From: Flaviflexus salsibiostraticola
GTDB taxonomy: Bacteria > Actinomycetota > Actinomycetes > Actinomycetales > Actinomycetaceae
Direction of reading: 5' to 3'
Length of the DNA stretch: 64,000 bases
Assembly (NCBI RefSeq): GCF_003952265.1
Contig: NZ_CP034438.1
Coordinates: 1,674,001 to 1,738,000, forward strand
The notes beneath the pieces were generated by a model. It saw only the letters and a program-made list of their open reading frames with translations, ran no database searches and was not told the origin of the DNA. This document shows, piece by piece, positions 1 through 64,000 of the stretch (position 1 is the first letter of the stretch; every line of letters starts with the position of its first letter). The translations under genes and the position numbers were made by a program.

Positions 1-2687
1 GGCATCGCCGCGCCGAGCTCGTAGCGGCCGCCCGCCAGGTACCTCATCGTCAGAGCGATCCCCGCAAGGAGGCCTCCCGCGAAGCCGCCGCCCGGCAGGT
101 TGTGGCCCGAGAAGAGGAGGAAGAGCGAGCCCATGAGCATCGTGTGGTAGATGAGCCGGGTGCCCACCTCGAAGATGACGGAGCGGCGGGGCGTGGCGAG
201 CGTGCTCGCCGCAGGGAGCCACCGGCGGTTCCGGCCGGGTACGCGGACCTGGCGCTCCTGCAGCTGAGCATCAAGCTGCTCCGCCGCGCGCCGGATCTGG
301 TCGTCCTCCTGCGGGCGCAGCCACACGCGGTACTTCGTGTCCGGCTTTGCGATGTTGCGGCGGGGGTCGATCCTGCCCTGACGGTCGCGGATGAAGAGGA
401 GCGAGGCCACGCCGATGGCGCACGCGGCGACAACAGAGATCTCCCCCATCGTGTCCCAGGCGCGCATATCGACGAGGGCCACGTTGACGATGTTCTTGCC
501 GTAGCCGAAGTCGTAGGCCTCACTCGGGAAGTACGACGAGACGGGCGGATGCTGGCGGGCATTGGCGGCGAAGAAGGCGAAGGCACCGACGCAGGCGCCG
601 ACGACAATGCCAAGGCCCGCCCGGAACCAGCGGGACGTCGCCATCGGCCTGTTCGAGAAGTAGGCGGGCAGGCGCCGCAGCACGAGGACGAATACGAAAA
701 GAGTGATCGTCTCGACGAGGACCTGGGTGAGGGCGAGGTCGGGTGCGCCGTGGAGCTCGTAGATGAGGGCGACGCTGTAGCCGGAGATGCTGAGCAGGAG
801 GACCGCCTTGAGGCGCCTCCTCGCCCGTGCCGCGAGGACGGCGGAGACGCAGGCGATGATGACGACCGGAACCTGGAAAGCCGTGTCATACCATCGGTAA
901 TCCAAGTCGACGGCGGTGTCCCCGAAGACGAGTGCGCCGGTGCCCGCGAGTGCCGCTGTCGCGAGGATGATCGACAGGTACATGGGCTGCGAGCCCGATT
1001 GGACGCGGGCCGTCACATCGCCCGCAAAGTGTTCGAGCCCGACGACGATCCGGCGATACGCGCCCTCGGCTGAGAATGGGACAGCGGCCCGGCGTTGGAC
1101 CTTCTCGAATGGCTTCCGCACGGCGAAGAGGATGATGCCGCCGACGATGATGCTTCCGGTCATGACAACCGCGAGGCCGAAGCCGGCCCAGAGAGTGAGG
1201 TGGCCGGACTCGCCCGGGTAGAGGTCCGCGTGCCCGATGAGGAGGGACTCCCACCAGCTCGGGAGGAGGCCGAGGATGAGAGAGGCGGCGGCGAGGATGA
1301 CCGGCGGAATGATGATGATGGCGGAGCGGTTCTTCAGCTCGGTCGGCTCCACACCGGGCTTGTCCCAGAAGCAGCCCCACCAGAACCTCAGTCCGTAGGC
1401 GAGGGTGAGGATCGAGCCGAGGACGATCGTCCAGGCGACGACGAGGTCGAGCGTTCCGCCGTAGGTCAAGGCGTGGAGGGCCGCCTCCTTGCCGACATAC
1501 CCGGCGAAGGGCGGGATTCCCGCCATCGAGAGGACCGCGAAACCAGCGGCGGCGGCGAGCAGGGGCCGGCGACGGCCGATGCCGCTGAGCTCCCGCAGGT
1601 CGCGGGTACCCGTCATCCAGTCGACGATGCCGACACTGAGGAAGAGCGCGGACTTGAAGAGCGCGTGGGCGGTGAGGACCGCGAGGCCGGCGAGCGCGAC
1701 CTCGGCCGTGCCGTAGCCGACGAGGACGAGCATGAAGCCGAGCTGGGAGACGGTGCCGTAGGCGAGGACGAGCTTCGTGTCGTTCTGGCGGAGCGCGCGG
1801 TACCCGCCGAGGAGCATCGTGAACAGACCCGCGGGGATGATGATCCACAGCCACACATCCATCTGCGCGAATCCCGGTGCGAGGCGGGCGACGAGGTAGA
1901 CACCGGCCTTGACCATCGCGGCGGCATGCAGGTACGCGGACGTCGGAGTCGGCGCCGCCATCGCCGCCGGCAGCCAGAAGTGGAAGGGGAAGATCGCGGA
2001 CTTCGACAGGGCGCCGAGCAGAAGGAGGACGACGGCGGTCGTCACGTAGCCGGTGCCGACACCGGCCGGGGCGCCGTCGAGGAGGGTTCCGGCAGAGGCG
2101 GCGCTGACTAGATCGGTGAAGGAATAAGAGCCGCTGGGCAGCTCGCCGAGGAGGATGATCCCGCCGAGCATGGCGAGCCCGCCCGCGGTCGTGACGATGA
2201 TCGCCTCCATCGCCGCCCGGCGCGATGCGCGGCGGTCGCGGTAGTGCCCGATGAGGAGGAAGGAGAAGACCGTCGTCAGCTCCCACATGATGTACATGAT
2301 GAGCGTGTTGTCGGTCGTGACGAGGCCGAACATGGCGCCGGCGAAGGCGACGAAGAAGGCCGCGAATCGGCCGAGGCCGCTCGCTGTGCGTGAGAAGTAG
2401 CGGGCGGAATAGATGAGGACGAGCGCACCGATACCGGTGACGAGGAGCGACATGACCCACGAGAGGGTGTCGAGCCGGAAGTCTCCGGCGAGCCCGAGTT
2501 CGGGCACCCATGTGAGGGTCTGTTGCGGATAGCTGCCCTCGAGCACCGCCGGACCCTGGGCGACCGTCCACACGAATCCAGCGAGGGGGACGAGCGCCGC
2601 GACGAAGAAGCCTTCTCGGCCGAGCCACTTCATCACTGCCGGCATTGCGAGTGCAACTACCCCGAAAGCAATGAGCAGCTCGATCAT
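1..2687 (-). CDS. mrpA: Na+/H+ antiporter subunit A, Mrp complex (3' end beyond window)
   Basis: Large subunit of the Mrp/Mnh multi-subunit cation/proton antiporter in the inner membrane, related to complex I subunit NuoL. The reverse strand stays open from the ATG at 2687 to the left edge (about 895 codons). It encodes many membrane helices, with the antiporter signature LFKSALF in the middle. The C-terminal part, encoded below about position 300, resembles the MnhB domain (GHNLPGGGFAGGL), so this is the A-B fused form usual in actinobacteria. ATG 2687 is chosen over the in-frame GTG at 2693 because AGGGGAG lies 6 nt upstream of it. The other mrp subunits (C-G) should follow to the left of the window. 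Family assignment is confident; the end is not seen. Confidence 0.93.
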   Translation of the reverse strand, partial: MIELLIAFGVVALAMPAVMKWLGREGFFVAALVPLAGFVWTVAQGPAVLEGSYPQQTLTWVPELGLAGDFRLDTLSWVMSLLVTGIGALVLIYSARYFSRTASGLGRFAAFFVAFAGAMFGLVTTDNTLIMYIMWELTTVFSFLLIGHYRDRRASRRAAMEAIIVTTAGGLAMLGGIILLGELPSGSYSFTDLVSAASAGTLLDGAPAGVGTGYVTTAVVLLLLGALSKSAIFPFHFWLPAAMAAPTPTSAYLHAAAMVKAGVYLVARLAPGFAQMDVWLWIIIPAGLFTMLLGGYRALRQNDTKLVLAYGTVSQLGFMLVLVGYGTAEVALAGLAVLTAHALFKSALFLSVGIVDWMTGTRDLRELSGIGRRRPLLAAAAGFAVLSMAGIPPFAGYVGKEAALHALTYGGTLDLVVAWTIVLGSILTLAYGLRFWWGCFWDKPGVEPTELKNRSAIIIIPPVILAAASLILGLLPSWWESLLIGHADLYPGESGHLTLWAGFGLAVVMTGSIIVGGIILFAVRKPFEKVQRRAAVPFSAEGAYRRIVVGLEHFAGDVTARVQSGSQPMYLSIILATAALAGTGALVFGDTAVDLDYRWYDTAFQVPVVIIACVSAVLAARARRRLKAVLLLSISGYSVALIYELHGAPDLALTQVLVETITLFVFVLVLRRLPAYFSNRPMATSRWFRAGLGIVVGACVGAFAFFAANARQHPPVSSYFPSEAYDFGYGKNIVNVALVDMRAWDTMGEISVVAACAIGVASLLFIRDRQGRIDPRRNIAKPDTKYRVWLRPQEDDQIRRAAEQLDAQLQERQVRVPGRNRRWLPAASTLATPRRSVIFEVGTRLIYHTMLMGSLFLLFSGHNLPGGGFAGGLLAGIALTMRYLAGGRYELGAAM

Positions 2688-2722
2688 CCACACTCCCCTG
2701 GTAGTCCTTTATTCACTTTAAC

Positions 2723-2735
2723 CGACACATTGTCG
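2723..2735. promoter_or_regulatory. 13-bp palindrome between divergent mrpA and Fe-S gene
   Basis: CGACA-CAT-TGTCG is a perfect 5-bp inverted repeat in the divergent intergenic region, about 36 bp upstream of the mrpA start. It could be an operator for mrpA. No regulator is adjacent, so this is only a candidate site. Confidence 0.25.
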
Positions 2736-2761
2736 CACTCCCTGTCAGACTTCTAACATCT

Positions 2762-2790
2762 TTAACAATTGCGCAGGGACAGGCTAATTT
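2762..2790 (+). promoter_or_regulatory. Probable sigma-70-type promoter of the Fe-S oxidoreductase gene
   Basis: TTAACA (2762-2767) and TAATTT (2785-2790) are separated by 17 bp in an unusually AT-rich stretch 30 bp upstream of the GTG start. This is a good match to a housekeeping promoter. Confidence 0.5.
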
Positions 2791-2820
2791 GAGACAAGGA
2801 CATCTCTCAGAAAGGCCACC

Positions 2821-4998
2821 GTGCTCCCTACCTGGTCTCTTGCCATCGTCGGTGCCATCGCTGCCATCTGCGTCGCGGTCTTCGTGCGCGGGCTTCTGCG
2901 GATCGTCGGAATGACCCGCATGGGCACCTCGGCGCCCGACCGCCTGACGCCGGTCGGCCCCCGCCTGTGGCGGGTCGTCAAGGAGACCCTCTCCCACGAG
3001 CAGTTCAAGCATCGGCCCTGGGTCCGCGCGGCCCACTGGGTGGTCATGCTGTCCTTCCCCATCCTTGCCTTCACCCTCATCACCGCCTTCTTCCAGCTCG
3101 CCGATCCGGGGTGGACGATGCCGGTGCTCGGCGACTTCGCCCCGTGGGGCTGGCTCGTCGAGGCCTTCGCGTGGGCCGGCCTCATCGGCGGCATCCACCT
3201 CACCCTCGTCCGCACCCGGACGGGCCGACGCGGCGAGCCCACGGACGTTCTCGAGACCGGCGACGGATTCCCGACGACATCCCGGTTCTTCGGCTCCGTC
3301 AACTGGCAGGCCCGCTACGTCGAGTTCACGATCGTCGGCGTCGTCGCCTGCGTCATCATCATCCGCGGAGCCGACTACGCCTACCTCGGCGGCGACGTCA
3401 TCGACTTCCCCCTGACGTTCTGGATCGGGTCGCTCATGGGCGGCCTCTCCCAGGCCGCGCTCGGCTGGATCATCACGATCGTCTCCGCCCTCAAGCTCGC
3501 CATGTCCCTCGCCTGGCTCGTCGTCATCGGCCTCGTCCCGTCGATGGGTGTCGCGTGGCACCGCTTCCTCGCGCTCGTCAACGTCTACGCGCAGACCAAT
3601 GCCGATGGCGGGCCGGCCCTCGGGCCGCTGCCCGATCTCTACGTCGACGGCACGCCGCTGCGGATGGACAGCGTCGAGGATCTCGATGAGGATGCGACAC
3701 TCGGCATCTCCACCGTCTCCGACATCTCGTGGAAGGGTCTCCTCGACACCGCGACGTGTACGGAATGCGGACGCTGCCAGGATCTGTGCCCCGCCTGGAA
3801 CTCGGCCAAGCCGCTCTCCCCCAAGCTTCTCGTCACGACGGTGCGCGACCATGCCTTCGCCTCGGCGCCGTTCGCGAAGGCCGCCGCCTCGCTCGAGGAT
3901 GTCCACAGTGGGGACCTGCTCGGCGCCCTCCTCGACGCCGATGCGATCGGCGAGCACATCGAGCGGACACCCGATGCCCCCCTCATGCCGAATGTCGTGA
4001 CCCCCGATGTGCTGTGGGGCTGCACGATGTGCGGCGCGTGCGTCGATCAGTGCCCCGTCGATATCGAGCATCTCGACCTCATCATCGGCCTGCGCCGCAA
4101 CCAGGTCCTCATGGAATCGGCCTTCCCCGCCGAGCTCGGCAAGATGTTCACCGGCATGGAGAACAAGGGCAACCCGTGGGGCCTCAATCCCCGCAAGAGG
4201 CTCGACTGGGCGAAGGGTCTTGACTTCGAGGTCCCGCAGGTCGGGGTCGACGTCGAGTCGGCGGCCGACGTCGACTACCTGTTCTGGGTCGGCTGCGCCG
4301 GCGCGTTCGACGATCGGGCGAAGAAGACCTCGGCCGCGGTCGCCGAACTCCTCCACACCGCGGGCGTGTCGTTCGCCGTCCTCGGGGACGGTGAGTCCTG
4401 CACGGGCGACCCTGCCCGGCGCGCCGGCAACGAGGTGCTCTTCCAGATGCTGGCCGAGCAGAACATTGAGACGCTCAACGAGGTCGGGGCGACGAAGATC
4501 GTCGTCTCCTGCGCCCACTGCTTCAACACGATCGCCAAGGAATACCCGCAGCTCGGCGGCCACTACACGGTTCTCCACCACACCCAGCTGCTCAACCGCC
4601 TCGTGCGCGATGGCAGGCTGACGCCGGTCCCACCCTCAGAGGAGGAGCGGAAGACCATCACCTATCACGACCCCTGCTTCCTCGGCCGCCACAACAACAT
4701 CTACAGTCCGCCCCGCGAGCTGCTCGGCGACGTCAGGGAAATGGAGCTGACGCGCGAGCGCGCCATGTGCTGCGGCGCGGGCGGCGCCCACGCCTTCTTC
4801 GAGGACAAGAATGGTGAGCCCATCTCGGCGATGAGGACGAGGCAGGCGATGGCAACCGGGGCCGAGGTCATCGCGACCGCCTGCCCCTTCTGCACCACGA
4901 TGCTGAACGATGGCGTCCGCGGCGAAGGGGCCGATATCGAGGTCAAGGACGTGTCGCTCCTCCTCCTCGAGGGCGTCCGGCGCGGTCAGGAGTCCTAG
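2821..4998 (+). CDS. Membrane-anchored (Fe-S)-binding oxidoreductase, HdrD/CCG-domain family
   Basis: A 725-residue protein starting at GTG, with AGAAAGG 5 nt upstream. The N-terminal ~250 residues hold about five membrane helices. Two ferredoxin-type 4Fe-4S motifs follow: CTECGRCQDLCP near residue 313 and CTMCGACVDQCP near 401. The C-terminal half has two cysteine-rich CCG-type modules (CAHCFNT; DPCFLGRHN with CCGAGGA near 650). This order matches actinobacterial homologues of the mycobacterial Rv0338c type and heterodisulfide-reductase subunit D. It probably passes electrons between a membrane carrier and a cytoplasmic partner, but the substrate is not known. It is a single-gene unit, divergent from mrpA and closed by the strong stem-loop at 5064-5095. 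Confidence 0.88.
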   Translation: MLPTWSLAIVGAIAAICVAVFVRGLLRIVGMTRMGTSAPDRLTPVGPRLWRVVKETLSHEQFKHRPWVRAAHWVVMLSFPILAFTLITAFFQLADPGWTMPVLGDFAPWGWLVEAFAWAGLIGGIHLTLVRTRTGRRGEPTDVLETGDGFPTTSRFFGSVNWQARYVEFTIVGVVACVIIIRGADYAYLGGDVIDFPLTFWIGSLMGGLSQAALGWIITIVSALKLAMSLAWLVVIGLVPSMGVAWHRFLALVNVYAQTNADGGPALGPLPDLYVDGTPLRMDSVEDLDEDATLGISTVSDISWKGLLDTATCTECGRCQDLCPAWNSAKPLSPKLLVTTVRDHAFASAPFAKAAASLEDVHSGDLLGALLDADAIGEHIERTPDAPLMPNVVTPDVLWGCTMCGACVDQCPVDIEHLDLIIGLRRNQVLMESAFPAELGKMFTGMENKGNPWGLNPRKRLDWAKGLDFEVPQVGVDVESAADVDYLFWVGCAGAFDDRAKKTSAAVAELLHTAGVSFAVLGDGESCTGDPARRAGNEVLFQMLAEQNIETLNEVGATKIVVSCAHCFNTIAKEYPQLGGHYTVLHHTQLLNRLVRDGRLTPVPPSEEERKTITYHDPCFLGRHNNIYSPPRELLGDVREMELTRERAMCCGAGGAHAFFEDKNGEPISAMRTRQAMATGAEVIATACPFCTTMLNDGVRGEGADIEVKDVSLLLLEGVRRGQES

Positions 4999-5063
4999 GC
5001 CTCTCAGGGCTCTGGATACCCGAACACGCTCCGGCAACCCACCACGCAACGACCCTTCGACAT

Positions 5064-5095
5064 GAGTCAGCCGCGCCCGAAGGCGCGGCTGACTC
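5064..5095. terminator. Bidirectional terminator hairpin
   Basis: A perfect 14-bp stem (5064-5077 with 5082-5095) closes a CGAA tetraloop and is followed by TTTC. It lies between two convergent genes and can serve both strands. Confidence 0.85.
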
Positions 5096-5113
5096 TTTCA
5101 GTTCGTCGTGTGG

Positions 5114-6244
5114 CTACGGCTGGATCTCGCCCGACTCGTAGCGGGTCACGCAGTCCGCGAGCGAACCCTCTGTACGTCCGCCGCAGGTCTCGGCGAACGC
5201 CTCGTAATCGCTGTCGATCGCGCTGTTCCACCACAGCTCATCGCACGCCTCGAAGTCGCCGGCCTCGCACGCATCCCACATCTCATCGAGCATGGGATCA
5301 TCGCCGTACGTCGTGACGGGTGTACCCGTCTCGACGTCGGTGGCGCACAGCGCAGTCGCGTCGTCTTGGGTGCGGCCGCACGTGCTGCCGAACTCCTCGT
5401 ACTCCGTGTCGAAGCCCGAGGAGAAGTACAGCTCATCGCACGCCACCATGTCGCCCTCGGCGCAGGCATCCCACAGCGAATCGAGCTCAGCATCGTCACC
5501 GTAGGTGAACGGCGTGTCTGAGGTCGGCTCGGTCGTCCGCGGCGCGTCCGTCGTCGGAGTGTCCGTCGTCGGGTCGAGGATGAGAGTCTCTTCCGCCGCG
5601 GGGTTGGGATCGTCCCCACCGAGGACCCCCGTGCCGAAGAGGATGCCGACGACGATCGCGATGAAGAGCAGGACCGCGAGGACGATCCAGGCGACGAGAG
5701 GTCCGCGGCTCTTCTGCGGCTGGCCGTAACCGCCGTACGGCGGATATCCGCCGTTATACCCGGCTGGGTAGGCGCCCGGCTGGCCGGGATGTCCCTCGTG
5801 GCCGTACCCCTGCTGGCCGTACTGGGGTGCCCCGTGGCCGGGCTGGCCATAGGGCTGTCCATAGCCGGGCTGTCCGTAATCCTGCTGACCCTGCGGGCCA
5901 TCCTGTGCCGGCTGGCCGTAATGCGGGGATCCGTAGGGATACGCCTGAGTCGGCTGGCTCGGCGGGTACTGCTGACCCTCGGGCGGGAAGGACTGCGCCC
6001 CGTAGGACTGGTAGGGATCCTGCGTTTGGCCGTAGCCCTGCGGGTAGGCCTGCGTGCTGTCGCCATAGCCGGGCTGGAACTGGGTATCGTCGCGGCCCGC
6101 GTCCGGCTGGAAAGCCTCGGTGTCGTCGCGCTGGCCCCAGCGGGCCTCACCCGTGGATTCGGGAGCACTGTCGTACGCCTGCTCCGGCGGGTCGGAATCG
6201 TGGCCTTCGTCGCCCGGTCGGCGACCCTCGGTATTGTCTGACAT
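5114..6244 (-). CDS. Single-pass membrane protein with QPGY-rich N-terminus and duplicated Cys-containing C-terminal module
   Basis: A 376-residue protein of unknown function. Residues 1-180 are low-complexity Gly/Pro/Gln/Tyr repeats (YGQPGYGQP type) expected in the cytoplasm. One membrane helix lies at about 183-205. A Thr/Pro-rich linker follows, then two copies of a ~55-residue acidic module (about 246-300 and 311-365). Each copy contains YGDD, LW-DAC, GD, ACDEL, Y-F and TCG in the same order. The repeated cysteines suggest disulfides outside the membrane. Similar modules occur in actinobacterial surface or signalling proteins that lack a defined role. It is convergent with the Fe-S gene, and no operon partner is visible. 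Confidence 0.8.
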   Translation of the reverse strand: MSDNTEGRRPGDEGHDSDPPEQAYDSAPESTGEARWGQRDDTEAFQPDAGRDDTQFQPGYGDSTQAYPQGYGQTQDPYQSYGAQSFPPEGQQYPPSQPTQAYPYGSPHYGQPAQDGPQGQQDYGQPGYGQPYGQPGHGAPQYGQQGYGHEGHPGQPGAYPAGYNGGYPPYGGYGQPQKSRGPLVAWIVLAVLLFIAIVVGILFGTGVLGGDDPNPAAEETLILDPTTDTPTTDAPRTTEPTSDTPFTYGDDAELDSLWDACAEGDMVACDELYFSSGFDTEYEEFGSTCGRTQDDATALCATDVETGTPVTTYGDDPMLDEMWDACEAGDFEACDELWWNSAIDSDYEAFAETCGGRTEGSLADCVTRYESGEIQP

Positions 6245-6451
6245 GTCTACACTTCCATCGTGCTGGCATAGCCTCGGTCGGTAAAGGCCAGGCTACTCCC
6301 AAACAGGATCGGCGGCGATGACAGGCACGGAACTCCGCCATGTGAACACGAGCCGACCCACGCGGGCCATCCCACCCGCTGGTTCCTTCGCCCTCGCTCT
6401 GACAGGTTGACCGCATTTCGGCATACTGGTGCGGGGAGAAGGCGGTGCACA

Positions 6452-7405
6452 GTGGATGTCGTGGCAGTGAGTGCGCCGTTCTTCGCGCTCATCCTCCTCG
6501 GATATCTCGCCGCCCGGTTCGGGCTGCTGCCGATGGCGGCGCTGCCCGGCCTCAACACCTTCGTCCTCTATTTTGCGCTGACCGCGATGCTGTTCCGGCT
6601 CGGATCCCAGACCCCCACAGCCGACCTCCTCAACCCGTGGGTGATGGCGACCTGGCTCGGAGCCGCGCTCATCTGCCTCGCGCTCGCGATCGTGCCCGGG
6701 CTCAAAGCCGGGGTCAGCTGGCGCGACGCCTCCTTCGGCGGCCTGGCCACCGCCTCTCCGAACATGGGGTTCATGGGGATTCCCCTCCTCATCGCCCTCC
6801 TCGGAGCAGACGCCCTCGGGCCGCTCATGCCCGTCATGATCATCGACATCGTTGTCATCCAATCCCTCGTCATCGCCCTCGCACAGCGCGGCATTGGGGC
6901 GGGGACACCGCGATGGAGGAAGGCGGCGGGCACGGCCCGCCAGGTCCTTGCCAACCCCCTCGTCTGGGCGATCGTCGCCGGCGCGGCATGGGGCACCACC
7001 GGATGGTCGATGCCGGGTCCCATCGATCAGACCATCTCGCTCCTCGCCGATGCGGCGACCCCCACAGCCCTCTTCACGATCGGGGGCGTCCTCGCCCGAG
7101 AGCAGGCAACCGCCACGGGGATCACGAGCCGCGCGACGCAGGCGTACATCGGCTGGCTCACCGCGGTCAAGCTCCTGGCCCTGCCCGCCGCCGTCTGGCT
7201 CATCGGCCAGGCCGTCGGGCTCGCAGGGCCATTCGAGGAGCTCACCGCCCTCGTCCTCATCGCAGCCCTGCCCACCGCCGCGAACTCCTCGATCCTCGCC
7301 GAGCGCTTCGGCGCCGACAACGCCGTCGTCGCCTCGGTCATCCTCACCTCGACCGCCGCCGGCTTCATCACCTTCAACGCGATCGCCGCCCTCCTCGTGG
7401 CATAG
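6452..7405 (+). CDS. AEC-family (auxin efflux carrier-like) membrane transporter
   Basis: About 317 residues with ten hydrophobic segments in two halves, matching the AEC permeases that move small organic anions or similar solutes. Typical segments are the SPNMGFMGIPLL region after the third helix and the AALPTAANSSILAERFG region near the C-terminus. The reading frame is open from ATG 6407. I prefer GTG 6452 because GGAGAAGG lies 9 nt upstream and the extra 15 residues look unlike family N-termini. The substrate cannot be told. The GNAT gene starts 10 bp after its stop. Confidence 0.85.
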   Translation: MDVVAVSAPFFALILLGYLAARFGLLPMAALPGLNTFVLYFALTAMLFRLGSQTPTADLLNPWVMATWLGAALICLALAIVPGLKAGVSWRDASFGGLATASPNMGFMGIPLLIALLGADALGPLMPVMIIDIVVIQSLVIALAQRGIGAGTPRWRKAAGTARQVLANPLVWAIVAGAAWGTTGWSMPGPIDQTISLLADAATPTALFTIGGVLAREQATATGITSRATQAYIGWLTAVKLLALPAAVWLIGQAVGLAGPFEELTALVLIAALPTAANSSILAERFGADNAVVASVILTSTAAGFITFNAIAALLVA

Positions 7406-7415
7406 CCTGACTCTC

Positions 7416-7922
7416 ATGGACTGGCGCAGCAGGGATCTTGGCATGGGTGATGCGGACGGTGTCCTCGAGGCCTTCCGATCGAGCGATGACATGGACCGCC
7501 AGGGCCACGTCGTGTCGATGGAGACGGCCCAGCTCTACGTCGGCCGACTCCTGGGCGAGGGCTTCCGCACCCGCGTCGCCGCCGACCGTGACACCGACCG
7601 GGTCCTTGCCCTCGCCGGCGCCCAACTCGACCGCGCCAATGCGAGCGCCTGGATCTTCTACTGGGCACATGCCCGCGCCCGGGGCGCGGGCATCACCTCC
7701 CAGCTCGTGCGGGACTTCTGCAACGATCTCCTGCAGGACGACCTCCATCGCCTCGAGCTCGGCTTTCGGGTCGATAACCCCGCCTCCGCACGAGTTGCCG
7801 AGCGTGCCGGCTTCGTCATCGAGGGCCGCGAGCGCGAGAAGTTCCTCGTCGAGGGCGAGCGGATCGATGTCATCACCTGCGGGCGTCTGGCCACCGATCC
7901 GTGGCCGGGGACCGGCCTCTGA
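7416..7922 (+). CDS. GNAT-family N-acetyltransferase
   Basis: 168 residues. The C-terminal half has the RimJ/RimL-like GNAT pattern: ARGAGITSQLVRDF (acetyl-CoA loop), then LELGFRVDNPASARVAERAGF and EGREREKF. These point to acetylation of a small molecule or a protein N-terminus. The longer frame starting far upstream is ruled out because it overlaps the AEC gene entirely. The ATG at 7416 has no Shine-Dalgarno sequence but has TAGCCT 7 nt upstream, a leaderless arrangement seen repeatedly in this window. That -10 box overlaps the AEC stop codon. Confidence 0.85.
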   Translation: MDWRSRDLGMGDADGVLEAFRSSDDMDRQGHVVSMETAQLYVGRLLGEGFRTRVAADRDTDRVLALAGAQLDRANASAWIFYWAHARARGAGITSQLVRDFCNDLLQDDLHRLELGFRVDNPASARVAERAGFVIEGREREKFLVEGERIDVITCGRLATDPWPGTGL

Positions 7923-8061
7923 CTCTCTCCCGCCAGGCGGTTCAACCGGGCCACGACACAGCCGACCCGGGGCGCCGTGACGCATTCGGGCCACCGCATG
8001 ACAAAGCGGGGTTTTCGACGTCAAACTGTGCTTCACGCGGCGACATGTTCTCATTTCCTCT

Positions 8062-8120
8062 TTGAATCACAGTCATAAGGGTTTAACCTGGCCGTGTCAG
8101 GGTGTGGACGATCTCACACC
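8062..8120 (+). promoter_or_regulatory. Promoter and palindromic operator candidate of the sugar ABC operon
   Basis: TTGAAT (8062-8067) and TAACCT (8084-8089) are spaced by 16 bp. Immediately downstream, 8101-8120 is an imperfect 20-bp palindrome, GGTGTG-N8-CACACC, positioned to block transcription. This layout would suit a LacI- or ROK-type sugar repressor, but none is encoded nearby. Confidence 0.5.
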
Positions 8121-8140
8121 ATTTCCTTTTGGGAGGTACC

Positions 8141-9514
8141 ATGCGACGACGCATGAAAGCAGCAGCCGCCCTCGTGTCAGCATCCATGCTCCTCGCCGCC
8201 TGCGGCGGGGATGCGGAGGATACGGAGACCCGAGGGACCGATTCCGAGACCACAGCCGAGGACACGGAGGGCACCGACGATGGTGACTCGACCGGGGAGG
8301 CCAGCGGAGACTACCCAGATCTGTCGGGGCAGACGCTCGATGTCGCATCCGACTGGTCCGGCGCCGAGCAGGAGAACTTCGAAGAGGTTCTCGCCTTCTT
8401 CGAGCAGGAGACCGGGGCGACAGTGACCTACCAGTCGCTCGGCAACAACGTCTCGACCGCGCTCGGCACGCAGATCGAGGGTGGCGGCGCCCCAGATATC
8501 GCGCTCGTGCCCCAGCCCGGCCTGGTCGACCAGCTTGTCGAATCGGGCGACATCGTCCCTCTCACGGATGACGTCGTCTCGACGGTTGAGGAGAACTACG
8601 CGGACACGTGGAAGGATCTGTCGACCTACGACGATGAGCTCTACGGCGTCTGGTTCAAGGCGGCCAACAAGTCGACGGTCTGGTACAACGTCGGGGTCTA
8701 TGAAGATGCCGGTGCCGAGATCCCCGAGACGTGGGAAGACTTCACGAGTGCTCTTCAGGTCGTCTCCGATTCGGGCGTTCCCGGGCTCGCGGTCGGCGCC
8801 GATGTCGGCTGGCCGCTGACAGACTGGTTCGAGAACGTCTACCTGCGCACGGCAGGCCCGGAGATGTACGACCAGCTGGCGGCGCACGAGATCCCGTGGA
8901 CCGATGACTCCGTCATCGAGGCCCTCGAGGTCCTCGGCGGACTGTGGGGCGATGACACGCTCCTCCTGTCGGGCGGCGCCCAGCGCTCCTTCCCCGACTC
9001 GGTCACCGCGGTGTTCTCTGACCCGCCGCAGGCCGGCACGGTCTATGAGGGCGACTTCGTCGCCGGCAACATCGCCGAACAGACGGACTCGGTCGTCGGC
9101 GAGGATGCCAACTTCTACCCGTTCCCGTCGATCAACGACTCCCCCGACGCCGTCATGGGCGCCGGCAACGTCGCGATCGCCTTCAACGACGACGAGGGCA
9201 CGATGGCGCTCATGTCCTACCTGGCCTCGCCCGATGCGGCGAACATCTGGATCGAGCTCGGCGGCTTCACCTCGCCGAACCAGAACGCCGACATGGACCT
9301 GTACCCGGACGATGTCTCTCTTGCCATCGCCGAACAGCTGACCTCCGCCGAGGTCTTCCGGTTCGACCTCTCCGACCTCACCCCGTCCGCCTTTGGCGGC
9401 ACCGAGGGCGAGGGCATGTGGCAGCTGCTCATCGAGTTCTACCAGAACCCGGATGACATCGAGGGCACCGCACAGGCCCTCGAGGACGCGGCCGTCTCCG
9501 CCTACGGCGGCTGA
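8141..9514 (+). CDS. Carbohydrate ABC transporter substrate-binding lipoprotein
   Basis: 457 residues with a lipoprotein signal peptide (MRRRMKA...MLLAACGG), so lipidated at Cys and anchored outside the membrane. The body matches the family-1 solute-binding fold of the alpha-glucoside type (AglE-like), for example LDVASDWSGAEQENFEEVL near the mature start. ATG 8141 has GGGAGG 5 nt upstream; an in-frame ATG at 8102 would precede the signal peptide and is rejected. It is the first gene of a binding protein-permease-permease operon. The sugar is probably an alpha-glucoside such as maltose, trehalose or sucrose, inferred from permease relatedness only. Confidence 0.88.
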   Translation: MRRRMKAAAALVSASMLLAACGGDAEDTETRGTDSETTAEDTEGTDDGDSTGEASGDYPDLSGQTLDVASDWSGAEQENFEEVLAFFEQETGATVTYQSLGNNVSTALGTQIEGGGAPDIALVPQPGLVDQLVESGDIVPLTDDVVSTVEENYADTWKDLSTYDDELYGVWFKAANKSTVWYNVGVYEDAGAEIPETWEDFTSALQVVSDSGVPGLAVGADVGWPLTDWFENVYLRTAGPEMYDQLAAHEIPWTDDSVIEALEVLGGLWGDDTLLLSGGAQRSFPDSVTAVFSDPPQAGTVYEGDFVAGNIAEQTDSVVGEDANFYPFPSINDSPDAVMGAGNVAIAFNDDEGTMALMSYLASPDAANIWIELGGFTSPNQNADMDLYPDDVSLAIAEQLTSAEVFRFDLSDLTPSAFGGTEGEGMWQLLIEFYQNPDDIEGTAQALEDAAVSAYGG

Positions 9515-9523
9515 TTTCGAACA

Positions 9524-9553
9524 GGGGCGGGGCGCATGCGTGCGCCCCGCCCC
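9524..9553 (+). terminator. GC-rich stem-loop between binding-protein and permease genes
   Basis: A perfect 13-bp stem (9524-9536 with 9541-9553) with a TGCG loop and no T-run. In ABC operons such hairpins often stabilise or attenuate so that the binding protein is made in excess over the permeases. Confidence 0.7.
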
Positions 9554-9585
9554 GCGTCGGCGCATCGCGCCCGATAGAGGTACCC

Positions 9586-10944
9586 ATGTCGAACACCGCA
9601 GTCACTCAGAAGCCGGCAGGGAAGAAGCTGCGCGGCAAGGCACCGATGACGACGCAGAATCGGTGGCTGCTCGCCATCCTGCTCGGGCCGGCGATCTTCT
9701 TCCTCACCGTCTTCGTCGTCTATCCGATCGGCTACTCGATCGTCCGGTCGACCTATTCCCGCAACGGCGAGGACTTCGTCGGTGTCGGCAACTACGTGCG
9801 GGTCTTCACCGACCCGCAGACCTTCACCGCGTTCAAGAACAATCTCATCTGGGTGCTCGTCGCGCCCCTTGTCTGCACGGTCCTCGGCCTCATCTTCGCC
9901 GTCCTCATGGAGAAGATCGCCTGGTCGACCGCCTTCAAGCTCATCATCTTCATGCCGATGGCGATCTCGATGCTGGCCGCCGGCATCATCTTCCGGACGG
10001 TCTTCCAGCAGAACCCCGAGATCGGCCTCGCCAACGCCGTGACCGTCACGGTTCAGGAGGTCTTCTCGTCGGGGTCCCACTATCCAGAGGCGCGCCTCAG
10101 AGAGGGCCCTGAATTCTCGAGCTTCGAGCAGCAGGGCGGGACCGGCGCCGAGATCATGTCGACGGGCGAGTTCGCGCCCGGCGAGGTAGCGCTCATCCCC
10201 CTCATCGGCATCGCCCCCGAGCATGTCGGCGATGATCCGACACCGGCCGTCGAGGCACAGCCCGCGGACGGGACGATCACCGGCACCATCTGGCTCGACT
10301 TCGTCCGAGGCGGCGGCGGTGAGAATGGTCAGATCGATGCGGACAAACCCGGCCTGGGCGGGATCACCGTCGAGGCGATCAACCGAAGCGGGGACGTGTG
10401 GGAGACGACGACAGAGGATGACGGCACGTTCGTCTTCGAGGACGTGTCAGAGCCGCTGACCATTCGCGTCCCGGCCACGAACTTCACCTCGGGCCCGACC
10501 GGCATCAACTGGCTCGGCCCGGACCTCATCACCCCCGTCATGATCCTCGCCTACGTGTGGATCTGGGCGGGCTTCGCGATGGTCATGATCGGCTCGGGCC
10601 TGGCCGCCGTCGATCGGTCGCTGCAGGAGGCCGCGAGAACAGATGGCGCATCCGAATGGCAGGTGTTCCGGCACATCACCGTCCCGCAGCTCATGCCGGT
10701 CCTCACGGTCGTCATCGTCACCCTCATGATCAACGTCCTCAAGATCTTCGATCTCGTCTACGTCATACCGCCAGGAGCCTCGAAGAACGCGGCCGATGTG
10801 CTCGCGACCCGGATGTGGACCGTGTCCTTCGGAGGCGGCAACGATCAGGGCCTCGGCTCGGCACTCGCCATCGTCCTGCTTCTCCTCGTCATCCCGTTCA
10901 TGCTCATCAACATCCGCAACTTCCGCAGGGGAGGCAACTCATGA
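9586..10944 (+). CDS. Sugar ABC transporter permease (AglF-like) with large extracytoplasmic insert
   Basis: 452 residues, much longer than the usual ~300 for this permease family. Membrane helices occupy residues ~20-150 and ~308-450. The EAA loop that contacts the ATPase is seen as EAARTDGASEWQVFRHI, near residue 350. Between the two membrane blocks lies a ~150-residue hydrophilic insert. Its second half (about 227-290; GTIWLDFVRGGGG, LGGITVEAI, TTEDDGTFVFEDV) resembles a Cna-B/SdrD-B-type beta-sandwich repeat. The insert follows a membrane helix and should face the outside, next to the binding protein. The stop overlaps the next start by ATGA, so the two permeases are translationally coupled. 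Confidence 0.87.
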   Translation: MSNTAVTQKPAGKKLRGKAPMTTQNRWLLAILLGPAIFFLTVFVVYPIGYSIVRSTYSRNGEDFVGVGNYVRVFTDPQTFTAFKNNLIWVLVAPLVCTVLGLIFAVLMEKIAWSTAFKLIIFMPMAISMLAAGIIFRTVFQQNPEIGLANAVTVTVQEVFSSGSHYPEARLREGPEFSSFEQQGGTGAEIMSTGEFAPGEVALIPLIGIAPEHVGDDPTPAVEAQPADGTITGTIWLDFVRGGGGENGQIDADKPGLGGITVEAINRSGDVWETTTEDDGTFVFEDVSEPLTIRVPATNFTSGPTGINWLGPDLITPVMILAYVWIWAGFAMVMIGSGLAAVDRSLQEAARTDGASEWQVFRHITVPQLMPVLTVVIVTLMINVLKIFDLVYVIPPGASKNAADVLATRMWTVSFGGGNDQGLGSALAIVLLLLVIPFMLINIRNFRRGGNS

Positions 10945-11903
10945 CCACGTCAGACGTCGAGCGGGAGATCGCCGATCGCTCCGAGCAGGGCGAGACGCAG
11001 CGGAAGGTCAAGCCGAAGGGCTCGGGCCGGTCGATGATGGCGGGCGAGCGGAAGAAGACCGTGGGCGGCAGGATCGTCGCACTCTTCAACAACTCGCTCG
11101 TCAACGCCATCCTCGTCATCGTCGCCCTCATGTGGCTTGTACCGACGATCGGGCTCTTCTTCTCCTCGCTCCGCTCCTCCCAGGCGAACGCCACCTCGGG
11201 TTGGTGGACAGTCTTCTTCAAGAGCCACGAGCTGACGATCGACAACTACCGATCACTGCTCGGCAACGACACGATGGTGCAATCCCTTGTCAACACGATC
11301 ATCATCGTCGTGCCCACGACCCTTGCGGTCGTCGCGATCGGCGCCATGGCGGGTTATGCACTGGCGTGGATCGACTTCCCGGGCCGGGACTGGGTCCTCA
11401 TCGGCGTCGTCGCCCTCATGGCGGTGCCCCTCCAGGTTGCCTTCATCCCGCTTGCCCGCCTCTTCGGCAGCATCGGGATCTTCGGGACCTACGCCGCCGT
11501 CATCCTCTTCCACATCGCCTTCGGGTTACCGTTCGCCGTGTTCCTTCTGCGGAACTACTTCACGAACATCAGCGAGGAGATGCTCGAGGCGGCCCGCATC
11601 GACGGAGCATCTGAGATGAGGATTTTCCTCCAGGTGGCGCTGCCGCTCGCCATGCCCGCGATCGCGTCGCTGGCGATCTTCCAGTTCCTCTGGTCGTGGA
11701 ACGACATGCTCGTCGCCCTCATCTTCGCCGGGCCAGGATCCCAACCGATCACGGTGGCAATCCAATCCCAGCTGCGACAGTTCTCTTCGAACATCGACAT
11801 CCTCTCCGCCGGAGCATTCGTGTCGATGGTCGTCCCCCTCCTCGTCTACTTCGCCTTCCAGCGCTACTTCGTCTCGGCGATCATGGCCGGCACCACGAAG
11901 TAG
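10941..11903 (+). CDS. Carbohydrate ABC transporter permease (AglG-like)
   Basis: 320 residues: a ~50-residue charged N-terminal tail, then six membrane helices. The EAA motif EAARIDGASEMRIFLQVALP lies in the expected cytoplasmic loop. It forms the second half of the permease channel with the upstream gene. ATG 10941 overlaps the preceding stop (ATGA); the longer frame that starts inside the upstream permease is not credible. No ATPase gene follows, so a shared MsmK-type ATPase encoded elsewhere is likely. The operon ends at the hairpin 11947-11978. Confidence 0.9.
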   Translation: MTTSDVEREIADRSEQGETQRKVKPKGSGRSMMAGERKKTVGGRIVALFNNSLVNAILVIVALMWLVPTIGLFFSSLRSSQANATSGWWTVFFKSHELTIDNYRSLLGNDTMVQSLVNTIIIVVPTTLAVVAIGAMAGYALAWIDFPGRDWVLIGVVALMAVPLQVAFIPLARLFGSIGIFGTYAAVILFHIAFGLPFAVFLLRNYFTNISEEMLEAARIDGASEMRIFLQVALPLAMPAIASLAIFQFLWSWNDMLVALIFAGPGSQPITVAIQSQLRQFSSNIDILSAGAFVSMVVPLLVYFAFQRYFVSAIMAGTTK

Positions 11904-11946
11904 GCGACCCCGCCGGGTCGGTGCCCGACCCGATTTCCACACGAAC

Positions 11947-11978
11947 GCAGTGAGCGCCCCCAATGGGGCGCTCACTGC
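11947..11978. terminator. Terminator hairpin between ABC operon and dcd
   Basis: A 14-bp perfect stem (11947-11960 with 11965-11978) with a CAAT loop lies between convergent transcription units. Confidence 0.8.
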
Positions 11979-12031
11979 ATGATCAGACTCTGCCGATCTC
12001 CGTCCGGACAATCAGAATGACGGTGGGAGAA

Positions 12032-12610
12032 TCAGTCCTCGATCTCGGTCCTGTGGAAGTTGATCCACGAGCGCGAGGCGGTCGGGCCCCGCTGGCCCTG
12101 GTAGCGCGAACCGTGGGCGCCATTCCCATAGGGCGCGTGGGCGGGCGAGGACAGCTGGAAGAAGCACAGCTGGCCGACCTTCATCCCCGGGTAGAGCTTG
12201 ATCGGCATCGTCGCCATGTTCGACAGCTCAAGGGTGATATGCCCCGTGAATCCGGGGTCGATGAAGCCAGCGGTCGAATGGGTGAGGAGGCCGAGACGGC
12301 CCAGGGAGGACTTACCCTCGAGGCGTGCCGCGATGTCATCGGGCAGCGTGACGCTCTCATAGGTCGAGCCGAGGACGAACTCGCCGGGGTGGAGGATGAA
12401 CGGCTCATCGGTGATCTCGACAAGCCTCGTCAGATCCTCCTGCTCAGCGGCGGGGTCGATGACCGAGTACCGATGGTTATCGAACAGGCGGATGTACTTG
12501 TCGATCCGAATGTCGAGGGAGGACGGCTGGACGAAGCCAGGGGTCCACGGGTCGATTGTGATCCGGCCCGCATCGACCTGAGCGAGGATATCTCTGTCTG
12601 AAAGAAGCAC
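12032..12610 (-). CDS. dcd: dCTP deaminase
   Basis: 192 residues, the normal length for the family. It converts dCTP to dUTP; several actinobacterial members also hydrolyse dUTP to dUMP. Family motifs include [41 protein letters not shown] (catalytic Ser/Arg/Glu region) and YQGQRGPT near the C-terminus. The frame is open upstream to 12832, but homologues begin with LLSDRDI, so GTG 12610 is taken as the start. That start has CACACT 6 nt upstream and may be leaderless. The gene is divergent from the adjacent tRNA-Gly, a common actinobacterial arrangement. Confidence 0.95.
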
Positions 12611-12766
12611 ACATCGAGTGTGCCAGAAACGAGCGGCTCGCCCCCGCGTTGTGGAAAACCTCTCATAGCCGCCCGTGCCATCCGCATCGACCGACGCATA
12701 CCGGGACCGACCGCCGCCAGTCGACTTTGGTCGATCGAGAGGCAAGGGGATAACATAGGTCAGTAC

Positions 12767-12837
12767 GCGGGTGTAGTTCAATGGTAGAACTCCAGCTTCC
12801 CAAGCTGGTAGCGCGGGTTCGATTCCCGTCACCCGCT
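12767..12837 (+). tRNA. tRNA-Gly (anticodon CCC)
   Basis: The 71-nt cloverleaf has acceptor GCGGGTG pairing with CACCCGC, anticodon stem CCAGC/GCTGG around loop TTCCCAA (anticodon CCC), and T-loop GGTTCGATTCC. The 3' CCA is not encoded. A terminator hairpin starts 8 nt downstream. Confidence 0.96.
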
Positions 12838-12845
12838 CAGAGCGA

Positions 12846-12877
12846 GAAGCCTCGGCGCCGATGGTCGCCGAGGCTTC
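12846..12877 (+). terminator. Terminator of tRNA-Gly
   Basis: A 12-bp stem (12846-12857 with 12866-12877) with an 8-nt loop, followed by a pyrimidine-rich run, directly after the tRNA. Confidence 0.75.
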
Positions 12878-12988
12878 CTCCGTTTCAACCGCCTTGCATG
12901 CGCCGGGTCCATTCTTCCCTCCACTCGCATGTCAAAACCGGATGTCGGATTCGGCCCCCAGCCGCAAGCGGGTCGCTAACCTGGCCAC

Positions 12989-13924
12989 ATGAAGACGATC
13001 CACATGCGCCACGCCGACCTGCAGGTGCCGAACATGGCGCTCGGGCTCCTGCGGATCGCCGACCTATCGGACGACGAGGTGCGCGCGCTCGTCACATCCG
13101 CACGCGATGCGGGGATCGACTACTTCGATCATGCCGACATCTACGGCACCCGGCTCCACGAGTGTGAGGAGCGGTTCGCCCGAGCCCTCCGGCTCAGCAG
13201 CTCTGAACGCGATCGGATTACCCTCCAGACGAAGGTCGGGATCGTGCCCGACGGCGGGTACTACGACCACTCCTACGACCATCTGATCACGCAGGTGGAG
13301 GGGTCTCTGCGCGCGCTCGGCACCGATCGCATCGACATGCTCCTCCTCCATCGACCCGATGCTCTGGTCGAGCCCGAGGAGGTTGCCCGAGCGTTCGACG
13401 AGCTCTACTCCTCGGGGAAGGTCCGCCACTTCGGGGTCTCCAACCACACGCCGGGCCAGATCGACCTGCTGAAGACGGCCGTGACACGACCGATCGTCGC
13501 CAACCAGGTCCAGCTCTCCATCACGCACTCCCCAATCATCGCCCAGGGGATTGCGGCGAATACGCCGGATTCCGACCAGGCGGCAGTGCGCGATGGCGGA
13601 GGACTGATCGACTACTGCCGGATCAACGGGATCACGATCCAGGCCTGGTCGCCGTTCAAGTCCGGATCCGGGGAATCCGTCCTCTTCGATCGGGGGCGCC
13701 ACCCTGAGCTGACCGAGCGCATCGACGCCTTGGCGGCGCAGTATGGGGTCGAGCCCGAGGCGATCGCCGCCGCGTGGATCACCCGCCACCCGGCCGACAT
13801 GCAGGTCATCCTCGGAACGACAAGACCAGCCAGGGTCCGAGCAGCGGCCGCGGGATCGGACCTGCCGCTCACCCGGGCGGAGTGGTATGGACTGTTCAGC
13901 GCGGCCGGGTGGCACGTGCCGTAG
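12989..13924 (+). CDS. Aldo/keto reductase (YdhF-like)
   Basis: 311 residues with an NADPH-dependent aldo/keto reductase TIM barrel. The catalytic tetrad is visible: Asp and Tyr in DYFDHADIYG, Lys in LQTKVG, His in LLLHRPD. The cofactor end is near VILGTTRPARVRAA. The pattern is closest to the E. coli YdhF group. The physiological substrate is unknown. The start has TAACCT 6 nt upstream and no Shine-Dalgarno sequence, suggesting a leaderless mRNA. It is convergent with the GH15 gene, 23 bp away. Confidence 0.88.
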   Translation: MKTIHMRHADLQVPNMALGLLRIADLSDDEVRALVTSARDAGIDYFDHADIYGTRLHECEERFARALRLSSSERDRITLQTKVGIVPDGGYYDHSYDHLITQVEGSLRALGTDRIDMLLLHRPDALVEPEEVARAFDELYSSGKVRHFGVSNHTPGQIDLLKTAVTRPIVANQVQLSITHSPIIAQGIAANTPDSDQAAVRDGGGLIDYCRINGITIQAWSPFKSGSGESVLFDRGRHPELTERIDALAAQYGVEPEAIAAAWITRHPADMQVILGTTRPARVRAAAAGSDLPLTRAEWYGLFSAAGWHVP

Positions 13925-13947
13925 GAGCCATCCAGACGCGGCGGGGC

Positions 13948-15753
13948 TCAGCCCGTGTAGTCACCGCTCGAGGGGTCCCTGCCCGACACGGCGTCGGCCG
14001 CGCGGATGAGGCCGAGGTGGGAGAACGCCTGCGGGTAGTTGCCGGCGAGCCTCTTGTGCTCCGTCGAGTACTCCTCGGAGTAGAGCCCGAGCGGCGATGA
14101 GACGGCGATGACCTTATCCATGAGTGTGCGAGCGTCGTCCCTGCGCCCCGACATCGCATACTGTTCGACCAGCCAGAACGTGCAGAGGATGAACGGGTAC
14201 TCATCCCCCTCGAGACCGTCCTTGCCGGCCTGGGTCCGGTATCGCTTGACGAAACCCTCGCTGTCGACGAGGTCCTGTTCGATGCGGGCCACGGTCGAGA
14301 GCATGCGCGGATCGTCGTAATCGAGGTAGCCGACGTGGGGCAGCTGAAGCAGGGAGGCGTCGACCTCGGTCGACCCGTAGGTCTGGGTGTAGGACTTGAT
14401 GTCCTCGTTCCAGCCCTTCTCCTCGATCTCTCGGGCGAGCCGGTCACGGCAGGCCCGCCATTCGTCGATGGGACCCTCGAAGCCATACTCCTCGACCGCC
14501 TTGATCCCCCGATCGAACGCGGCCCACATCATGGCCCGCGAATGCGTGAACTCGGCCAGCTCGCCCCGCATCTCCCAAATGCCGTGCTCGAGTCTGTCGA
14601 GGTTCGCCGAGGCATACTCAAGGAGCGCGGTCTGCAGGCCCCAGGAGCGCTCGTCCTCATCGATGCCCGCCTCCCGCATCTTGTCGAGCGCGACCATGAC
14701 CTCGCCGACGACATCGCCCTGGAACTGGTCGGCCGCGCCGTTGCCGATGCGGACGGGCGCCGAATTCTCGTATCCGGGGAGATGGCTCAGCTCAAACTCG
14801 GGCAGGTGGCGCTCGCCCGCGAGTCCATACATGATCCGGAGCGAATGAACATCACCCGCCAGCGACCTCAGAAGCCACAGCCGCCAGGCCATGGCTCCCT
14901 TGGTGAAGCCGTGGGCGATGAGGGCCTCGATGGCGAGCGCGGAGTCCCTCAGCCACGTGTACCGATAGTCCCAGTTGCGCATGCCGCCGAACTCCTCCGG
15001 CAGTGAGGTCGTCGGTGCGGCGACGATCCCGCCGGTGGCGTGGTCCGTGAGGGCCCGCAGGACGAGGAGGGAGCGGGTGATGTAGTCGGCGTAGGGCCCA
15101 TCGGCCTCGATGTGCTCCGACCAGTCGCGCCAGTATTCGAGCGTGTGCTCGAGCAGCCTCTCATAGTCATCGCGGGTCGGGGCCGGGCCGTAGCTGAGCG
15201 ACCAGATGAGGTCCCAGCGGAGGCTCTCTCCCTCGCCGACCGCGAACCGGCCCTGATGGGTCTCCCCGTGCGCGTCGGGAAGGGGGCCGGTCAGGTGGAC
15301 GGCACCAGGACCGGCGACGGCATAGATGGCGGGCCTGCCGTCGATCTCCGTCCGCTCAACCCAGGGGATCGACTCCCCGTAGTTGAAGCGGATCCGGAAA
15401 TCCATCTCCAACTCAACCTCGCCCTCGAGGCAGATGGCCTCGCGGATGAGGTCGGATTCGTCCTCCATCTTGCCTCGCGTCGGCATGTACTCGGTGATGA
15501 GCACCCGGCCGGTCGGGGTGCGCCACTCGGTGTCGAGCACGAAGGAGCCGTCTCGATACTGCCGGGAGAGAATCTCGCCCCCGACGGGCGCCAGCCGCCA
15601 CCTGCCATGCGATTCGTCCCCGAGAATTGCGGAGAAGACCGCGGGACTGTCGAAGCGGGGGAAGCAGAGCCAGTCAATGGAGCCATCGTCAGACACCAGG
15701 GCGGCCGTGCGCATATCGGACAGAAGGGCGTAATTCTCCAGATGGGTGCTCAT
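13948..15753 (-). CDS. GH15-family glycosidase (trehalase/glucoamylase-like)
   Basis: 601 residues, matching the two-part bacterial GH15 layout: an N-terminal beta-sandwich (DGSIDWLCFPRFDSPAVF) and a C-terminal (alpha/alpha)6 catalytic barrel (GGMRNWDYRYTWLRDSAL; EEYS near the end). In mycobacteria this family includes a trehalase; others are glucoamylases or dextran hydrolases, so the substrate is uncertain. ATG 15753 (MSTHLENYALLSD) is the family N-terminus, and the longer open frame to 15852 is ignored. It is divergently arranged with the G6PDH homologue, 99 bp apart, so the two may share control. Confidence 0.87.
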   Translation of the reverse strand: MSTHLENYALLSDMRTAALVSDDGSIDWLCFPRFDSPAVFSAILGDESHGRWRLAPVGGEILSRQYRDGSFVLDTEWRTPTGRVLITEYMPTRGKMEDESDLIREAICLEGEVELEMDFRIRFNYGESIPWVERTEIDGRPAIYAVAGPGAVHLTGPLPDAHGETHQGRFAVGEGESLRWDLIWSLSYGPAPTRDDYERLLEHTLEYWRDWSEHIEADGPYADYITRSLLVLRALTDHATGGIVAAPTTSLPEEFGGMRNWDYRYTWLRDSALAIEALIAHGFTKGAMAWRLWLLRSLAGDVHSLRIMYGLAGERHLPEFELSHLPGYENSAPVRIGNGAADQFQGDVVGEVMVALDKMREAGIDEDERSWGLQTALLEYASANLDRLEHGIWEMRGELAEFTHSRAMMWAAFDRGIKAVEEYGFEGPIDEWRACRDRLAREIEEKGWNEDIKSYTQTYGSTEVDASLLQLPHVGYLDYDDPRMLSTVARIEQDLVDSEGFVKRYRTQAGKDGLEGDEYPFILCTFWLVEQYAMSGRRDDARTLMDKVIAVSSPLGLYSEEYSTEHKRLAGNYPQAFSHLGLIRAADAVSGRDPSSGDYTG

Positions 15754-15852
15754 ACGCTCATCGTGACAGCGAAACACCTCAAGGAAGAGGAAATTCGGCG
15801 CAGCGCGATATTTCCATGGGACTTCCCAGCTTTGTTCGGAAGTCTGGGTCAC

Positions 15853-17109
15853 ATGACTACGACATTGATCATCCTCGGGGGCGCGGGCGACCTCGCGCAG
15901 CGCCTCCTCATCCCCGGCATCGCCGAATACGTCTCAGTCCACGGCGCCGACATCACCATCGTCGGCGCCGGCCGTCACGAGCACGACGACTACCGGGCCT
16001 TCGTCCGGGACGCCGCCGCGCCCGTCGACGAGAAGGTCGCGGAGCGGCTCGCCGCGGACGCCGAGTTCGTCGTGGCGGATGCGACGGATCGGGAGGACCT
16101 GAGGAATCTCCTCGAGGGACGCTCGAACGTCGTCCTCTACTTCGCCCTGTCACCCGCGATCGCCGTCGACTCGATCAGGGCGCTCAAAGACGCCGAACTG
16201 GCCGAGGACATCACGCTCGCCATGGAGAAGCCATTCGGTGCGGACGCGGACGATGCTCGGGAGCTCAACCAGCAGCTCCTCGACCTCGTCGACGAGGAGC
16301 AGATCTTCCGGGTCGATCATTTCCTCGCCACCTCCGGCACCCTCAACTTCAAGGTGCTGCGGTCGACCAACCGCCTCATCGCCTCCTCCTGGTCGAACGA
16401 GGACGTCGAATCGATCCGCCTCGTCTACAACGAGACAGTCGCCCTCGAGGGGCGCGCCGAGTTCTACGAATCGACAGGCGCGGCCGAGGATATGCTCCAG
16501 TCCCACCTCCTCCAGACCCTCGCCCGGATCCTCGCCGACGACGGGACGTCACCCGAGGAGATCCTCCGGGCGATCCGCCCCACGGATGAGGTGCGCCGGG
16601 GGCGCTACACCGAGGGGGAGGTCGATGGTGAGAGGGTTCCCTCCTATGTCGACGAGGATGGCGTGGATCCCGACAACGGGACGGAGACGTGGTTCCGGGT
16701 GGTCGTCGACGTCGAGACAGAGAAGTGGCGGGGAGTGCCAATCACCCTCGAGTCCGGCAAGGCCTTCGGCGAGGACGTCAAGCAGATCGAGGTCACCTTC
16801 AAGAGGAGCGGGGACAACCCGAACAACACCCTCACCCTCGCCTTCGACACCGAGGATGTCGAGATCACCCTCAACGCGGCGGACCCGGCGAGCGAGGACT
16901 GCGCCCAGATCACGCTCCACACCGACCTCGCCCCGGTGCGAATGTCGGCCTACGGCCGCGTCGTCAAGGGCATTCTCGAGCGGATCGACCACCTCGCGGT
17001 CCCGGCACAGGCGGCCGAGCTCGGCTGGGATGTCATGGAGGCAATCGCGCAGAAGCTTCACCGTGCGCGAATGGAGGAGTACCCCGCGGGCACCGTCGCT
17101 ATCGACTGA
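15853..17109 (+). CDS. Glucose-6-phosphate dehydrogenase homologue, short divergent form
   Basis: 418 residues, against about 490-510 for typical Zwf. The N-terminal nucleotide motif GGAGDLAQR corresponds to the usual GASGDLAKR, and EKPFG is intact near residue 125. The active-site signature reads RVDHFLAT near 153-160 instead of the usual RIDHYLGKE: the His is kept, but the GK pair is replaced. It probably oxidises glucose-6-phosphate or a related sugar phosphate with NAD(P). The altered substrate loop makes exact specificity doubtful. The upstream frame to 15040 is antisense to GH15 and is excluded; ATG 15853 opens the Rossmann fold. Confidence 0.8.
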   Translation: MTTTLIILGGAGDLAQRLLIPGIAEYVSVHGADITIVGAGRHEHDDYRAFVRDAAAPVDEKVAERLAADAEFVVADATDREDLRNLLEGRSNVVLYFALSPAIAVDSIRALKDAELAEDITLAMEKPFGADADDARELNQQLLDLVDEEQIFRVDHFLATSGTLNFKVLRSTNRLIASSWSNEDVESIRLVYNETVALEGRAEFYESTGAAEDMLQSHLLQTLARILADDGTSPEEILRAIRPTDEVRRGRYTEGEVDGERVPSYVDEDGVDPDNGTETWFRVVVDVETEKWRGVPITLESGKAFGEDVKQIEVTFKRSGDNPNNTLTLAFDTEDVEITLNAADPASEDCAQITLHTDLAPVRMSAYGRVVKGILERIDHLAVPAQAAELGWDVMEAIAQKLHRARMEEYPAGTVAID

Positions 17110-17251
17110 CACTTTCGGAGCGGTGCTCGTCGGGCGAGACTCTATTTCGCCTTGAGGCCGACCTCGGGCAGCACGGCCGATTGGCACGCATTCATGAAGA
17201 ACTGGCACTCATAAAATCAGACCCTGCGCACAATCTACTCAGCTAAACCAA

Positions 17252-20200
17252 CTAGAGGAGAGCCCTCTGATTTCGCTTGGGGGCTTTCGTCTCAGCAGGC
17301 GTCGGCGGCCCGAGGAGGGTGACCGGAATCAATGGTCCGCTGACAACTTTGCCGAGCAATTCGATTCCTTCAGATTCAGCCTCTACGAGATACTCAACCT
17401 GCCATAGGAGTTCAAGAAGCTCCCGGTCAAGCTGCCAGTCGTCTGCTTGAATCTGGTCCAGTGGTGATGATGACCTGCCGGCTGGTATCTTCATTCGATA
17501 ACCCAGCCAGGAGCCGACAATCTTCATGCCCGAAACGCTGTAACTCATAATCTCCGGCGGAACGTTTCGAAACACTCCTCCATCGCCGATTACGAGCTCT
17601 CGGGCCTCTTCGTCGTAGTTCCACTGTTCCGGATATGGTGATCGTGGCGTCTCTGTTGCGATCACAGCTTGACCTCTGTAGCGCGCACGGATGGGCTGTC
17701 CGAACTGGTTCAGTTCGCTACACCGCTCGCCCCAGGTCTGCTCGAAGATGAGGCCTTGACCGAAGTCCCTCACCTGCTTGAACAACTCGAAGTCCTGTGT
17801 GAACGGCACCCTCGCCGCCGACTCGTCGAGCTCCACTTCGTAAAGTGCTGTGTAAGCACCCGTGCCAAGCAAGCCAAAGGCATAGAGTGCAACATCTTCT
17901 GCAGTTATCTTGGTTTTAAAGGCTTCGTCCAGAGCGCCCAGGAGCTTGGCGGAAATGTTGTGATCAAGAATTCCAGAAGTCCGGAAAAGTGGGTATATGT
18001 TTTTTGCCCCGAACGATCCCCGGAAGTAGTCGAGATCCGGAACGTAAGGACTGACCGTAAACGCCGGTCCCGTGCCCAGGCGCGTGGTTGTGAGCGTGGC
18101 GAAATATAGCTGGTGCTCGGACAGCGAGTCCCATAATTGGGGCCTCGGCCGATCACAGAGTCTGCTGTCCGGGTATACGAACTGTCGATCGAAACTCCTA
18201 TAGCCATAACGCACAGGAGCTGTCGATGAATTGTCCTGGGTAAGCGGCCGAACCTGTTGCCCGCTGATCAGATGTTCTCCGCTTGTGTCAACGGTCTTTT
18301 GCGATGTCTCACGAAAATTGATCGAGAGGTTATCGATTTCTCCGGTCAGCGTGCGCCACCGCCTCTCGAGCGCTCGTTCGGTTGGAGCGATAGGCCACTT
18401 TCGCTTGAACTGGACGCCTGAATGAGACCATGGAAAAACCCAATCCAGCGGGGCAAATTCAGCAAGCCCCGCCGCCGTGTCGGGCACGAACTTCGAATGC
18501 CACTCGGTTGCTTTCAGTGGAGTCCACCGGTCGCCACTATCCGGCGAATCCAAAGTTCGAAGAGCTGCAAGTTTTTCGTCGCGTGTTCCTTGAATTCGCA
18601 CGTAGTGGACCTGCGCCTTTGATCGAACTCGGTCGCTGTGCTTTCGCACCGTCCCGGTCGAGTTCTTCTCCCATTGGATGCCAAAGAAAATGGCAACCGG
18701 TGTTTGGATATTGAAGACGTTCTCCTCCTTCCGAGCTCCACGACCCTCCCCTCCAAGGTCAACAATCCAGATCTCGTCGAATACTCTCCTCATGTATTCA
18801 CGCATTCCGGCGAACCCGGGTCCTCGCAGATACGAAGCCGAGGTGATGAAAGAGACGACGCCTGCTTCGTCCTTGTGCTGTTCGCACGCCTTCCAAATCG
18901 CCCAGCGGATGAAGTAGACGTAACTGTTGTACAAGTTTTTCGCGTGCCCGCCCGCTCCAATCTCCTGGAGGGGTTCGATGAAGTCGTTGAGAAGTGGAGG
19001 TCGTCCTTGAACCTCCTCAAGAATGACGTTCGGGAATTGTTCCGAACCCGAACCAAGCGCTTTCTCTCTCGAACCACGGTCGTATGGCGGGTTTCCAAGG
19101 ATGACTCGGATCCTCGTCTGCTCGTTCTTGACCAAGCCTGCCCGACGGGTTTCCTCATTAATATTCTGCTCGATCTCCCAGAAAGAGATCTGCTGGTTCT
19201 CTCCGGAGATGTCGCCCGGGTCCGTAAGCGTGTTTGTCAGAAAGACCTGCACGCCATCCCGCCCGAGGTCAACACCCGTCTGCTCGAGCATCTGTGTCAG
19301 CCTCAAGTGCGCGACAGAATACGGACCGACGAGGAGTTCAAATCCGAATAGCCTCCGTCCAAGACTTCGAGCATCGGCTTGAGGTGACCTCGAGTCGCTG
19401 AGAACGCGTTCGGCGACCGCGAGCAGATATGCTCCAGTCCCGGCGGCTGGGTCGAGGATATTCACCCCGTCTTCCCCAAACCCTCGTTGCCGTCCAAAAC
19501 GTGTCTTGAGAATCTCATCCAATAGGCGGACCTGAAACCGCACTACTTCGACAGGGGTGTAATAAACCCCTGCATCATTGCGCATCTTAGGATCGTAAGC
19601 AGCCAGAAAGTCCTCATAGAAGTAAAGCCACGGGTCTGACTGAGAGCTCAGTTTCTCGGCATTGACGGCTCCAATCACCGATTCAAGAAGGCTAACGGCG
19701 CCTTCTATGGGCGCGCGATTCATCGGTTGCGCCATAAGCCTAAGAACGGATCCGATCAGCTTGTGCCCATTTCGGAGGAGAGAATCTGTCACCGCGGAAG
19801 CAGTGAACGTGTCGGCGTCTTGGCCGGATTCAATCCGGGCGAGGAGGAGCGCGTAGGTGAACGTCTGGGCAAAACTGTCCGCAAAGTCTTTATGCGTCGC
19901 ACCTGGCATCAAGTCGGCCTGCCATTTCTCGTACAGCACCGGCAGCCCGCTGGTCGTGCTGGCAGACTCCTGAAGGACGCTGATGACCGAGTCACGCAAG
20001 AAGGACGTCAATGGAGCGAGATGCTCCGCGAGCGCCCTCGGAGAGGAGGGCGTCATTGGCTTCCAGCTCAGGAACTGCGCGAGGAGCTCTCTCAGAGCCT
20101 TGACCTGCTCATCTGGGAGTTCAAGATCCGCTGATGGAGCAAGAAGTACATGAGCCAGTGGACGGCCGGCGCCGTGGCGCACGAGCGTCCATTCCCAACC

Positions 20201-20596
20201 ATTGCAGTACAGAAGATTAGGGTGGTGTTCGAGTCTCGCCCATTGATCTCGATCGTGTTTGGTCCATCCTTGCTTCCGGTAGGGATTCGCTCCCTTCAAA
20301 GGGGCCTTAAGCTCGACGTGCCCGACGAGCGCACCATGCCCTCTCTTAATGGCCATGTCGAGTCGAACGCCTTCAACCACGTCACCTTCGACCTGGCGGT
20401 GTTCTGTGATGGCTCTAATATTGCCCGGCAACGTCGCTGCCAATTCCGTAAAGAAGTTTCCTATTGGTATTTTGAGCTGATCTTCTGGATTTGTGCGGCT
20501 GTCGATCTGCAATTCCTTGTCGATGCCCGCTAGGTCACTAACCAGCCGACTCAAGGCTTGCCTGAACCGTCCCTCATCCATACTCACGCTCGTCAT
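17252..20596 (-). CDS. Single-chain restriction-modification enzyme (type IIG / type ISP-like, no helicase)
   Basis: 1114 residues. A PD-(D/E)XK-type nuclease motif lies at the N-terminus (D80 in RLDMAI, then E95-x-K97 in HVELKAP). A helical connector follows, then an N6-adenine methyltransferase with motif I DPAAGTGAYL (382-391) and catalytic NPPY (502-505). The C-terminal ~500 residues resemble the target-recognition part of type ISP enzymes. No helicase motifs are present, so one polypeptide probably both methylates and cleaves. ATG 20596 is chosen because AGAGGA lies 9 nt upstream. G+C is near 50-55% against about 67% in neighbours, and codons are less biased, so the gene was probably acquired by transfer. 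No partner gene is nearby. Confidence 0.82.
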   Translation of the reverse strand: MTSVSMDEGRFRQALSRLVSDLAGIDKELQIDSRTNPEDQLKIPIGNFFTELAATLPGNIRAITEHRQVEGDVVEGVRLDMAIKRGHGALVGHVELKAPLKGANPYRKQGWTKHDRDQWARLEHHPNLLYCNGWEWTLVRHGAGRPLAHVLLAPSADLELPDEQVKALRELLAQFLSWKPMTPSSPRALAEHLAPLTSFLRDSVISVLQESASTTSGLPVLYEKWQADLMPGATHKDFADSFAQTFTYALLLARIESGQDADTFTASAVTDSLLRNGHKLIGSVLRLMAQPMNRAPIEGAVSLLESVIGAVNAEKLSSQSDPWLYFYEDFLAAYDPKMRNDAGVYYTPVEVVRFQVRLLDEILKTRFGRQRGFGEDGVNILDPAAGTGAYLLAVAERVLSDSRSPQADARSLGRRLFGFELLVGPYSVAHLRLTQMLEQTGVDLGRDGVQVFLTNTLTDPGDISGENQQISFWEIEQNINEETRRAGLVKNEQTRIRVILGNPPYDRGSREKALGSGSEQFPNVILEEVQGRPPLLNDFIEPLQEIGAGGHAKNLYNSYVYFIRWAIWKACEQHKDEAGVVSFITSASYLRGPGFAGMREYMRRVFDEIWIVDLGGEGRGARKEENVFNIQTPVAIFFGIQWEKNSTGTVRKHSDRVRSKAQVHYVRIQGTRDEKLAALRTLDSPDSGDRWTPLKATEWHSKFVPDTAAGLAEFAPLDWVFPWSHSGVQFKRKWPIAPTERALERRWRTLTGEIDNLSINFRETSQKTVDTSGEHLISGQQVRPLTQDNSSTAPVRYGYRSFDRQFVYPDSRLCDRPRPQLWDSLSEHQLYFATLTTTRLGTGPAFTVSPYVPDLDYFRGSFGAKNIYPLFRTSGILDHNISAKLLGALDEAFKTKITAEDVALYAFGLLGTGAYTALYEVELDESAARVPFTQDFELFKQVRDFGQGLIFEQTWGERCSELNQFGQPIRARYRGQAVIATETPRSPYPEQWNYDEEARELVIGDGGVFRNVPPEIMSYSVSGMKIVGSWLGYRMKIPAGRSSSPLDQIQADDWQLDRELLELLWQVEYLVEAESEGIELLGKVVSGPLIPVTLLGPPTPAETKAPKRNQRALL

Positions 20597-20617
20597 CGTC
20601 AGAAGTCCTCTTCGCAA

Positions 20618-20770
20618 CCAAAGTCCGTCAACAAACTATTATCGTCCAGTTCTCTTATGAAGGCCCAAAGACAGGGAGCATGTCGGACAGGTGTCCCTAG
20701 TCTGCCCGCGTCATTAAGTCCCCGCGAAGTCCCCCCTCCCCCTTTCCACCGATTGGTGCCAGAATTGCGG
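20618..20770. other. Low-GC flank of the restriction-modification gene
   Basis: This non-coding stretch shares the low G+C of the restriction-modification gene and marks the right edge of the transferred island. No direct repeat, tRNA fragment or integrase was found at either edge. The left edge lies somewhere in 17110-17251, which also holds no recognisable gene. Confidence 0.4.
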
Positions 20771-20793
20771 TACCTGGATGTGAGGAGTGGACG

Positions 20794-21198
20794 ATGAGAC
20801 TGCTCGCCCTGCTGTCTGCCCTGCTCGCCGGCTTCGTCGGCTACTCCCTCGCGGGCGATGATGGCGACCCGGCGCTCATCACGTGCTCCTTCGCCGCGTC
20901 CGCGCTCTCGCTGATCGCCGCGCTCTGGCCGCGCCGGCGCGAGCCCGCGAGGGGCTACTCCTCGACGCTCACTCCCGTCTATACCCCGTCCGTCGCTCCT
21001 GCGCCCGCCATCGATGCCCTCGCCCCGAAGCATTCTCCGGCGGGTTCGTCGACGCTCTCCGCCGAGCAGCGCCTCCTCGTCGTCCACAAGCTCCAGCAGC
21101 GGAAGAAGCCCGAAGCCGTGAGGGACGTGAGGTCGTGGACCGGCGTCAGCGCCAAAGAGGCCCGGGATATCGTCGATCGCATCGAACGAGTCGTCTGA
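20794..21198 (+). CDS. Small membrane protein with ribosomal L7/L12 C-terminal-like tail
   Basis: 134 residues. Two hydrophobic segments occupy about 1-20 and 28-47, followed by a Pro/Ala-rich linker. A basic-acidic tail (KLQQRKKPEAVRDVRSWTGVSAKEARDIVDRIERV) has the spacing of the L7/L12 C-terminal helix-turn-helix (KLQ-I-VVRE-TGLGLKEAKDLVE). Proteins with this combination are known in actinobacteria without assigned function. GAGGAG upstream supports ATG 20794. It is the first native gene to the right of the restriction island. Confidence 0.7.
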   Translation: MRLLALLSALLAGFVGYSLAGDDGDPALITCSFAASALSLIAALWPRRREPARGYSSTLTPVYTPSVAPAPAIDALAPKHSPAGSSTLSAEQRLLVVHKLQQRKKPEAVRDVRSWTGVSAKEARDIVDRIERVV

Positions 21199-21313
21199 CC
21201 GGCCGGTCCCTGGCCTCGATGACGGTCGGCCCGAGGCCACGCGAATCGCACGCGGGTACAACTACCCTCTGCTCGGGGTACCCATACCCTGTCGGCTCGG
21301 GCAGAGTAGTGCC

Positions 21314-21994
21314 ATGGACGCGACGGTGGTGTCCGAGGGCAGAACAAGGCGGCTCTCCTTGACCGTGGGGTTGATGGGGGCAGGTGCCCTCCTCGGCGCT
21401 CTTGTCGGCTTCGTTGTGGAATTCCTCCTCTCCCTCGGCGACTTCTCGGGCATCTTCGGCATTGCCAGCCGTCCCGGCGAGCCCATCGGGATCCTCATCA
21501 TGACCGGGATCGGACTGCTCCTCGGCATCGTCGCCGCCGCGACGATCATCGCCGAATCGCCCCACATCGAGGTCTCGGACCGCGACATCCACCTGCGGTG
21601 GAAGGGTGCCCATGTCCGCGTGCGGAAGGACCTCATCACCGCCATCCACCTCGGAGAGGATCTCGTCCTCTACTGCCGGGACGGAACCGAACTCGCCCGC
21701 GTGGGCGCGGTCAACCCGCAGGTGCTCCGATGCACGCTTATCCACCACGGCTACCCAACCCCGTCACCCGTCCAGCTGGGAGAGGAGGACTTCACCTCCG
21801 ACCTCACGCTCCTCGACGACACGGCCCAGCGGATCATCCGCGCCCGCATGAAGGCTCTGCGAGCAGGCAACTCCGACATCGCTGAGATCCTCCGTCGGCA
21901 GCTCGTGGGCATGGGCGTCATGACGCGCGACCTCCGGGTCAGCAGGATCTCCATCCGCACCGAATTCCGCCGCCTCCAGTCGACCTCGAACTGA
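21314..21994 (+). CDS. YqeB-like membrane protein
   Basis: 226 residues. Two membrane helices at about 16-40 and 55-77 frame a short loop. They are followed by a cytoplasmic domain of PH-like beta strands (HIEVSDRDIHLRWKGAHVRVRKDLITAIHLGEDLVLYCRDG) and a C-terminal helical region ending in basic residues. This matches my memory of the YqeB family of Firmicutes and actinobacteria, for which no activity is established. It is followed after 28 bp by the NUDIX gene. Confidence 0.65.
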   Translation: MDATVVSEGRTRRLSLTVGLMGAGALLGALVGFVVEFLLSLGDFSGIFGIASRPGEPIGILIMTGIGLLLGIVAAATIIAESPHIEVSDRDIHLRWKGAHVRVRKDLITAIHLGEDLVLYCRDGTELARVGAVNPQVLRCTLIHHGYPTPSPVQLGEEDFTSDLTLLDDTAQRIIRARMKALRAGNSDIAEILRRQLVGMGVMTRDLRVSRISIRTEFRRLQSTSN

Positions 21995-22022
21995 GGCCGG
22001 CAGTCTGCGGTATCGTGACTGC

Positions 22023-22442
22023 GTGTCTCTCGTCGTCGCCGCCGCCATCGTTGATTCTCTCGAGCATCCGACCAGGCTCCTCGCCGCCCAGCGCTCCTAT
22101 CCGAAGGACCTCGCCGGCAAGTGGGAGCTGCCCGGAGGAAAGGTCGAGGAGGGTGAGGAGCCCGAGTCCGCCTGCCTCCGGGAGATCCGCGAGGAGCTCG
22201 GAGTCACCCCCACACTCGACCGGATCGTCCCCGGCCCGGAGGGCGATTGGCCGATCGGCCGGCACACGATGAGGGTGTGGCTGGCAACCATCGACGGGGA
22301 GCCGGAGTGCGGCCCCGACCACGACGAGCTGCGCTGGTGCACTGCCCTTGAAACCCTCGGCCTCGACTGGCTGCCCGGCGACATCGCCCTCGCAAAGAAA
22401 CTGGCCTCGTGGATGCTGCCGGCGGGGAACCACATCCTCTGA
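22023..22442 (+). CDS. NUDIX hydrolase (MutT-like)
   Basis: 139 residues with a complete NUDIX box beginning GGKVEEGEE and ending REIREELGV, preceded by GKWELPGG as in MutT. The W and P before the box and the HTMRVW strand fit enzymes that clean oxidised nucleoside triphosphates such as 8-oxo-dGTP. Specificity is inferred only from this resemblance. The GTG start has TATCGT 6 nt upstream and no Shine-Dalgarno sequence, so its mRNA is probably leaderless. Confidence 0.87.
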   Translation: MSLVVAAAIVDSLEHPTRLLAAQRSYPKDLAGKWELPGGKVEEGEEPESACLREIREELGVTPTLDRIVPGPEGDWPIGRHTMRVWLATIDGEPECGPDHDELRWCTALETLGLDWLPGDIALAKKLASWMLPAGNHIL

Positions 22443-22525
22443 CCGCGCGCCGGACGCGGCTCATCGACCGCGCTCCCGTGACGCGCACATCACGGCCACA
22501 GACTTTTCCGACGTATTCCGGATTT

Positions 22526-22544
22526 GTGTCTTGACACGTAGACT
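22526..22544 (+). promoter_or_regulatory. Promoter with overlapping operator candidate of the TetR gene
   Basis: GTGTC-TT-GACAC (22526-22537) is a perfect palindrome immediately before a TAGACT -10 box (22539-22544), which lies 6 nt from the ATG. An autoregulated leaderless TetR gene would look like this. Confidence 0.5.
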
Positions 22545-22550
22545 GCCGTC

Positions 22551-23207
22551 ATGCCCAAGATCACCGGCCGCACCCTGCTCGAGCATCGCAGCACGACACG
22601 ACGCCGTCTCATGGAGACGCTCGATGCGCTCATGACGGAGCGCGGCTTCGAGAGCGTATCGATGTCGGACGTGGCGAACCATTCGGGGATCCGCCGCACG
22701 ACGATCTACAACCACTTCACGGACAAAGAGGACCTCCTCATCGCCTTCGTCGAGGAGAAGATGTCGAACTACCTCTCGACGACGCGGGAGATGCTGCGCG
22801 GGGTCGACAGCTCGACCGATCGGATCCGGATCTACGTCCGGACGCAGCTGCTCGCAGAGCGCCGCTACCTCATGGCCCCCGGCCCGCCCCTCAAGGACGT
22901 CATCAGTCCCGGCGCGGGCAGGAAGCTTGCTCAGCACATCAGGCAGACCTCCGATCTGCTGCGCTCGATCCTTGATGATGCGATCGCCGACGGCACGATC
23001 CCCGAGCAGAACACCGATCTGGCGATCATGCTCGTCAACGGCACCCTGACGGGGCGGCGCGTCCCTCAGGATGAGCCGGCCCGCACCGAGTTCTTCCTCT
23101 ATGCCGAGAGGTACGTGCTCCAGGCCCTCGGCGGGTCGATGCCGGACGAGCCGACTGATCTCGGGCCCGTACCCCAGGGAGAGACCGCCGCCCAGCGCTC
23201 GCGCTGA
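22551..23207 (+). CDS. TetR-family transcriptional regulator
   Basis: 218 residues. The N-terminal helix-turn-helix is typical of TetR: RRRLMETLDALMTERGFESVSMSDVANHSGIRRTTIYNHFTDKEDLL (residues ~18-64). The C-terminal ligand domain has no diagnostic similarity that I recognise. It probably represses its own promoter through the palindrome just upstream. No transporter or enzyme is divergently transcribed, so its target is unknown. The ATG at 22551 is probably the first base of a leaderless mRNA. It converges tightly (1 bp) with the MoxR/VWA operon. Confidence 0.88.
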   Translation: MPKITGRTLLEHRSTTRRRLMETLDALMTERGFESVSMSDVANHSGIRRTTIYNHFTDKEDLLIAFVEEKMSNYLSTTREMLRGVDSSTDRIRIYVRTQLLAERRYLMAPGPPLKDVISPGAGRKLAQHIRQTSDLLRSILDDAIADGTIPEQNTDLAIMLVNGTLTGRRVPQDEPARTEFFLYAERYVLQALGGSMPDEPTDLGPVPQGETAAQRSR

Positions 23208-23208
23208 T

Positions 23209-23808
23209 TCACCAGTTCTCGCCGGAGCCCCCGCCGCCGCCCCACTCCATCTCGTCCTGGCGCTGGCGCCGACTGTCGTCGTTGCGCTCCTCCAGCTCTT
23301 CGAGCTGGGGATCCGCCTCAGGCTGCTCGGCCTCGTCGGGCTCCTCCCCACTCTCATTCTCGCTCTCGGACTCGCTCTCCTCCTCGACAGCCGTCGGATC
23401 GGGGTTCGGGCACGTGTCGATGACGGCTTCGGCCTCATCGGTCATTCCCGCCTCGGCGTAGCCGAGGTAGAGGTTGGCGCGGACCGTGCACTCATACGAG
23501 TTCGGATCCTTGACGCCATCGATGACATCCGCCGTCGGCACCGATTCGAGGGCGACCTCGAGTCGGCTGATGCCCGAGCGGGTTCGGCCCTGGGCCAGGA
23601 GTGCCGTGCCCTCGCCGAAGGCGGGCCGCCAGGTCTCGAGGGGGGTGATGCGGGAGGCGGTCGCGAAGCGGCGCTCGGCCGTCTCGAAGTCGCCGGCCTC
23701 GTAGGCGGACCTGCCGAGCTGCATCGTCCCCCACATGAGAAGCGCCCAGACTGCGAGGGCGATGATGACGGTTCCGACGACGGCGGTGATGAGATGGTGG
23801 GTCCTCAT
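23209..23808 (-). CDS. Membrane-anchored TPR-like protein, last gene of MoxR/VWA operon
   Basis: 199 residues: one N-terminal membrane helix (~5-28), a TPR-like helical region (YEAGDFETAERRFATA; SGISRLEVALES), then a very acidic Glu/Ser tail ending in a Gly run and ENW. ATG 23808 overlaps the stop of the upstream VWA gene (ATGA). In similar operons the last TPR gene is thought to be a periplasmic scaffold for the VWA complex, as in Bacteroides BatC/E proteins. That role is inferred here from position and architecture. Confidence 0.75.
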   Translation of the reverse strand: MRTHHLITAVVGTVIIALAVWALLMWGTMQLGRSAYEAGDFETAERRFATASRITPLETWRPAFGEGTALLAQGRTRSGISRLEVALESVPTADVIDGVKDPNSYECTVRANLYLGYAEAGMTDEAEAVIDTCPNPDPTAVEEESESESENESGEEPDEAEQPEADPQLEELEERNDDSRRQRQDEMEWGGGGGSGENW

Positions 23809-24788
23809 CGCGCCCTCCGAAGGGCCGCAATCTGAGGCGTCAGGTGCCACAGCTCCCAGCCGACCAGGCCGAGCAGCACCAGCCCGATCGGCCACAGGAT
23901 GGGATTGAGTCGGCCACTGTCCTCCCGGCCGTCCGCCGCGAGCAGATCGACCGGGATCTCGGCCACAAGCTCGCCGGCCCCGCCCGGGGCGTCCCGGTGG
24001 ACGTAGTCGAGGCCGAGCTGATCGGCGAGGGCGCGCAGATTATCCTCATCGATGCGGGAGATCGCATCCGTACCGGTCTCGGGGTCCTGGATATACCGGC
24101 CGCGGTCCTCCGTACCCCAGGACGAGCTGAGCATCCGCCCGCCGGCCTCCGTGCCGTACCCGAAGACGAAGCCGTCATCGACCAGCCCCGCCATGGCGCC
24201 GTAGTCGGCACTGTCCTCGGCGTCTGAGTCGGCGGTGTCCTCCCCGTCGCTGAAGACGAGGACGATGCGAACATTCTGAGGGTTGTTCTCCGCGGCGCGC
24301 GTGAGGGCGTCCTCGAGCACGGGTGCGGGTCGGGCGAGCGATGAGCCCTCGGAGAAGTTCGTCGACTCCCGGCGGGCCGTCTCCAGCCAGGCGAGGGCGG
24401 CCCGCGAGTCGGTCGTCAGCGGCAGCTGCTCGGTCGCGGTCGAGGAGAAGGCGATGACGGAATAGCGCGCGCCGGGGTTCGCGTCGATGATGTCGCGCAT
24501 GTCCGCCTTGACGCCGTCAAGGCGCTGCTCCGTGCCGTTGTAGTCCTCCGCCGCCATCGATCCCGTGAGGTCGACGACGAAGAAGAGGTCCGCGTTCGAG
24601 ACCCGCTCCTCCGCCGAGATCTGTGAGGCCGGAGTCAGGCCGAGGGCGGCAACGGCGGCGACCATGAGTCCGCGGCGCAGCAAGGTCGCGGTGTCCTTGG
24701 ACCTGCGCCACCCGGCCACGCAGAGCGCTCCGAGAAGGACGGTGACGGCGAGGGTGACCGGCCAGGGCCACAGCATCATGAGTCTCAT
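23805..24788 (-). CDS. VWA-domain membrane protein (second of two)
   Basis: 327 residues: N-terminal helices, a von Willebrand A domain with MIDAS residues (DLTGSM; later FSDGEDTADSD), and a C-terminal membrane helix before the end. It resembles BatA/BatB-type proteins. ATG 24788 overlaps the previous stop by ATGA, indicating translational coupling. The longer frame to 24851 is not used because it would run deep into the upstream gene. Confidence 0.83.
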   Translation of the reverse strand: MRLMMLWPWPVTLAVTVLLGALCVAGWRRSKDTATLLRRGLMVAAVAALGLTPASQISAEERVSNADLFFVVDLTGSMAAEDYNGTEQRLDGVKADMRDIIDANPGARYSVIAFSSTATEQLPLTTDSRAALAWLETARRESTNFSEGSSLARPAPVLEDALTRAAENNPQNVRIVLVFSDGEDTADSDAEDSADYGAMAGLVDDGFVFGYGTEAGGRMLSSSWGTEDRGRYIQDPETGTDAISRIDEDNLRALADQLGLDYVHRDAPGGAGELVAEIPVDLLAADGREDSGRLNPILWPIGLVLLGLVGWELWHLTPQIAALRRAR

Positions 24789-25789
24789 AGCCGGTACCGC
24801 CATCCGATCCCGATGAGCAGGGCGACGCCGACCGCGGCGAGCACCGGCCACACGCCCGGATCGTCGAGCAGGATGAGGACGGGGTCGGCCCCGAGGGCGA
24901 CGGCCTGCTGGGCCTCGATCTGCTCGAGGAGCGCGGCCGCGGCCTCGCGATCGCCGGCGACGAGATAGTAGCCCCCGGCGGCCTCGATCTCGGACTGGAG
25001 CTGGCGCGCCTCGAAGCTCTCCGACCCGTAGTAGGTCTCGATGTACATCCCGTGGATCATGATGCTGCGGTCGTCCGCGAAGCGCACGGCCTCGGGCAGC
25101 GTGTAGATCTGTGCATCGGGTGTCGAGACCTCGTTGTCGGTGGCGAGGATGATGCTGCGCGAGCGCTCCTCCTCCGGCTGGTCGAACTGCAGCGCGCAGT
25201 TGACGAGCCCATCGCCGACAAGCGAGGCGCCGCCTGTGCTCGTGAGGAACGTGCCCGATGTGAAGCTGTAGTACGCCTCCGCGTCGGCCGGGACGTCGGT
25301 GTACGGCACGGTCCGCAGGGCCTCGGCACCTTCGAGGAGTGTGGCCGAGACGAGGTCGTAGTCATCCGTGAGCGGGAAGACGACCCTGGCATTCGAGTTC
25401 CAGATGACGAGGGAGACCCGCTCGCCCTGGAACTCTCCGACCAGCTCGGCGAAGGCCTCCATGACCTCCGAGTCGAAGCCGATGACGGAGCCCGAGACGT
25501 CGAGGCAGAGGACGATATCGCGCGAGGCGAGCTCCTCGTCCCTCATCTCGCTCGAGTGCGGCCGTGCGACGAGGACGGAGGCGGCGATCGCGGTGGCGGC
25601 GAGGACGACGAGTCCCGCCCCGGCCGCGAGGCGGAGGCTCCGCAGCCGAGCCTGATAGCGGGGCAGGAGCCTGCCCGGCAGGGTGTGGGCGACGTAGACG
25701 GTGCCTTCCCGGCGGGGCGGGGTCGACCACCGGTAGGCGACGATGGCGAGAAGGACGAGCGGCAGGGCGAGCGCCCAGGGATTCACCAT
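24785..25789 (-). CDS. VWA-domain membrane protein (first of two)
   Basis: 334 residues with two N-terminal helices and a C-terminal one (GVWPVLAAVGVALLIGIGW). The VWA domain between them has MIDAS DVSGS and TDNE. The Bat-type arrangement places the VWA domain outside the membrane. It overlaps the upstream small gene by 7 bp. MoxR-VWA systems act as metal-dependent chaperones in several bacteria; the client here is not evident. Confidence 0.83.
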   Translation of the reverse strand: MVNPWALALPLVLLAIVAYRWSTPPRREGTVYVAHTLPGRLLPRYQARLRSLRLAAGAGLVVLAATAIAASVLVARPHSSEMRDEELASRDIVLCLDVSGSVIGFDSEVMEAFAELVGEFQGERVSLVIWNSNARVVFPLTDDYDLVSATLLEGAEALRTVPYTDVPADAEAYYSFTSGTFLTSTGGASLVGDGLVNCALQFDQPEEERSRSIILATDNEVSTPDAQIYTLPEAVRFADDRSIMIHGMYIETYYGSESFEARQLQSEIEAAGGYYLVAGDREAAAALLEQIEAQQAVALGADPVLILLDDPGVWPVLAAVGVALLIGIGWRYRL

Positions 25790-26196
25790 GACCCCACCGC
25801 ACCCTTCGCCTCGTCGGCGATCCGCTCGACCTCGCCCGATATGAATGGGCTGAAGGAGGGCTCCTCCAGCTGTCTCAACAGCCGCGCGAAGGCCTCCCGT
25901 CCGGCTTCGATCTCGGAGACGGTCATGCTCGCCATCGGCACGCCCCAGCGCTCGGTGCCGTAGTCGCGGAGCACCTTCGCGAGCGCGAGCGCCGCGACCC
26001 GCGGATCATCGGAGTGGGAGATGGCGTCATCGATCTTCGCCTGCCAGGTGCGGATGCGCACGGGGGTGAGGTGGGGCTGCTCTCGCAGCTTGGAGATCCG
26101 CCACCCCAGCCACAGGGCGAGGATGATGAGCAGGCCGATGGCGATGATGAGGAACAGCGGGGGCGGGCCGAAGGGCGTCGCGAGTGAGTCAGCCAC
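25783..26196 (-). CDS. Small membrane protein of MoxR/VWA operon (DUF4381-like position)
   Basis: 137 residues: one N-terminal membrane helix (PPPLFLIIAIGLLIILALWLGW), then a helical cytoplasmic part rich in charged residues. Its size and its place between DUF58 and VWA genes match the DUF4381-type component of MoxR operons, though sequence similarity to that family is only suggestive. I chose GTG 26196, which overlaps the DUF58 stop by 8 bp; the in-frame ATG at 26256 would overlap it far more. Confidence 0.65.
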   Translation of the reverse strand: MADSLATPFGPPPLFLIIAIGLLIILALWLGWRISKLREQPHLTPVRIRTWQAKIDDAISHSDDPRVAALALAKVLRDYGTERWGVPMASMTVSEIEAGREAFARLLRQLEEPSFSPFISGEVERIADEAKGAVGSW

Positions 26197-27079
26197 GGAC
26201 CCCCCTCCGGAGGGTCTCGACGATGACGGGGACAACATCCTCCGACGAGGCGACAACGCTCTGCTTGACCCGGTGGGCCCTCAACAGCCTCCGCGTACCC
26301 TCGATGAGGGCGGCCCGCTGCTCGGCCAGCATGCGGGCCAGCTCCGGGTCCCGCCGCGCGTAGGCCGGCAGGGCGATCCCCTGCCCGATGTCGACCATCC
26401 GCTCATGGTCGGCCGTCATCGGCATGTCGGCGACCCGGACGACGAGAAGCTCGTGCCGAGCTCGCACCCTCCGCAGAATGTCGACGTCGCTCGGCTGCGG
26501 CCACGCCTCATCGGTCACGAGGACGATGAGGGATCGCTGGCGGGTCAGGGTGAGGACGTGGCCGAGCAGCCCGGCGACATCGCTGCCCGCCCGGGTCTGC
26601 TCGTAGGCACTCGCTGCCCGGTTGAGGAGGAACTCGAGATGATCCCGGCCGTGCCGCGCCGGCAGTGCGCCGCCCGAGACTGCGTCCCCCCAGACGAGGC
26701 CGAGCCGGTCGCCTCGGCTCGAGCCGAGGTAGGCGAGAACATCGGCCGCCCAGAGGGCGATGTCGGACTTCCGCTCCCCGGAGGGGGCCGCCGCCAGCAT
26801 TTCGGCACCCGTGTCGAGCACGAGCTGGGTGAAGACATCCGATTCCCGCTCGAAGCGGCGGATGATCGGATGGCCGACCCGGGCGGACGACTTCCAGTCG
26901 ATCGCGGAGACCTCATCACCGACCTGGTAGTCGACCTGATCGTCGAAGTCGATTCCATGGCCGGTATAGATCGAGGAATGCTGGCCCTCCGCGTGCCCGA
27001 CCGCGCGGCGGATCGTCGGCAGCTCGAGCCGGGCCCGCACGAGAGCCATGCGGGAGGCGGCATTCCCCCTGCGCCTCAT
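26189..27079 (-). CDS. DUF58-domain protein
   Basis: 296 residues. The DUF58 signature is clear: GIDFDDQVDYQVGDEVSAID followed by WKSSARVGHPIIRRFERE. Downstream is a VWA-like nucleotide-free fold (QLVLDTGAEML; LIVLVTDEAW). DUF58 proteins accompany MoxR ATPases and probably bridge them to the membrane VWA proteins. ATG 27079 overlaps the moxR stop by ATGA. Confidence 0.86.
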   Translation of the reverse strand: MRRRGNAASRMALVRARLELPTIRRAVGHAEGQHSSIYTGHGIDFDDQVDYQVGDEVSAIDWKSSARVGHPIIRRFERESDVFTQLVLDTGAEMLAAAPSGERKSDIALWAADVLAYLGSSRGDRLGLVWGDAVSGGALPARHGRDHLEFLLNRAASAYEQTRAGSDVAGLLGHVLTLTRQRSLIVLVTDEAWPQPSDVDILRRVRARHELLVVRVADMPMTADHERMVDIGQGIALPAYARRDPELARMLAEQRAALIEGTRRLLRAHRVKQSVVASSEDVVPVIVETLRRGVRG

Positions 27080-28068
27080 GGCGCAGGCACCGCCGCGAAG
27101 ACGGAGTCGATGATCGCCTCCGGCGGGATCTCGGCCGCGAGAGCGTCGTAGGTGCGGATGAGCCGGTGCCGGAGCACCGAGTGCCGCATGATCCTGATGT
27201 CGTCGGGGACGACATAGTTCCGACCCTCGAGGAGGGCGCGGGCCTGGCCGACCCGCATGAGGGCGAGCGAGCCGCGCGGGGAGGCGCCGACCCGGACGTG
27301 CCGGCCGATGTCGGGGATGGGGCGGGGGCCGCCACCCCGGGTCGTGTTGATGAGGGCGACGACGTAGGCCTTGATCGCCTGATCGACGTAGACTCGGCTG
27401 GCGATGCCCTGGAGGAAGAGGACATCATCGGTCGTGACCGGCTCGGTCTCTCTGCCGAAGGCCCGCTCCGCGGTCTTCGTGAGGATCTCGATCTCCTCGG
27501 AGGGGGTGGGATAGGTGAGGACCTCCTTGAGGAGGAACCTGTCCATCTGCGCCTCGGGAAGGACGTATGTGCCCTCCTCATCGACCGGGTTCTGGGTGGC
27601 GAGCACCATGAACGGGTCCGGCAGGCGATAGATGGTCCCGCCGATCGAGGTCTGCCGCTCCTGCATCGCCTCGAGCATCGCCGACTGGGTCTTCGCCGAC
27701 GAGCGGTTGATCTCGTCGAGCAGCACCATGTTCGCGTGGACGGGCCCGAGCTGGGTTGAGAACGTGCCCGTCTCGTACGTGTAGATCTGGGTGCCGACAA
27801 TGTCGTTCGGCATGAGGTCCGGCGTGCACTGGATGCGGGAGAAGGAGCCGGAGATCGCCTCCGAGAGGGTGACCGCGGCTGTTGTCTTCGCCAGCCCGGG
27901 CACCGATTCGAGGAGGACATGCCCGCGGGCCATGAGGGCGACGATGAGGGCTCGGTAGAGGGATTCCTGTCCGACGACGGTCGCCGAGAAGATCTCGCCG
28001 ATCCGGGCCAGCACCTCGCGGGCCCTCGTCATCTCCTCGTCGGCGATCTGACCGTTCGCAACCTGCAT
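27076..28068 (-). CDS. MoxR-family AAA+ ATPase
   Basis: 330 residues. Walker A is ESVPGLAKTT (~54-63), Walker B MVLLDEINR (~120), sensor 1 LATQNPVDEEGTY, and an arginine-finger region EAQMDRFLL. It starts the six-gene operon that runs to 23209, whose genes all overlap by a few bases. ATG 28068 has GGGGAGAG upstream, so unlike many neighbours it has a conventional leader. MoxR ATPases remodel partner protein complexes, often with metal cofactor insertion. Confidence 0.92.
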   Translation of the reverse strand: MQVANGQIADEEMTRAREVLARIGEIFSATVVGQESLYRALIVALMARGHVLLESVPGLAKTTAAVTLSEAISGSFSRIQCTPDLMPNDIVGTQIYTYETGTFSTQLGPVHANMVLLDEINRSSAKTQSAMLEAMQERQTSIGGTIYRLPDPFMVLATQNPVDEEGTYVLPEAQMDRFLLKEVLTYPTPSEEIEILTKTAERAFGRETEPVTTDDVLFLQGIASRVYVDQAIKAYVVALINTTRGGGPRPIPDIGRHVRVGASPRGSLALMRVGQARALLEGRNYVVPDDIRIMRHSVLRHRLIRTYDALAAEIPPEAIIDSVFAAVPAP

Positions 28069-28127
28069 GTCTCTCCCCTCGACATCATTGGATCACGCCC
28101 ACCTGCCCGAGGACATACTCTTGTGGG

Positions 28128-30122
28128 GTGACCACTACCCTACGCCTGCTCAATCCGGCGGGGATCTCCTGGCCGATCATCGTCGGAGTCCTCGCCACGA
28201 TCGTCGCCGGTCTGACGACCGGAATCTACGCGGAGGCACTCCTCGCAGACCCGGGGGCGGCGACGCGGTGGGCGGTCCCTCTCCTCACGTACGCCCGCGA
28301 CTTCACGGCAGCGCTCACCCTTGGCGGCTTCCTCGTCGCCGCGACCATCTACTCGCCGACGATGGAGGAGCGGCCGCGCAGGAGGGTCACGTACGATTCG
28401 CCCGAGTGGTCGCGGATCATGCGGTTCTCACGGACAGCGGCGATCATCTGGCCGATCATCGAGGCCGCGCTCCTCATCGTCACCTACTCGCAGGTCGGCG
28501 GCATCGCACTCACCTCTCCCTCCCTCGGCGCGGGCCTGTGGCAGTTCATCACCGCCATCGAGCTCGGCCAGATCATGGTCTGGTCCGTCGTCCTCACGGT
28601 GCTCGTCTCGATCGTCGCCGTCATGGTCTCAACCCTCGGCGGGGCCGCCTGGGGCGTGGGGCTCTCCGCCGTCGCCATGGTTCCGATCGCACTGACCGGC
28701 CACGCCTCCGGGGCCGCGTCCCACACGCTCGCCGTCTCCTCGATCTACATCCACCTGCTCGCCATGAGCGCGTGGGTGGGTGGCCTCATCGCCCTCCTCG
28801 CGACCGCGCCCCGGCAGCGCCGCCTCGCATCCTACGTCCACCGCTACTCGGCGATCGCGGGGTGGGCGGTGGGCCTGACGGTCTATTCGGGGTTCCTCGC
28901 GGCATTCATCCGCTTCAACGCACCGAGCGAGCTCGTGACGACGAGCTACGGCAGGCTGCTCCTTGCGAAGGTGCTCGCGACCGGCCTGCTCGCCCTCGCG
29001 GGCCTCATCCACCGCAGGCGGACGATCGCCGTCGTCGAGTCGACGCCGCGGCCCTTCACGCGTCTCGCCGTCGGCGAGGGCCTCCTCATGGCCGGGATCA
29101 TCGGCGTGGCCGCAGCGCTTGGCAACTCGGCGCCGCCGGTGCCGCAGGACCCCGTGCCCGACCCGTCCCCGACCTTCCTCCTGTCGCAGAACCCTGTCCC
29201 GCCCTACCCGGAGGCGATCAACTACCTCACCCAGTGGCGACTGGAGCCGATCCTCGCCCTCGTCGCCGTCGTCGGCATTGTCCAGTACGTGCGCTGGGCC
29301 AGGCGCCTGCGGCGCCGGGGCGATGCATGGTCGGGTGCGCGGACGTTCTCATGGGTGCTCGGCATGGTCGTGTTCTTCTGGATCACGAACGGCGGGCCGA
29401 CGGTCTACGGGGCGGTCCTCTTCTCGTCCCATATGTTCATGCACATGGTGCTCGCCATGGTCATCCCCATCCTCATGGTCCTCGGCGCGCCCGTCTCACT
29501 CGTGGCGCGGGCCGTGCCCGCCCGCACCGACGGCTCACGCGGCGGGCGGGAGATCCTCCTCGCGGTCGCCCACTCCCGCTACGGCGGCTTCTGGGCGAAC
29601 CCGATCATCGCCGCCATCAACTTCGCGGGGTCCCTCGTCCTCTTCTACTTCACGGACCTCTTCTATCTCTCCCTCACGACGCATGTCGGTCACCTGCTCA
29701 TGGTCGCCCACTTCACGCTGGCCGGGTACATGTTCACCAACGCCCTCATCGGGATCGACCCCGGACCGACACGGCCACCGTACGCGCTGCGTCTTGTCCT
29801 CCTGTTCGCGACGATGGCATTCCACGCCTTCTTCGGCATCGCCGTCATCTCCTCGACGAGCGTGCTCGCGAACGAGTTCTTCGGATGGCTGGGACTGCCG
29901 TGGGGGGTGGACGCCCTCGCCGACCAGGAGGTCGGCGGCGCCATCACCTGGGGCATCGGCGAGTTCCCAACCGTCGCGCTCGCGATCGCGGTCGCCGTCG
30001 CGTGGAGCATGTCCGAGGATCGGCAGGCGAAGCAGAGTGACCGCCGGGCCGACCGGGATGACGATGCCGAGCTGAGGGCCTATAACGAGATGCTGGCGGC
30101 CCGGGCGCGGGGCGGAAAATGA
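28128..30122 (+). CDS. CopD-CtaG fusion: copper resistance / cytochrome c oxidase assembly membrane protein
   Basis: 664 residues with about 15 membrane helices. The N-terminal ~330 residues match CopD copper-resistance permease proteins (HLLAMSAWVGGLIAL; YGRLLLAKVLATGLLALAG). The C-terminal half matches the caa3-oxidase assembly factor CtaG (SSHMFMHMVLAMVIPILMVLGAP; HFTLAGYMFTNALIGIDPGP), with several conserved His that could bind copper. The fusion is common in actinobacteria. It probably delivers copper for oxidase assembly. The GTG start has TACTCT 6 nt upstream. It is divergent from moxR by 59 bp. Confidence 0.87.
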   Translation: MTTTLRLLNPAGISWPIIVGVLATIVAGLTTGIYAEALLADPGAATRWAVPLLTYARDFTAALTLGGFLVAATIYSPTMEERPRRRVTYDSPEWSRIMRFSRTAAIIWPIIEAALLIVTYSQVGGIALTSPSLGAGLWQFITAIELGQIMVWSVVLTVLVSIVAVMVSTLGGAAWGVGLSAVAMVPIALTGHASGAASHTLAVSSIYIHLLAMSAWVGGLIALLATAPRQRRLASYVHRYSAIAGWAVGLTVYSGFLAAFIRFNAPSELVTTSYGRLLLAKVLATGLLALAGLIHRRRTIAVVESTPRPFTRLAVGEGLLMAGIIGVAAALGNSAPPVPQDPVPDPSPTFLLSQNPVPPYPEAINYLTQWRLEPILALVAVVGIVQYVRWARRLRRRGDAWSGARTFSWVLGMVVFFWITNGGPTVYGAVLFSSHMFMHMVLAMVIPILMVLGAPVSLVARAVPARTDGSRGGREILLAVAHSRYGGFWANPIIAAINFAGSLVLFYFTDLFYLSLTTHVGHLLMVAHFTLAGYMFTNALIGIDPGPTRPPYALRLVLLFATMAFHAFFGIAVISSTSVLANEFFGWLGLPWGVDALADQEVGGAITWGIGEFPTVALAIAVAVAWSMSEDRQAKQSDRRADRDDDAELRAYNEMLAARARGGK

Positions 30123-30195
30123 CCGCGGGCGGCGACCTGTGCCAAGATTGACCCATCCCGCCGCCGAGGGCGGGGGAGAGAAGACGGATGCGACG

Positions 30196-31032
30196 ATGAA
30201 TAACGAGCCGCAGAAGGCACCGGGACTGAGCGCCGGGGTCAAGTCCATGCTCATCATCCTGGGCATCATGCTGTCGATCATCATCTTCCTCATCTGGTCC
30301 GCGATCATCCGCGGCGCCGGCGACATCGCGGCAGGCTCACTCACCGGCCCCGGGCAGACCCAGTCCGAGGCTGCCGAGCAGACGGACGACTCGGGTTCGA
30401 CCACGGACCCGGTCGCGATCGCACGCGAGCCGATCATCGCCATGGTCAATGCCCCCGCCTGCGAGAACCCCGAGAACGACGCAGCCCTCCTGTCGGACCT
30501 CGTGACGGCCTCCTCGGGCGGACTGGCGGAGGACGACCGCCAGCTCATCATCGACACCCTCCACCGGGTGGACGAGACCTGCCCGAAGGACTTCTCGCTC
30601 GAGCTCTCGGCCCGACTCTCGGGCCCGGGAGCCGCCCTCGAGCTGTCCCAGATATCTGCCGAGGCCGACTGGGTGAGCAGGGCCCGGCCCGCCCCGGACG
30701 GCGCGACTACGATCTCGCACTTCTCGACGGACCGCCGCAACATCCACTGCACGCTCGAGAGCACCCGCGCCGCGTGCTCGATCTACACGTACTCCTTCCC
30801 CTCGATCCCCGCCTCATGCGAGACGTACACCCAGACCTTCGTCGTCCAGGAGTCGACAGATGCGAACGCGCTGTGCTCCTGGCGGCTCCAGTCCGAGAAC
30901 GAGGTCGGTCCGGGTGTCTACGCGAACGAGAACTTCGCGTGCGAGGTCAAGGAGAACTCCTCGGTCGAGTGCTGGTCCCAGCTGTCGGGTAAGGGCTTCG
31001 AGGTCAACCGCACGGGATCCCGAACCTTCTGA
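30196..31032 (+). CDS. Single-pass membrane protein with Cys-rich extracellular part, unknown function
   Basis: 278 residues from ATG 30196 (the frame is open to ATG 30139, but that start lacks support). One membrane helix at about 17-40 is followed by a Thr/Ser/Glu linker. The outer part has eight well-spaced cysteines (ACENPEND, ETCPKD, IHCTLE, AACSIY, SCETYT, LCSWRL, ACEVKE, ECWSQL) that could make four disulfides. No family is recognised. It follows the CopD-CtaG gene by 73 bp. Confidence 0.65.
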   Translation: MNNEPQKAPGLSAGVKSMLIILGIMLSIIIFLIWSAIIRGAGDIAAGSLTGPGQTQSEAAEQTDDSGSTTDPVAIAREPIIAMVNAPACENPENDAALLSDLVTASSGGLAEDDRQLIIDTLHRVDETCPKDFSLELSARLSGPGAALELSQISAEADWVSRARPAPDGATTISHFSTDRRNIHCTLESTRAACSIYTYSFPSIPASCETYTQTFVVQESTDANALCSWRLQSENEVGPGVYANENFACEVKENSSVECWSQLSGKGFEVNRTGSRTF

Positions 31033-31085
31033 CCCGAGCATCCCTACGTCCCAAATCTTCACGATTTTATCCGTGATAATGAGGT

Positions 31086-31865
31086 ATGGCTTCTAAAGGG
31101 TGGGTGCCGAACTATCACGGCGCATGGGCGATGATCATCGTCCCTCCGTTCGTCGGAATGATCCTCTCCTCCTTCCATCTCGAGCATCTGCTCCTGCTCG
31201 CCGTGTGGTGGATCGGCTACTTCGCCTTCTTCTCGACCGGGCTGTGGCTGCGGTCCCGCCGTAAGCCCCGCTACCGCCGGCCCGTCATCGTCTACGGCGC
31301 GCTCACGGCGCTCGCGGGACTGCCGCTCGCTCTCCTCGTGCCGGAGCTCCTCATCTGGATCCCTGTCTTCGCGCCGCTCGTCCTCATCACCCTCCACCAG
31401 TCGATCAACCGGAGGGACCGCTCGCTGCTCAACGACACCGTCACGGTCCTCGCGGCCGGGCTCCTCACCCCGGTCGCCTTCCACCTCGCCACGGTCCTCG
31501 GCACCGTGCCCGCGGGCAGGCATGGTTGGGAGGCGTGGGACTGGATGTGGCTGGCGGCGGCCTCGATCACGGCCTACTTCATCGGCACCGCCTTCTACGT
31601 GAAAACGAACATCCGCGAGCGCGGCAACGAGGGGTTCTTCTGGCTGGCGGTCGGATATCACGCGGTCTTCGCCGTCGCTGCGACGGTGCTGGCGGCGATG
31701 GGGGTCGTCCCCATCCTTCACGCCATTGTCTGGTGGGCCGTCACCGCCCGGACGTGGGCGGTCGCCACCTATTCACGGAGGATCGGCCGGAGGATCTCGG
31801 CGAAGGCCATCGGCATGTGGGAGGTCGTGACGACCATCGCGGTGACCGGGTCGCTCCTCCTCTGA
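31086..31865 (+). CDS. YwiC-like integral membrane protein
   Basis: 259 residues with about seven hydrophobic helices. The N-terminus (KGWVPNYHGAWAMIIVPPFVG) and the internal HQSINRRDRSLLNDT match the YwiC-like family of Gram-positive bacteria, which has no known biochemical role. The start has GATAAT only 5 nt upstream, so it is probably leaderless or nearly so. It stands alone between convergent and unrelated genes. Confidence 0.75.
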   Translation: MASKGWVPNYHGAWAMIIVPPFVGMILSSFHLEHLLLLAVWWIGYFAFFSTGLWLRSRRKPRYRRPVIVYGALTALAGLPLALLVPELLIWIPVFAPLVLITLHQSINRRDRSLLNDTVTVLAAGLLTPVAFHLATVLGTVPAGRHGWEAWDWMWLAAASITAYFIGTAFYVKTNIRERGNEGFFWLAVGYHAVFAVAATVLAAMGVVPILHAIVWWAVTARTWAVATYSRRIGRRISAKAIGMWEVVTTIAVTGSLLL

Positions 31866-32031
31866 CAGTGCCAAGCCCGGCGTCAGGCCCGGCCTGTCGC
31901 CCTGAAGGCGCGATGTCCTGCCCTGAAGCTCCGGTTCCGAAGCGGGCACGGCGCGGACGTCACTGATTCATCCTCACAACACCGGCCTTCGCTCACCGAC
32001 CAACGGCGACCGTCCGGTCCCCGCGCCGCAG

Positions 32032-33087
32032 TCACCGGGCGGCGTAGAGACGAGCAGCCGCCGTAATCCGCTCGTTCGCGGCGGTCGAGCCGATGCTGAT
32101 GCGGACTCCATCGCCCGGGAACGCGCGGACGGTGATCCCGCTGCGGGTCGCGGCCTCAACGAACGGCTCCGTGTCCGCCATCTCCAGCCACAGGAAGTTC
32201 GCCTCAGAGCGCGGCACGTCGAACCCGAGTGCGGCAAGTTCTGCCGCGACGCGCTTCCGCTCGGCGGCGACGAAGTCCGTCCTCATCCGCACCTCGTCCG
32301 CCTCGTCGAGCGCGGCGATCGCCGCGCTCTGGGAGAGGGAGTTGACGCCGAAGGGGGTGGCGACCGCACGGAGGGTCGCGGCGACGTCCGGGTGGGCGAT
32401 CGCGTAGCCGACCCGGAGGCCGGCGAGCGAGTAGGCCTTCGAGAAGGTGCGGAGGATGACAAGGTTCGGGTGATCGGCCAGGAGCTCGACCGAGCGGATC
32501 GGGTCGACCATGCGGACGAAGTCGATGTAGGCCTCATCGAGGACGACGAGCACGTCGTCGCCCACCCTCTTGAGGAAGCGGAACAGCTCCCGGTGGGTGA
32601 GGGCCGTGCCGGTTGGGTTATTCGGTGAGCAGACCATGATCGCGGCGGTCCTGTCCGTGACCGCATCCGCCATCGCATCGAGGTCGTGGCCGCCCGCCGG
32701 GGTGAGTGGGACCGGAACGGCCGTGCCGCCAGCGACGGTGATGGCGATGGGGTAGGCCTCGAAGCTGCGCCAGGCGATGACGACCTCACTGCCCGGGAAG
32801 CAGGCGGCGTCGAGGATCTTCTCGATCATGGCGACCGACCCATTCGAGGCGACGATGCTGTCCGCGCTCACGCCGTGAAACGCGGCGATCCTCGCCGTCA
32901 ACCTCGTCGCGTGCATGTCCGGATACATGTGGAGGGAGCCGATGCCCTGGGCGATGACGGCCTGAACCGAGGGGAACGGGCCGTAGGGCATCTCGTTCGA
33001 GGAGAGTTTGATGACCGAGGGGTCCGCGCCGGGCCTGCCGGGCACGTAGGCGGGAATGGCGGACAGGTCATCACGGAACAGGCTCAT
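32032..33087 (-). CDS. hisC: Histidinol-phosphate / aromatic aminotransferase
   Basis: 351 residues, a class I/II PLP-dependent transaminase. Visible motifs are KLSSNEMPYGP at the N-terminus, SPNNPTGT, DEAYIDF and the PLP-lysine region RTFSKAYSLAGLRVGYA. This subgroup covers HisC and the phenylalanine transaminase Pat. No other his genes are nearby, so an aromatic amino-acid role is also possible. ATG 33087 (MSLFRDDLSAIPAY) is the family start; six more codons are open upstream. Confidence 0.85.
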   Translation of the reverse strand: MSLFRDDLSAIPAYVPGRPGADPSVIKLSSNEMPYGPFPSVQAVIAQGIGSLHMYPDMHATRLTARIAAFHGVSADSIVASNGSVAMIEKILDAACFPGSEVVIAWRSFEAYPIAITVAGGTAVPVPLTPAGGHDLDAMADAVTDRTAAIMVCSPNNPTGTALTHRELFRFLKRVGDDVLVVLDEAYIDFVRMVDPIRSVELLADHPNLVILRTFSKAYSLAGLRVGYAIAHPDVAATLRAVATPFGVNSLSQSAAIAALDEADEVRMRTDFVAAERKRVAAELAALGFDVPRSEANFLWLEMADTEPFVEAATRSGITVRAFPGDGVRISIGSTAANERITAAARLYAAR

Positions 33088-33122
33088 GCACCCATCATCT
33101 CCCACTCAGTAGTGTGGTGCCC

Positions 33123-33506
33123 ATGAAGTTCATTGTTCGCACCCTGGTCTCCGCGCTCGCCCTGTGGCTGACGAGCCTGCTGCTGCCCGGCATCGAGGCC
33201 CCTGCCGCCCAGTCCGACACGCAGTTCGCGCTCTACCTCCTCGGCATCGGAGCGATCTTCACCCTCGTCTCCATGATCATCCGGCCGATCATCGTCGTCC
33301 TGTCGATCCCGTTCTACATCCTCACCCTCGGACTGTGGGCGCTCGTCGTCAACGCCCTCATCCTCCTCCTCTCCTCGTGGATCGCCGATCAATTCGGCTG
33401 GGGCATGACGGTCGACGGGTTCTGGTGGGCCGTTGCCGGCGGCCTCGTCGTCGCCATCATCATCATGATCATCGACGCGTTCCTGCCGAAGAGCCTGCGC
33501 CGATGA
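33123..33506 (+). CDS. Phage-holin-like (DUF/PF04020 type) four-helix membrane protein
   Basis: 127 residues with four hydrophobic segments: LVSALALWLTSLLLPGIEA, LGIGAIFTLVSMIIRPII, SIPFYILTLGLWALVVNALIL and VAGGLVVAIIIMIIDAFLP. This matches the widespread 'phage holin family 4' membrane proteins of bacterial chromosomes, which are generally not phage proteins. ATG 33123 has TAGTGT 7 nt upstream and no Shine-Dalgarno sequence. Its stop overlaps the next gene by ATGA. Confidence 0.8.
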   Translation: MKFIVRTLVSALALWLTSLLLPGIEAPAAQSDTQFALYLLGIGAIFTLVSMIIRPIIVVLSIPFYILTLGLWALVVNALILLLSSWIADQFGWGMTVDGFWWAVAGGLVVAIIIMIIDAFLPKSLRR

Positions 33507-34261
33507 CCTTCGTCAAGCGGGGCAGTCGGCGCCAGATCGCCTTCGAGGCGGCGGGGCTGGCCGATCTTGCTGCGCACGGCGCCCGGGCCGCCGAACTCGC
33601 CTGGGTGGAGGAGACGTCGCTCGCGACAGTCCGGATCGAGAGCGCACCCGCCACGCGGGAGCATGCCCGCGAGCTCGGGAGGATGCTCGCCAGCCTTCAT
33701 TCCCACGGCGGAGATCGCGTCTTCGGACAGGCCCCGCCCGGCTTCGACCTCGCCGAGCACGGCGCGGGGACCATGGGCCAGGAGGCCCTCCCTCTCGTGA
33801 CCGGGGGTGCCCGGCCGTGGGGAGTCTTCTACGCGGAGGACCGGATCCTCCCCTACCTCGACTCCGCCCTCGCGGGCGGATCGATCGATGCCGATGGTGC
33901 CGACACGATCCATGCGCTCGCGGAGCGCCTGCGGGACGGCGTGTTCGACACCGACGATCAACCGTCGATCCTCCACGGCGATCTGTGGTCCGGGAACGTC
34001 ATGTGGTCCCCGTCGGGGGCCGTGCTCATCGACCCCGCCTCGCACACCGGCCACCGGGAGTCGGACCTTGCGCAGCTCACCGTGTTCGGCGTGCCGCATG
34101 GTGAGGACATCATCGGCGGATACGAGGAGGTCCATCCCCTCTCGGACGGATGGCGAGAGCGGGTCGGCCTGCACCAGCTCCACATCCTCATCGTCCACGC
34201 CTCACTCTTCGGCGGCAGTTACGGCAACCAGACGGTCCGCACGGCGGCCCGCTACGCCTGA
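33503..34261 (+). CDS. Fructosamine-3-kinase-like protein
   Basis: 252 residues, within the aminoglycoside-phosphotransferase superfamily. Catalytic motifs are HGDLWSGNVMW (Asp base) and IDPASHTGHRESDLA (metal-binding Asp), with ELGRMLASLH earlier. These match the fructosamine kinase family, which repairs glycated proteins. The N-lobe is short, as in other bacterial members. ATG 33503 overlaps the holin-like stop, so the two are translationally coupled. Confidence 0.83.
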   Translation: MTFVKRGSRRQIAFEAAGLADLAAHGARAAELAWVEETSLATVRIESAPATREHARELGRMLASLHSHGGDRVFGQAPPGFDLAEHGAGTMGQEALPLVTGGARPWGVFYAEDRILPYLDSALAGGSIDADGADTIHALAERLRDGVFDTDDQPSILHGDLWSGNVMWSPSGAVLIDPASHTGHRESDLAQLTVFGVPHGEDIIGGYEEVHPLSDGWRERVGLHQLHILIVHASLFGGSYGNQTVRTAARYA

Positions 34262-34289
34262 CCGCCTGCTGCGCCTGACTGACTCACGC

Positions 34290-35969
34290 TCAGCGCTGTC
34301 TGAGATAGGGCTCGATCTGGGCCTTCGCCTCCCTGCGGAGCACCTTGCCGAGCATCGACCTCGGCAGGTCGAGGACGGGCACAATGCGGCGGGGCACCTT
34401 GTATCCGGCCAGGTACTGGCGGCAGTAGGCCCGCACCGCCTCCGTGTCGAGGGTCTCGCCCTTGGTGATGACAACGGCGGCCACCACCTCCTCGCCGGAT
34501 CCACTGTCGAAGCCGACCACCGCGGCATCCTCAATCGCCGGGTGCGTGACGAGGATCTGCTCGACCTCCGAGGGTGCCACGTTGAAGCCGCCGGTGATGA
34601 TGAGCTCGCGGACCCGGTCGACGATCGTCGTGAAGCCATCCTCGTCGACGGTGACAATATCTCCAGTGCGAAGCCAGCCCCCGGGCAGGAGGGTCTCTCT
34701 CGTCTCCTCCTCGTTCTCCCAGTAGCCCTGGAACACCTGCGGGCCGCGGAGGAGCAGTTCACCCTGCTCGCCCTGGGCGACCTCCCCGGCCGGATCCTCG
34801 ATGTCGACAACCCTCATCTCAGTCGAGGGGAAGGGGATCCCGATCGTGCCGGTGCGCCGTGTCGCGTGGAACGGGTTGCCGAGCGCGACAGGCGAGGACT
34901 CGGTCATGCCGTAGCCCTCGACGAGCAGCCCGCCGGACTGCGCCTCCCACATCTCGACGATGTCGTCGGTCAGCTTCATGGCTCCGGAGATGCAGTAGGC
35001 GGCCGATGAGAGGGAGATGCCGCGCTCCTTCGCGCGCTCAGCTGTCTTCCGGTAGATCGGCGGCACCGCGCAGTAGACCGTCGGCGGGTGCTTCTTCACC
35101 GCGTCGAGGACCAGGTCGACATCGAAGCGCGGGAAGAGGATGAGGTTGGCCTGCTTGAGGATCCCGAAGGTGAGGTAAAGGGTCATACCGAACGCGTGGA
35201 ACATCGGCAGCAGCGCGTAGACGTTCTCCCGGCCCGTCTGCGCGCCCAGCATCCACGCCTCGCCCTGGCGGGCGTTCGCGTACAGGTTCCGGTGGCTGAG
35301 CATTGCCCCCTTCGGGGCTCCCGTCGTCCCCGACGTGTACTGGATGACGGCGAGGTCGTCGACGTCGGGCCGCGGATGCTCGTCCGCAAGCGCGGGCCCA
35401 GACAGCAGGTCCTTCCAGGGGATGGTGCCCATTGTCACCGTTGTCAGCGCGTCCCTCTTCTTCCGGAGGGAGGCGACCGGCAGGCCGAGCGCCCAGCGCT
35501 TGAGTACCGGGAACTCATCGAGCAGGTTGACGGCGACGATGGAATCGACATCGAAGGATTGGATCTTCTCAACAGACGTATCCCAGGCGATGACGACACG
35601 GGCGCGATGGTCGTTGAACTGGGCGAGCAGCTCTCGTTCTGTATAGAGCGGATTGTGCTCGACGACGATCGCACCGAGCCGCAGCACCGCGTAGAACGCA
35701 ACGACATGCTGAGGGCAGTTGGGGAGGATGAGGGCGACGCGGTCGCCGGGGCGCACGCCGAGCCGGCGCAGCCCCTCGGCGACGGAGGCGATCTGCTCCC
35801 CGAGGGTCGCGTACGTCGTCTCGCGGCCGAAGAAGGTCATAGCGGGGCGCTCGCCGCCCTGCTCAACAGCGGTCTCGACGAGTTCGATGAGGGAGTCGGT
35901 CGGCATCTCGATCTCAGCGGGAACACCCGGCTGGTAGTGGGCCGTCCATGGCAGAGCGTCGTGGGTCAT
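34290..35969 (-). CDS. Long-chain fatty-acid-CoA ligase (FadD-like)
   Basis: 559 residues, normal for the ANL superfamily. Motifs include YTSGTTGAPKGAM (P-loop), EGYGMTESSPVA, WLRTGDIVTVDEDGFTTIVDR and the C-terminal GKVLRREAK lysine. It activates fatty acids to acyl-AMP and then acyl-CoA. ATG 35969 (MTHDALPW) is taken as start, with a GAAG stretch just before it and TATCGT 13 nt upstream. It is divergent from purB. Confidence 0.9.
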   Translation of the reverse strand: MTHDALPWTAHYQPGVPAEIEMPTDSLIELVETAVEQGGERPAMTFFGRETTYATLGEQIASVAEGLRRLGVRPGDRVALILPNCPQHVVAFYAVLRLGAIVVEHNPLYTERELLAQFNDHRARVVIAWDTSVEKIQSFDVDSIVAVNLLDEFPVLKRWALGLPVASLRKKRDALTTVTMGTIPWKDLLSGPALADEHPRPDVDDLAVIQYTSGTTGAPKGAMLSHRNLYANARQGEAWMLGAQTGRENVYALLPMFHAFGMTLYLTFGILKQANLILFPRFDVDLVLDAVKKHPPTVYCAVPPIYRKTAERAKERGISLSSAAYCISGAMKLTDDIVEMWEAQSGGLLVEGYGMTESSPVALGNPFHATRRTGTIGIPFPSTEMRVVDIEDPAGEVAQGEQGELLLRGPQVFQGYWENEEETRETLLPGGWLRTGDIVTVDEDGFTTIVDRVRELIITGGFNVAPSEVEQILVTHPAIEDAAVVGFDSGSGEEVVAAVVITKGETLDTEAVRAYCRQYLAGYKVPRRIVPVLDLPRSMLGKVLRREAKAQIEPYLRQR

Positions 35970-36086
35970 GCCTTCATCTTCGACGATAAGAGCCGGTCGG
36001 GGCAACAGACGATGGCGGAATCCGAGAACCCCCACACTCTGTGGCGGAGCGGGCGGCAAACGGCCACGTGTCGCTAGCATGGTGCC

Positions 36087-37424
36087 ATGAGCACTCTCAG
36101 CCCGCTTGACGGCCGGTACGCATCAGCAGTGTCCCCCCTTGTCGACCATCTCTCCGAAGACGCACTCAACAGGGCGCGTGTCACGGTCGAGGTCGAATGG
36201 CTCATCTACCTCGTCGACGCCGGCATCCTGCCCGGCGAGTTCAGCCCCGAGGAGCGGGAGGAGATGCGGGGGATCGTCGTCGACGCCGCCGAGCTCGCCG
36301 AGATCGAGGCCGAGACCCGCCACGACGTCAAGGCAGTCGAGTACTACCTGCGCCGGAGGGTCAAGTACCCCGACATCGTCCATATCTTCTGCACCTCCGA
36401 GGACATCAACAACCTCGCGTATGCACTGACGATCAGGGATGCCGTGCACACCGTGTGGCTGCCGGCCGCCAAGCGGCTCGTCGGCGCGATCGAGGAGCTC
36501 GCCTACGAGCACCGGGATCAGCCGATGCTGTCCCGCACCCACGGACAGACGGCCACCCCGACCACCCTCGGCAAGGAGATGGCGGTGTTCGCCTGGCGGC
36601 TCACCCGCCAGCTCGAGCGGATTGCGAAGACCGAGTACCTCGGCAAGATCAACGGCGCGACCGGCACGTACGGCGCCCACGTCGCGGCCCTGCCGGAGGT
36701 CGACTGGATCACCCACTCCCGCCTCTTCGTCGAGTCGCTCGGGCTGACGTGGAATCCGCTCACCACCCAGATCGAGTCCCACGACTGGCAGGCCGAGCTG
36801 TACTCCGACATCGCCCGCTTCAATAGGATCCTCCACAACTTCGCGACCGACGTGTGGACCTACATCTCCCTCGACTACTTCCACCAGAACCTCGCCGCGC
36901 AAGGCTCGACCGGCTCGTCGACAATGCCGCACAAGGTCAATCCGATCCGGTTCGAGAACGCGGAGGCCAACCTTGAGATCTCCTGCGCCCTGCTCGATGT
37001 GCTCGCCGCGACGCTCGTGACGAGCCGCATGCAGCGCGACCTCACCGACTCGTCCACCCAGCGCAACATCGGCGTCGCCTTCGGCCACTCGCTCCTCGCG
37101 ATCGACAACGTCACCCGGGGCCTCGCGGGGCTCGAGGTCGGCACCGAGGCGCTCGCCCGCGACCTCGACAATGCGTGGGAGGTGCTCGGTGAGCCGATCC
37201 AGCAGGCGATGAGGGCCGCCGCGATCAATGGGGCGACCGGCATGGACAACCCGTACGAGCGGCTCAAGGACCTCACTCGCGGGCAGAAGGTCACCGAGGA
37301 GATGATGAGGGACTTCATCTCCTCCCTCGGAATCCCCGCCGAGATCGAGGCCCGCCTGCTTGAGCTGACGCCGGCAGGCTACACTGGCCTGGCTTCGAAG
37401 CTCGTCGATCATTTGGGAGAATAA
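36087..37424 (+). CDS. purB: Adenylosuccinate lyase
   Basis: 445 residues, close to the E. coli-type enzyme in length and N-terminus (LSPLDGRYAS). The fumarase/lyase signature GSSTMPHKVNPIRFEN is complete, and the catalytic TSEDINN and HGQTATPT regions are present. It acts twice in purine synthesis, on SAICAR and adenylosuccinate. The ATG has TAGCAT 6 nt upstream (leaderless pattern). The stop TAA overlaps the start of the DedA gene (TAATG). Confidence 0.96.
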   Translation: MSTLSPLDGRYASAVSPLVDHLSEDALNRARVTVEVEWLIYLVDAGILPGEFSPEEREEMRGIVVDAAELAEIEAETRHDVKAVEYYLRRRVKYPDIVHIFCTSEDINNLAYALTIRDAVHTVWLPAAKRLVGAIEELAYEHRDQPMLSRTHGQTATPTTLGKEMAVFAWRLTRQLERIAKTEYLGKINGATGTYGAHVAALPEVDWITHSRLFVESLGLTWNPLTTQIESHDWQAELYSDIARFNRILHNFATDVWTYISLDYFHQNLAAQGSTGSSTMPHKVNPIRFENAEANLEISCALLDVLAATLVTSRMQRDLTDSSTQRNIGVAFGHSLLAIDNVTRGLAGLEVGTEALARDLDNAWEVLGEPIQQAMRAAAINGATGMDNPYERLKDLTRGQKVTEEMMRDFISSLGIPAEIEARLLELTPAGYTGLASKLVDHLGE

Positions 37425-38167
37425 TGCAGCAGGAGCTGACCGGCATCGCCGGATGGGCCGTTGATGTCATGGAGACGCTCGGAGGTTTCGGGGCCTTCCT
37501 CCTCATCGGCCTCGAGAACCTCTTCCCGCCCCTGCCGTCCGAGATCATCCTGCCGTTGGCGGGCTTCACCGCGTCGGTCGGCACCCTCGGCCTCGTTGAG
37601 ATGATCATCTGGTGCACGGCCGGCTCCGTGGTCGGCGCGTGGGCGCTCTACGGCGTGGGCGCGGCCCTCGGCCGGGAACGCACCCGGAGGATCATGGGCG
37701 CCCTGCCGCTCGTCAATGTCGATGACATTGTGCGGACCGAAGCGTGGTTCGACAGGCACGGCAAGTGGACCGTGTTCCTCGGCCGCATGATTCCGATCTT
37801 CCGCTCCCTCATCTCGATCCCGGCCGGCGTCACGAGGATGAGGCTCGCCGGGTTCACCGCCCTCACGCTCGGCGGCTCCCTCATCTGGAACACGATCCTC
37901 ATCGGCGCGGGCTACGCCCTCGGCGAGAACTGGCACGTCGTCGAGGACTGGGTGAGCACGTTCTCCACCGTCGTCGCCATCATCGTCCTCGCCCTCCTCA
38001 TCTGGTGGGTGGCCCGCCGTTCCATCAGCAGCATTAAGGCGAAGAACGGCACACAGGCGGAGGCCACCGAGGCCCCGGAGCATGAGAGCGGCTCAGTGGC
38101 CAGCACCGACACGTCCAGCACCGACGCGTCCAGCGCCGCCACACCTGAGGATCCTGAGCAGCGCTGA
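37424..38167 (+). CDS. DedA-family membrane protein
   Basis: 247 residues. The family hallmarks are ENLFPPLPSEIILPLAG near residues 30-46 and GRMIPIFRSLISIPAGVTRM near 122-141, the region needed for lipid or proton-coupled transport in DedA proteins. Helices follow the usual pattern. A Thr/Ser/Ala/Glu-rich tail of ~45 residues ends the protein. It probably takes part in undecaprenyl-phosphate or phospholipid recycling; which one is not shown by sequence. It overlaps purB by one base. Confidence 0.88.
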   Translation: MQQELTGIAGWAVDVMETLGGFGAFLLIGLENLFPPLPSEIILPLAGFTASVGTLGLVEMIIWCTAGSVVGAWALYGVGAALGRERTRRIMGALPLVNVDDIVRTEAWFDRHGKWTVFLGRMIPIFRSLISIPAGVTRMRLAGFTALTLGGSLIWNTILIGAGYALGENWHVVEDWVSTFSTVVAIIVLALLIWWVARRSISSIKAKNGTQAEATEAPEHESGSVASTDTSSTDASSAATPEDPEQR

Positions 38168-38199
38168 GCTGGACTCGGCCAGAAGTAAGCGAAGACGGA

Positions 38200-38227
38200 G
38201 AAGCGGGAGCCGAATGGCTCCCGCTTC
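38200..38227. terminator. Terminator hairpin after purB-dedA
   Basis: A 12-bp stem (38200-38211 with 38216-38227) with a GAAT loop, followed by TTCTTCTCT, between convergent genes. Confidence 0.85.
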
Positions 38228-38299
38228 TTCTCTGTCTGATTCGTCTGTCTAATTCCGTTCAGCAGGACGTCGCCGACTGCAGGCGCCGACCTCGCCCGG

Positions 38300-39244
38300 C
38301 TAGACCGCGTCCCCGTTGCGTATCTGGCTCTCGAGGTAGTGGAGGATCGCGCCCTCCCTCATGGCCCAGGGGCAGATCTCGATGCGGTCGAGCTTGAGGG
38401 ACTTCATCGCACGCCACGCCACTTCGGCTCCAGCCACGATCTGGAAGGTGCGCTCGGGGGTGATGCCGGGAAGCTCTGTGCGGGCGGCGGCGGGGATCTT
38501 GGCGAGCCGCGGGACCCAGTCCTCGAGGTCGGAGCGGGACATGCGGCGGCGCTCGGTCGGACCGACGACGGCGACGAGCTGGCCGCCGAGTCGGGCGAGG
38601 GAGCGGAAGGTCTTCGATGTTCCGACAACATGGTCGGGTTTCGGCAGCTGCTTGAGAGAGTCCGCGAGCGGCTTCATCTCCATCTTGATGTAGTCCCTCA
38701 TCTCCTCGACCTGCTTCTCGGTCGGCGGATCATCCGTGAGGAACTGCCTCGTCAGGCGGCCCGCACCGAGCGGGACCGAGGCGGAGAATTCGGGATTCTC
38801 GTCCGTGCCGTAGGCGACCTCGAAGGAGCCGCCGCCGATGTCGAGGACAAGGAGGCGGCCGGCCGCCCACCCGTGCCAGCGGCGCGCCGCGAGGAAGGTC
38901 AGGTCGGCCTCCTGCTTGCCCGACAGGACGGTGAGGTTGATGCCGGACAGCTCCTCGAGCCCGGCGAGGACCTCGGGGCCGTTCGCCGCCTCGCGCAGGG
39001 CCGAGGTTGCCATGCCGATGACCTCCTGGGCGCCGAAGCGCTCGGCGAACACCATCGCGCGGCTGACGGCCTCCCGGAGGGCGGTCACACCCTCGTCGAC
39101 GATCCGATTGTCATCGTCGAGATACTTCATGAGCCGGACGACGGTGCGGTCATCGGCAGCCGGGGCTGGCCGAGCACCGTAGTGGGCATCGACGACAAGC
39201 ATGTGGACCGTATTCGACCCAATATCAAGGACTCCGAGACGCAT
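38300..39244 (-). CDS. ppx: Exopolyphosphatase / Ppx-GppA family phosphatase
   Basis: 314 residues, the short actinobacterial form with the ASKHA ATPase-like fold. Motifs: LGVLDIGSNTVHMLV (phosphate 1), GMATSALREAAN, VLDIGGGSFEVAYG (phosphate 2) and the Glu of SGKQEADLTF. It hydrolyses polyphosphate or pppGpp. ATG 39244 has TACGCT 6 nt upstream on the minus strand, so it is probably leaderless. The frame stays open far upstream, but that part is antisense to the next gene and is discarded. Confidence 0.9.
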   Translation of the reverse strand: MRLGVLDIGSNTVHMLVVDAHYGARPAPAADDRTVVRLMKYLDDDNRIVDEGVTALREAVSRAMVFAERFGAQEVIGMATSALREAANGPEVLAGLEELSGINLTVLSGKQEADLTFLAARRWHGWAAGRLLVLDIGGGSFEVAYGTDENPEFSASVPLGAGRLTRQFLTDDPPTEKQVEEMRDYIKMEMKPLADSLKQLPKPDHVVGTSKTFRSLARLGGQLVAVVGPTERRRMSRSDLEDWVPRLAKIPAAARTELPGITPERTFQIVAGAEVAWRAMKSLKLDRIEICPWAMREGAILHYLESQIRNGDAV

Positions 39245-39298
39245 GGACCAAGCGTAATGCAGTACCCTCGGTTGTGGACCCAGAAAGATTGAGGAATC

Positions 39299-40687
39299 GT
39301 GTCGAATACTTACTCTCTGCCACTGACACCCGGCCAAGTGCGCGGCTTCACGGAGAACGGCCTCGACTACATCTCCGGCCTCGCCGTCATCGCCGACGAC
39401 ATCGATGAGATCACCGAGATCCCCGACCTCATCGAGCTGTTCCAGCTCGGCTTCGAGGGCAGCCCGTTCAAGACCGATGAGCCATTCTACTCGATGGAGC
39501 TCGTCGCGGGCCCGCTCGTCCAGTCCCGCCGGGCCGTGGGCCCCCTCCACCCGGAGGCGTTCCTCGGCGGCATCTTCGAAGTCCTCCCCTTCGACGCGAC
39601 CGGCGTCGCGAAGGCCGCGGGGCTCGAGACGAGCCTCCTGTGGGTCGAGCCCGCCCGGGTGACCGCGGGATCGACGATCTGGAAGCATATGCCGGGCGAG
39701 GATGAGCCGGAGATGGTCGCCGCCTACCATGGCGTCGCCTACGGCTGGGAGACAGAGGCCGGATTCAAGGCGATCGTCCCCTCGAACTTCATCGGCACCG
39801 TCATCAAGCGCTCCTGGGGCGAGATCCCGTGCGACGTCGAGATCGAGGATGGCAGGCCGGTTGCCGTCACGCTCGTCTCCCCCGCGGAGCCGCCCACCGA
39901 GGAGGGGTTCGAGCAGATCGAATCCGGCCTCTGGGCGAAGAGGCTCGCCTACAGCGAGGACATGGAGATCTACGAGTCGCAGAAGATCGCGAAGGTCGAT
40001 GGGCTTCCCGCCCGGGTGCTGCGGCCGATCAGGCGCGACAATCAGACGATGCTCGAAGTGCAGGCGCTCCTGCCGGACGCCCCGTACGCGCGGGCGAACG
40101 GCTACTCCCGCTACGCGCCGACCGTGTTCGTCAAGGCTGTGCCGCTCGAGGGCATGAAGGCCCAGGTCCGCAACGCCACACCGACGACGTGGGTCATCGA
40201 CGACATCCGGCCCGCAATGTCGAACGACATGGTGGGCAAGGACCTCACCGACACGACGGCCCTCATCCCCGACATGTTCAAGCTGCTCGTCAACGCGGTC
40301 CCGGACGGCTTCTCCTCCATCACCCTGTTCATGCAGATCGTCGGCAATCACTTCGTGTTCCTCGGCGAGTACACGAAGGACGGCGAGACGGAGCGACTGA
40401 CCTCGATCCCGACCTCGCTCGTCCACTACACCCGCCAGCTGAAGAAGAACACGTACACGCCCGAGGACGGCGGGTTCTTCCTCGCCAAGTTCGTCTTCGA
40501 CTCGACCGGCACCGGCAACTTCGGCTTCAACAAGCAGGACCAGCCGATGTGGGCGTCCCAGGTCCCGGTCGACGACTGGAAGAAGGACCTCGAGGAATAC
40601 CCGCGGCCCGGATCTGCGACCCCCGACTGGCTCATCGATGCGACAACCGGCAGACTGGTCGGATCAGCAGCCGAGGAGGACTCATGA
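39299..40687 (+). CDS. Uncharacterised protein with YezG-like C-terminal region
   Basis: 462 residues, soluble, acidic, no signal peptide or membrane helix. I do not recognise the first ~340 residues. The last ~110 (from about VPDGFSSITLFMQIVGN, then TGNFGFNKQDQPMWAS and DLEEYPRP) resemble the C-terminal strand-helix of YezG/DUF600-type proteins, several of which are immunity proteins of polymorphic toxins. The likeness is by eye and tentative. GTG 39299 has GAGGA 4 nt upstream. The stop overlaps the start of the 81-residue gene (ATGA), so the two products are probably made together. No toxin gene is nearby. Confidence 0.6.
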   Translation: MSNTYSLPLTPGQVRGFTENGLDYISGLAVIADDIDEITEIPDLIELFQLGFEGSPFKTDEPFYSMELVAGPLVQSRRAVGPLHPEAFLGGIFEVLPFDATGVAKAAGLETSLLWVEPARVTAGSTIWKHMPGEDEPEMVAAYHGVAYGWETEAGFKAIVPSNFIGTVIKRSWGEIPCDVEIEDGRPVAVTLVSPAEPPTEEGFEQIESGLWAKRLAYSEDMEIYESQKIAKVDGLPARVLRPIRRDNQTMLEVQALLPDAPYARANGYSRYAPTVFVKAVPLEGMKAQVRNATPTTWVIDDIRPAMSNDMVGKDLTDTTALIPDMFKLLVNAVPDGFSSITLFMQIVGNHFVFLGEYTKDGETERLTSIPTSLVHYTRQLKKNTYTPEDGGFFLAKFVFDSTGTGNFGFNKQDQPMWASQVPVDDWKKDLEEYPRPGSATPDWLIDATTGRLVGSAAEEDS

Positions 40688-40929
40688 TTCAGCTCAAGAT
40701 GACGGGCATCAACAGCGATGTCGACGTCGCGAAGGTCGTTGAGCAGCTCGAGAACATCGGATCGCTCAACGAGATCATGGTGACCCTCGGATCCGACTCG
40801 AACGCGACGGTCATCGTGACCGGCAGCGCGGACGACGATACGCTGCGCGACGCGGTCTCGAAGGCCGGCAGCTACTCGCTGCTCGGCATCGAGCGCCAGG
40901 GCCTCGATCCCTACAACCAGGACCGCTGA
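40684..40929 (+). CDS. Small HMA-fold-like protein lacking the CxxC metal site
   Basis: 81 residues. The pattern MIQLKMTGI-VAKVVEQLENIGSL-ATVIVTGSADDDTLRDAVSKAG copies the beta-alpha-beta-beta-alpha-beta order of heavy-metal-associated domains, ending with the usual LRDAVSKAGYS-like helix. Where such domains have CxxC after TGM/TGI, this protein has NSDVD, so it cannot bind copper in the normal way. It is translationally coupled to the uncharacterised gene upstream. Function unknown; perhaps a protein-binding derivative of the fold. Confidence 0.6.
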   Translation: MIQLKMTGINSDVDVAKVVEQLENIGSLNEIMVTLGSDSNATVIVTGSADDDTLRDAVSKAGSYSLLGIERQGLDPYNQDR

Positions 40930-40939
40930 CCCTCCCCTC

Positions 40940-43522
40940 ATGACACGGAGAGCCGCTCTCCTCGTCGACGCCGAGGATCGGTGGATACGCAGGCCGCGCG
41001 ACCTTTTCGGCGCGCTTCTTTCCTTCGCAGGGATTGTCTTCATCTTGGCGTTCTCCGTGTACGCCGCGTCGACGACGGTCGCAGTGACAACGGACGTCCG
41101 TGAGGCGACGAACGACTTTCTCGCGGCGGTCTTCATCATGCCGGTCAACATCCTCGAGGGCCTGCTCACCTTCTTCGCCCCACTCGCCGTCCTCATGGAG
41201 CTCATGTGGACGCGGCGGTGGCGGGCGCTCGCGAGCGCCGTCCTCGCCATGGTGTTCGCCGGGATCCTGTCAAACGTGACGGTCTGGCTGCTCAAGGAAT
41301 ACCTGCCGGATTCCCCGATCACGAACACGATCGCGGTCGCCGTCGAGGGCCAGTCGATCATCCTCCTCGTGCCCTACATGGCGATCATCGCGGCGCTGTG
41401 CACGGCCGCGGGAACCCGCGGCTCCCTCGTGTCGGTGCGCTGGACGTGGCCGCTGCTGTGGATCGTCGTCATCCTCTCGATCCTTCAGGGTCAGCAGACC
41501 CTGCCGGGCGCGATCTCCATCGTCCTCCTCGGCTCCGTCGTCGGCCAGCTCGTCGTCTTCCTCATCGGCACCGTGCCCGAACGCGCGGGCGGCCTCAGCC
41601 TCATCCGCCTCATCCGCCGAGCCGGCGTCGACGCCGCCGAGGTCGTTCGGGTCGGGGCTATCGACATCGACAATCTCTACGCGTGGCGGGTGACGACGTC
41701 GTCCCCGATCGGCTATCTGGACCGGTTCGGCATCGCCCAGATCCAGGAGCTCCTCACCCGAGCATTCGACCCCATCGACATCGTCGATGAGGACTCGAAA
41801 TCGGAGGGGATCGTGCCCGAGGCGGCCGTCGACCCGGTTGCCGTCTTCGAGGACTACGAGCGATTCTCCGTGCCCCGCTCGGACACGATCTCCCGGAACT
41901 ACGTCATCATCGACTCCAGCGGCGTCGCCCATCATGCCGCCGTCCTCGATGGGGATCGGCACCTCCTCTCGTGGCTCTCCTCGACCTGGTCGAAGATCCG
42001 CCTGCGGATCCAGTACAGGCAGTCGGATGCGACGATCCACGGCACGGCCGACAAGGTCACGCTCATGACGCTTGCCGCCCAGCACAGCGGCATCGTCGGC
42101 CCCGACCTCGTCGGAGTCTCCTCCTCCGATGACTCCGTCGTCATCCTCACGAAGCTGCTGCGCGCGCCCACGCTCGCGGAGGTGGAGGAGGAGGATCTGA
42201 CGGACGAGGTCATCGACCAGCTGTGGGAGGTGCTCGCAACCGCCCACAGGAAGGGCCTCGCCCACCGCAACATCCACGCCGGCATCGTCCTCCTCGACAA
42301 GGGCGAGCTCATCGTCACGAACTGGCATGACGGGACGATCGCCTCGTCCGAGATCGCCCGCCGCATCGACCTCGCTCAGGGCATCACCATGCTCGCAGCC
42401 CTCGTCGGCACCGAGCGTGCGCTGGCCTCTTTCGAGCGCGTCTACAGCCGCGAGCAGCTGCTGACGACCGCTCCGATCATGCAGCGGAGCATCCTGCCCC
42501 GTCAGACGGTGTCGCGCATGGGGAAGGACGTTGCGAAGAGCCTGCGGGAGGCGATCTCGGCCCGCGTCCCCTCGAACGAGACCCCGACCCAGATCGAGGT
42601 GCGGCGCTTCTCGCCGAAGACGGTCGTCTCGGTGACGATCGGCGTGTTCGCGGTCTACATCCTGCTCGGCTCGATCAACTTCGCCGACGTGTGGGCGGCG
42701 ATGCGGCAGGCGAATCCGCTGTTCCTCGTCGCCGCCTTCGGCGGCTCTGTCCTCACGTACTTTGGGGCGGCGCTCCACCTCAAGGCCTACACGCCTGAAC
42801 GGCTCCCGCTCGGCGAGACAACAATCGTCCAGGTGGCCGCGTCGATCATCACGCTCGTCATGCCGGCTGGCATCGGCCCCGCCGCCCTCAACCTGCGCTA
42901 CCTCAACAAGAAGGGAATTCCGACCACCCTCGGGGTCGCGACTGTCTCCCTCGTCCAGATCGCTCAGCTCGTGACGACAATCCTCACTCTCATCCTCGTC
43001 GCCCTGTTGACGGGGGAGATGGGGGCCCTGTCCCTGCCGTCCGGCTCGCTCATCTTCACGATCGTCGCGCTGCTCGCCATCGTCGCCGCACTCCTCCTCA
43101 TCAAGCCGCTGCGCCGCTGGCTCTCCGCAAAGATCCAGCCGACCTTCGACCAGGTGTGGCCCCGAGTCGTCTGGCTGATCTCGCATCCTGACAAGATCCT
43201 CCTCGGCATTGCCGGCTCTCTTCTCCAGACGGTCGGCTATGTGGCCGCCTTCGGCTTCTCGCTCGCCTCCTTCGGGTACACGCTGCCCGTCATGACCCTC
43301 GCGATCACCTTCCTCATCTCGAACACGCTCGGCTCGGTCGTGCCCTCCCCCGGCGGTATCGGCCCCGTTGAGGCTGCCCTCACGGGCGGTCTCGCGGTCG
43401 CGGGAATCCCCTACTCGATCGCACTGTCGACCGCACTCATCTACCGCCTGCTCACGTTCTGGGGCGGGGTTCCGCTCGGATGGTTCGCCCTGCGCCACCT
43501 CCAGCGGAAGGATCTTGCGTGA
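40940..43522 (+). CDS. Flippase-like membrane protein with degenerate kinase-like domain (LPG synthase TM family)
   Basis: 860 residues in three parts. Residues ~20-220 contain about six membrane helices. A cytoplasmic region follows with a kinase-like lobe whose catalytic loop reads LAHRNIHAGIVLL instead of HRDLK (near residue 440), and WHDG where DFG is expected. The C-terminal ~320 residues form the lysylphosphatidylglycerol-synthase-TM/UPF0104 domain (SNTLGSVVPSPGGIGPVEAAL). Similar fusions are known in actinobacteria. Loss of the catalytic Asp suggests a lipid- or nucleotide-sensing pseudokinase. It overlaps the DUF2079 gene by GTGA. Confidence 0.78.
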   Translation: MTRRAALLVDAEDRWIRRPRDLFGALLSFAGIVFILAFSVYAASTTVAVTTDVREATNDFLAAVFIMPVNILEGLLTFFAPLAVLMELMWTRRWRALASAVLAMVFAGILSNVTVWLLKEYLPDSPITNTIAVAVEGQSIILLVPYMAIIAALCTAAGTRGSLVSVRWTWPLLWIVVILSILQGQQTLPGAISIVLLGSVVGQLVVFLIGTVPERAGGLSLIRLIRRAGVDAAEVVRVGAIDIDNLYAWRVTTSSPIGYLDRFGIAQIQELLTRAFDPIDIVDEDSKSEGIVPEAAVDPVAVFEDYERFSVPRSDTISRNYVIIDSSGVAHHAAVLDGDRHLLSWLSSTWSKIRLRIQYRQSDATIHGTADKVTLMTLAAQHSGIVGPDLVGVSSSDDSVVILTKLLRAPTLAEVEEEDLTDEVIDQLWEVLATAHRKGLAHRNIHAGIVLLDKGELIVTNWHDGTIASSEIARRIDLAQGITMLAALVGTERALASFERVYSREQLLTTAPIMQRSILPRQTVSRMGKDVAKSLREAISARVPSNETPTQIEVRRFSPKTVVSVTIGVFAVYILLGSINFADVWAAMRQANPLFLVAAFGGSVLTYFGAALHLKAYTPERLPLGETTIVQVAASIITLVMPAGIGPAALNLRYLNKKGIPTTLGVATVSLVQIAQLVTTILTLILVALLTGEMGALSLPSGSLIFTIVALLAIVAALLLIKPLRRWLSAKIQPTFDQVWPRVVWLISHPDKILLGIAGSLLQTVGYVAAFGFSLASFGYTLPVMTLAITFLISNTLGSVVPSPGGIGPVEAALTGGLAVAGIPYSIALSTALIYRLLTFWGGVPLGWFALRHLQRKDLA

Positions 43523-44802
43523 GGCGACTCATGCCGGCAGGCTTCAGCCTTGCCGCCTTCGTCCTCTACACGGCCCTGTCGTGGATCATGTGGGACAACT
43601 ACATCTCCCCCTCGTGGGATCTCGGGATCTTCACCCAGCTGGCGAAGGCCTACGCGAACGTCGAGGTCCCGATCGTCGACATCAAGGGCGACGGATACAA
43701 CCTGCTGGGCGATCATTTCCACCCGATCCTCGTCCTTCTCGCGCCGTTCTACCGGCTCTTCCCCACGGGCTTCACCCTGCTCGTCATCCAGTCGGCACTG
43801 TTCGCGGCCTCGGCGTGGCCGATCGTCAGCCTGGCCCAGGAGCGGCTGGGCCGCGGCCCCGCCCTCCTCGTGGGCGGCTCCTACGTCCTGTCGTGGGGCC
43901 TCTTCAACGCCGTGTGGGCACAGTTCCACGAGATCGCCTTCGCGGTCCCCCTCCTCGCATTCGGCCTCGTGTGGTGGGTGCGGGGCAGGAAGATCCACGC
44001 CGCGGTCGCCATTGCCCTGCTTGTCTTCGTCAAGGAGGACCTGGGGCTGACCGTGGCCGCGTTCGGCCTCGCGATCTACCTCCGCGAGCGCAGCCGCGAG
44101 AATCTCCGCTTCGGGCTGTTCTTTGTCGCCTGGGGTCTCGTGTGGGCCGCGCTGGCGACGATGGTGATCCTGCCGGCCCTCAACCCGTACGGCCAGTGGG
44201 ACTACACGGACAATCTCTCGCTCGTGAGCCAGCTGACGGCCGGGATGCCGGAGAAGGCCTTCACCGTCGCCCTCCTCATCCTCGCCGCCGGCATCGTCGG
44301 CGTCCGCTCACCCCTCATGCTCATCATGCTGCCGACCCTCGCATGGCGCTTCGTCGGCAATGTCAGCTTCTACTGGGGATGGGAGTTCCACTACTCCGCC
44401 CCGCTCATTCCCATCGCCGCCGTCGCCCTCATCGAGGCCGCGACCGGCAGGTGGCGGACACTCGCCCCCGTCATCGCCCTCGCCGCGGCGATCGGCATGC
44501 TGACCCAGACCCGGGTCGATCTTCTGTGGGACCGCGAGGGCTGGCAGGCGGACGCGTCAGGCGCACTCGCCGTCGCCCAGTCATACGACACGGTGGCGAG
44601 CGACACCAGTCTGCTCGCCTACCTCGTGCCGCACACGAATGCGTATTGGCTCGGGACTCTCGGGGAGGTCGTGCCCGACGCGGTGGCAGTTGACCGGCTC
44701 CGACGCGTCGACGCCGAGGAGTGGGCCGAGGAGTATATCGGGGGCGAGTGGCGAACCGTCTACCTCGATGAGCGCTGGCAGGTCGTCGCGCCCGCTGATT
44801 GA
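43519..44802 (+). CDS. DUF2079-domain membrane protein (glycosyltransferase-C-like)
   Basis: 427 residues with about ten membrane helices. The N-terminal YISPSWDLGIFTQLAKAY and the loop DGYNLLGDHFHPILVLLAPFYRLFP match DUF2079 membrane proteins, distantly related to GT-C glycosyltransferases that use polyprenyl-phosphate sugars. The DHFHP loop could supply the catalytic acid residue. GTG 43519 overlaps the upstream stop, so it is made with the flippase-like protein. Together they suggest handling of an envelope lipid or glycan; this is inference. Confidence 0.78.
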   Translation: MRRLMPAGFSLAAFVLYTALSWIMWDNYISPSWDLGIFTQLAKAYANVEVPIVDIKGDGYNLLGDHFHPILVLLAPFYRLFPTGFTLLVIQSALFAASAWPIVSLAQERLGRGPALLVGGSYVLSWGLFNAVWAQFHEIAFAVPLLAFGLVWWVRGRKIHAAVAIALLVFVKEDLGLTVAAFGLAIYLRERSRENLRFGLFFVAWGLVWAALATMVILPALNPYGQWDYTDNLSLVSQLTAGMPEKAFTVALLILAAGIVGVRSPLMLIMLPTLAWRFVGNVSFYWGWEFHYSAPLIPIAAVALIEAATGRWRTLAPVIALAAAIGMLTQTRVDLLWDREGWQADASGALAVAQSYDTVASDTSLLAYLVPHTNAYWLGTLGEVVPDAVAVDRLRRVDAEEWAEEYIGGEWRTVYLDERWQVVAPAD

Positions 44803-44847
44803 CGGTTCTCCCACGCCATTCGAAGATTCGAGTGGCACTATTGAGTC

Positions 44848-46500
44848 ATGAGTGATCGAGCAGGTACCCCAGCACGTCCAGAAGACCTCATCGACGTCGA
44901 CGAGGTCGTCTCCGCCTACTATGACCGTGAGCCGGTCGAGCCCGTGGCCTTCGGCACCTCGGGGCACCGCGGCTCGTCCCTCGACGGCGCCTTCAATGAG
45001 GGCCACATCGCCGCCATCGCCGCCGCCATCGTCGAATATCGCGCGGAGCAGGGCTATGACGGTGAGCTCTACATCGGTCGCGACACACACGCACTGTCGG
45101 AGCCCGCGCAGCGCACCGCCGTCGAGGTCTTCGCGGCGCACGGCGTGACGATCCGCCTCGATGCACGCAACCGCTTCACCCCGACCCCGGCAGTCTCCCT
45201 CGCGATCCTCCGCGCCAACGGCGCGGGCACCGATGCGGGTGTCCGGGTCAAGGGGCCGGGGCTGGCCGATGGGGTTGTCATCACGCCCTCCCACAACCCG
45301 CCCCGCGACGGCGGCTTCAAATACAATCCGCCGACCGGCGGCCCGGCCGATTCCGAGGCGACCTCATGGATCGCGGCCCGCGCGAACGAGCTCATGAAGG
45401 ACTGGCGGTCAATTCCGCGCCTGCCGTACGAGGAGGCCCGCGTCGCGCCCGGCACGGGGACCCACGACTTCCTCTCCGCCTACGTCGACGACCTGGAGAA
45501 CGTCATCGACATGGAGGCGATCCGCACCGCGGGAGTGAAGATCGGGGCGGACCCGATGGGTGGGGCCTCGGTCGACTATTGGGGTGCCATCGCCGAGCGA
45601 TACGGAATCGACCTCACGGTCGTCAACCCCGAGGTCGACCCGACGTGGCGGTTCATGACCCTCGACTGGGATGAGAAGATCCGCATGGACTGCTCCTCCC
45701 CGTACGCGATGGCGGCGCTGCGGGACCGCATGAGCGGGGACGCGCCGTTCGACATTGCGACAGGCAATGATGCCGACGCAGATCGGCATGGCATCGTGAC
45801 GAAGGATGGCGGGCTCATGAACCCGAACCACTTCCTCGCGGTTGCGATCGACTATCTGTTTACGCACCGGGAGGGGTGGCGGAAGGACGCGGGGATCGGC
45901 AAGACCCTCGTCTCCTCCGCTCTCATCGACCGTGTCGCCGACGCCCTCGGCCGGCGCCTCGTCGAGGTCCCCGTCGGCTTCAAGCACTTCGTGCCCGGCC
46001 TGCTCGACGGCTCGCTCGGCTTCGGCGGTGAGGAGTCGGCCGGCGCCTCCTTCCTCCGCAGGGACGGCACCGTGTGGACGACCGACAAGGACGGCCTCCT
46101 TCTCTGCCTCCTCGCCGCTGAGATGGTGGCCGTGACCGGCAGGACGCCGTCCCAGCTCCACGCCGAGCTCGTCGAGAAGCACTCACCCTCGGCCTACGCC
46201 CGCATCGACGCCCCCGCCTCCAAGGAGGAGAAGGCGAAGCTCGGCGCCCTGTCCCCCTCGGATGTGACGGCGACGGAACTCGCGGGCGAGGAGATCACCG
46301 ACCGCCTCGTCAACGCCCCCGGCAACGGCGAGCCGATCGGCGGACTCAAGGTGACGACGAAGAACGCCTGGTTCGCCGCGCGCCCCTCGGGCACGGAGGA
46401 CGTGTACAAGATCTACGCCGAGTCCTTCAAGGGCGAAGAGCACCTCGCCGAGGTGCAGGAGGCCGCCCGCGAGGTGGTCAACGCAGCACTGAAGGGCTGA
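44848..46500 (+). CDS. pgm: Phosphoglucomutase (alpha-D-glucose phosphate-specific)
   Basis: 550 residues, matching the long bacterial Pgm. The phosphoserine loop is [21 protein letters not shown], the metal loop [10 protein letters not shown], the sugar loop [12 protein letters not shown], and the phosphate site [12 protein letters not shown]. It interconverts glucose-1-P and glucose-6-P, linking to glycogen, trehalose and envelope sugars. CACTAT lies 6 nt before the ATG. It is followed by a strong terminator. Confidence 0.96.
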
Positions 46501-46518
46501 CAGGCTCCGCCTGACATG

Positions 46519-46551
46519 CAGCGGGACCCGCCGTAGTGGCGGGTCCCGCTG
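46519..46551. terminator. Terminator hairpin after pgm
   Basis: A 14-bp perfect stem (46519-46532 with 46538-46551) with a GTAGT loop lies between pgm and the convergent CPBP remnant. Confidence 0.85.
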
Positions 46552-46607
46552 TCTCCTGCTCTGCTCTGTCTATGGTCCGGGCCGCTCGCACGCGAGGGCG
46601 GCGCCCG

Positions 46608-47231
46608 CTACAGCTGGAAGGCGGCCGCTGCGGCCAGCGCGCCGAAGGCGTTGAAGGCCCAGTGGAGGCCGATGGGGGCGAGGATCGAGTCGGCTCGGTG
46701 ACGCAGCCACGTGAAGGCGGCACCCGCGAACGAGGTGGCGATGACGGCGAGGCCGATTCCGGCCCACTGGGCTCCGGTTCCCGAGCCGAGAATGTTCGTG
46801 AGGCCGGCGTTGCCCGCGGTCAGGTGGAGCGAGGAGCCGATATGCCAGAGTCCGAACAGCAGCGAGCCGATGATGACGACGGCTTTGAGTCCGCCGAGCT
46901 TGTGGAGCGAGCTGTGGAGGATCCCGCGGAATGCCAGCTCTTCGGGCAGAACCGTCTGGATGGGGATGAGAATGAACGCGGCGACAAGCGCCTTGCGTGC
47001 CGACGAATAGGTGTCGCTGAGGAAGAAGTCACGAGTGATCGGCAGGAGCATGCCGATGATGACTGCGAGCAGAACAGCCCCGGCGGCGATACCGCCGTAG
47101 ATAAGGCCCTTCTTGACGGTTCTCCGAGATAGGCCGATGTCGGCCCACGTGTGGCCGAAGGCCTTGCCGACGGCGAGGATGATGATCGCGCCGAGGGGAA
47201 CCGTGAAGAACCACATCGACAGTAAGAATAG
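46608..47231 (-). pseudogene. CPBP-family intramembrane protease, C-terminal part cut by IS110
   Basis: 207 codons of an Abi/CPBP membrane protease. All three catalytic motifs are here: EELAFR, FGLWH (FxxxH) and HWAFN (HxxxN), embedded in six helices. The open frame runs upstream to GTG 47264, but its first 11 codons lie in the IS element and are not native. The missing N-terminal 44 codons are at 48601-48732, on the same strand beyond the element. Joined at CCC|CTA the two parts give an uninterrupted protein of 251 residues, normal for the family. A truncated product from an IS-derived start is possible but would lack the first helix. Confidence 0.85.
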
Positions 47232-47243
47232 AAGTGCCTGATC

Positions 47244-47408
47244 TTCTCGAATGGTTTGACCCACACAGCGATCGACCCCTGAACAGTCGGTCAGGTGCCG
47301 TGAGTGTTCCCGAAAGGTTCTGACTCACACTCTGATCGACCAGCGTGTCTTTCCCCGGACCTGTCGACCATTCGAGAACACTCACGGCGAGGCTTTCGCC
47401 TCGCCGTG
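47244..47408 (+). ncRNA. Candidate bridge RNA region of IS110
   Basis: The leader upstream of the transposase is packed with repeats. 47244-47255 pairs perfectly with 47367-47378 (12 bp). 47298-47309 pairs perfectly with 47376-47387 (12 bp). 47383-47393 pairs with 47398-47408 in a tight hairpin (11 bp, TTTC loop). The last two stems share 47383-47387 and cannot form together, and the first two share 47376-47378. Two imperfect direct copies (16/20) ending GATCGACC lie at 47258-47277 and 47322-47341. IS110 recombinases of this gene order use an RNA from this position to choose target and donor DNA. No promoter was identified, and the RNA itself is inferred. Confidence 0.55.
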
Positions 47409-47517
47409 ATCATGTGACTCAAGAAGGGCCTGAACACCTTTTCTCTTTACTGTCTTGTCCAGGTTACCGGTCGATACGAAAGCACCACAAACAATGCACA
47501 TCGATTGGAGAAACCTC

Positions 47518-48591
47518 ATGACCTCACAACCTTTCATCACTGTCGTTGGTGGCGTAGACACCCACAAAGACCTGCATGTTGCTGCGGTAGTTGATCAGCA
47601 CGACCGGGTACTCGCAACCGAATTCTTTCCTACGACCAGGCATGGGTACAAGCTGCTCGTGCACTGGTTACGCTCCTTCGGACAGATCGCCAGGATCGGG
47701 GTGGAATGCACCGGCACCTATGGGGCGGGCCTGTTGCGCTACCTCCACGCACAAGATATCGAAGTACTCGAAGTCACCGGCCCCGACCAAGCCCTCCGAA
47801 GGCGCAAAGGCAAAGACGACACCCTCGATGCAGAGAATGCTGCTCACGCAGCCTATGCCCGGGTGCGTGCCGTGACCCCGAAAACCCGTGACGGGCTGGT
47901 TGAATCCCTACGGGTGTTGAAAGTGTCCCGTAAAACTGCGGTCGCTGCCAGACGAGTCGCGTTACAGATGATCCGCATGAACATCGTGTCAGCACCAGAC
48001 GAACTCCGTGACCAGCTGCGCACCCTGACTCGCATGAAACTCATCCGCACCCTAGCCGCATGGCGACCAGATCTCACGAAGTATCGCGATGTCACTGGCG
48101 CGTACAAGATCGCTTTGAAATCCCTTGCACGTAGGTACCTGGAACTCACTGATGAGATCGCTGATCTTGATGTCATGATCAAAAACATTGTTGATCATCT
48201 CGCCCCAGACCTCATCAAAAAACCAGCGGTCGGCTATGAGTCTGCAGCTCAGCTGCTGATCACTGCGGGAGACAACCCCGACCGGCTGACTTCAGAAGCC
48301 GCGTTCGCAGCATTGTGTGGGGCGAGCCCGATCCCGGCATCATCAGGCAAAACACACCGTCACCGGCTCAACAGGGGTGGTGACCGGCAAGCCAACTCTG
48401 CCCTGCACATCATCGCGATCGGCAGACTCAGAACCGACCCGAGAACCCAGGACTATGTGGCGAAGAAACTCTCCGAAGGGCACTCCAAAATGGAAGCCCT
48501 CAGGTGCGTGAAACGATACCTCGCACGGGAAATGTTCTACGCGCTCAAAACCAGAACCCAGGTAATCAATCAGACGCAGATTGCTGCTTGA
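47518..48591 (+). CDS. IS110-family transposase
   Basis: 357 residues. The N-terminal RuvC-like DEDD domain is visible: GGVDTHKDLHVAAV, VECTGTYGAGL and KDDTLDAENAAHA. The C-terminal transposase-20 domain includes the Ser-containing GASPIPASSGKTHRHRLNRGGDRQAN. ATG 47518 has GGAGAAA 7 nt upstream; the open frame begins at 47455 but that start lies within the leader. The gene looks intact, so the element may still be active. Confidence 0.93.
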   Translation: MTSQPFITVVGGVDTHKDLHVAAVVDQHDRVLATEFFPTTRHGYKLLVHWLRSFGQIARIGVECTGTYGAGLLRYLHAQDIEVLEVTGPDQALRRRKGKDDTLDAENAAHAAYARVRAVTPKTRDGLVESLRVLKVSRKTAVAARRVALQMIRMNIVSAPDELRDQLRTLTRMKLIRTLAAWRPDLTKYRDVTGAYKIALKSLARRYLELTDEIADLDVMIKNIVDHLAPDLIKKPAVGYESAAQLLITAGDNPDRLTSEAAFAALCGASPIPASSGKTHRHRLNRGGDRQANSALHIIAIGRLRTDPRTQDYVAKKLSEGHSKMEALRCVKRYLAREMFYALKTRTQVINQTQIAA

Positions 48592-48600
48592 CACTTAGAA

Positions 48601-48732
48601 GGGCGTCAGCGGCGTGAAGTGGGCGGCGAGGTTGAGTCCCACAAGAAGAGCGATTACTGCCAGGACCGAAAAAATCTCCCGGAGCGGAACGTGCCGGGAG
48701 GGGCTGGTCTGGGGTGCTGCGAGTACTGTCAT
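48601..48732 (-). pseudogene. CPBP-family protease, N-terminal 44 codons separated by IS110
   Basis: Encodes MTVLAAPQTS, then a basic stretch, then one membrane helix (IFSVLAVIALLVGLNLAAHF), ending at TPLTP where the IS begins. In the present sequence the frame runs one codon further and stops at TAA inside the element. The start is supported by TAGACT at 48740-48745, 7 nt upstream, the same leaderless layout as other genes here. Its other half is at 46608-47231. Confidence 0.8.
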
Positions 48733-48735
48733 CGC

Positions 48736-48948
48736 ATGCAGTCTAAACCCGGCCCCAGTACCCCCGATAGTGATATGCGAGACTCGGTGGGGATCTGGGC
48801 CAGGCTTCTCTCAGAGTGGACGCGCTCTGACCACTTTGTCCGCAATTACGCCCCTGACCTGCGGCTTCACTCTCTCCGGCCCAGAGATGGTGCTGCCGCC
48901 CTCACGCCGACGGATCGCTCGCCGCGAGCGAGCAACCTCCGTCCCTGA
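48736..48948 (+). CDS. Possible small leaderless gene, unknown
   Basis: A 70-residue open frame starting at an ATG with TACTGT 6 nt upstream. The middle (VGIWARLLSEWTRSDHFVRNYAPDL) could be helical, but the C-terminus is low-complexity Arg/Pro/Ser and no family is recognised. It starts 4 bp from, and diverges from, the broken CPBP gene. It may be real or an accident of the promoter pattern. Confidence 0.3.
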   Translation: MQSKPGPSTPDSDMRDSVGIWARLLSEWTRSDHFVRNYAPDLRLHSLRPRDGAAALTPTDRSPRASNLRP

Positions 48949-48959
48949 CGGACCGTCAG
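48915..48959. repeat. Two adjacent short palindromes upstream of the APP1 gene
   Basis: CTCG/CGAG-rich repeats around 48915-48932 and CTGACG-GAC-CGTCAG (48945-48959) lie 30-70 bp before the -10 box of the next gene. They could be operator sites or a weak terminator of the small frame. Confidence 0.3.
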
Positions 48960-49000
48960 AACGGCTCGTCCGGCGCGCGAATATCCGTAGACTGGTCCGC

Positions 49001-50113
49001 ATGGCGCTAGCAGACTTCGCACGACGCTTCGAAGATTCCCTCAATCGACGAGGGACGGTCACCCGTGTCGAGAAGGGCTGGCGACCGTCGATCATCGGCT
49101 TCACCGGCTATGGTTCGACGAGATCACTCCACGTACTCGGCCGGACCGTCATGGCGGATCCCGACGCCAAGCCACTGTTCAAGCCGCTGCGTCTGCCGAC
49201 CTCGACCCACTCGGTGGTCAAGGAGGCCCTTGAGCACGCCGAGAAGCTATCCGAAACCGCCCAGCGCGGATGGCGGCAGTTCTTCACCACCCAGGTCGGC
49301 TTCCTCCCCGTCACAGTGCGGGCAGGCGACAAGGTGATCTCAACACGCACCGATCGCTCCGGCTATTTCGACGTCCTCGTCCAGGACCACGGGCTCGAGC
49401 CCGGGTGGCACGAGGTCGTCATCGAGGCTGCAGCGGCCGAGCCGATTACGGCGAAGGTCCTTGTCGTCAACCCCTCCGCAAGCCACGGCCTGGTCTCCGA
49501 CATCGACGACACCGTCATGATCACGTGGCTTCCCCGTATGCTCCTCGCCGCCTGGAACTCCTGGGTGCGCCACACGAACACCCGTCAACCGGTGCCGGGC
49601 ATGGCAGAGTTCTACCGCGAGGTGCTCGCCGATCATCCAGATGCTCCGGTTTTCTATCTATCGACGGGTGCGTGGAATACGCTGCCGACCCTCGAAATCT
49701 TCCTCACGCTCAACGGGTTCCCGACGGGCCCGCTCCTTCTCACCGACTGGGGGCCGACCCCGACGGGACTCTTCCGATCCGGCCAGGAGCATAAGAAGAC
49801 CCAGCTGAGGAACCTCATCATCACGTTCCCCGACATCCAATGGTTCCTCATTGGGGACGATGGCCAGCATGACCCGCTCATCCTCGACGAGCTGGCCCGC
49901 GAGCATCCTCGTCACGTCGCCGGCATCGCCATCCGCCAGCTCAACCCTGTCGAGCAGGTCCTCTCCCACGGCATGCCCGAGGCCATCGATGATCCCCGGC
50001 TCGACGGCGACGATGAGGCGCGCTATGGCGTGCCGACAATCCGCGGCGCGGACGGCTTCGAGCTGCTCGCGAAGCTCAATCAGCTGAAGTCGCGGAGGAC
50101 GAGTCGAGGCTGA
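49001..50113 (+). CDS. APP1-type phosphatidate phosphatase domain protein (DUF2183)
   Basis: 370 residues. The DxDxT phosphatase motif appears as VSDIDDTVMIT near residue 167, followed by FYLSTGAWNT and FLIGDDGQHD, the HAD-like motifs of the yeast APP1 catalytic domain. The N-terminal ~150 residues include a beta-rich region (GYFDVLVQDHGLEPGWHEVVIE). It probably dephosphorylates phosphatidic acid or a related phospholipid. TAGACT lies 7 nt before ATG 49001. The longer upstream frame crosses the IS flank and is excluded. Confidence 0.87.
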   Translation: MALADFARRFEDSLNRRGTVTRVEKGWRPSIIGFTGYGSTRSLHVLGRTVMADPDAKPLFKPLRLPTSTHSVVKEALEHAEKLSETAQRGWRQFFTTQVGFLPVTVRAGDKVISTRTDRSGYFDVLVQDHGLEPGWHEVVIEAAAAEPITAKVLVVNPSASHGLVSDIDDTVMITWLPRMLLAAWNSWVRHTNTRQPVPGMAEFYREVLADHPDAPVFYLSTGAWNTLPTLEIFLTLNGFPTGPLLLTDWGPTPTGLFRSGQEHKKTQLRNLIITFPDIQWFLIGDDGQHDPLILDELAREHPRHVAGIAIRQLNPVEQVLSHGMPEAIDDPRLDGDDEARYGVPTIRGADGFELLAKLNQLKSRRTSRG

Positions 50114-50134
50114 CTCGACCCGCCTCCACTCAGC

Positions 50135-50162
50135 AGGAGCGCGGCTGACGCATCGCGCTCCT
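50135..50162. terminator. Hairpin between convergent APP1 and ADP-ribosylglycohydrolase genes
   Basis: A 9-bp stem (50135-50143 with 50154-50162) closes a 10-nt loop between two convergent stops. Confidence 0.55.
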
Positions 50163-50168
50163 CACCAC

Positions 50169-51131
50169 TCAGTATCGGGGCCGGCACTTCTCGACGATCG
50201 TCTCGCCGAGGTCGGCGAGGTCCGAGCCGGTCATGCCCGGCCAGCCGTGCACCTCATAATCGGGGACCCTGTCCTCGCCGAAGGCGGCACCGAGCAGAGC
50301 GCCGGCAACGGCAGCCGTCGTATCCGTGTCGGATCCCTGCTTGATCGCCTCGAAGAGGCCGTTGCGGATCGGATCGTCCGTATCCTTCGCCATGACGACG
50401 GCATGCCACGCGGACTGCATCGCGGTGATCGTGAAGGAGTTCGCCTCGGGCCGGAAGTCCGGATCCTCCGCCTCCTTGAGGGTGGCAATGAGGGAGGGGT
50501 GGACGTCGGGGTGGAGCAGGTCGAGACCCGCGTAGATGTCGATCCGGCCCGAGGTGACCGCGTGGCGGATCGCCTCCGACCAGAGAACACACGTGTCGCC
50601 CACCATCGGGTCCGTGTGGGTGAGGCCGGCGATCTCCCGGGCGGCCTGCGCGGTGAGGTCACGGTCGTAGAGGAACGCGAGTCCGATGGGCGCGGTGCGC
50701 ATGAGGGCGCCGTTCCCGGCAGCGCGGTCCGAGGTCGCCGCGAAATAGGCTGCGGCGGCGCGGAGCCGTTGCGATGCTGCTCCCTCCCGCCGGTGTGCGT
50801 CGGCGAGCACCCTCGAGGTCTGGATGCCGATGTCGGTCGCACCCTCCTTCGACCAGGCCAAGAACTTCGCCGCGATCTCATCCTGGGCCGCCTGCGAGGT
50901 GAGGCGAACACCCGTTGCTGCGACCTGGGCGATGCAGATCGCCATCTGCGTGTCATCCGACCATTCGCCGGGCTCATAATCACCGAGGCCGCCGCCGAGC
51001 ATCTGCGGCTCGCCATCGAGCGTGATGGTGTCGAATTCGTAGGGCACACCGAGGGCATCACCAACTGCGGAGGCGAGAAGCGTCCCCCGCGCGCGGTTCC
51101 TCACGGCATCGGTCAGTTCATACGTCTCCAT
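50169..51131 (-). CDS. ADP-ribosylglycohydrolase family protein
   Basis: 320 residues. The family's metal-binding motifs are present: GDALGVPYEF near the N-terminus, GEWSDDTQM near 56-64, and SDTDTTAAVAGALLGA near 268-283. Members remove ADP-ribose from protein arginine or other acceptors, or hydrolyse related compounds. No DraT-like transferase is nearby, so the substrate is unknown. ATG 51131 has TAAGCT 6 nt upstream on the minus strand (leaderless pattern). Confidence 0.9.
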   Translation of the reverse strand: METYELTDAVRNRARGTLLASAVGDALGVPYEFDTITLDGEPQMLGGGLGDYEPGEWSDDTQMAICIAQVAATGVRLTSQAAQDEIAAKFLAWSKEGATDIGIQTSRVLADAHRREGAASQRLRAAAAYFAATSDRAAGNGALMRTAPIGLAFLYDRDLTAQAAREIAGLTHTDPMVGDTCVLWSEAIRHAVTSGRIDIYAGLDLLHPDVHPSLIATLKEAEDPDFRPEANSFTITAMQSAWHAVVMAKDTDDPIRNGLFEAIKQGSDTDTTAAVAGALLGAAFGEDRVPDYEVHGWPGMTGSDLADLGETIVEKCRPRY

Positions 51132-51162
51132 GCCATGAGCTTAATGACCTTTGCCCCGCTTG

Positions 51163-52242
51163 TTAAGCAGACGTGCCGAAAAGCAGACCCAAAACAAACG
51201 TGATGAGGCCGGCACCGGCGCCGATGAGCAGCTGCCTCATCGCCCGCGGGAACGGGGGCTTGCCGGACAGGATGCCGACGATGCCGCCCGTGACCATGAG
51301 CGCGAGGCCGACCAGAGCGGTTGCGATGGCGACGGCAGTCATCCCGGACGTGAAGAGGAAGGGAATGATGGGAATAACGGCGCCCGTGGCGAAGAAGAGG
51401 AAGGATGACGAGGCGGCTCGCCAGGGGGAGCCGATCTCCTCGAAATCCATCTGCTGCGTGCCGAGCGCGTTGACGTGCTCACTCGCATGGATCCTGTCGA
51501 GGGCCCGGTTCGCCATGCTGGTCGCCTCGTCGGTCGACATGCCCCGCGCCCGATAGACGAGCGCAAGCTCGTTCGCCTCGTAGTCGAGTGCGGGCAGGAG
51601 GCTGTTCGACTTCTCATCCGGCGTCGAGGCCTCGAGCAGCTCGCGCTGGGATCGCACCGACACCCATTCTCCTGCCGCCATGGACAGCGCCCCGGCGAGA
51701 AGGCCGGAGACACCCGTGAGCAGAACCGTCGAGTTGGGGATGCCGGCGGCGGCGACGCCGATGACGAGGGCGAGGTTCGAGACGAGTCCGTCGTTGGCGC
51801 CGAACACGGCCGCCCGGAACGTGCCGGACATCGAGTTGCGGCCGCGGGTGGCGAGCGAGCGGATGACCTCGGCGTGGACCGCCTCATCCGCCGCCATCTG
51901 CGGCGTCCCCCAATCGTCCTCGTCGGAGCGGCGGCGGGTGGCGCGCTCCTCGGAGATCTGCATGAGGGCGAGCGCGAAGACGAACCCGAACCAGCGGGCG
52001 AGGAAGCCGAGCAGGAGCGTGCGGAAGGACGGGCGCAGGGGCATGCCGACATCGCCGCCGAGCAGCATCCGCCAGTGCAGGGCGTGCCGCTTCTCAGCCT
52101 CGGCCAGTTCGAGCAGGATCTCCCGCTCCTCCCCGGTCCGGGTCTCCGCCAGGCGCCGGTAGACCCAGTACTCAGCCCGCTCTTCGGCGAGGTTGCGCCG
52201 CCATTCACGGATCTGGCGCTGGCTCTTCCTCTTCTCGGTCAT
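51163..52242 (-). CDS. Membrane-bound ferritin / VIT1-CCC1 iron transporter fusion (MbfA-like)
   Basis: 359 residues. The N-terminal ~150 residues form a ferritin-like four-helix domain with carboxylate/His ligands (LAEERAEYWVYRRL; ELAEAEKRHALHW; ADEAVHAEV). The C-terminal part is a VIT1/CCC1 transporter (FGANDGLVSNLALVIGVA, then MAAGEWVSVRSQRE, and four more helices). The fusion corresponds to MbfA, an iron exporter of the cytoplasmic membrane in alphaproteobacteria. Here it would detoxify iron or manganese. ATG 52242 is chosen; upstream codons lack homology. Confidence 0.86.
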   Translation of the reverse strand: MTEKRKSQRQIREWRRNLAEERAEYWVYRRLAETRTGEEREILLELAEAEKRHALHWRMLLGGDVGMPLRPSFRTLLLGFLARWFGFVFALALMQISEERATRRRSDEDDWGTPQMAADEAVHAEVIRSLATRGRNSMSGTFRAAVFGANDGLVSNLALVIGVAAAGIPNSTVLLTGVSGLLAGALSMAAGEWVSVRSQRELLEASTPDEKSNSLLPALDYEANELALVYRARGMSTDEATSMANRALDRIHASEHVNALGTQQMDFEEIGSPWRAASSSFLFFATGAVIPIIPFLFTSGMTAVAIATALVGLALMVTGGIVGILSGKPPFPRAMRQLLIGAGAGLITFVLGLLFGTSA

Positions 52243-52443
52243 CACCGATCCATTCTCACCCATCCCGGCCGACATCGACGGACCACGTTTCGCCTTCATC
52301 ATCACATCGGATGGCCCGGGAGGGTCCGGTTGATGATGGAGGAGGCTCCTCAAATCTTGCCCGCCGTTCTTGGTGCGCTGAGATCGGGTTCAGCCGGCAG
52401 ACTTTCTCGTGACCTGGCACTCCGGGAGGGGTAAGGTCGAGGC

Positions 52444-53034
52444 ATGGCCGATCACGATGATGAGAACGTGCCTTCCGGCGTGCGGGCACAGGAATCCATG
52501 GTGTCCGATGACGCGATGATGAAGGCGACGGGCCGGACCCGCGAGGAGTGGTTTGAGCTTCTCGACGAGGCGGGTGCACGCGACTGGGACCACTCGACGA
52601 TCGCTCGTTGGATGGGCGGCAAGCACGAGGTCGACGCGTGGTGGGCGCAGGGCGTGACGGTCAGCTACGAGCAGTCACGAGGCCTCCGCGCCCCGGGTCA
52701 GGCCAGGGATGGCAGCTTCACGGTGAGCAGCTCGAAGACCATACCCGCCGCGGCCACCGACGTGTGGCCCTACCTCACCGAGGAGGACCTCCGGCGGGAT
52801 TGGCTCGATCTCGAGCTCCACGAGGTGAGCCAGACGGAGAAGTCGATCCGCTTCGACGGCGGGGAGCACACCCGCGTCGCCTTCTTCCTCGAAGCCTCGC
52901 CCCCGACGAAGTCGGGTCGGCATCGATGCAAGATCGCCATCAATCACATGAGGCTCGAGCGCGAGAGCGTGCCTGAGACGAAGCAGTTCTGGCAGGATGC
53001 GCTCGGCCGGCTCGCCGATCTGTTCCGAGAGTGA
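52444..53034 (+). CDS. DUF4287 plus SRPBCC-domain protein
   Basis: 196 residues. The first half has the DUF4287-like helix pattern: TGRTREEWFELLDEAGARDWDHSTIARWM and DAWWAQGVTVSYEQSRG. The second half is an SRPBCC/AHSA1-type hydrophobic-cavity fold (VSSSKTIPAAATDVWPYLTEEDLRRDWL). Such proteins may bind small hydrophobic ligands, but none is known. ATG 52444 has TAAGGT 6 nt upstream. It ends 39 bp before the convergent phosphatase-like gene. Confidence 0.78.
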   Translation: MADHDDENVPSGVRAQESMVSDDAMMKATGRTREEWFELLDEAGARDWDHSTIARWMGGKHEVDAWWAQGVTVSYEQSRGLRAPGQARDGSFTVSSSKTIPAAATDVWPYLTEEDLRRDWLDLELHEVSQTEKSIRFDGGEHTRVAFFLEASPPTKSGRHRCKIAINHMRLERESVPETKQFWQDALGRLADLFRE

Positions 53035-53073
53035 GCCCGCGCCCCGCGTCCACCACTTCACGAAGAACGACGG

Positions 53074-54078
53074 CTACCGGGTCAGTCGGACGAGCACGCC
53101 ACGATGATCGGAGCCGCCGACGTCGATGATCGCGGCCGCGGTCGTCGTCCAGTCGGTGTAGACACTGTCGATGGGCGAGCCGAGGATGCCGGGAACAGAC
53201 GCCGGCCACGTGCCGTAGCCGGCGACGAACCCATCGAGCGCGGACGGGCAGGAGGCGCCCGTCGCGTGCATGTGGTCGATGGTCGAATTGAAGTCGCCCG
53301 CCATAATCGTGTTCGGAGCGTCGCACTGCTGGTAGACGGACGTGATCTCCTCGAGCCACGTGTCCTCGAGGCCGCGTACGGGGGCGATCGGGTGGACGCC
53401 GATGATGTCGGGACCGCCGCCGAGGGACCGGACGTGGACAGATCCCCACGTGAGCCCGAGACCGGGGCCCTGCCTGTACTCGCCGAGTGCGGGCGAGACG
53501 AGGACGACGGTCGACTTGATCTCCGCGTCGTACGGATCGGCGTCCGAATGGAAGACGTTGAAGGGCCTGCCCTGGTCGGCGAGCATGCCGGCCAGGCGTT
53601 CGCCGTTCTCGGTCGACGTTTCGGTGAGGACGGCGATGTCGACGCCGCGGTCGACGATGATCGGCAGGAGATCCTCCATGGTTGTGGCCCCGCCGAGCGT
53701 GTTGTACGACAGGACGGTCACCTCTCCCGTGCCCTGGGAGACGTGCGTGACGCCGTAATCGGGCGGCATGTGTCCCGCATCGAGTCCCCGGTCCGCGAGG
53801 ACGGCGACGTGCCCGGCGGCGACGGCAAGGAATCCGACACCGAGAATGCCGAGGAACAGGCCGCGGCGGAGCATGAGGGCGCGGGCGAGCGCGATGAGGA
53901 CGATGATGAGGCCGAGGGTAGCGATGACCGCGGCGACGATCCCCCGCATCGCGATCATCTGGCTGATCGGGTGGGTGAGCGCCAGGTTCGAGCCGCCGTA
54001 CGGGACAAGCGACGGATCAAGGGTGAGTGCGGCGAGCGCGAGCCCGGCGATGACCAGGATCGCGTACAGATATTTCAT
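53074..54078 (-). CDS. Membrane-anchored endonuclease/exonuclease/phosphatase family protein
   Basis: 334 residues. Three N-terminal hydrophobic segments (YLYAILVIAGLALAALTL; GIVAAVIATLGLIIVLIALA; LFLGILGVGFLAVAAGHV) precede an EEP domain. The domain shows VLSYNTLGG, LTETSTENG, IMAGDFNST and GGSDHRGVLVRL, so the Asp/Asn/His active site is complete. The topology puts the enzyme outside the membrane, where it could act on lipids or nucleic acids. ATG 54078 has AAGGAG 7 nt upstream. Confidence 0.86.
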   Translation of the reverse strand: MKYLYAILVIAGLALAALTLDPSLVPYGGSNLALTHPISQMIAMRGIVAAVIATLGLIIVLIALARALMLRRGLFLGILGVGFLAVAAGHVAVLADRGLDAGHMPPDYGVTHVSQGTGEVTVLSYNTLGGATTMEDLLPIIVDRGVDIAVLTETSTENGERLAGMLADQGRPFNVFHSDADPYDAEIKSTVVLVSPALGEYRQGPGLGLTWGSVHVRSLGGGPDIIGVHPIAPVRGLEDTWLEEITSVYQQCDAPNTIMAGDFNSTIDHMHATGASCPSALDGFVAGYGTWPASVPGILGSPIDSVYTDWTTTAAAIIDVGGSDHRGVLVRLTR

Positions 54079-54118
54079 CCATTCTCCTTCAGGCCCGATA
54101 ATAGGTGACGATGCTGAT

Positions 54119-57100
54119 ATGACAGACCGCGATACACGGCGAGCCGCCCTTCCGACGATCATCTATCCCGACCTGCCCGTTTCGGCGCGTCGGGACGAGA
54201 TCGCCCGCGCCATCATCGACCATCAGGTCGTCATCGTCGCCGGCGAGACCGGCTCCGGCAAGACCACCCAGCTGCCGAAGATCTGCCTCGAGCTCGGCCG
54301 GGGTATCGACGGCATGATCGGCCACACGCAGCCTCGCAGGATCGCGGCGCGCTCGGTCGCGGAGCGGATCAGCTTCGAGCTCGGCGTCGAGCTCGGCGAG
54401 CAGGTCGGCTACCAGGTGCGATTCACCGACCAGGTCTCGGAGCGGACGCTCGTCAAGCTCATGACCGACGGCATCCTCCTCGCCGAGATCCAGGGGGACC
54501 CCCTCCTGACGAGATACGACACGATCATCATCGACGAGGCGCACGAGCGCTCCCTCAACATCGACTTCCTCCTCGGCTACCTCGCCCAGCTCCTTCCCCA
54601 ACGGCCCGACCTCAAGCTCATCATCACCTCGGCGACGATCGACTCCGAACGGTTCGCGGAGCACTTCGGTCCGAAACAGGCGGAGCCGGAGGAGAAGGCC
54701 CCCATCATCTCCGTCTCCGGGCGGACCTACCCGGTCGAGCTCCGCTACCGCGAGCCGGAGGACGGGGACCTCATCAGTGGCATCGTCGACGGCGTCGACG
54801 AGCTCATCGCCGAGGGGCCCGGTGACATCCTCGTGTTCCTCTCGGGCGAGGGTGAGATCCGCGACGCGGATAAGGCCCTCCAGGAGTCCCTGCGCCACTA
54901 TGCCGCCCCCGGCCATGGCCGGCCGGGTTCGATCGAGGTGTTGCCCCTGTACGCGCGGCTCAGCGCGGCCGAGCAGCACAGGATCTTCGCCCCCCACGAG
55001 TGGCGGCGCATCATCCTCGCGACGAATATCGCCGAGACGTCGCTGACGGTGCCCGGGATCCGGTACGTCATCGACCCGGGCACGGCGCGGATCTCCCGCT
55101 ACTCGAATAAGACGAAGGTCCAGCGCCTGCCGATCGAGGACATCTCCCAGGCGAGCGCGAACCAGCGGTCGGGCCGATGTGGGCGCGTGGCCGACGGCAT
55201 CGCGATCCGTCTCTACTCGGAGGATGACTACGAGTCACGGCCGGAGTTCACGGAACCGGAGATCCAGCGCACCTCGCTCGCGTCGGTCATCCTCCAGATG
55301 GCGGCGCTCGGACTGGGCGAGGTGGCGGACTTCCCGTTCGTCGACCCGCCGCAGGTCACGGCTGTCCGGGCCGGCCTTCAGCTGCTCGACGAGATCGGCG
55401 CGATCAAGGGCGGGCGGCTCACCCAGGTCGGCAGGAGGCTAGCCCAGCTGCCGATCGATCCGCGGCTCGGCCGCATGCTCCTCGAGGCACAGATGAACGG
55501 CGTCATCTCCGAGGTCCTCGTCATCGTCGCCGCCCTGTCGGTCCAGGATGTCCGCGAGCGCCCGAGCGAGAAGCGGGTCGAGGCCGACGCCTACCACGAG
55601 CGGTTCACCGATCCCCGCTCCGACTTCATCGCCTACCTCAACGTGTGGCGCTACCTCAACGTCATGGAGCGGGACCTGTCCGGTTCCGCGTTCCGGCGCC
55701 TGTGCCGGGCCGAGTACCTCAACTATCTGCGCTTCCGGGAGTGGCGGGACGTCGTCCTTCAGCTGCGCCAGGTCGGCCGGTCGCTCGGCGCCCGCCGCAT
55801 CGGCATCCCGAGCGGGAAGATGATCGACGAGGCGGGTGATGTGGCCGCGGCCGTGCGGGCCTTCGACCGCTCGAAGTCGGAGGAGATCCACAAGTCGCTC
55901 CTCGTCGGCCTCCTGTCCTCGCTCGGCTCGTGGGATGAGAGGAGGCGGGACTATGAGGGCTCACGCGGTTCGCGTTTCATCATCTGGCCGGGTTCGGGCC
56001 TCGCCAAGCGCCATCCGTCCTGGGTGATGGCGGCGGAGCTCGTCGAGACCTCGCGACTGTTCGCTCGGACGGTCGCTCAGATCGAACCGGAGTGGGTGGA
56101 GCCGCTCGCCTCCCACGTCATGTCGAAGGTCCATTCGGAGCCGTTCTGGTCGACGAAGCTCGGGGCCGCCATGGTCCACGAGAAGGTCATGCTCTACGGA
56201 CTCACCCTCATCGCCGACCGGCAGGTGCTCCTGTCGAAGGTCGGCACGATTGAGGCCCACGAGTTGGCGCGCGAGATGTTCATCCGTCACGCCCTCGTCG
56301 AGAACCAGTGGCGCGACACGTGGCATCCCTTCATCAAGGCGAACGCCAAGGCGATCGAGGAGGCCCGCGAGGTCGAGCAGCGCCGGCGGGTCCACGGTCT
56401 GCTGGCCGACTCCCGCCAGCTCGAGGAGTTCTTCGACGAGCGGATCCCGCAGGACATCGTCTCGGCCGCGCACTTCAACGCGTGGTACAAGAAGAACAGC
56501 AGGCAGGTCGACCTGCGCTACCCGCGATCGCTGCTGCTCGGCGAGACCGATGCAAGCGCCGAGGACTACCCGGACACGTGGGTCCAGCGCGGCCACCGGC
56601 TCCCCGTCTCCTACGACTTCAACCCCGGCTCCCGCCACGACGGCATCACCATCTCCGTCCCCGTCACGGTGCTTCCGCAGCTGACCGATGATGGGTTCGA
56701 CTGGCTCGTCCCCGGCATGCTCCGCGACCTCACCGAGTCGACGATCCGATCCCTGCCCAAGAGGATCCGCCGCGAGCTCGTGCCGGCACCAGACGTCGCC
56801 CGCGCCGTGCTCGAGGTCCTGCCGCCGTGGGAGGATGTCGCCCGCGGCGAGCCCGGCTCCCCCACCTTCCGGGAGGCCTTCTCCTCCGCCGTGCAGCACC
56901 TGCGGGGCGTGACGATCGACGAATGGGGTGACCTGCCCGAGCACCTCTCCGTCAATTTCCGGGTCGTGTCCGGCCGTGGGAAGGTGCTCGCCGAGGGCCC
57001 CTCGATCGCGCACCTGCAGAAGAAGCTCGCCCCCGACACCCGCCAGGCCGTCTCCAACGCCGTCAAGAAGGCGGTCGCCACCGCCATCCAGCCCTCCCTG

Positions 57101-57910
57101 CCCGCGACCGGCTTCGGCACGGGCCTGCCCCTGTCCGTCGAGGCCGGCAGCGCCAAGGGCTACCCGGCCCTCGTCGAGCGGAACGGCGCGGTCAGGGTCG
57201 AGGTGCTCGACAATCCCCGCGCCCAGGCCCGCGAGCATCGACTCGGGGTGCTCGCCATGGCGGCGGAGAAGCTCGCCCTGCCCGTGAGCCGGGTGACCTC
57301 GCGGTGGTCGCCGACGCTGGCGCTCACAATGGCGGGCTCCCCATACCCATCGACGGAGGCGCTGGTCGCTGATCTCCAGTGGGCTGCCGTGCGCAACCTC
57401 GCCGGTCCGGTGGGGAAGATCCGCACCCAGGAGGATTTCGATGCCCTTGTCGCGAAGCTGAGGAATTCCGTCGAGGACGAGGTCTACCGGCTCGCCGAGA
57501 TCACCGGCAGGATCCTCGGATCCTGGCGTGAGGTGCTCGCGGCCATCGATCGTGCCCCCTCGTCCATGACAGGCGTGGCCGTCGAGGTCAGGGACCAGGT
57601 CGATCGGCTCGTCTCTGACGGCTTCCTCAAGAGGACTCCGGCCGAATGGCTGCCGCATCTGCCCCGCTACCTCGCCGCGGCGAGGCTCCGCATCGAGACG
57701 AGCGACCTGGGCTCGGATGACGAGAAGGCGGCGCAGGTCGCCGAGGCCGAGGACCTGCTGGCCGGCTTCAGGCCGTCCAGCACCGAGGATGAGGCCGCGG
57801 CGGAGCGAGCCCGGTGGCTGATCGAGGAGTTCCGGGTATCCCTCTTCGCGCAGAAGCTCGGCACCTCCGTCAAGGTCTCGATCCCCCGGATCCGCAAGCT
57901 CCTCGGCTGA
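54119..57910 (+). CDS. hrpA: ATP-dependent RNA helicase HrpA
   Basis: 1263 residues, the size of bacterial HrpA. The N-terminal helicase core has GETGSGKTTQLP (Walker A, ~42), IDEAHERSLN (DEAH, ~138), ITSATID, then ATNIAETSLTVPG and QRSGRCGR in the second lobe. The HA2 and OB regions and the long DUF3418 C-terminal domain (QVDLRYPRSLLLGET; PEHLSVNFRVV; VGKIRTQEDFDALV) complete it. It probably unwinds stalled mRNA/ribosome complexes. ATG 54119 is preceded by GATAAT at 54098-54103. The frame is open earlier but crosses the divergent EEP gene. Confidence 0.94.
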   Translation: MTDRDTRRAALPTIIYPDLPVSARRDEIARAIIDHQVVIVAGETGSGKTTQLPKICLELGRGIDGMIGHTQPRRIAARSVAERISFELGVELGEQVGYQVRFTDQVSERTLVKLMTDGILLAEIQGDPLLTRYDTIIIDEAHERSLNIDFLLGYLAQLLPQRPDLKLIITSATIDSERFAEHFGPKQAEPEEKAPIISVSGRTYPVELRYREPEDGDLISGIVDGVDELIAEGPGDILVFLSGEGEIRDADKALQESLRHYAAPGHGRPGSIEVLPLYARLSAAEQHRIFAPHEWRRIILATNIAETSLTVPGIRYVIDPGTARISRYSNKTKVQRLPIEDISQASANQRSGRCGRVADGIAIRLYSEDDYESRPEFTEPEIQRTSLASVILQMAALGLGEVADFPFVDPPQVTAVRAGLQLLDEIGAIKGGRLTQVGRRLAQLPIDPRLGRMLLEAQMNGVISEVLVIVAALSVQDVRERPSEKRVEADAYHERFTDPRSDFIAYLNVWRYLNVMERDLSGSAFRRLCRAEYLNYLRFREWRDVVLQLRQVGRSLGARRIGIPSGKMIDEAGDVAAAVRAFDRSKSEEIHKSLLVGLLSSLGSWDERRRDYEGSRGSRFIIWPGSGLAKRHPSWVMAAELVETSRLFARTVAQIEPEWVEPLASHVMSKVHSEPFWSTKLGAAMVHEKVMLYGLTLIADRQVLLSKVGTIEAHELAREMFIRHALVENQWRDTWHPFIKANAKAIEEAREVEQRRRVHGLLADSRQLEEFFDERIPQDIVSAAHFNAWYKKNSRQVDLRYPRSLLLGETDASAEDYPDTWVQRGHRLPVSYDFNPGSRHDGITISVPVTVLPQLTDDGFDWLVPGMLRDLTESTIRSLPKRIRRELVPAPDVARAVLEVLPPWEDVARGEPGSPTFREAFSSAVQHLRGVTIDEWGDLPEHLSVNFRVVSGRGKVLAEGPSIAHLQKKLAPDTRQAVSNAVKKAVATAIQPSLPATGFGTGLPLSVEAGSAKGYPALVERNGAVRVEVLDNPRAQAREHRLGVLAMAAEKLALPVSRVTSRWSPTLALTMAGSPYPSTEALVADLQWAAVRNLAGPVGKIRTQEDFDALVAKLRNSVEDEVYRLAEITGRILGSWREVLAAIDRAPSSMTGVAVEVRDQVDRLVSDGFLKRTPAEWLPHLPRYLAAARLRIETSDLGSDDEKAAQVAEAEDLLAGFRPSSTEDEAAAERARWLIEEFRVSLFAQKLGTSVKVSIPRIRKLLG

Positions 57911-58002
57911 TCGTCATTCCGTGAACGCGCCGTTCGCGTCGGTCAACCGGCGGGCCCCAGGGTCAAGCGGGCAGTTCCTGCCACTCGAGCTGGGCGGCTC
58001 GG

Positions 58003-58254
58003 TCAGATGAGGAACAGCAGAATGGCGAGGAGGGCGAGGGACGCAGTCCCAGCCGCCCACCACCACATGACGGGCGGGAAGGCGCGGGGGCTCTGCCTGG
58101 CGGGCTGGGCCTGGATGAGGGACGTGGGCTTCTCCGGCGGTCCGTAGAGCCTGCCGAGGAACTCGTCGATCGGCTGGGGCTCCTCCGCGCGGCGCGGCAC
58201 ATCGATCGGTCCGTGGTCGACCGGCTCGGCATCGGGTGGCGTGTAGTCGCTCAT
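58003..58254 (-). CDS. Small tail-anchored membrane protein
   Basis: 83 residues: an acidic/proline-rich N-terminus (MSDYTPPDAEPVDHGPIDV) and one C-terminal membrane helix (WWWAAGTASLALLAILLFLI) with nothing beyond it. ATG 58254 overlaps the stop of the upstream gene (ATGA), so it is co-translated and may be a small partner subunit of that protein. No family recognised. Confidence 0.6.
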   Translation of the reverse strand: MSDYTPPDAEPVDHGPIDVPRRAEEPQPIDEFLGRLYGPPEKPTSLIQAQPARQSPRAFPPVMWWWAAGTASLALLAILLFLI

Positions 58255-59051
58255 CGCAGCTCCATGAGGGTGTCGACGGTGCCCGAGTAGAGGAGCTTGA
58301 CCCGCAGGTGGCCGCCCGCCCGCTCGGAGCGGGGAACCTCGAAGTACGCCCACCCCTCCGTCTCGTAGACCGCGGGGCCCGGGTCGCTCAGGCACCCGCT
58401 GCTGCAGTAGTGCATTGTGTACTCCTGACCGCTCGGTGCGAGGTAGGTGAGGAAAAAGGCCTCATCCATCGGCGTCGTGTTCGGGAACTCGGTCGCGATC
58501 TCGACCTCGATGGCGACGTACTTCATGCCATTGGCCGGGTCGGGCATGCTCGTCTCGAGGCTGGCCTGCAGGTCCGCGTACCAGCTGACCGAGGGGACAT
58601 CGAGCGCCCATGAGACCTGCCCCATCGTGCCCTCGAAGGAACCGCCCGCCGGCACCACGTCCATTGCCGAGTAGTCCGCGCTCAGCCGAGGATTGAAGCC
58701 GCCCGACATGCTCTCCGGCGGTGCGACAGCGAGAAAGGCGAGCGTGCCGCAGGCGGTGAAGACGGCGCCGATGCCGGCCCACGCCCACCATGGGAGCATC
58801 CCGCCATCCCCATAGTGCCCATGCTCACCTGCTTCGTACACCCGAACAGGCTGTGCCGGCGCCGGAGGGGGAAGCGTCGACCGCGGCCGCCCGAGGAAGG
58901 GACTCTGAGGCGGTCGGGGCGGGCTCGTGGGGTGAGGATCTGCATCCACATCGGCCCCCGGTCGGCGATAGGGGACGGCGGGACTCGCCGGCCCGGTGCT
59001 CTGCCCCGCCGGATCGTGGATCTGCGGATCCCACGTCTCCTCATCGCCCAC
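58251..59051 (-). CDS. Single-pass membrane protein with DUF4352-like outer domain
   Basis: 266 residues. The N-terminal ~85 are Pro/Arg/Asp-rich and cytoplasmic. One helix follows (WWAWAGIGAVFTACGTLAFLAVA), then an outer beta-rich domain: VSWALDVPSVSWYADL, NGMKYVAIEVEIATEF, EYTMHYCSSGCLSDPG. This layout resembles DUF4352/'immunoglobulin-like' lipoproteins and surface proteins; the likeness is weak. The GTG at 59051 follows a G-rich ribosome-binding stretch. Confidence 0.6.
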   Translation of the reverse strand: MGDEETWDPQIHDPAGQSTGPASPAVPYRRPGADVDADPHPTSPPRPPQSPFLGRPRSTLPPPAPAQPVRVYEAGEHGHYGDGGMLPWWAWAGIGAVFTACGTLAFLAVAPPESMSGGFNPRLSADYSAMDVVPAGGSFEGTMGQVSWALDVPSVSWYADLQASLETSMPDPANGMKYVAIEVEIATEFPNTTPMDEAFFLTYLAPSGQEYTMHYCSSGCLSDPGPAVYETEGWAYFEVPRSERAGGHLRVKLLYSGTVDTLMELR

Positions 59052-59090
59052 ACGCCACCCCCTGAGATGCCAGAGTACGCGCTTGGAGCG

Positions 59091-59765
59091 TCAGACGAAC
59101 TGGAGCAGCCCAAACATCAGGCCCGCCCCAGCGCTGAGCGACAGGTAGAACTCAAGCGCAGACGCAAAGGGCCTGCGCTCGAGCGGCCCCCGACGGCCGG
59201 GCAGGATCGGCGGCCGGTTCGAGACCAGCTTCGGGTTCTTCGCCCAGCGCTCCATGAGATCGCGCTGCTCATCCGTCGCGGGGGCGACCACGAGGTCGCC
59301 GATGCCGGGCTCGACCTGGCGCAGGGCCATGATCGTGCCGGGGGCGAGGTCCTTCGCGGGCTCCTTCGAGCCCGAGCTGGAGACGATGACGGACCGGAAG
59401 TCCGCGCCGTCGAGCGGACGGACGACGACGGGACAGACGATGTCACCCGTCCGGGTGCGCCGCTCCGCCTCCGATTCGGTCGTGCCGAGCACCTTGGCCA
59501 CCACGGGGATCGACGTGTCCGAGTCTCTGCCGCGGACCGCCGCCCACACGCCGTAGCCGAAGACACCGATGACGAGGAGGGCGATGAAGGGAACCGCATA
59601 CCCGAAGAGCGACATCCGCTCGGAGAAGAACAGGATCGTGATCATCGAGCCGACGAGTGATCCGAAGAAGAGGCCGGTGACGATGCGCTGGACCCTGTCG
59701 TGCGGGCGGTCGGCGGGCACGAGCCCACCCTTCATAATGGTGGTGACGAGATCAGTGGAGGACAT
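59091..59765 (-). CDS. Membrane protein of unknown function
   Basis: 224 residues. Two N-terminal helices (IVTGLFFGSLVGSMITILFF; YAVPFIALLVIGVFGYGVW) and one C-terminal helix (YLSLSAGAGLMFGLLQFV) flank a cytoplasmic beta-rich domain (GDIVCPVVVRPLDGADFRSVIV; APGTIMALRQVEPGIGDLVV). No family is recognised. It lies in the same direction as, and 40-bp distant from, the DUF4352-like gene, so the three may be one unit. Confidence 0.6.
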   Translation of the reverse strand: MSSTDLVTTIMKGGLVPADRPHDRVQRIVTGLFFGSLVGSMITILFFSERMSLFGYAVPFIALLVIGVFGYGVWAAVRGRDSDTSIPVVAKVLGTTESEAERRTRTGDIVCPVVVRPLDGADFRSVIVSSSGSKEPAKDLAPGTIMALRQVEPGIGDLVVAPATDEQRDLMERWAKNPKLVSNRPPILPGRRGPLERRPFASALEFYLSLSAGAGLMFGLLQFV

Positions 59766-59772
59766 AGTGCCC

Positions 59773-60975
59773 CTAGTCTAACTCGAGCGTCTCCCACAGC
59801 TCCCGGACGGCCCTCCTCGCGCCCCAGCGGGCTCCGACCGTCGACGCGGTCGGCCCATAACCGATGAGGTGGAGCGTCGGCTCCCCCGCGACAGCGGTCC
59901 CCGTCATCATGACTCCGCCGTGCTTCGTCCGCAGCCTGAGAGGGGCAAGGTGGCGGAGCTCCGAACGGAACCCGGTCGCCCACAGGATGGTGTCGGCTCG
60001 CCAGAGCCGCCCGCTCTCCTGGATGACGCCGTCGGGGACGATGCGGGTGAACATCGGCCGGCGGCGATAGACCCCGGCCGCGAGCGCCTCCCGCACCGGG
60101 TTGGTGATGAGGAGGCCGGTCGCGGCGACGACCGAGAGGGGGCGCAGCCCCATCTCAACCCGTTCCCGGACAGCCCTCTCGACCTCGAGTCCTGACATGA
60201 GCCTGCCGCCGGATTCGACCCACTGCGGCTCACGCCTGGTGAACCAGGCCGTCGACTTCGCGACCGGCGCGATCTCGGCGAGGTGCTGGGTGGCGGAGAT
60301 GCCGCCCCCGACGACCGCGACCCGTTGCCGCTCGAACTGGCTCGGCCCCCGGTAATCCTGTGTGTGCATCTGGATCCCCGCGAAGCTGTGGAGGCCCGGA
60401 TAGTAGGGAATGAAAGGGCGGCTCCACGTGCCCGTGCAGTTGATGATGGCGCGCGCCCGCCAGGATCCGGCCGAGGTCCGGACGAGGTAGCCGCCCTCCT
60501 CGCGGGTGACGGAATGGACGAGGACCGGCCGCATGACCGGCAGGTCGAACGCCTCCTCGTAGTCCGTGAAGTACTCGGGAATGACGCGGGAGGCCTGCTC
60601 CTGCGGGTCGTGCGAGCCGACTGGCATCCCCGGCAGGTCGGCGATGTCGTTGACCGTCGCCATCGTCAGCGTCTGCCATCTGTGCTGCCAGGCGCCGCCG
60701 GGCCGCACCTCCGCATCAAGCACCTGGTAGGTGCCGGTCAGCGACGTGCCGTCGGCGAACCCTCGCAGGCCCCGCCGGTTGAGCTCGTAGGCGGCCGCGA
60801 GGCCCGCCTGACCGGCTCCGATGACGAGGACGTCGATCGTCCGCAGCTCGGATGAGGTCGGGCCTGCCGAGGTATCGAGCCAGGCCGGATGCGTGCCCCA
60901 GTCGGAGCCGCTCGGGATCCACGCGCCAGGCGACAGAGCAGGAGTCTGCCGCGCCGATTCGCTCATCCATGTCAT
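59773..60975 (-). CDS. FAD-dependent NAD(P)H monooxygenase-like oxidoreductase
   Basis: 400 residues. FAD-binding GAGQAGL near residues 53-59 and the NAD(P)-binding GGGISATQHLAEI near 224-236 identify a CzcO/baeyer-villiger-like flavoprotein of the YUCCA type. Other parts: ATGF near the C-terminal half and GPTASTVGARWGARRAV at the end. Substrate unknown. ATG 60975 is supported by TACCTT 6 nt upstream, matching the leaderless pattern; an internal ATG three codons later is possible. Confidence 0.85.
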   Translation of the reverse strand: MTWMSESARQTPALSPGAWIPSGSDWGTHPAWLDTSAGPTSSELRTIDVLVIGAGQAGLAAAYELNRRGLRGFADGTSLTGTYQVLDAEVRPGGAWQHRWQTLTMATVNDIADLPGMPVGSHDPQEQASRVIPEYFTDYEEAFDLPVMRPVLVHSVTREEGGYLVRTSAGSWRARAIINCTGTWSRPFIPYYPGLHSFAGIQMHTQDYRGPSQFERQRVAVVGGGISATQHLAEIAPVAKSTAWFTRREPQWVESGGRLMSGLEVERAVRERVEMGLRPLSVVAATGLLITNPVREALAAGVYRRRPMFTRIVPDGVIQESGRLWRADTILWATGFRSELRHLAPLRLRTKHGGVMMTGTAVAGEPTLHLIGYGPTASTVGARWGARRAVRELWETLELD

Positions 60976-61066
60976 CTTTCAAAGGTACGGCATCGGCGCC
61001 GCGTGGTGCCCCACACTGGGCCGCGGGGATGTGGCTGCGGTCCGGTGACCGTGGTGAAATGGGGGT

Positions 61067-61513
61067 ATGGAATTGGAGGCAGCCCGCGACCTTGCGACCA
61101 CTCTGATCGCCCGGCATGGGCTGGACTGGGGGTTCGGGTGGGACCACGCCCGCCGGCGGGCGGGCCAGGCCAACTTCACCCTCCGGCGGATCACCCTGTC
61201 GAAGCACCTGACGACGCTGTGCAGCGAGGAGCAGGTGCGCCAGACCGTGCTCCACGAGATCGCCCACGCCCTTGTCGGTCCCGGCCACGGGCATGGAGCG
61301 GTGTGGAAACGGATGGCGCACAGGATCGGGGCGGACTCGAGCCGGGTCACCGGCCCCGACTTCCCGAGGGTTGCGGCGCCCTGGCGGGCGACCTGCTCGG
61401 CCGGCCACACGCACGAGCGATTCCGGCTGCCGAAGGGGACCGTCAGCTGCGGGTACTGCTCGCGCAGCTACTCGACGAAGCACGCCCTGTCATGGGTGCG
61501 CGCCGGCGAGTGA
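61067..61513 (+). CDS. SprT-like zinc metalloprotease-domain protein
   Basis: 148 residues. The zinc motif VLHEIAHALVGPGHGHGAVW (HExxH at 63-67, a third His shortly after) and a C-terminal zinc-ribbon (CSAGHTHERFRLPKGTVSCGYC) match the small SprT-like/SPRTN-type domain. Eukaryotic relatives cut DNA-protein crosslinks, but the bacterial small forms are uncharacterised. It is divergent from the monooxygenase gene. Confidence 0.85.
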   Translation: MELEAARDLATTLIARHGLDWGFGWDHARRRAGQANFTLRRITLSKHLTTLCSEEQVRQTVLHEIAHALVGPGHGHGAVWKRMAHRIGADSSRVTGPDFPRVAAPWRATCSAGHTHERFRLPKGTVSCGYCSRSYSTKHALSWVRAGE

Positions 61514-61600
61514 GGCTCTCTGCCCACAGACTGACGCCGGCGCACGGAACCGGGTGTCTCCTGCGGTAAACTTCGCACGAGAGCATTCGAGGGGGCCGCC

Positions 61601-62899
61601 GTGAAGAGATCAGCCATCGCGCTCGCCGCCGCCCTCACGCTCGGTGCGTGCTCGACCCCGACGAGTGACGATGAAGCGGCCACGCCCACCGACACGCCCG
61701 TTACGATCACATTTCGACTCTGGGACAGCAGCGCTGTCCCCGCCTATCGGCAATCCTTCGAGGACTTCACTGCGGAGAATCCGAACGTCACCGTGGAGAT
61801 CGAGGTGGTCGAGGAGGACGCCTATTGGCCGCGGGTGGATGCCGACCTGGGGAGCGGGACGATGGCCGACGTGTTCTGGCTCAACCCCGCCACGGTCGTC
61901 AACCTTCACCGCCGTGATTCCCTCGTGCCCATCGACACCCGCCCGGACGACTGGGAGACTGCGCTCGTCGAGCTGTTCACCGTCGAGGAGGGGCTATGGG
62001 CGGTGCCGCAGATGTGGAGCTCCGTCGCCCTCTTTTACGACCGTGAGCTGTTCACCGATGTCGACCTGCGGAGCGAAGCCCTCACGTGGGCGCCGGACGG
62101 CGGCGAGGGCGATACTCTCATCGCTGCCGCCACGGAGCTGACGGTCGACGAGAACGGCAGGAATGCTGCCGATGACAACTTCGATCCCGACTCTGTCGTC
62201 CGCTACGGCTTCGCCGCAGATCCTGATATCAGGACCGCCTTCATCCCCTTCATCCACCAGGCCGGGGGCCAGTTCCAGGACGCGGATGGTCGCTTCGCCT
62301 TCGCAACGGACGAGGGCGAGCAGGCCACACAGTATCTTGTTGACCTCATCCATGAGCACGGCGTCAGCCCGAGCATTGACATGGCCGACGATGAACAGCT
62401 GCCCGCGCTCTTCGCCGACGGCGAGATCGCGCTCTACCAGTCCGATTCGGACATCCTCGGCTTCATCGCCCGCGAGGCGGAGATCGACTGGGCCATCGCC
62501 CCCATCGTCGGCGGTCCCGAGGGCAAGATCTCGTCCCTCGACGGCGTCGCCGCCGCGGGCAATGCGGACAGCGATCATCCCGAGGCGACAGCCCTCCTGC
62601 TCGAGTGGCTGGGGACCGCAAAGGGTCAGGAGCCGCTCGCCGCGCACGGCCTCGCCTTCCCGGGCAATCTCCGCGCCCAGGACACATACGTGAACCACTG
62701 GGCGAAGCAGGGGGTCGACGTGTCGGTCTTCATCGAGAGCTCCCGGCACGCGATCACGGTCTCAGCCCACGACCTCGACATTCAACCCGCGCTCGAAGAG
62801 ATTCGGTCGATGAGGCATCGCATCCTCGCCGGAGAGGTTCCCGTGGCCGAGGGCCTTCAGCAGGCCCAGCGCGCCGGCAACGACGCCCTCGGCGGATAG
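61601..62899 (+). CDS. Orphan sugar ABC substrate-binding lipoprotein
   Basis: 432 residues with a lipobox (LTLGAC) after a short signal peptide. The family-1 solute-binding fold is seen: ITFRLWDSSAVPAYRQSFEDF, DVFWLNPATV, and SLDGVAAAGNADSDHPEATALLLEW. No permease follows, unlike the cluster at 8-12 kb, so it must serve transporters encoded elsewhere or act as a receptor. GTG 61601 is preceded by CGAGGGGGC. Confidence 0.83.
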   Translation: MKRSAIALAAALTLGACSTPTSDDEAATPTDTPVTITFRLWDSSAVPAYRQSFEDFTAENPNVTVEIEVVEEDAYWPRVDADLGSGTMADVFWLNPATVVNLHRRDSLVPIDTRPDDWETALVELFTVEEGLWAVPQMWSSVALFYDRELFTDVDLRSEALTWAPDGGEGDTLIAAATELTVDENGRNAADDNFDPDSVVRYGFAADPDIRTAFIPFIHQAGGQFQDADGRFAFATDEGEQATQYLVDLIHEHGVSPSIDMADDEQLPALFADGEIALYQSDSDILGFIAREAEIDWAIAPIVGGPEGKISSLDGVAAAGNADSDHPEATALLLEWLGTAKGQEPLAAHGLAFPGNLRAQDTYVNHWAKQGVDVSVFIESSRHAITVSAHDLDIQPALEEIRSMRHRILAGEVPVAEGLQQAQRAGNDALGG

Positions 62900-62933
62900 C
62901 GCCGCTGACGCCAGAACCTCGAGACTCTCGCGG

Positions 62934-63506
62934 CTACCGGCGCTGACGGTCGAGAATCACCTGCAGGATCCCATCGGCGCCATTCTCGACCGCGGCGAGC
63001 GTGTCATAGAAGCCGTCCTGCCCGCCGTACCACGGGTCCGGAACATCCCAGTCCCCGTCCGATGAGTAGAAGTCGGAGTAGCCGCGCCCCGAGGTGCCGC
63101 CGCTGGTGAGTGCACCACCCGCACCGAACGCCCCGTGCGGGGCGTAGTCGAGATCGCTCGACTCGTCATACTCGCGCCAGAGATGGATCTTCGCGTGGTC
63201 GACGCCGTGGCTGTCGGCCAGCCTCTTGAGCTGGCGAGCATGCCCCACCGTCATCGCCAACACCAGGTCCGATTCCTCGAGATCCTCAGGCGTGACCTTC
63301 CGTGCGCTGCGGCGCGGGACCGGATAGCCGGCCTCCCGCAGGACCCGTGCGGCACGCGAATCGATCGGGTTGCCATGCTCCTCGGCGGAGACACCGACAG
63401 AATCGACGACGGCATCGATGCCGGCCGCGGCGAGCCGTTCGCGGAGCACGACCTCTCCCATCGGAGACCGGCAGATATTACCTGTACAGACGACGAGAAT
63501 GCGCAT
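62934..63506 (-). CDS. Low-molecular-weight protein-tyrosine phosphatase
   Basis: 190 residues. The P-loop CTGNICRSP (nucleophile Cys7, Arg13) and the general-acid loop DVPDPWYGG near 155 define the family. Compared with typical ~150-residue LMW-PTPs, a Gly/Ser-rich insert of about 35 residues (APHGAFGAGGALTSGGTSGRG) lies before the acid loop. ATG 63506 has TAGAAT 6 nt upstream. It is convergent with the orphan lipoprotein gene. Confidence 0.9.
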   Translation of the reverse strand: MRILVVCTGNICRSPMGEVVLRERLAAAGIDAVVDSVGVSAEEHGNPIDSRAARVLREAGYPVPRRSARKVTPEDLEESDLVLAMTVGHARQLKRLADSHGVDHAKIHLWREYDESSDLDYAPHGAFGAGGALTSGGTSGRGYSDFYSSDGDWDVPDPWYGGQDGFYDTLAAVENGADGILQVILDRQRR

Positions 63507-63605
63507 GGCGCGATTCTAACGGGTTCGCGCCACGCACAGCTGTCCGGTCCTCCCGGGGTGATCCCGGGGGAGCCATCGGACCCACGCTCGCGTAGTCTTG
63601 TCCCC

Positions 63606-64000
63606 ATGTTGCGACGCACCTCTGCCCTCATTGTCACCGCCCTCGTCACCCTCGGCGCCTGCTCGAGCGACGAGGAGGCACCCGAGACTCCCGGAGCATC
63701 GGCCACCACCGATGCGGCCGAGACGTCGGAGGCTGTGGATTACGAGTGCACGGATCCGCTGGCGGGCGAGCCCACGGAGGTCGATGCCTACGACCTCATC
63801 GTCTGCACCACCCTCGCCCTCGCCGGCACCGAAGGCTACGCGACGACATCGGTCGTCGAGGGCGTCGGCGAGACGCTTCTGCGGGTCAATAGTGAACCGT
63901 TCACGGTCGAGGTCGACTACGCGGATGGCACGTCGATCATCGCGAACGCCTCGGATGCGTGGGTGGATGCGGGTGACGGCAGCTGGCAGAAGGCCGACAT
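63606..64000 (+). CDS. Lipoprotein, unknown, cut by the right edge
   Basis: At least 131 residues. Signal peptide with lipobox (LVTLGACSS), then a Thr/Ala/Glu linker and a soluble part with two Cys (YECTDPLAGE, LIVCTTLAL) and strands (ETLLRVNSEPFTVEVDYADG). The architecture may be LolA/LppX-like, but too little is present to say. TAGTCT lies 7 nt before the ATG. The reading frame continues beyond the window. Confidence 0.7.
   Translation, partial: MLRRTSALIVTALVTLGACSSDEEAPETPGASATTDAAETSEAVDYECTDPLAGEPTEVDAYDLIVCTTLALAGTEGYATTSVVEGVGETLLRVNSEPFTVEVDYADGTSIIANASDAWVDAGDGSWQKAD

Follow-up and report, generated by a model that had tools for sequence, protein, structure and literature searches.

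The leader of an IS110 element appears to encode a bridge (seek) RNA whose target loop can very probably be built in two mutually exclusive ways, each with its own left guide. Sequence-level support comes from repeats in the leader, from matches between guides and natural sites, from covariation and from the dependence of targets on one of the guides, guide A. We infer that both folds occur in the RNA, that each can load the recombinase and that the choice between them is made by folding or refolding. In the proposed mechanism, the 3' half of the loop, with the right target guide and the C arm, would be single and the 5' half double, formed by tandem modules A and B. When B pairs with C, the RNA would address CAY-TCN-GAY sites; when A pairs with C, it would address CAY-AGY-GAY sites (AAY-ACN-GAY in many alphaproteobacterial relatives). 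The donor guides and the right target guide would be common to both forms. The element could in this way reach a single protein motif, that of the second catalytic Asp in rve-type transposases, even where serine codons or motif versions differ, and specificity might be set as the RNA folds, through refolding, through processing or in trans.

The codons for serine fall into two families, and no single guide of such length matches both well. One guide per serine codon family would adapt a nucleic-acid guide to an amino-acid motif. The broader interpretation, which we regard as probable, is natural multiplexing of a guide RNA by half-loop swap, with 5' guide cassettes competing for one 3' guide half and the two specificities matched to the codon degeneracy of the motif. 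Bridge RNAs are being built into genome-writing tools, and those in the descriptions consulted have a single target loop.

The element, its insertion site and its leader

The window, the whole 64,000-nt stretch analyzed here, is part of a 2.6-Mb genome in one contig. It holds an IS110 element of the ISEc21 group, listed with seven copies in its own genome at 100% identity; these near-identical copies (L001-L007) suggest recent spread. A recombinase fragment in Flaviflexus huanghaiensis (L055) is 100% identical over 243 residues. The initial annotation had called the downstream gene an IS110 transposase, which matches to PF01548 (3.3e-21) and PF02371 (9.6e-15) bear out. The non-coding ends comprise 297 nt left of the ATG and 16 nt right of the stop codon. 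The features are as follows.

47212..47220, + strand: left target of the window copy, CACATCGAC; 1 mismatch to guide A, 2 to guide B
47221..48607, + strand: complete IS110 element, AGTAAG...AGAAGGGCGTC, 1387 bp; from the flanks and the uninterrupted CPBP gene of L174
47234..47243, + strand: P1, 5' strand, enclosing module A; pairs with 47289-47298
47244..47260, + strand: module A arm TTCTCGAATGGTTTGAC, predicted partner the C arm; from the inverted repeat and covariation
47264..47272, + strand: left target guide A CACAGCGAT, His-AGC-Asp codons; from guide-site comparison
47289..47298, + strand: P1, 3' strand; pairs with 47234-47243
47297..47324, + strand: module B arm GCCGTGAGTGTTCCCGAAAGGTTCTGAC, predicted partner the same C arm; from the inverted repeat, RNAalifold and covariation
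47328..47336, + strand: left target guide B CACTCTGAT, His-TCT-Asp codons; from guide-site comparison
47350..47357, + strand: right target guide TTTCCCCG, single, reverse complement CGGGGAAA; from pairing at natural sites
47358..47360, + strand: GAC, complement of the right-end GTC, at a handshake-like position; from covariation with the element end
47363..47378, + strand: C arm GTCGACCATTCGAGAA, common partner of A and B; from covariation and duplex energies
47382..47409, + strand: hairpin separating the target loop from the donor loop; 5' strand shares bases with the outer B-C stem; 3 consensus pairs
47422..47429, + strand: left donor guide AGAAGGGC, same letters as the element's right end; from end comparison
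47447..47454, + strand: right donor guide TTACTGTC, reverse complement of the left end (GAC)AGTAA; from end comparison
47518..48591, + strand: IS110 recombinase (DEDD domain and Transposase_20), 357 aa; from profile matches
48588..48593, + strand: TTGACA, 17 nt from the left-end AAGAAT in the excised circle; putative promoter-like junction, from the sequence
48597..48607, + strand: right end of the element, AGAAGGGCGTC; from flanks and end comparison
48608..48615, + strand: right target of the window copy, AGCGGCGT; only 4/8 pairs with the right target guide; a poor site

The flanks in the window, once joined, match the uninterrupted gene of L174, and a target duplication is absent. Because the L174 sequence runs through the joined flanks, GAC at 47218-47220 belongs to the target and the final GTC to the element, with nothing duplicated. 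Four genomes of the same genus (L174-L177) have the CPBP (Rce1-like) gene uninterrupted; a fifth, G848, has no match. In the window this membrane protease gene lies on the - strand (46608-47264 and from 48608 onward) and is split near its start by the element, so that the start of the leftover open reading frame is now inside the left end of the element. The copy at L002 is flanked by GC-rich inverted repeats (CTCCCGCGCG... / ...GCGCGCGGGAG).

All three perfect inverted-repeat pairs that had been claimed in the leader were recovered, with overlaps at 47383-47387 and 47376-47378 as described. The pair 47244-47255/47367-47378 matches at 12/12 positions, as does 47382-47393/47398-47409. The pair 47297-47318/47367-47388, which includes 47298-47309/47376-47387, matches at 91% over 22 nt, the outer 13 perfectly. 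Positions 47232-47517 contain 3 inverted repeats that are perfect, maximal and at least 11 nt long, compared with a mean of 0.017 and a maximum of 1 in 300 dinucleotide shuffles. Beyond these, 47250-47277 and 47314-47341 are direct repeats (D1, 75% identical), and therefore both segments are able to pair with the same partner. Modules A (47244-47277) and B (47308-47341) are repeats of each other, each made of an arm followed by a nine-base left guide between two GAC triplets; their 3' partner, present once, consists of GTC, the right guide, GTCG and the C arm. The target (47322-47365) and donor (47414-47459) loops share a common frame, TGACYC-guide-GAC ... TGTC-guide-CTGTC, which suggests that all half-loops arose by duplication. 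The third repeat is weakly general: across 37 homologues, RNAalifold retains 3 pairs of the hairpin at 47382-47409, and the 12 bp with which it competes against the B-C stem may be peculiar to the window element.

Guides, element ends and natural targets

The comparison covers loci L001-L171 (n = 171), of which 165 have the leader pattern and L027, L037, L056, L065, L134 and L155 do not. L056, read by eye and uncounted, has guide A AACACCGAT, guide B CACTCCGAT and the site AACACCGAT. Loci repeating both leader and left flank were collapsed, taking 150 hits to 83 leaders, with L028, L083 and L100 too short. A total of 98 leaders (83 and 15) yielded 91 sites after removal of truncated, masked or misaligned left ends (L034, L046, L048, L073, L078 and L104) and of a duplicate site (L158). 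Sixteen plasmid hits, non-enterobacterial by choice, were taken; L172 lacks the element. Fourteen plasmid sites (L157 and L159-L171) are part of the 91 and were read after the hypothesis had been written down. Three of these are A-class (L161, L167 and L169), and L166 is the first site for its unusual B guide.

The initial annotation had proposed a bridge RNA in this leader, and the proposal is well supported by guide matches to targets and to both element ends, together with covariation, as judged from sequence. The right donor guide is complementary to the left end over 5 nt at 90/91 sites, in the versions AGTAA, AGTCA, AGTGA and AGCAA. The left donor guide equals the right end at 78 of the 83 sites with a located right end, although right ends were located by a guide-like pattern (up to 2 changes) that favors agreement, and 8/91 sites were not located. 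The likeness is also visible without the pattern filter, and the 78 include two Herbidospora loci in which guide and end alike read AGGAGAGC. At 79 sites with a located right end, the right target guide forms a mean of 5.85 of 8 pairs, versus 3.17 for random 8-mers. In 57 of 65 unique elements, the three bases after this guide complement the final three of the element (GTC/GAC 51, ATC/GAT 5, TTC/GAA 1); the non-complementary combinations are GTC/GAT (3) and five others (1 each), and GTC/ATC is associated with GAC/GAT (Fisher 5.9e-5). This pattern is the one expected for these three bases from the handshake positions of IS621, as presented in the available part of that report (PMC11208158). The stem around the target loop is conserved in homologues. 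Comparison of the internal loops with the CPBP flank and the element ends had been suggested as a check. Guide A has 1 mismatch to the left target and guide B 2, the donor guides match the ends, and only 4/8 positions pair at the right target.

Joining of the right and left ends would place TTGACA 17 nt from AAGAAT, a promoter-like arrangement with a weak -10. Activity of such a circle-junction promoter may be supposed by analogy with relatives, and one is reported for ISEc21 in the portion of that paper available to us (PMC11187229). Within 47180-48650 as integrated, no promoter or terminator was found, and Rfam gave no match up to E 1 in 47218-47520.

Guide A is intact at 56/91 sites and decayed at 35/91. 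Sites were scored by mismatches, with wobble allowed, between the left flank and each guide. Of the 56 sites with both guides (dual sites), 28 are nearer A and 24 nearer B, with 4 ties; 27/28 A-class and 23/24 B-class sites lie within 2 mismatches. The exceptions, fitted by neither guide, are L080, assigned to A with 6 mismatches, and L076, assigned to B with 4. The best mismatches at dual sites sum to 57, whereas shuffled targets average 94 (0/20,000 permutations as low). The A and B guides divide the natural sites between them and thus cover two families of serine codons or two classes of transposase. Translated, the nine bases immediately to the left of the element give HSD at 56/91 sites and NTD at 20/91 (76/91 together), versions of the motif at the second catalytic Asp in transposases. 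In many right flanks the translation is QGSQ or RGSQ. All seven left-flank pieces tested against Pfam rve match up to profile position 73, six of them above the curated cut-off and L014 below it.

One reading holds that only B guides targets, that A is left over from the duplication of a 5' stem-loop and that A-type targets are reached through B with mismatches. ISEc21 is described, in the available part of its report, with one pair of target-matching segments, and a 58-nt RNA suffices (PMC11187229); decay of A at 35/91 sites would make A dispensable, and the off-consensus sites L002, L050, L076 and L080 also fit this reading. We nevertheless consider it very improbable, because targets in different lineages track the letters of guide A. 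Mismatches between A-class sites and their own A guides total 27, compared with 61.8 for A guides drawn from dual elements (0/20,000 as low). Where the A guide of an A-class site starts with A, the target does so in 16/17 cases, and where it starts with C, the target follows in 10/11. Many alphaproteobacterial elements have guide A AACACCGAT or similar and A-class sites of the form AAYACNGAY, one being TATACCGAT; in other elements guide A is CACAGCGAT or CATAGCGAT, and A-class sites are mostly CAYAGYGAY. Targets of the other type are also rarer where A has decayed, and the A-C pairing described below covaries and weakens along with guide A. Of the 35 decayed-A sites, 33 lie within 2 mismatches of B, with L009 and L033 beyond. 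Elements with a TC-type B guide have non-TC targets at 28/48 sites with an intact non-TC A and at 3/21 with a decayed A (Fisher 0.0013), the 28 including L050, L076 and L080, poor fits to A. When sites beyond 2 mismatches of any guide are dropped, the ratio becomes 26/46 versus 1/19 (Fisher 8.6e-5). Among the three non-TC decayed-A sites, the B guide of L039 is AACTCCGAT, and L033 and L009 have flanks of atypical appearance. A recombinase tree of 74 rows contains 10 changes of A status, at least 5 of them forced by supported branches. In a phylogeny-controlled test that is underpowered at 5 independent pairs (median p 0.25), a mean of 3.4 pairs agree, 0.1 oppose and 1.4 show no difference.

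Use of both guides by the same or nearly the same element is seen repeatedly. For the window element and its L055 copy, A-class sites are L055, at exactly CACAGCGAT, and the window copy itself (L001), at CACATCGAC; B-class sites are L003 (CACTCCGAC) and L005 (CACTCCGAT) in the same genome, and also CATTCGGAT. One other genome holds L045 (B) at CATTCCGAC and L091 (A) at AACACCGAT, and further cases are L015 (B) with L017 (A) and L014 (A) with L146 (B). On two plasmids of one host, L166 lies at AACAGCGAT and L167 at AACACCGAT, the guides being B AACAGCGAC and A AACACTGAT. Scoring leaves L166 tied: its site mismatches A at the discriminating base and B at the C/T position. Unusual guides have matching sites: B of L029 is CATACCGAC and so is its site, and A of L072 is AATACTGAT, again like its site. 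Twelve further regions were read and uncounted, the flank of L190 being masked and several duplicating earlier sites. Their new sites fit guide B (L180, L181, L182 and L188 TC-type; L187, with B CACAGTGAT, AGY-type), and no new A-type site was found among the 12.

Short flank translations in the genome of the window show L004 to resemble an insertion into the transposase motif (HSD^QG) and L005 to read HSD^RGS. The remaining copies there occupy looser sites, as if the host genome offered few good targets; translations of 30 residues, the sole basis here, do not identify most of the seven sites as transposase genes. In the Acetobacteraceae loci L077, L164, L165 and L171, a TCC-type guide stands in A and TATTCCGAT in B, as if the two were drifting to the same target. 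L181 and L182 (Tetrasphaera australiensis, the genome of L078) have guide A CACGCCGAT, with His-Ala-Asp codons, and both readable sites are B-type.

Competing pairings of the C arm

The mutually exclusive stems of the initial annotation were found again among homologues, in the form of A and B each pairing with C in about 95% of cells, and both stems covary. The alignment comprised 37 of the 39 dual arm sets, L076 and L080 being omitted as doubtful. The A-C pairing is formed in 95.0% of 774 cells, with 9/21 pairs changed on both sides (slid controls, 33-57%), and the B-C pairing in 95.6% of 698 cells, with 8/19 pairs changed on both sides (slid controls, 33-53%). The B-C register taken from the window's own inverted repeat was rejected, as only 59.0% was paired, with no excess over shuffles; a +1 slide and RNAalifold showed a bulge, and the register was corrected after those results. 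Extension of the A-C helix by the same pattern took it from 12 pairs at 93.0% to 21 pairs at 95.0%. Gene conversion between the A and B arms was considered as the cause of A-C pairing and set aside: arm identity is 0.61 within and 0.57 between elements, and homogenization therefore looks weak.

Duplex energies separate true from swapped partners. Over 39 dual arm sets, the A-C duplex averages -19.8 kcal/mol, versus -15.6 for swapped partners (0/20,000 permutations as low). In 30 decayed-A sets the A-C mean is -8.4 kcal/mol and the B-C mean -16.8, compared with -17.5 for B-C in dual sets. Guide A and its arm decay together, and B-C is hardly changed. Decayed A arms retain a slight preference for their own C over swapped partners (-8.4 vs -7.1, P 0.0017).

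A different function for the alternative folds would be regulatory, with A-C pairing disabling the target loop or controlling recombinase expression. The mutual exclusivity is real; A-C is contained in the predicted minimum-energy fold for this element (-84.3 vs -75.0 kcal/mol when B-C is forced); and P1 would form first if the transcript starts near 47234. However, a purely regulatory A needs no nine-nucleotide guide that matches natural targets. Neither fold is consistently favored over the 37 homologues: the A-C minus B-C energy averages 1.8 kcal/mol (sd 8.1), A-C is lower in 12/37, and RNAalifold, forced to choose, selects B-C. The alternation had been proposed to separate a guide form from a transposase-expression form. 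The alternative folds stand, but nothing was found in favor of that division or of a link to translation, and the second hairpin ends, as had been noted, 110 nt short of the ATG (47408 to 47518). We consider a regulatory function quite improbable, and the switch is best read as target choice rather than control of transposase expression.

The geometry of the A-C form bears on how it could assemble. P1, which likewise covaries, is paired in 85.9% of 290 cells, with 6/10 pairs changed on both sides, and its three innermost pairs are gaps in 22-28 of 37 sequences. P1 crosses the A-C pairing, so that the A-C form requires either an opened P1 or a pseudoknot. In addition, the entire B module, lying between guide A and the right guide, has to be looped out, a feature not shared by target loops in the accessible descriptions of known bridge RNAs. 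A version of the dual-guide reading would avoid both the large loop and the conflict with P1: A-C pairing could occur between two RNAs in the recombinase tetramer, assembled in trans, as suggested by the tetrameric synaptic complex described for IS621 in the part of that report seen here (PMC11208158). Intramolecular pairing explains the covariation equally well, and we regard assembly in trans as unlikely.

Comparison with known elements and distribution

As far as the available sections of the ISEc21 report extend (Siddiquee et al. 2024, PMC11187229), the target of ISEc21 is the codons around the second D of the DDE motif of certain IS3-family members. The window element resembles it in being IS110-type, in its non-coding region 5' of the gene, in its target codons and in the lack of a duplication; it differs in having two left guides, whereas those sections mention no alternative guide. 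Enterobacterial relatives, taken as ISEc21-like without direct comparison, mostly have B = CACAGCGAT and a decayed module A. The same source, to the extent seen, reports ISMch6 as a natural redirection of ISEc21 by three altered bases. L159 (Methylorubrum extorquens CM4), annotated as ISMch6 family and belonging to the same group as the window element, has A = CACAGCGAT, the same as B of most enterobacterial relatives, B = CACTCTGAT and the site CACTCGGAC. L159 thus appears to carry both guides, which does not fit a simple exchange of one guide for another and suggests a re-reading of the reported redirection.

The arrangement is like that of the IS621 bridge RNA, as described in the portions at hand, in that left and right target and donor guides lie on opposite strands with the target loop first, guides covary with targets and ends, and there is handshake-like covariation (PMC11208160, PMC11208158). 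The account of IS621 there (Durrant et al. 2024, PMC11208160) has a 5' stem-loop and a single loop each for target and donor, whereas the window element has a second left-guide half-loop at the position of the 5' stem-loop. Its pre-exchange bases, GAY in the target and GTC in the donor, form no shared CT core, unlike those of IS621 in the same account. With two left guides at 56/91 sites, the group departs from one target loop with one left guide; we treat it as a variant and retain the mechanism. In full-text searches and the accessible text of three primary papers, two alternative target guides are not described; they may have been noticed earlier elsewhere. A bridge RNA with two competing left guides, if true, would let one RNA serve two targets, and guide duplication, drift and loss would be a route for IS110 elements to change targets.

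A donor-loop pattern had no match in 396 genomes of the phylum; the pattern ended in C and the element has A, which makes the search uninformative on distribution. An exact match occurs in 3/385 genomes of the class of G412, G412 included. Recombinase identity to that of the window is 64-76% in 77/80 loci. In the recombinase tree, the Actinomycetaceae elements (window and Bowdeniella) nest among gammaproteobacterial ones, pointing to transfer between phyla, and a copy in a Verrucomicrobiota MAG (L071) nests among alphaproteobacterial elements.
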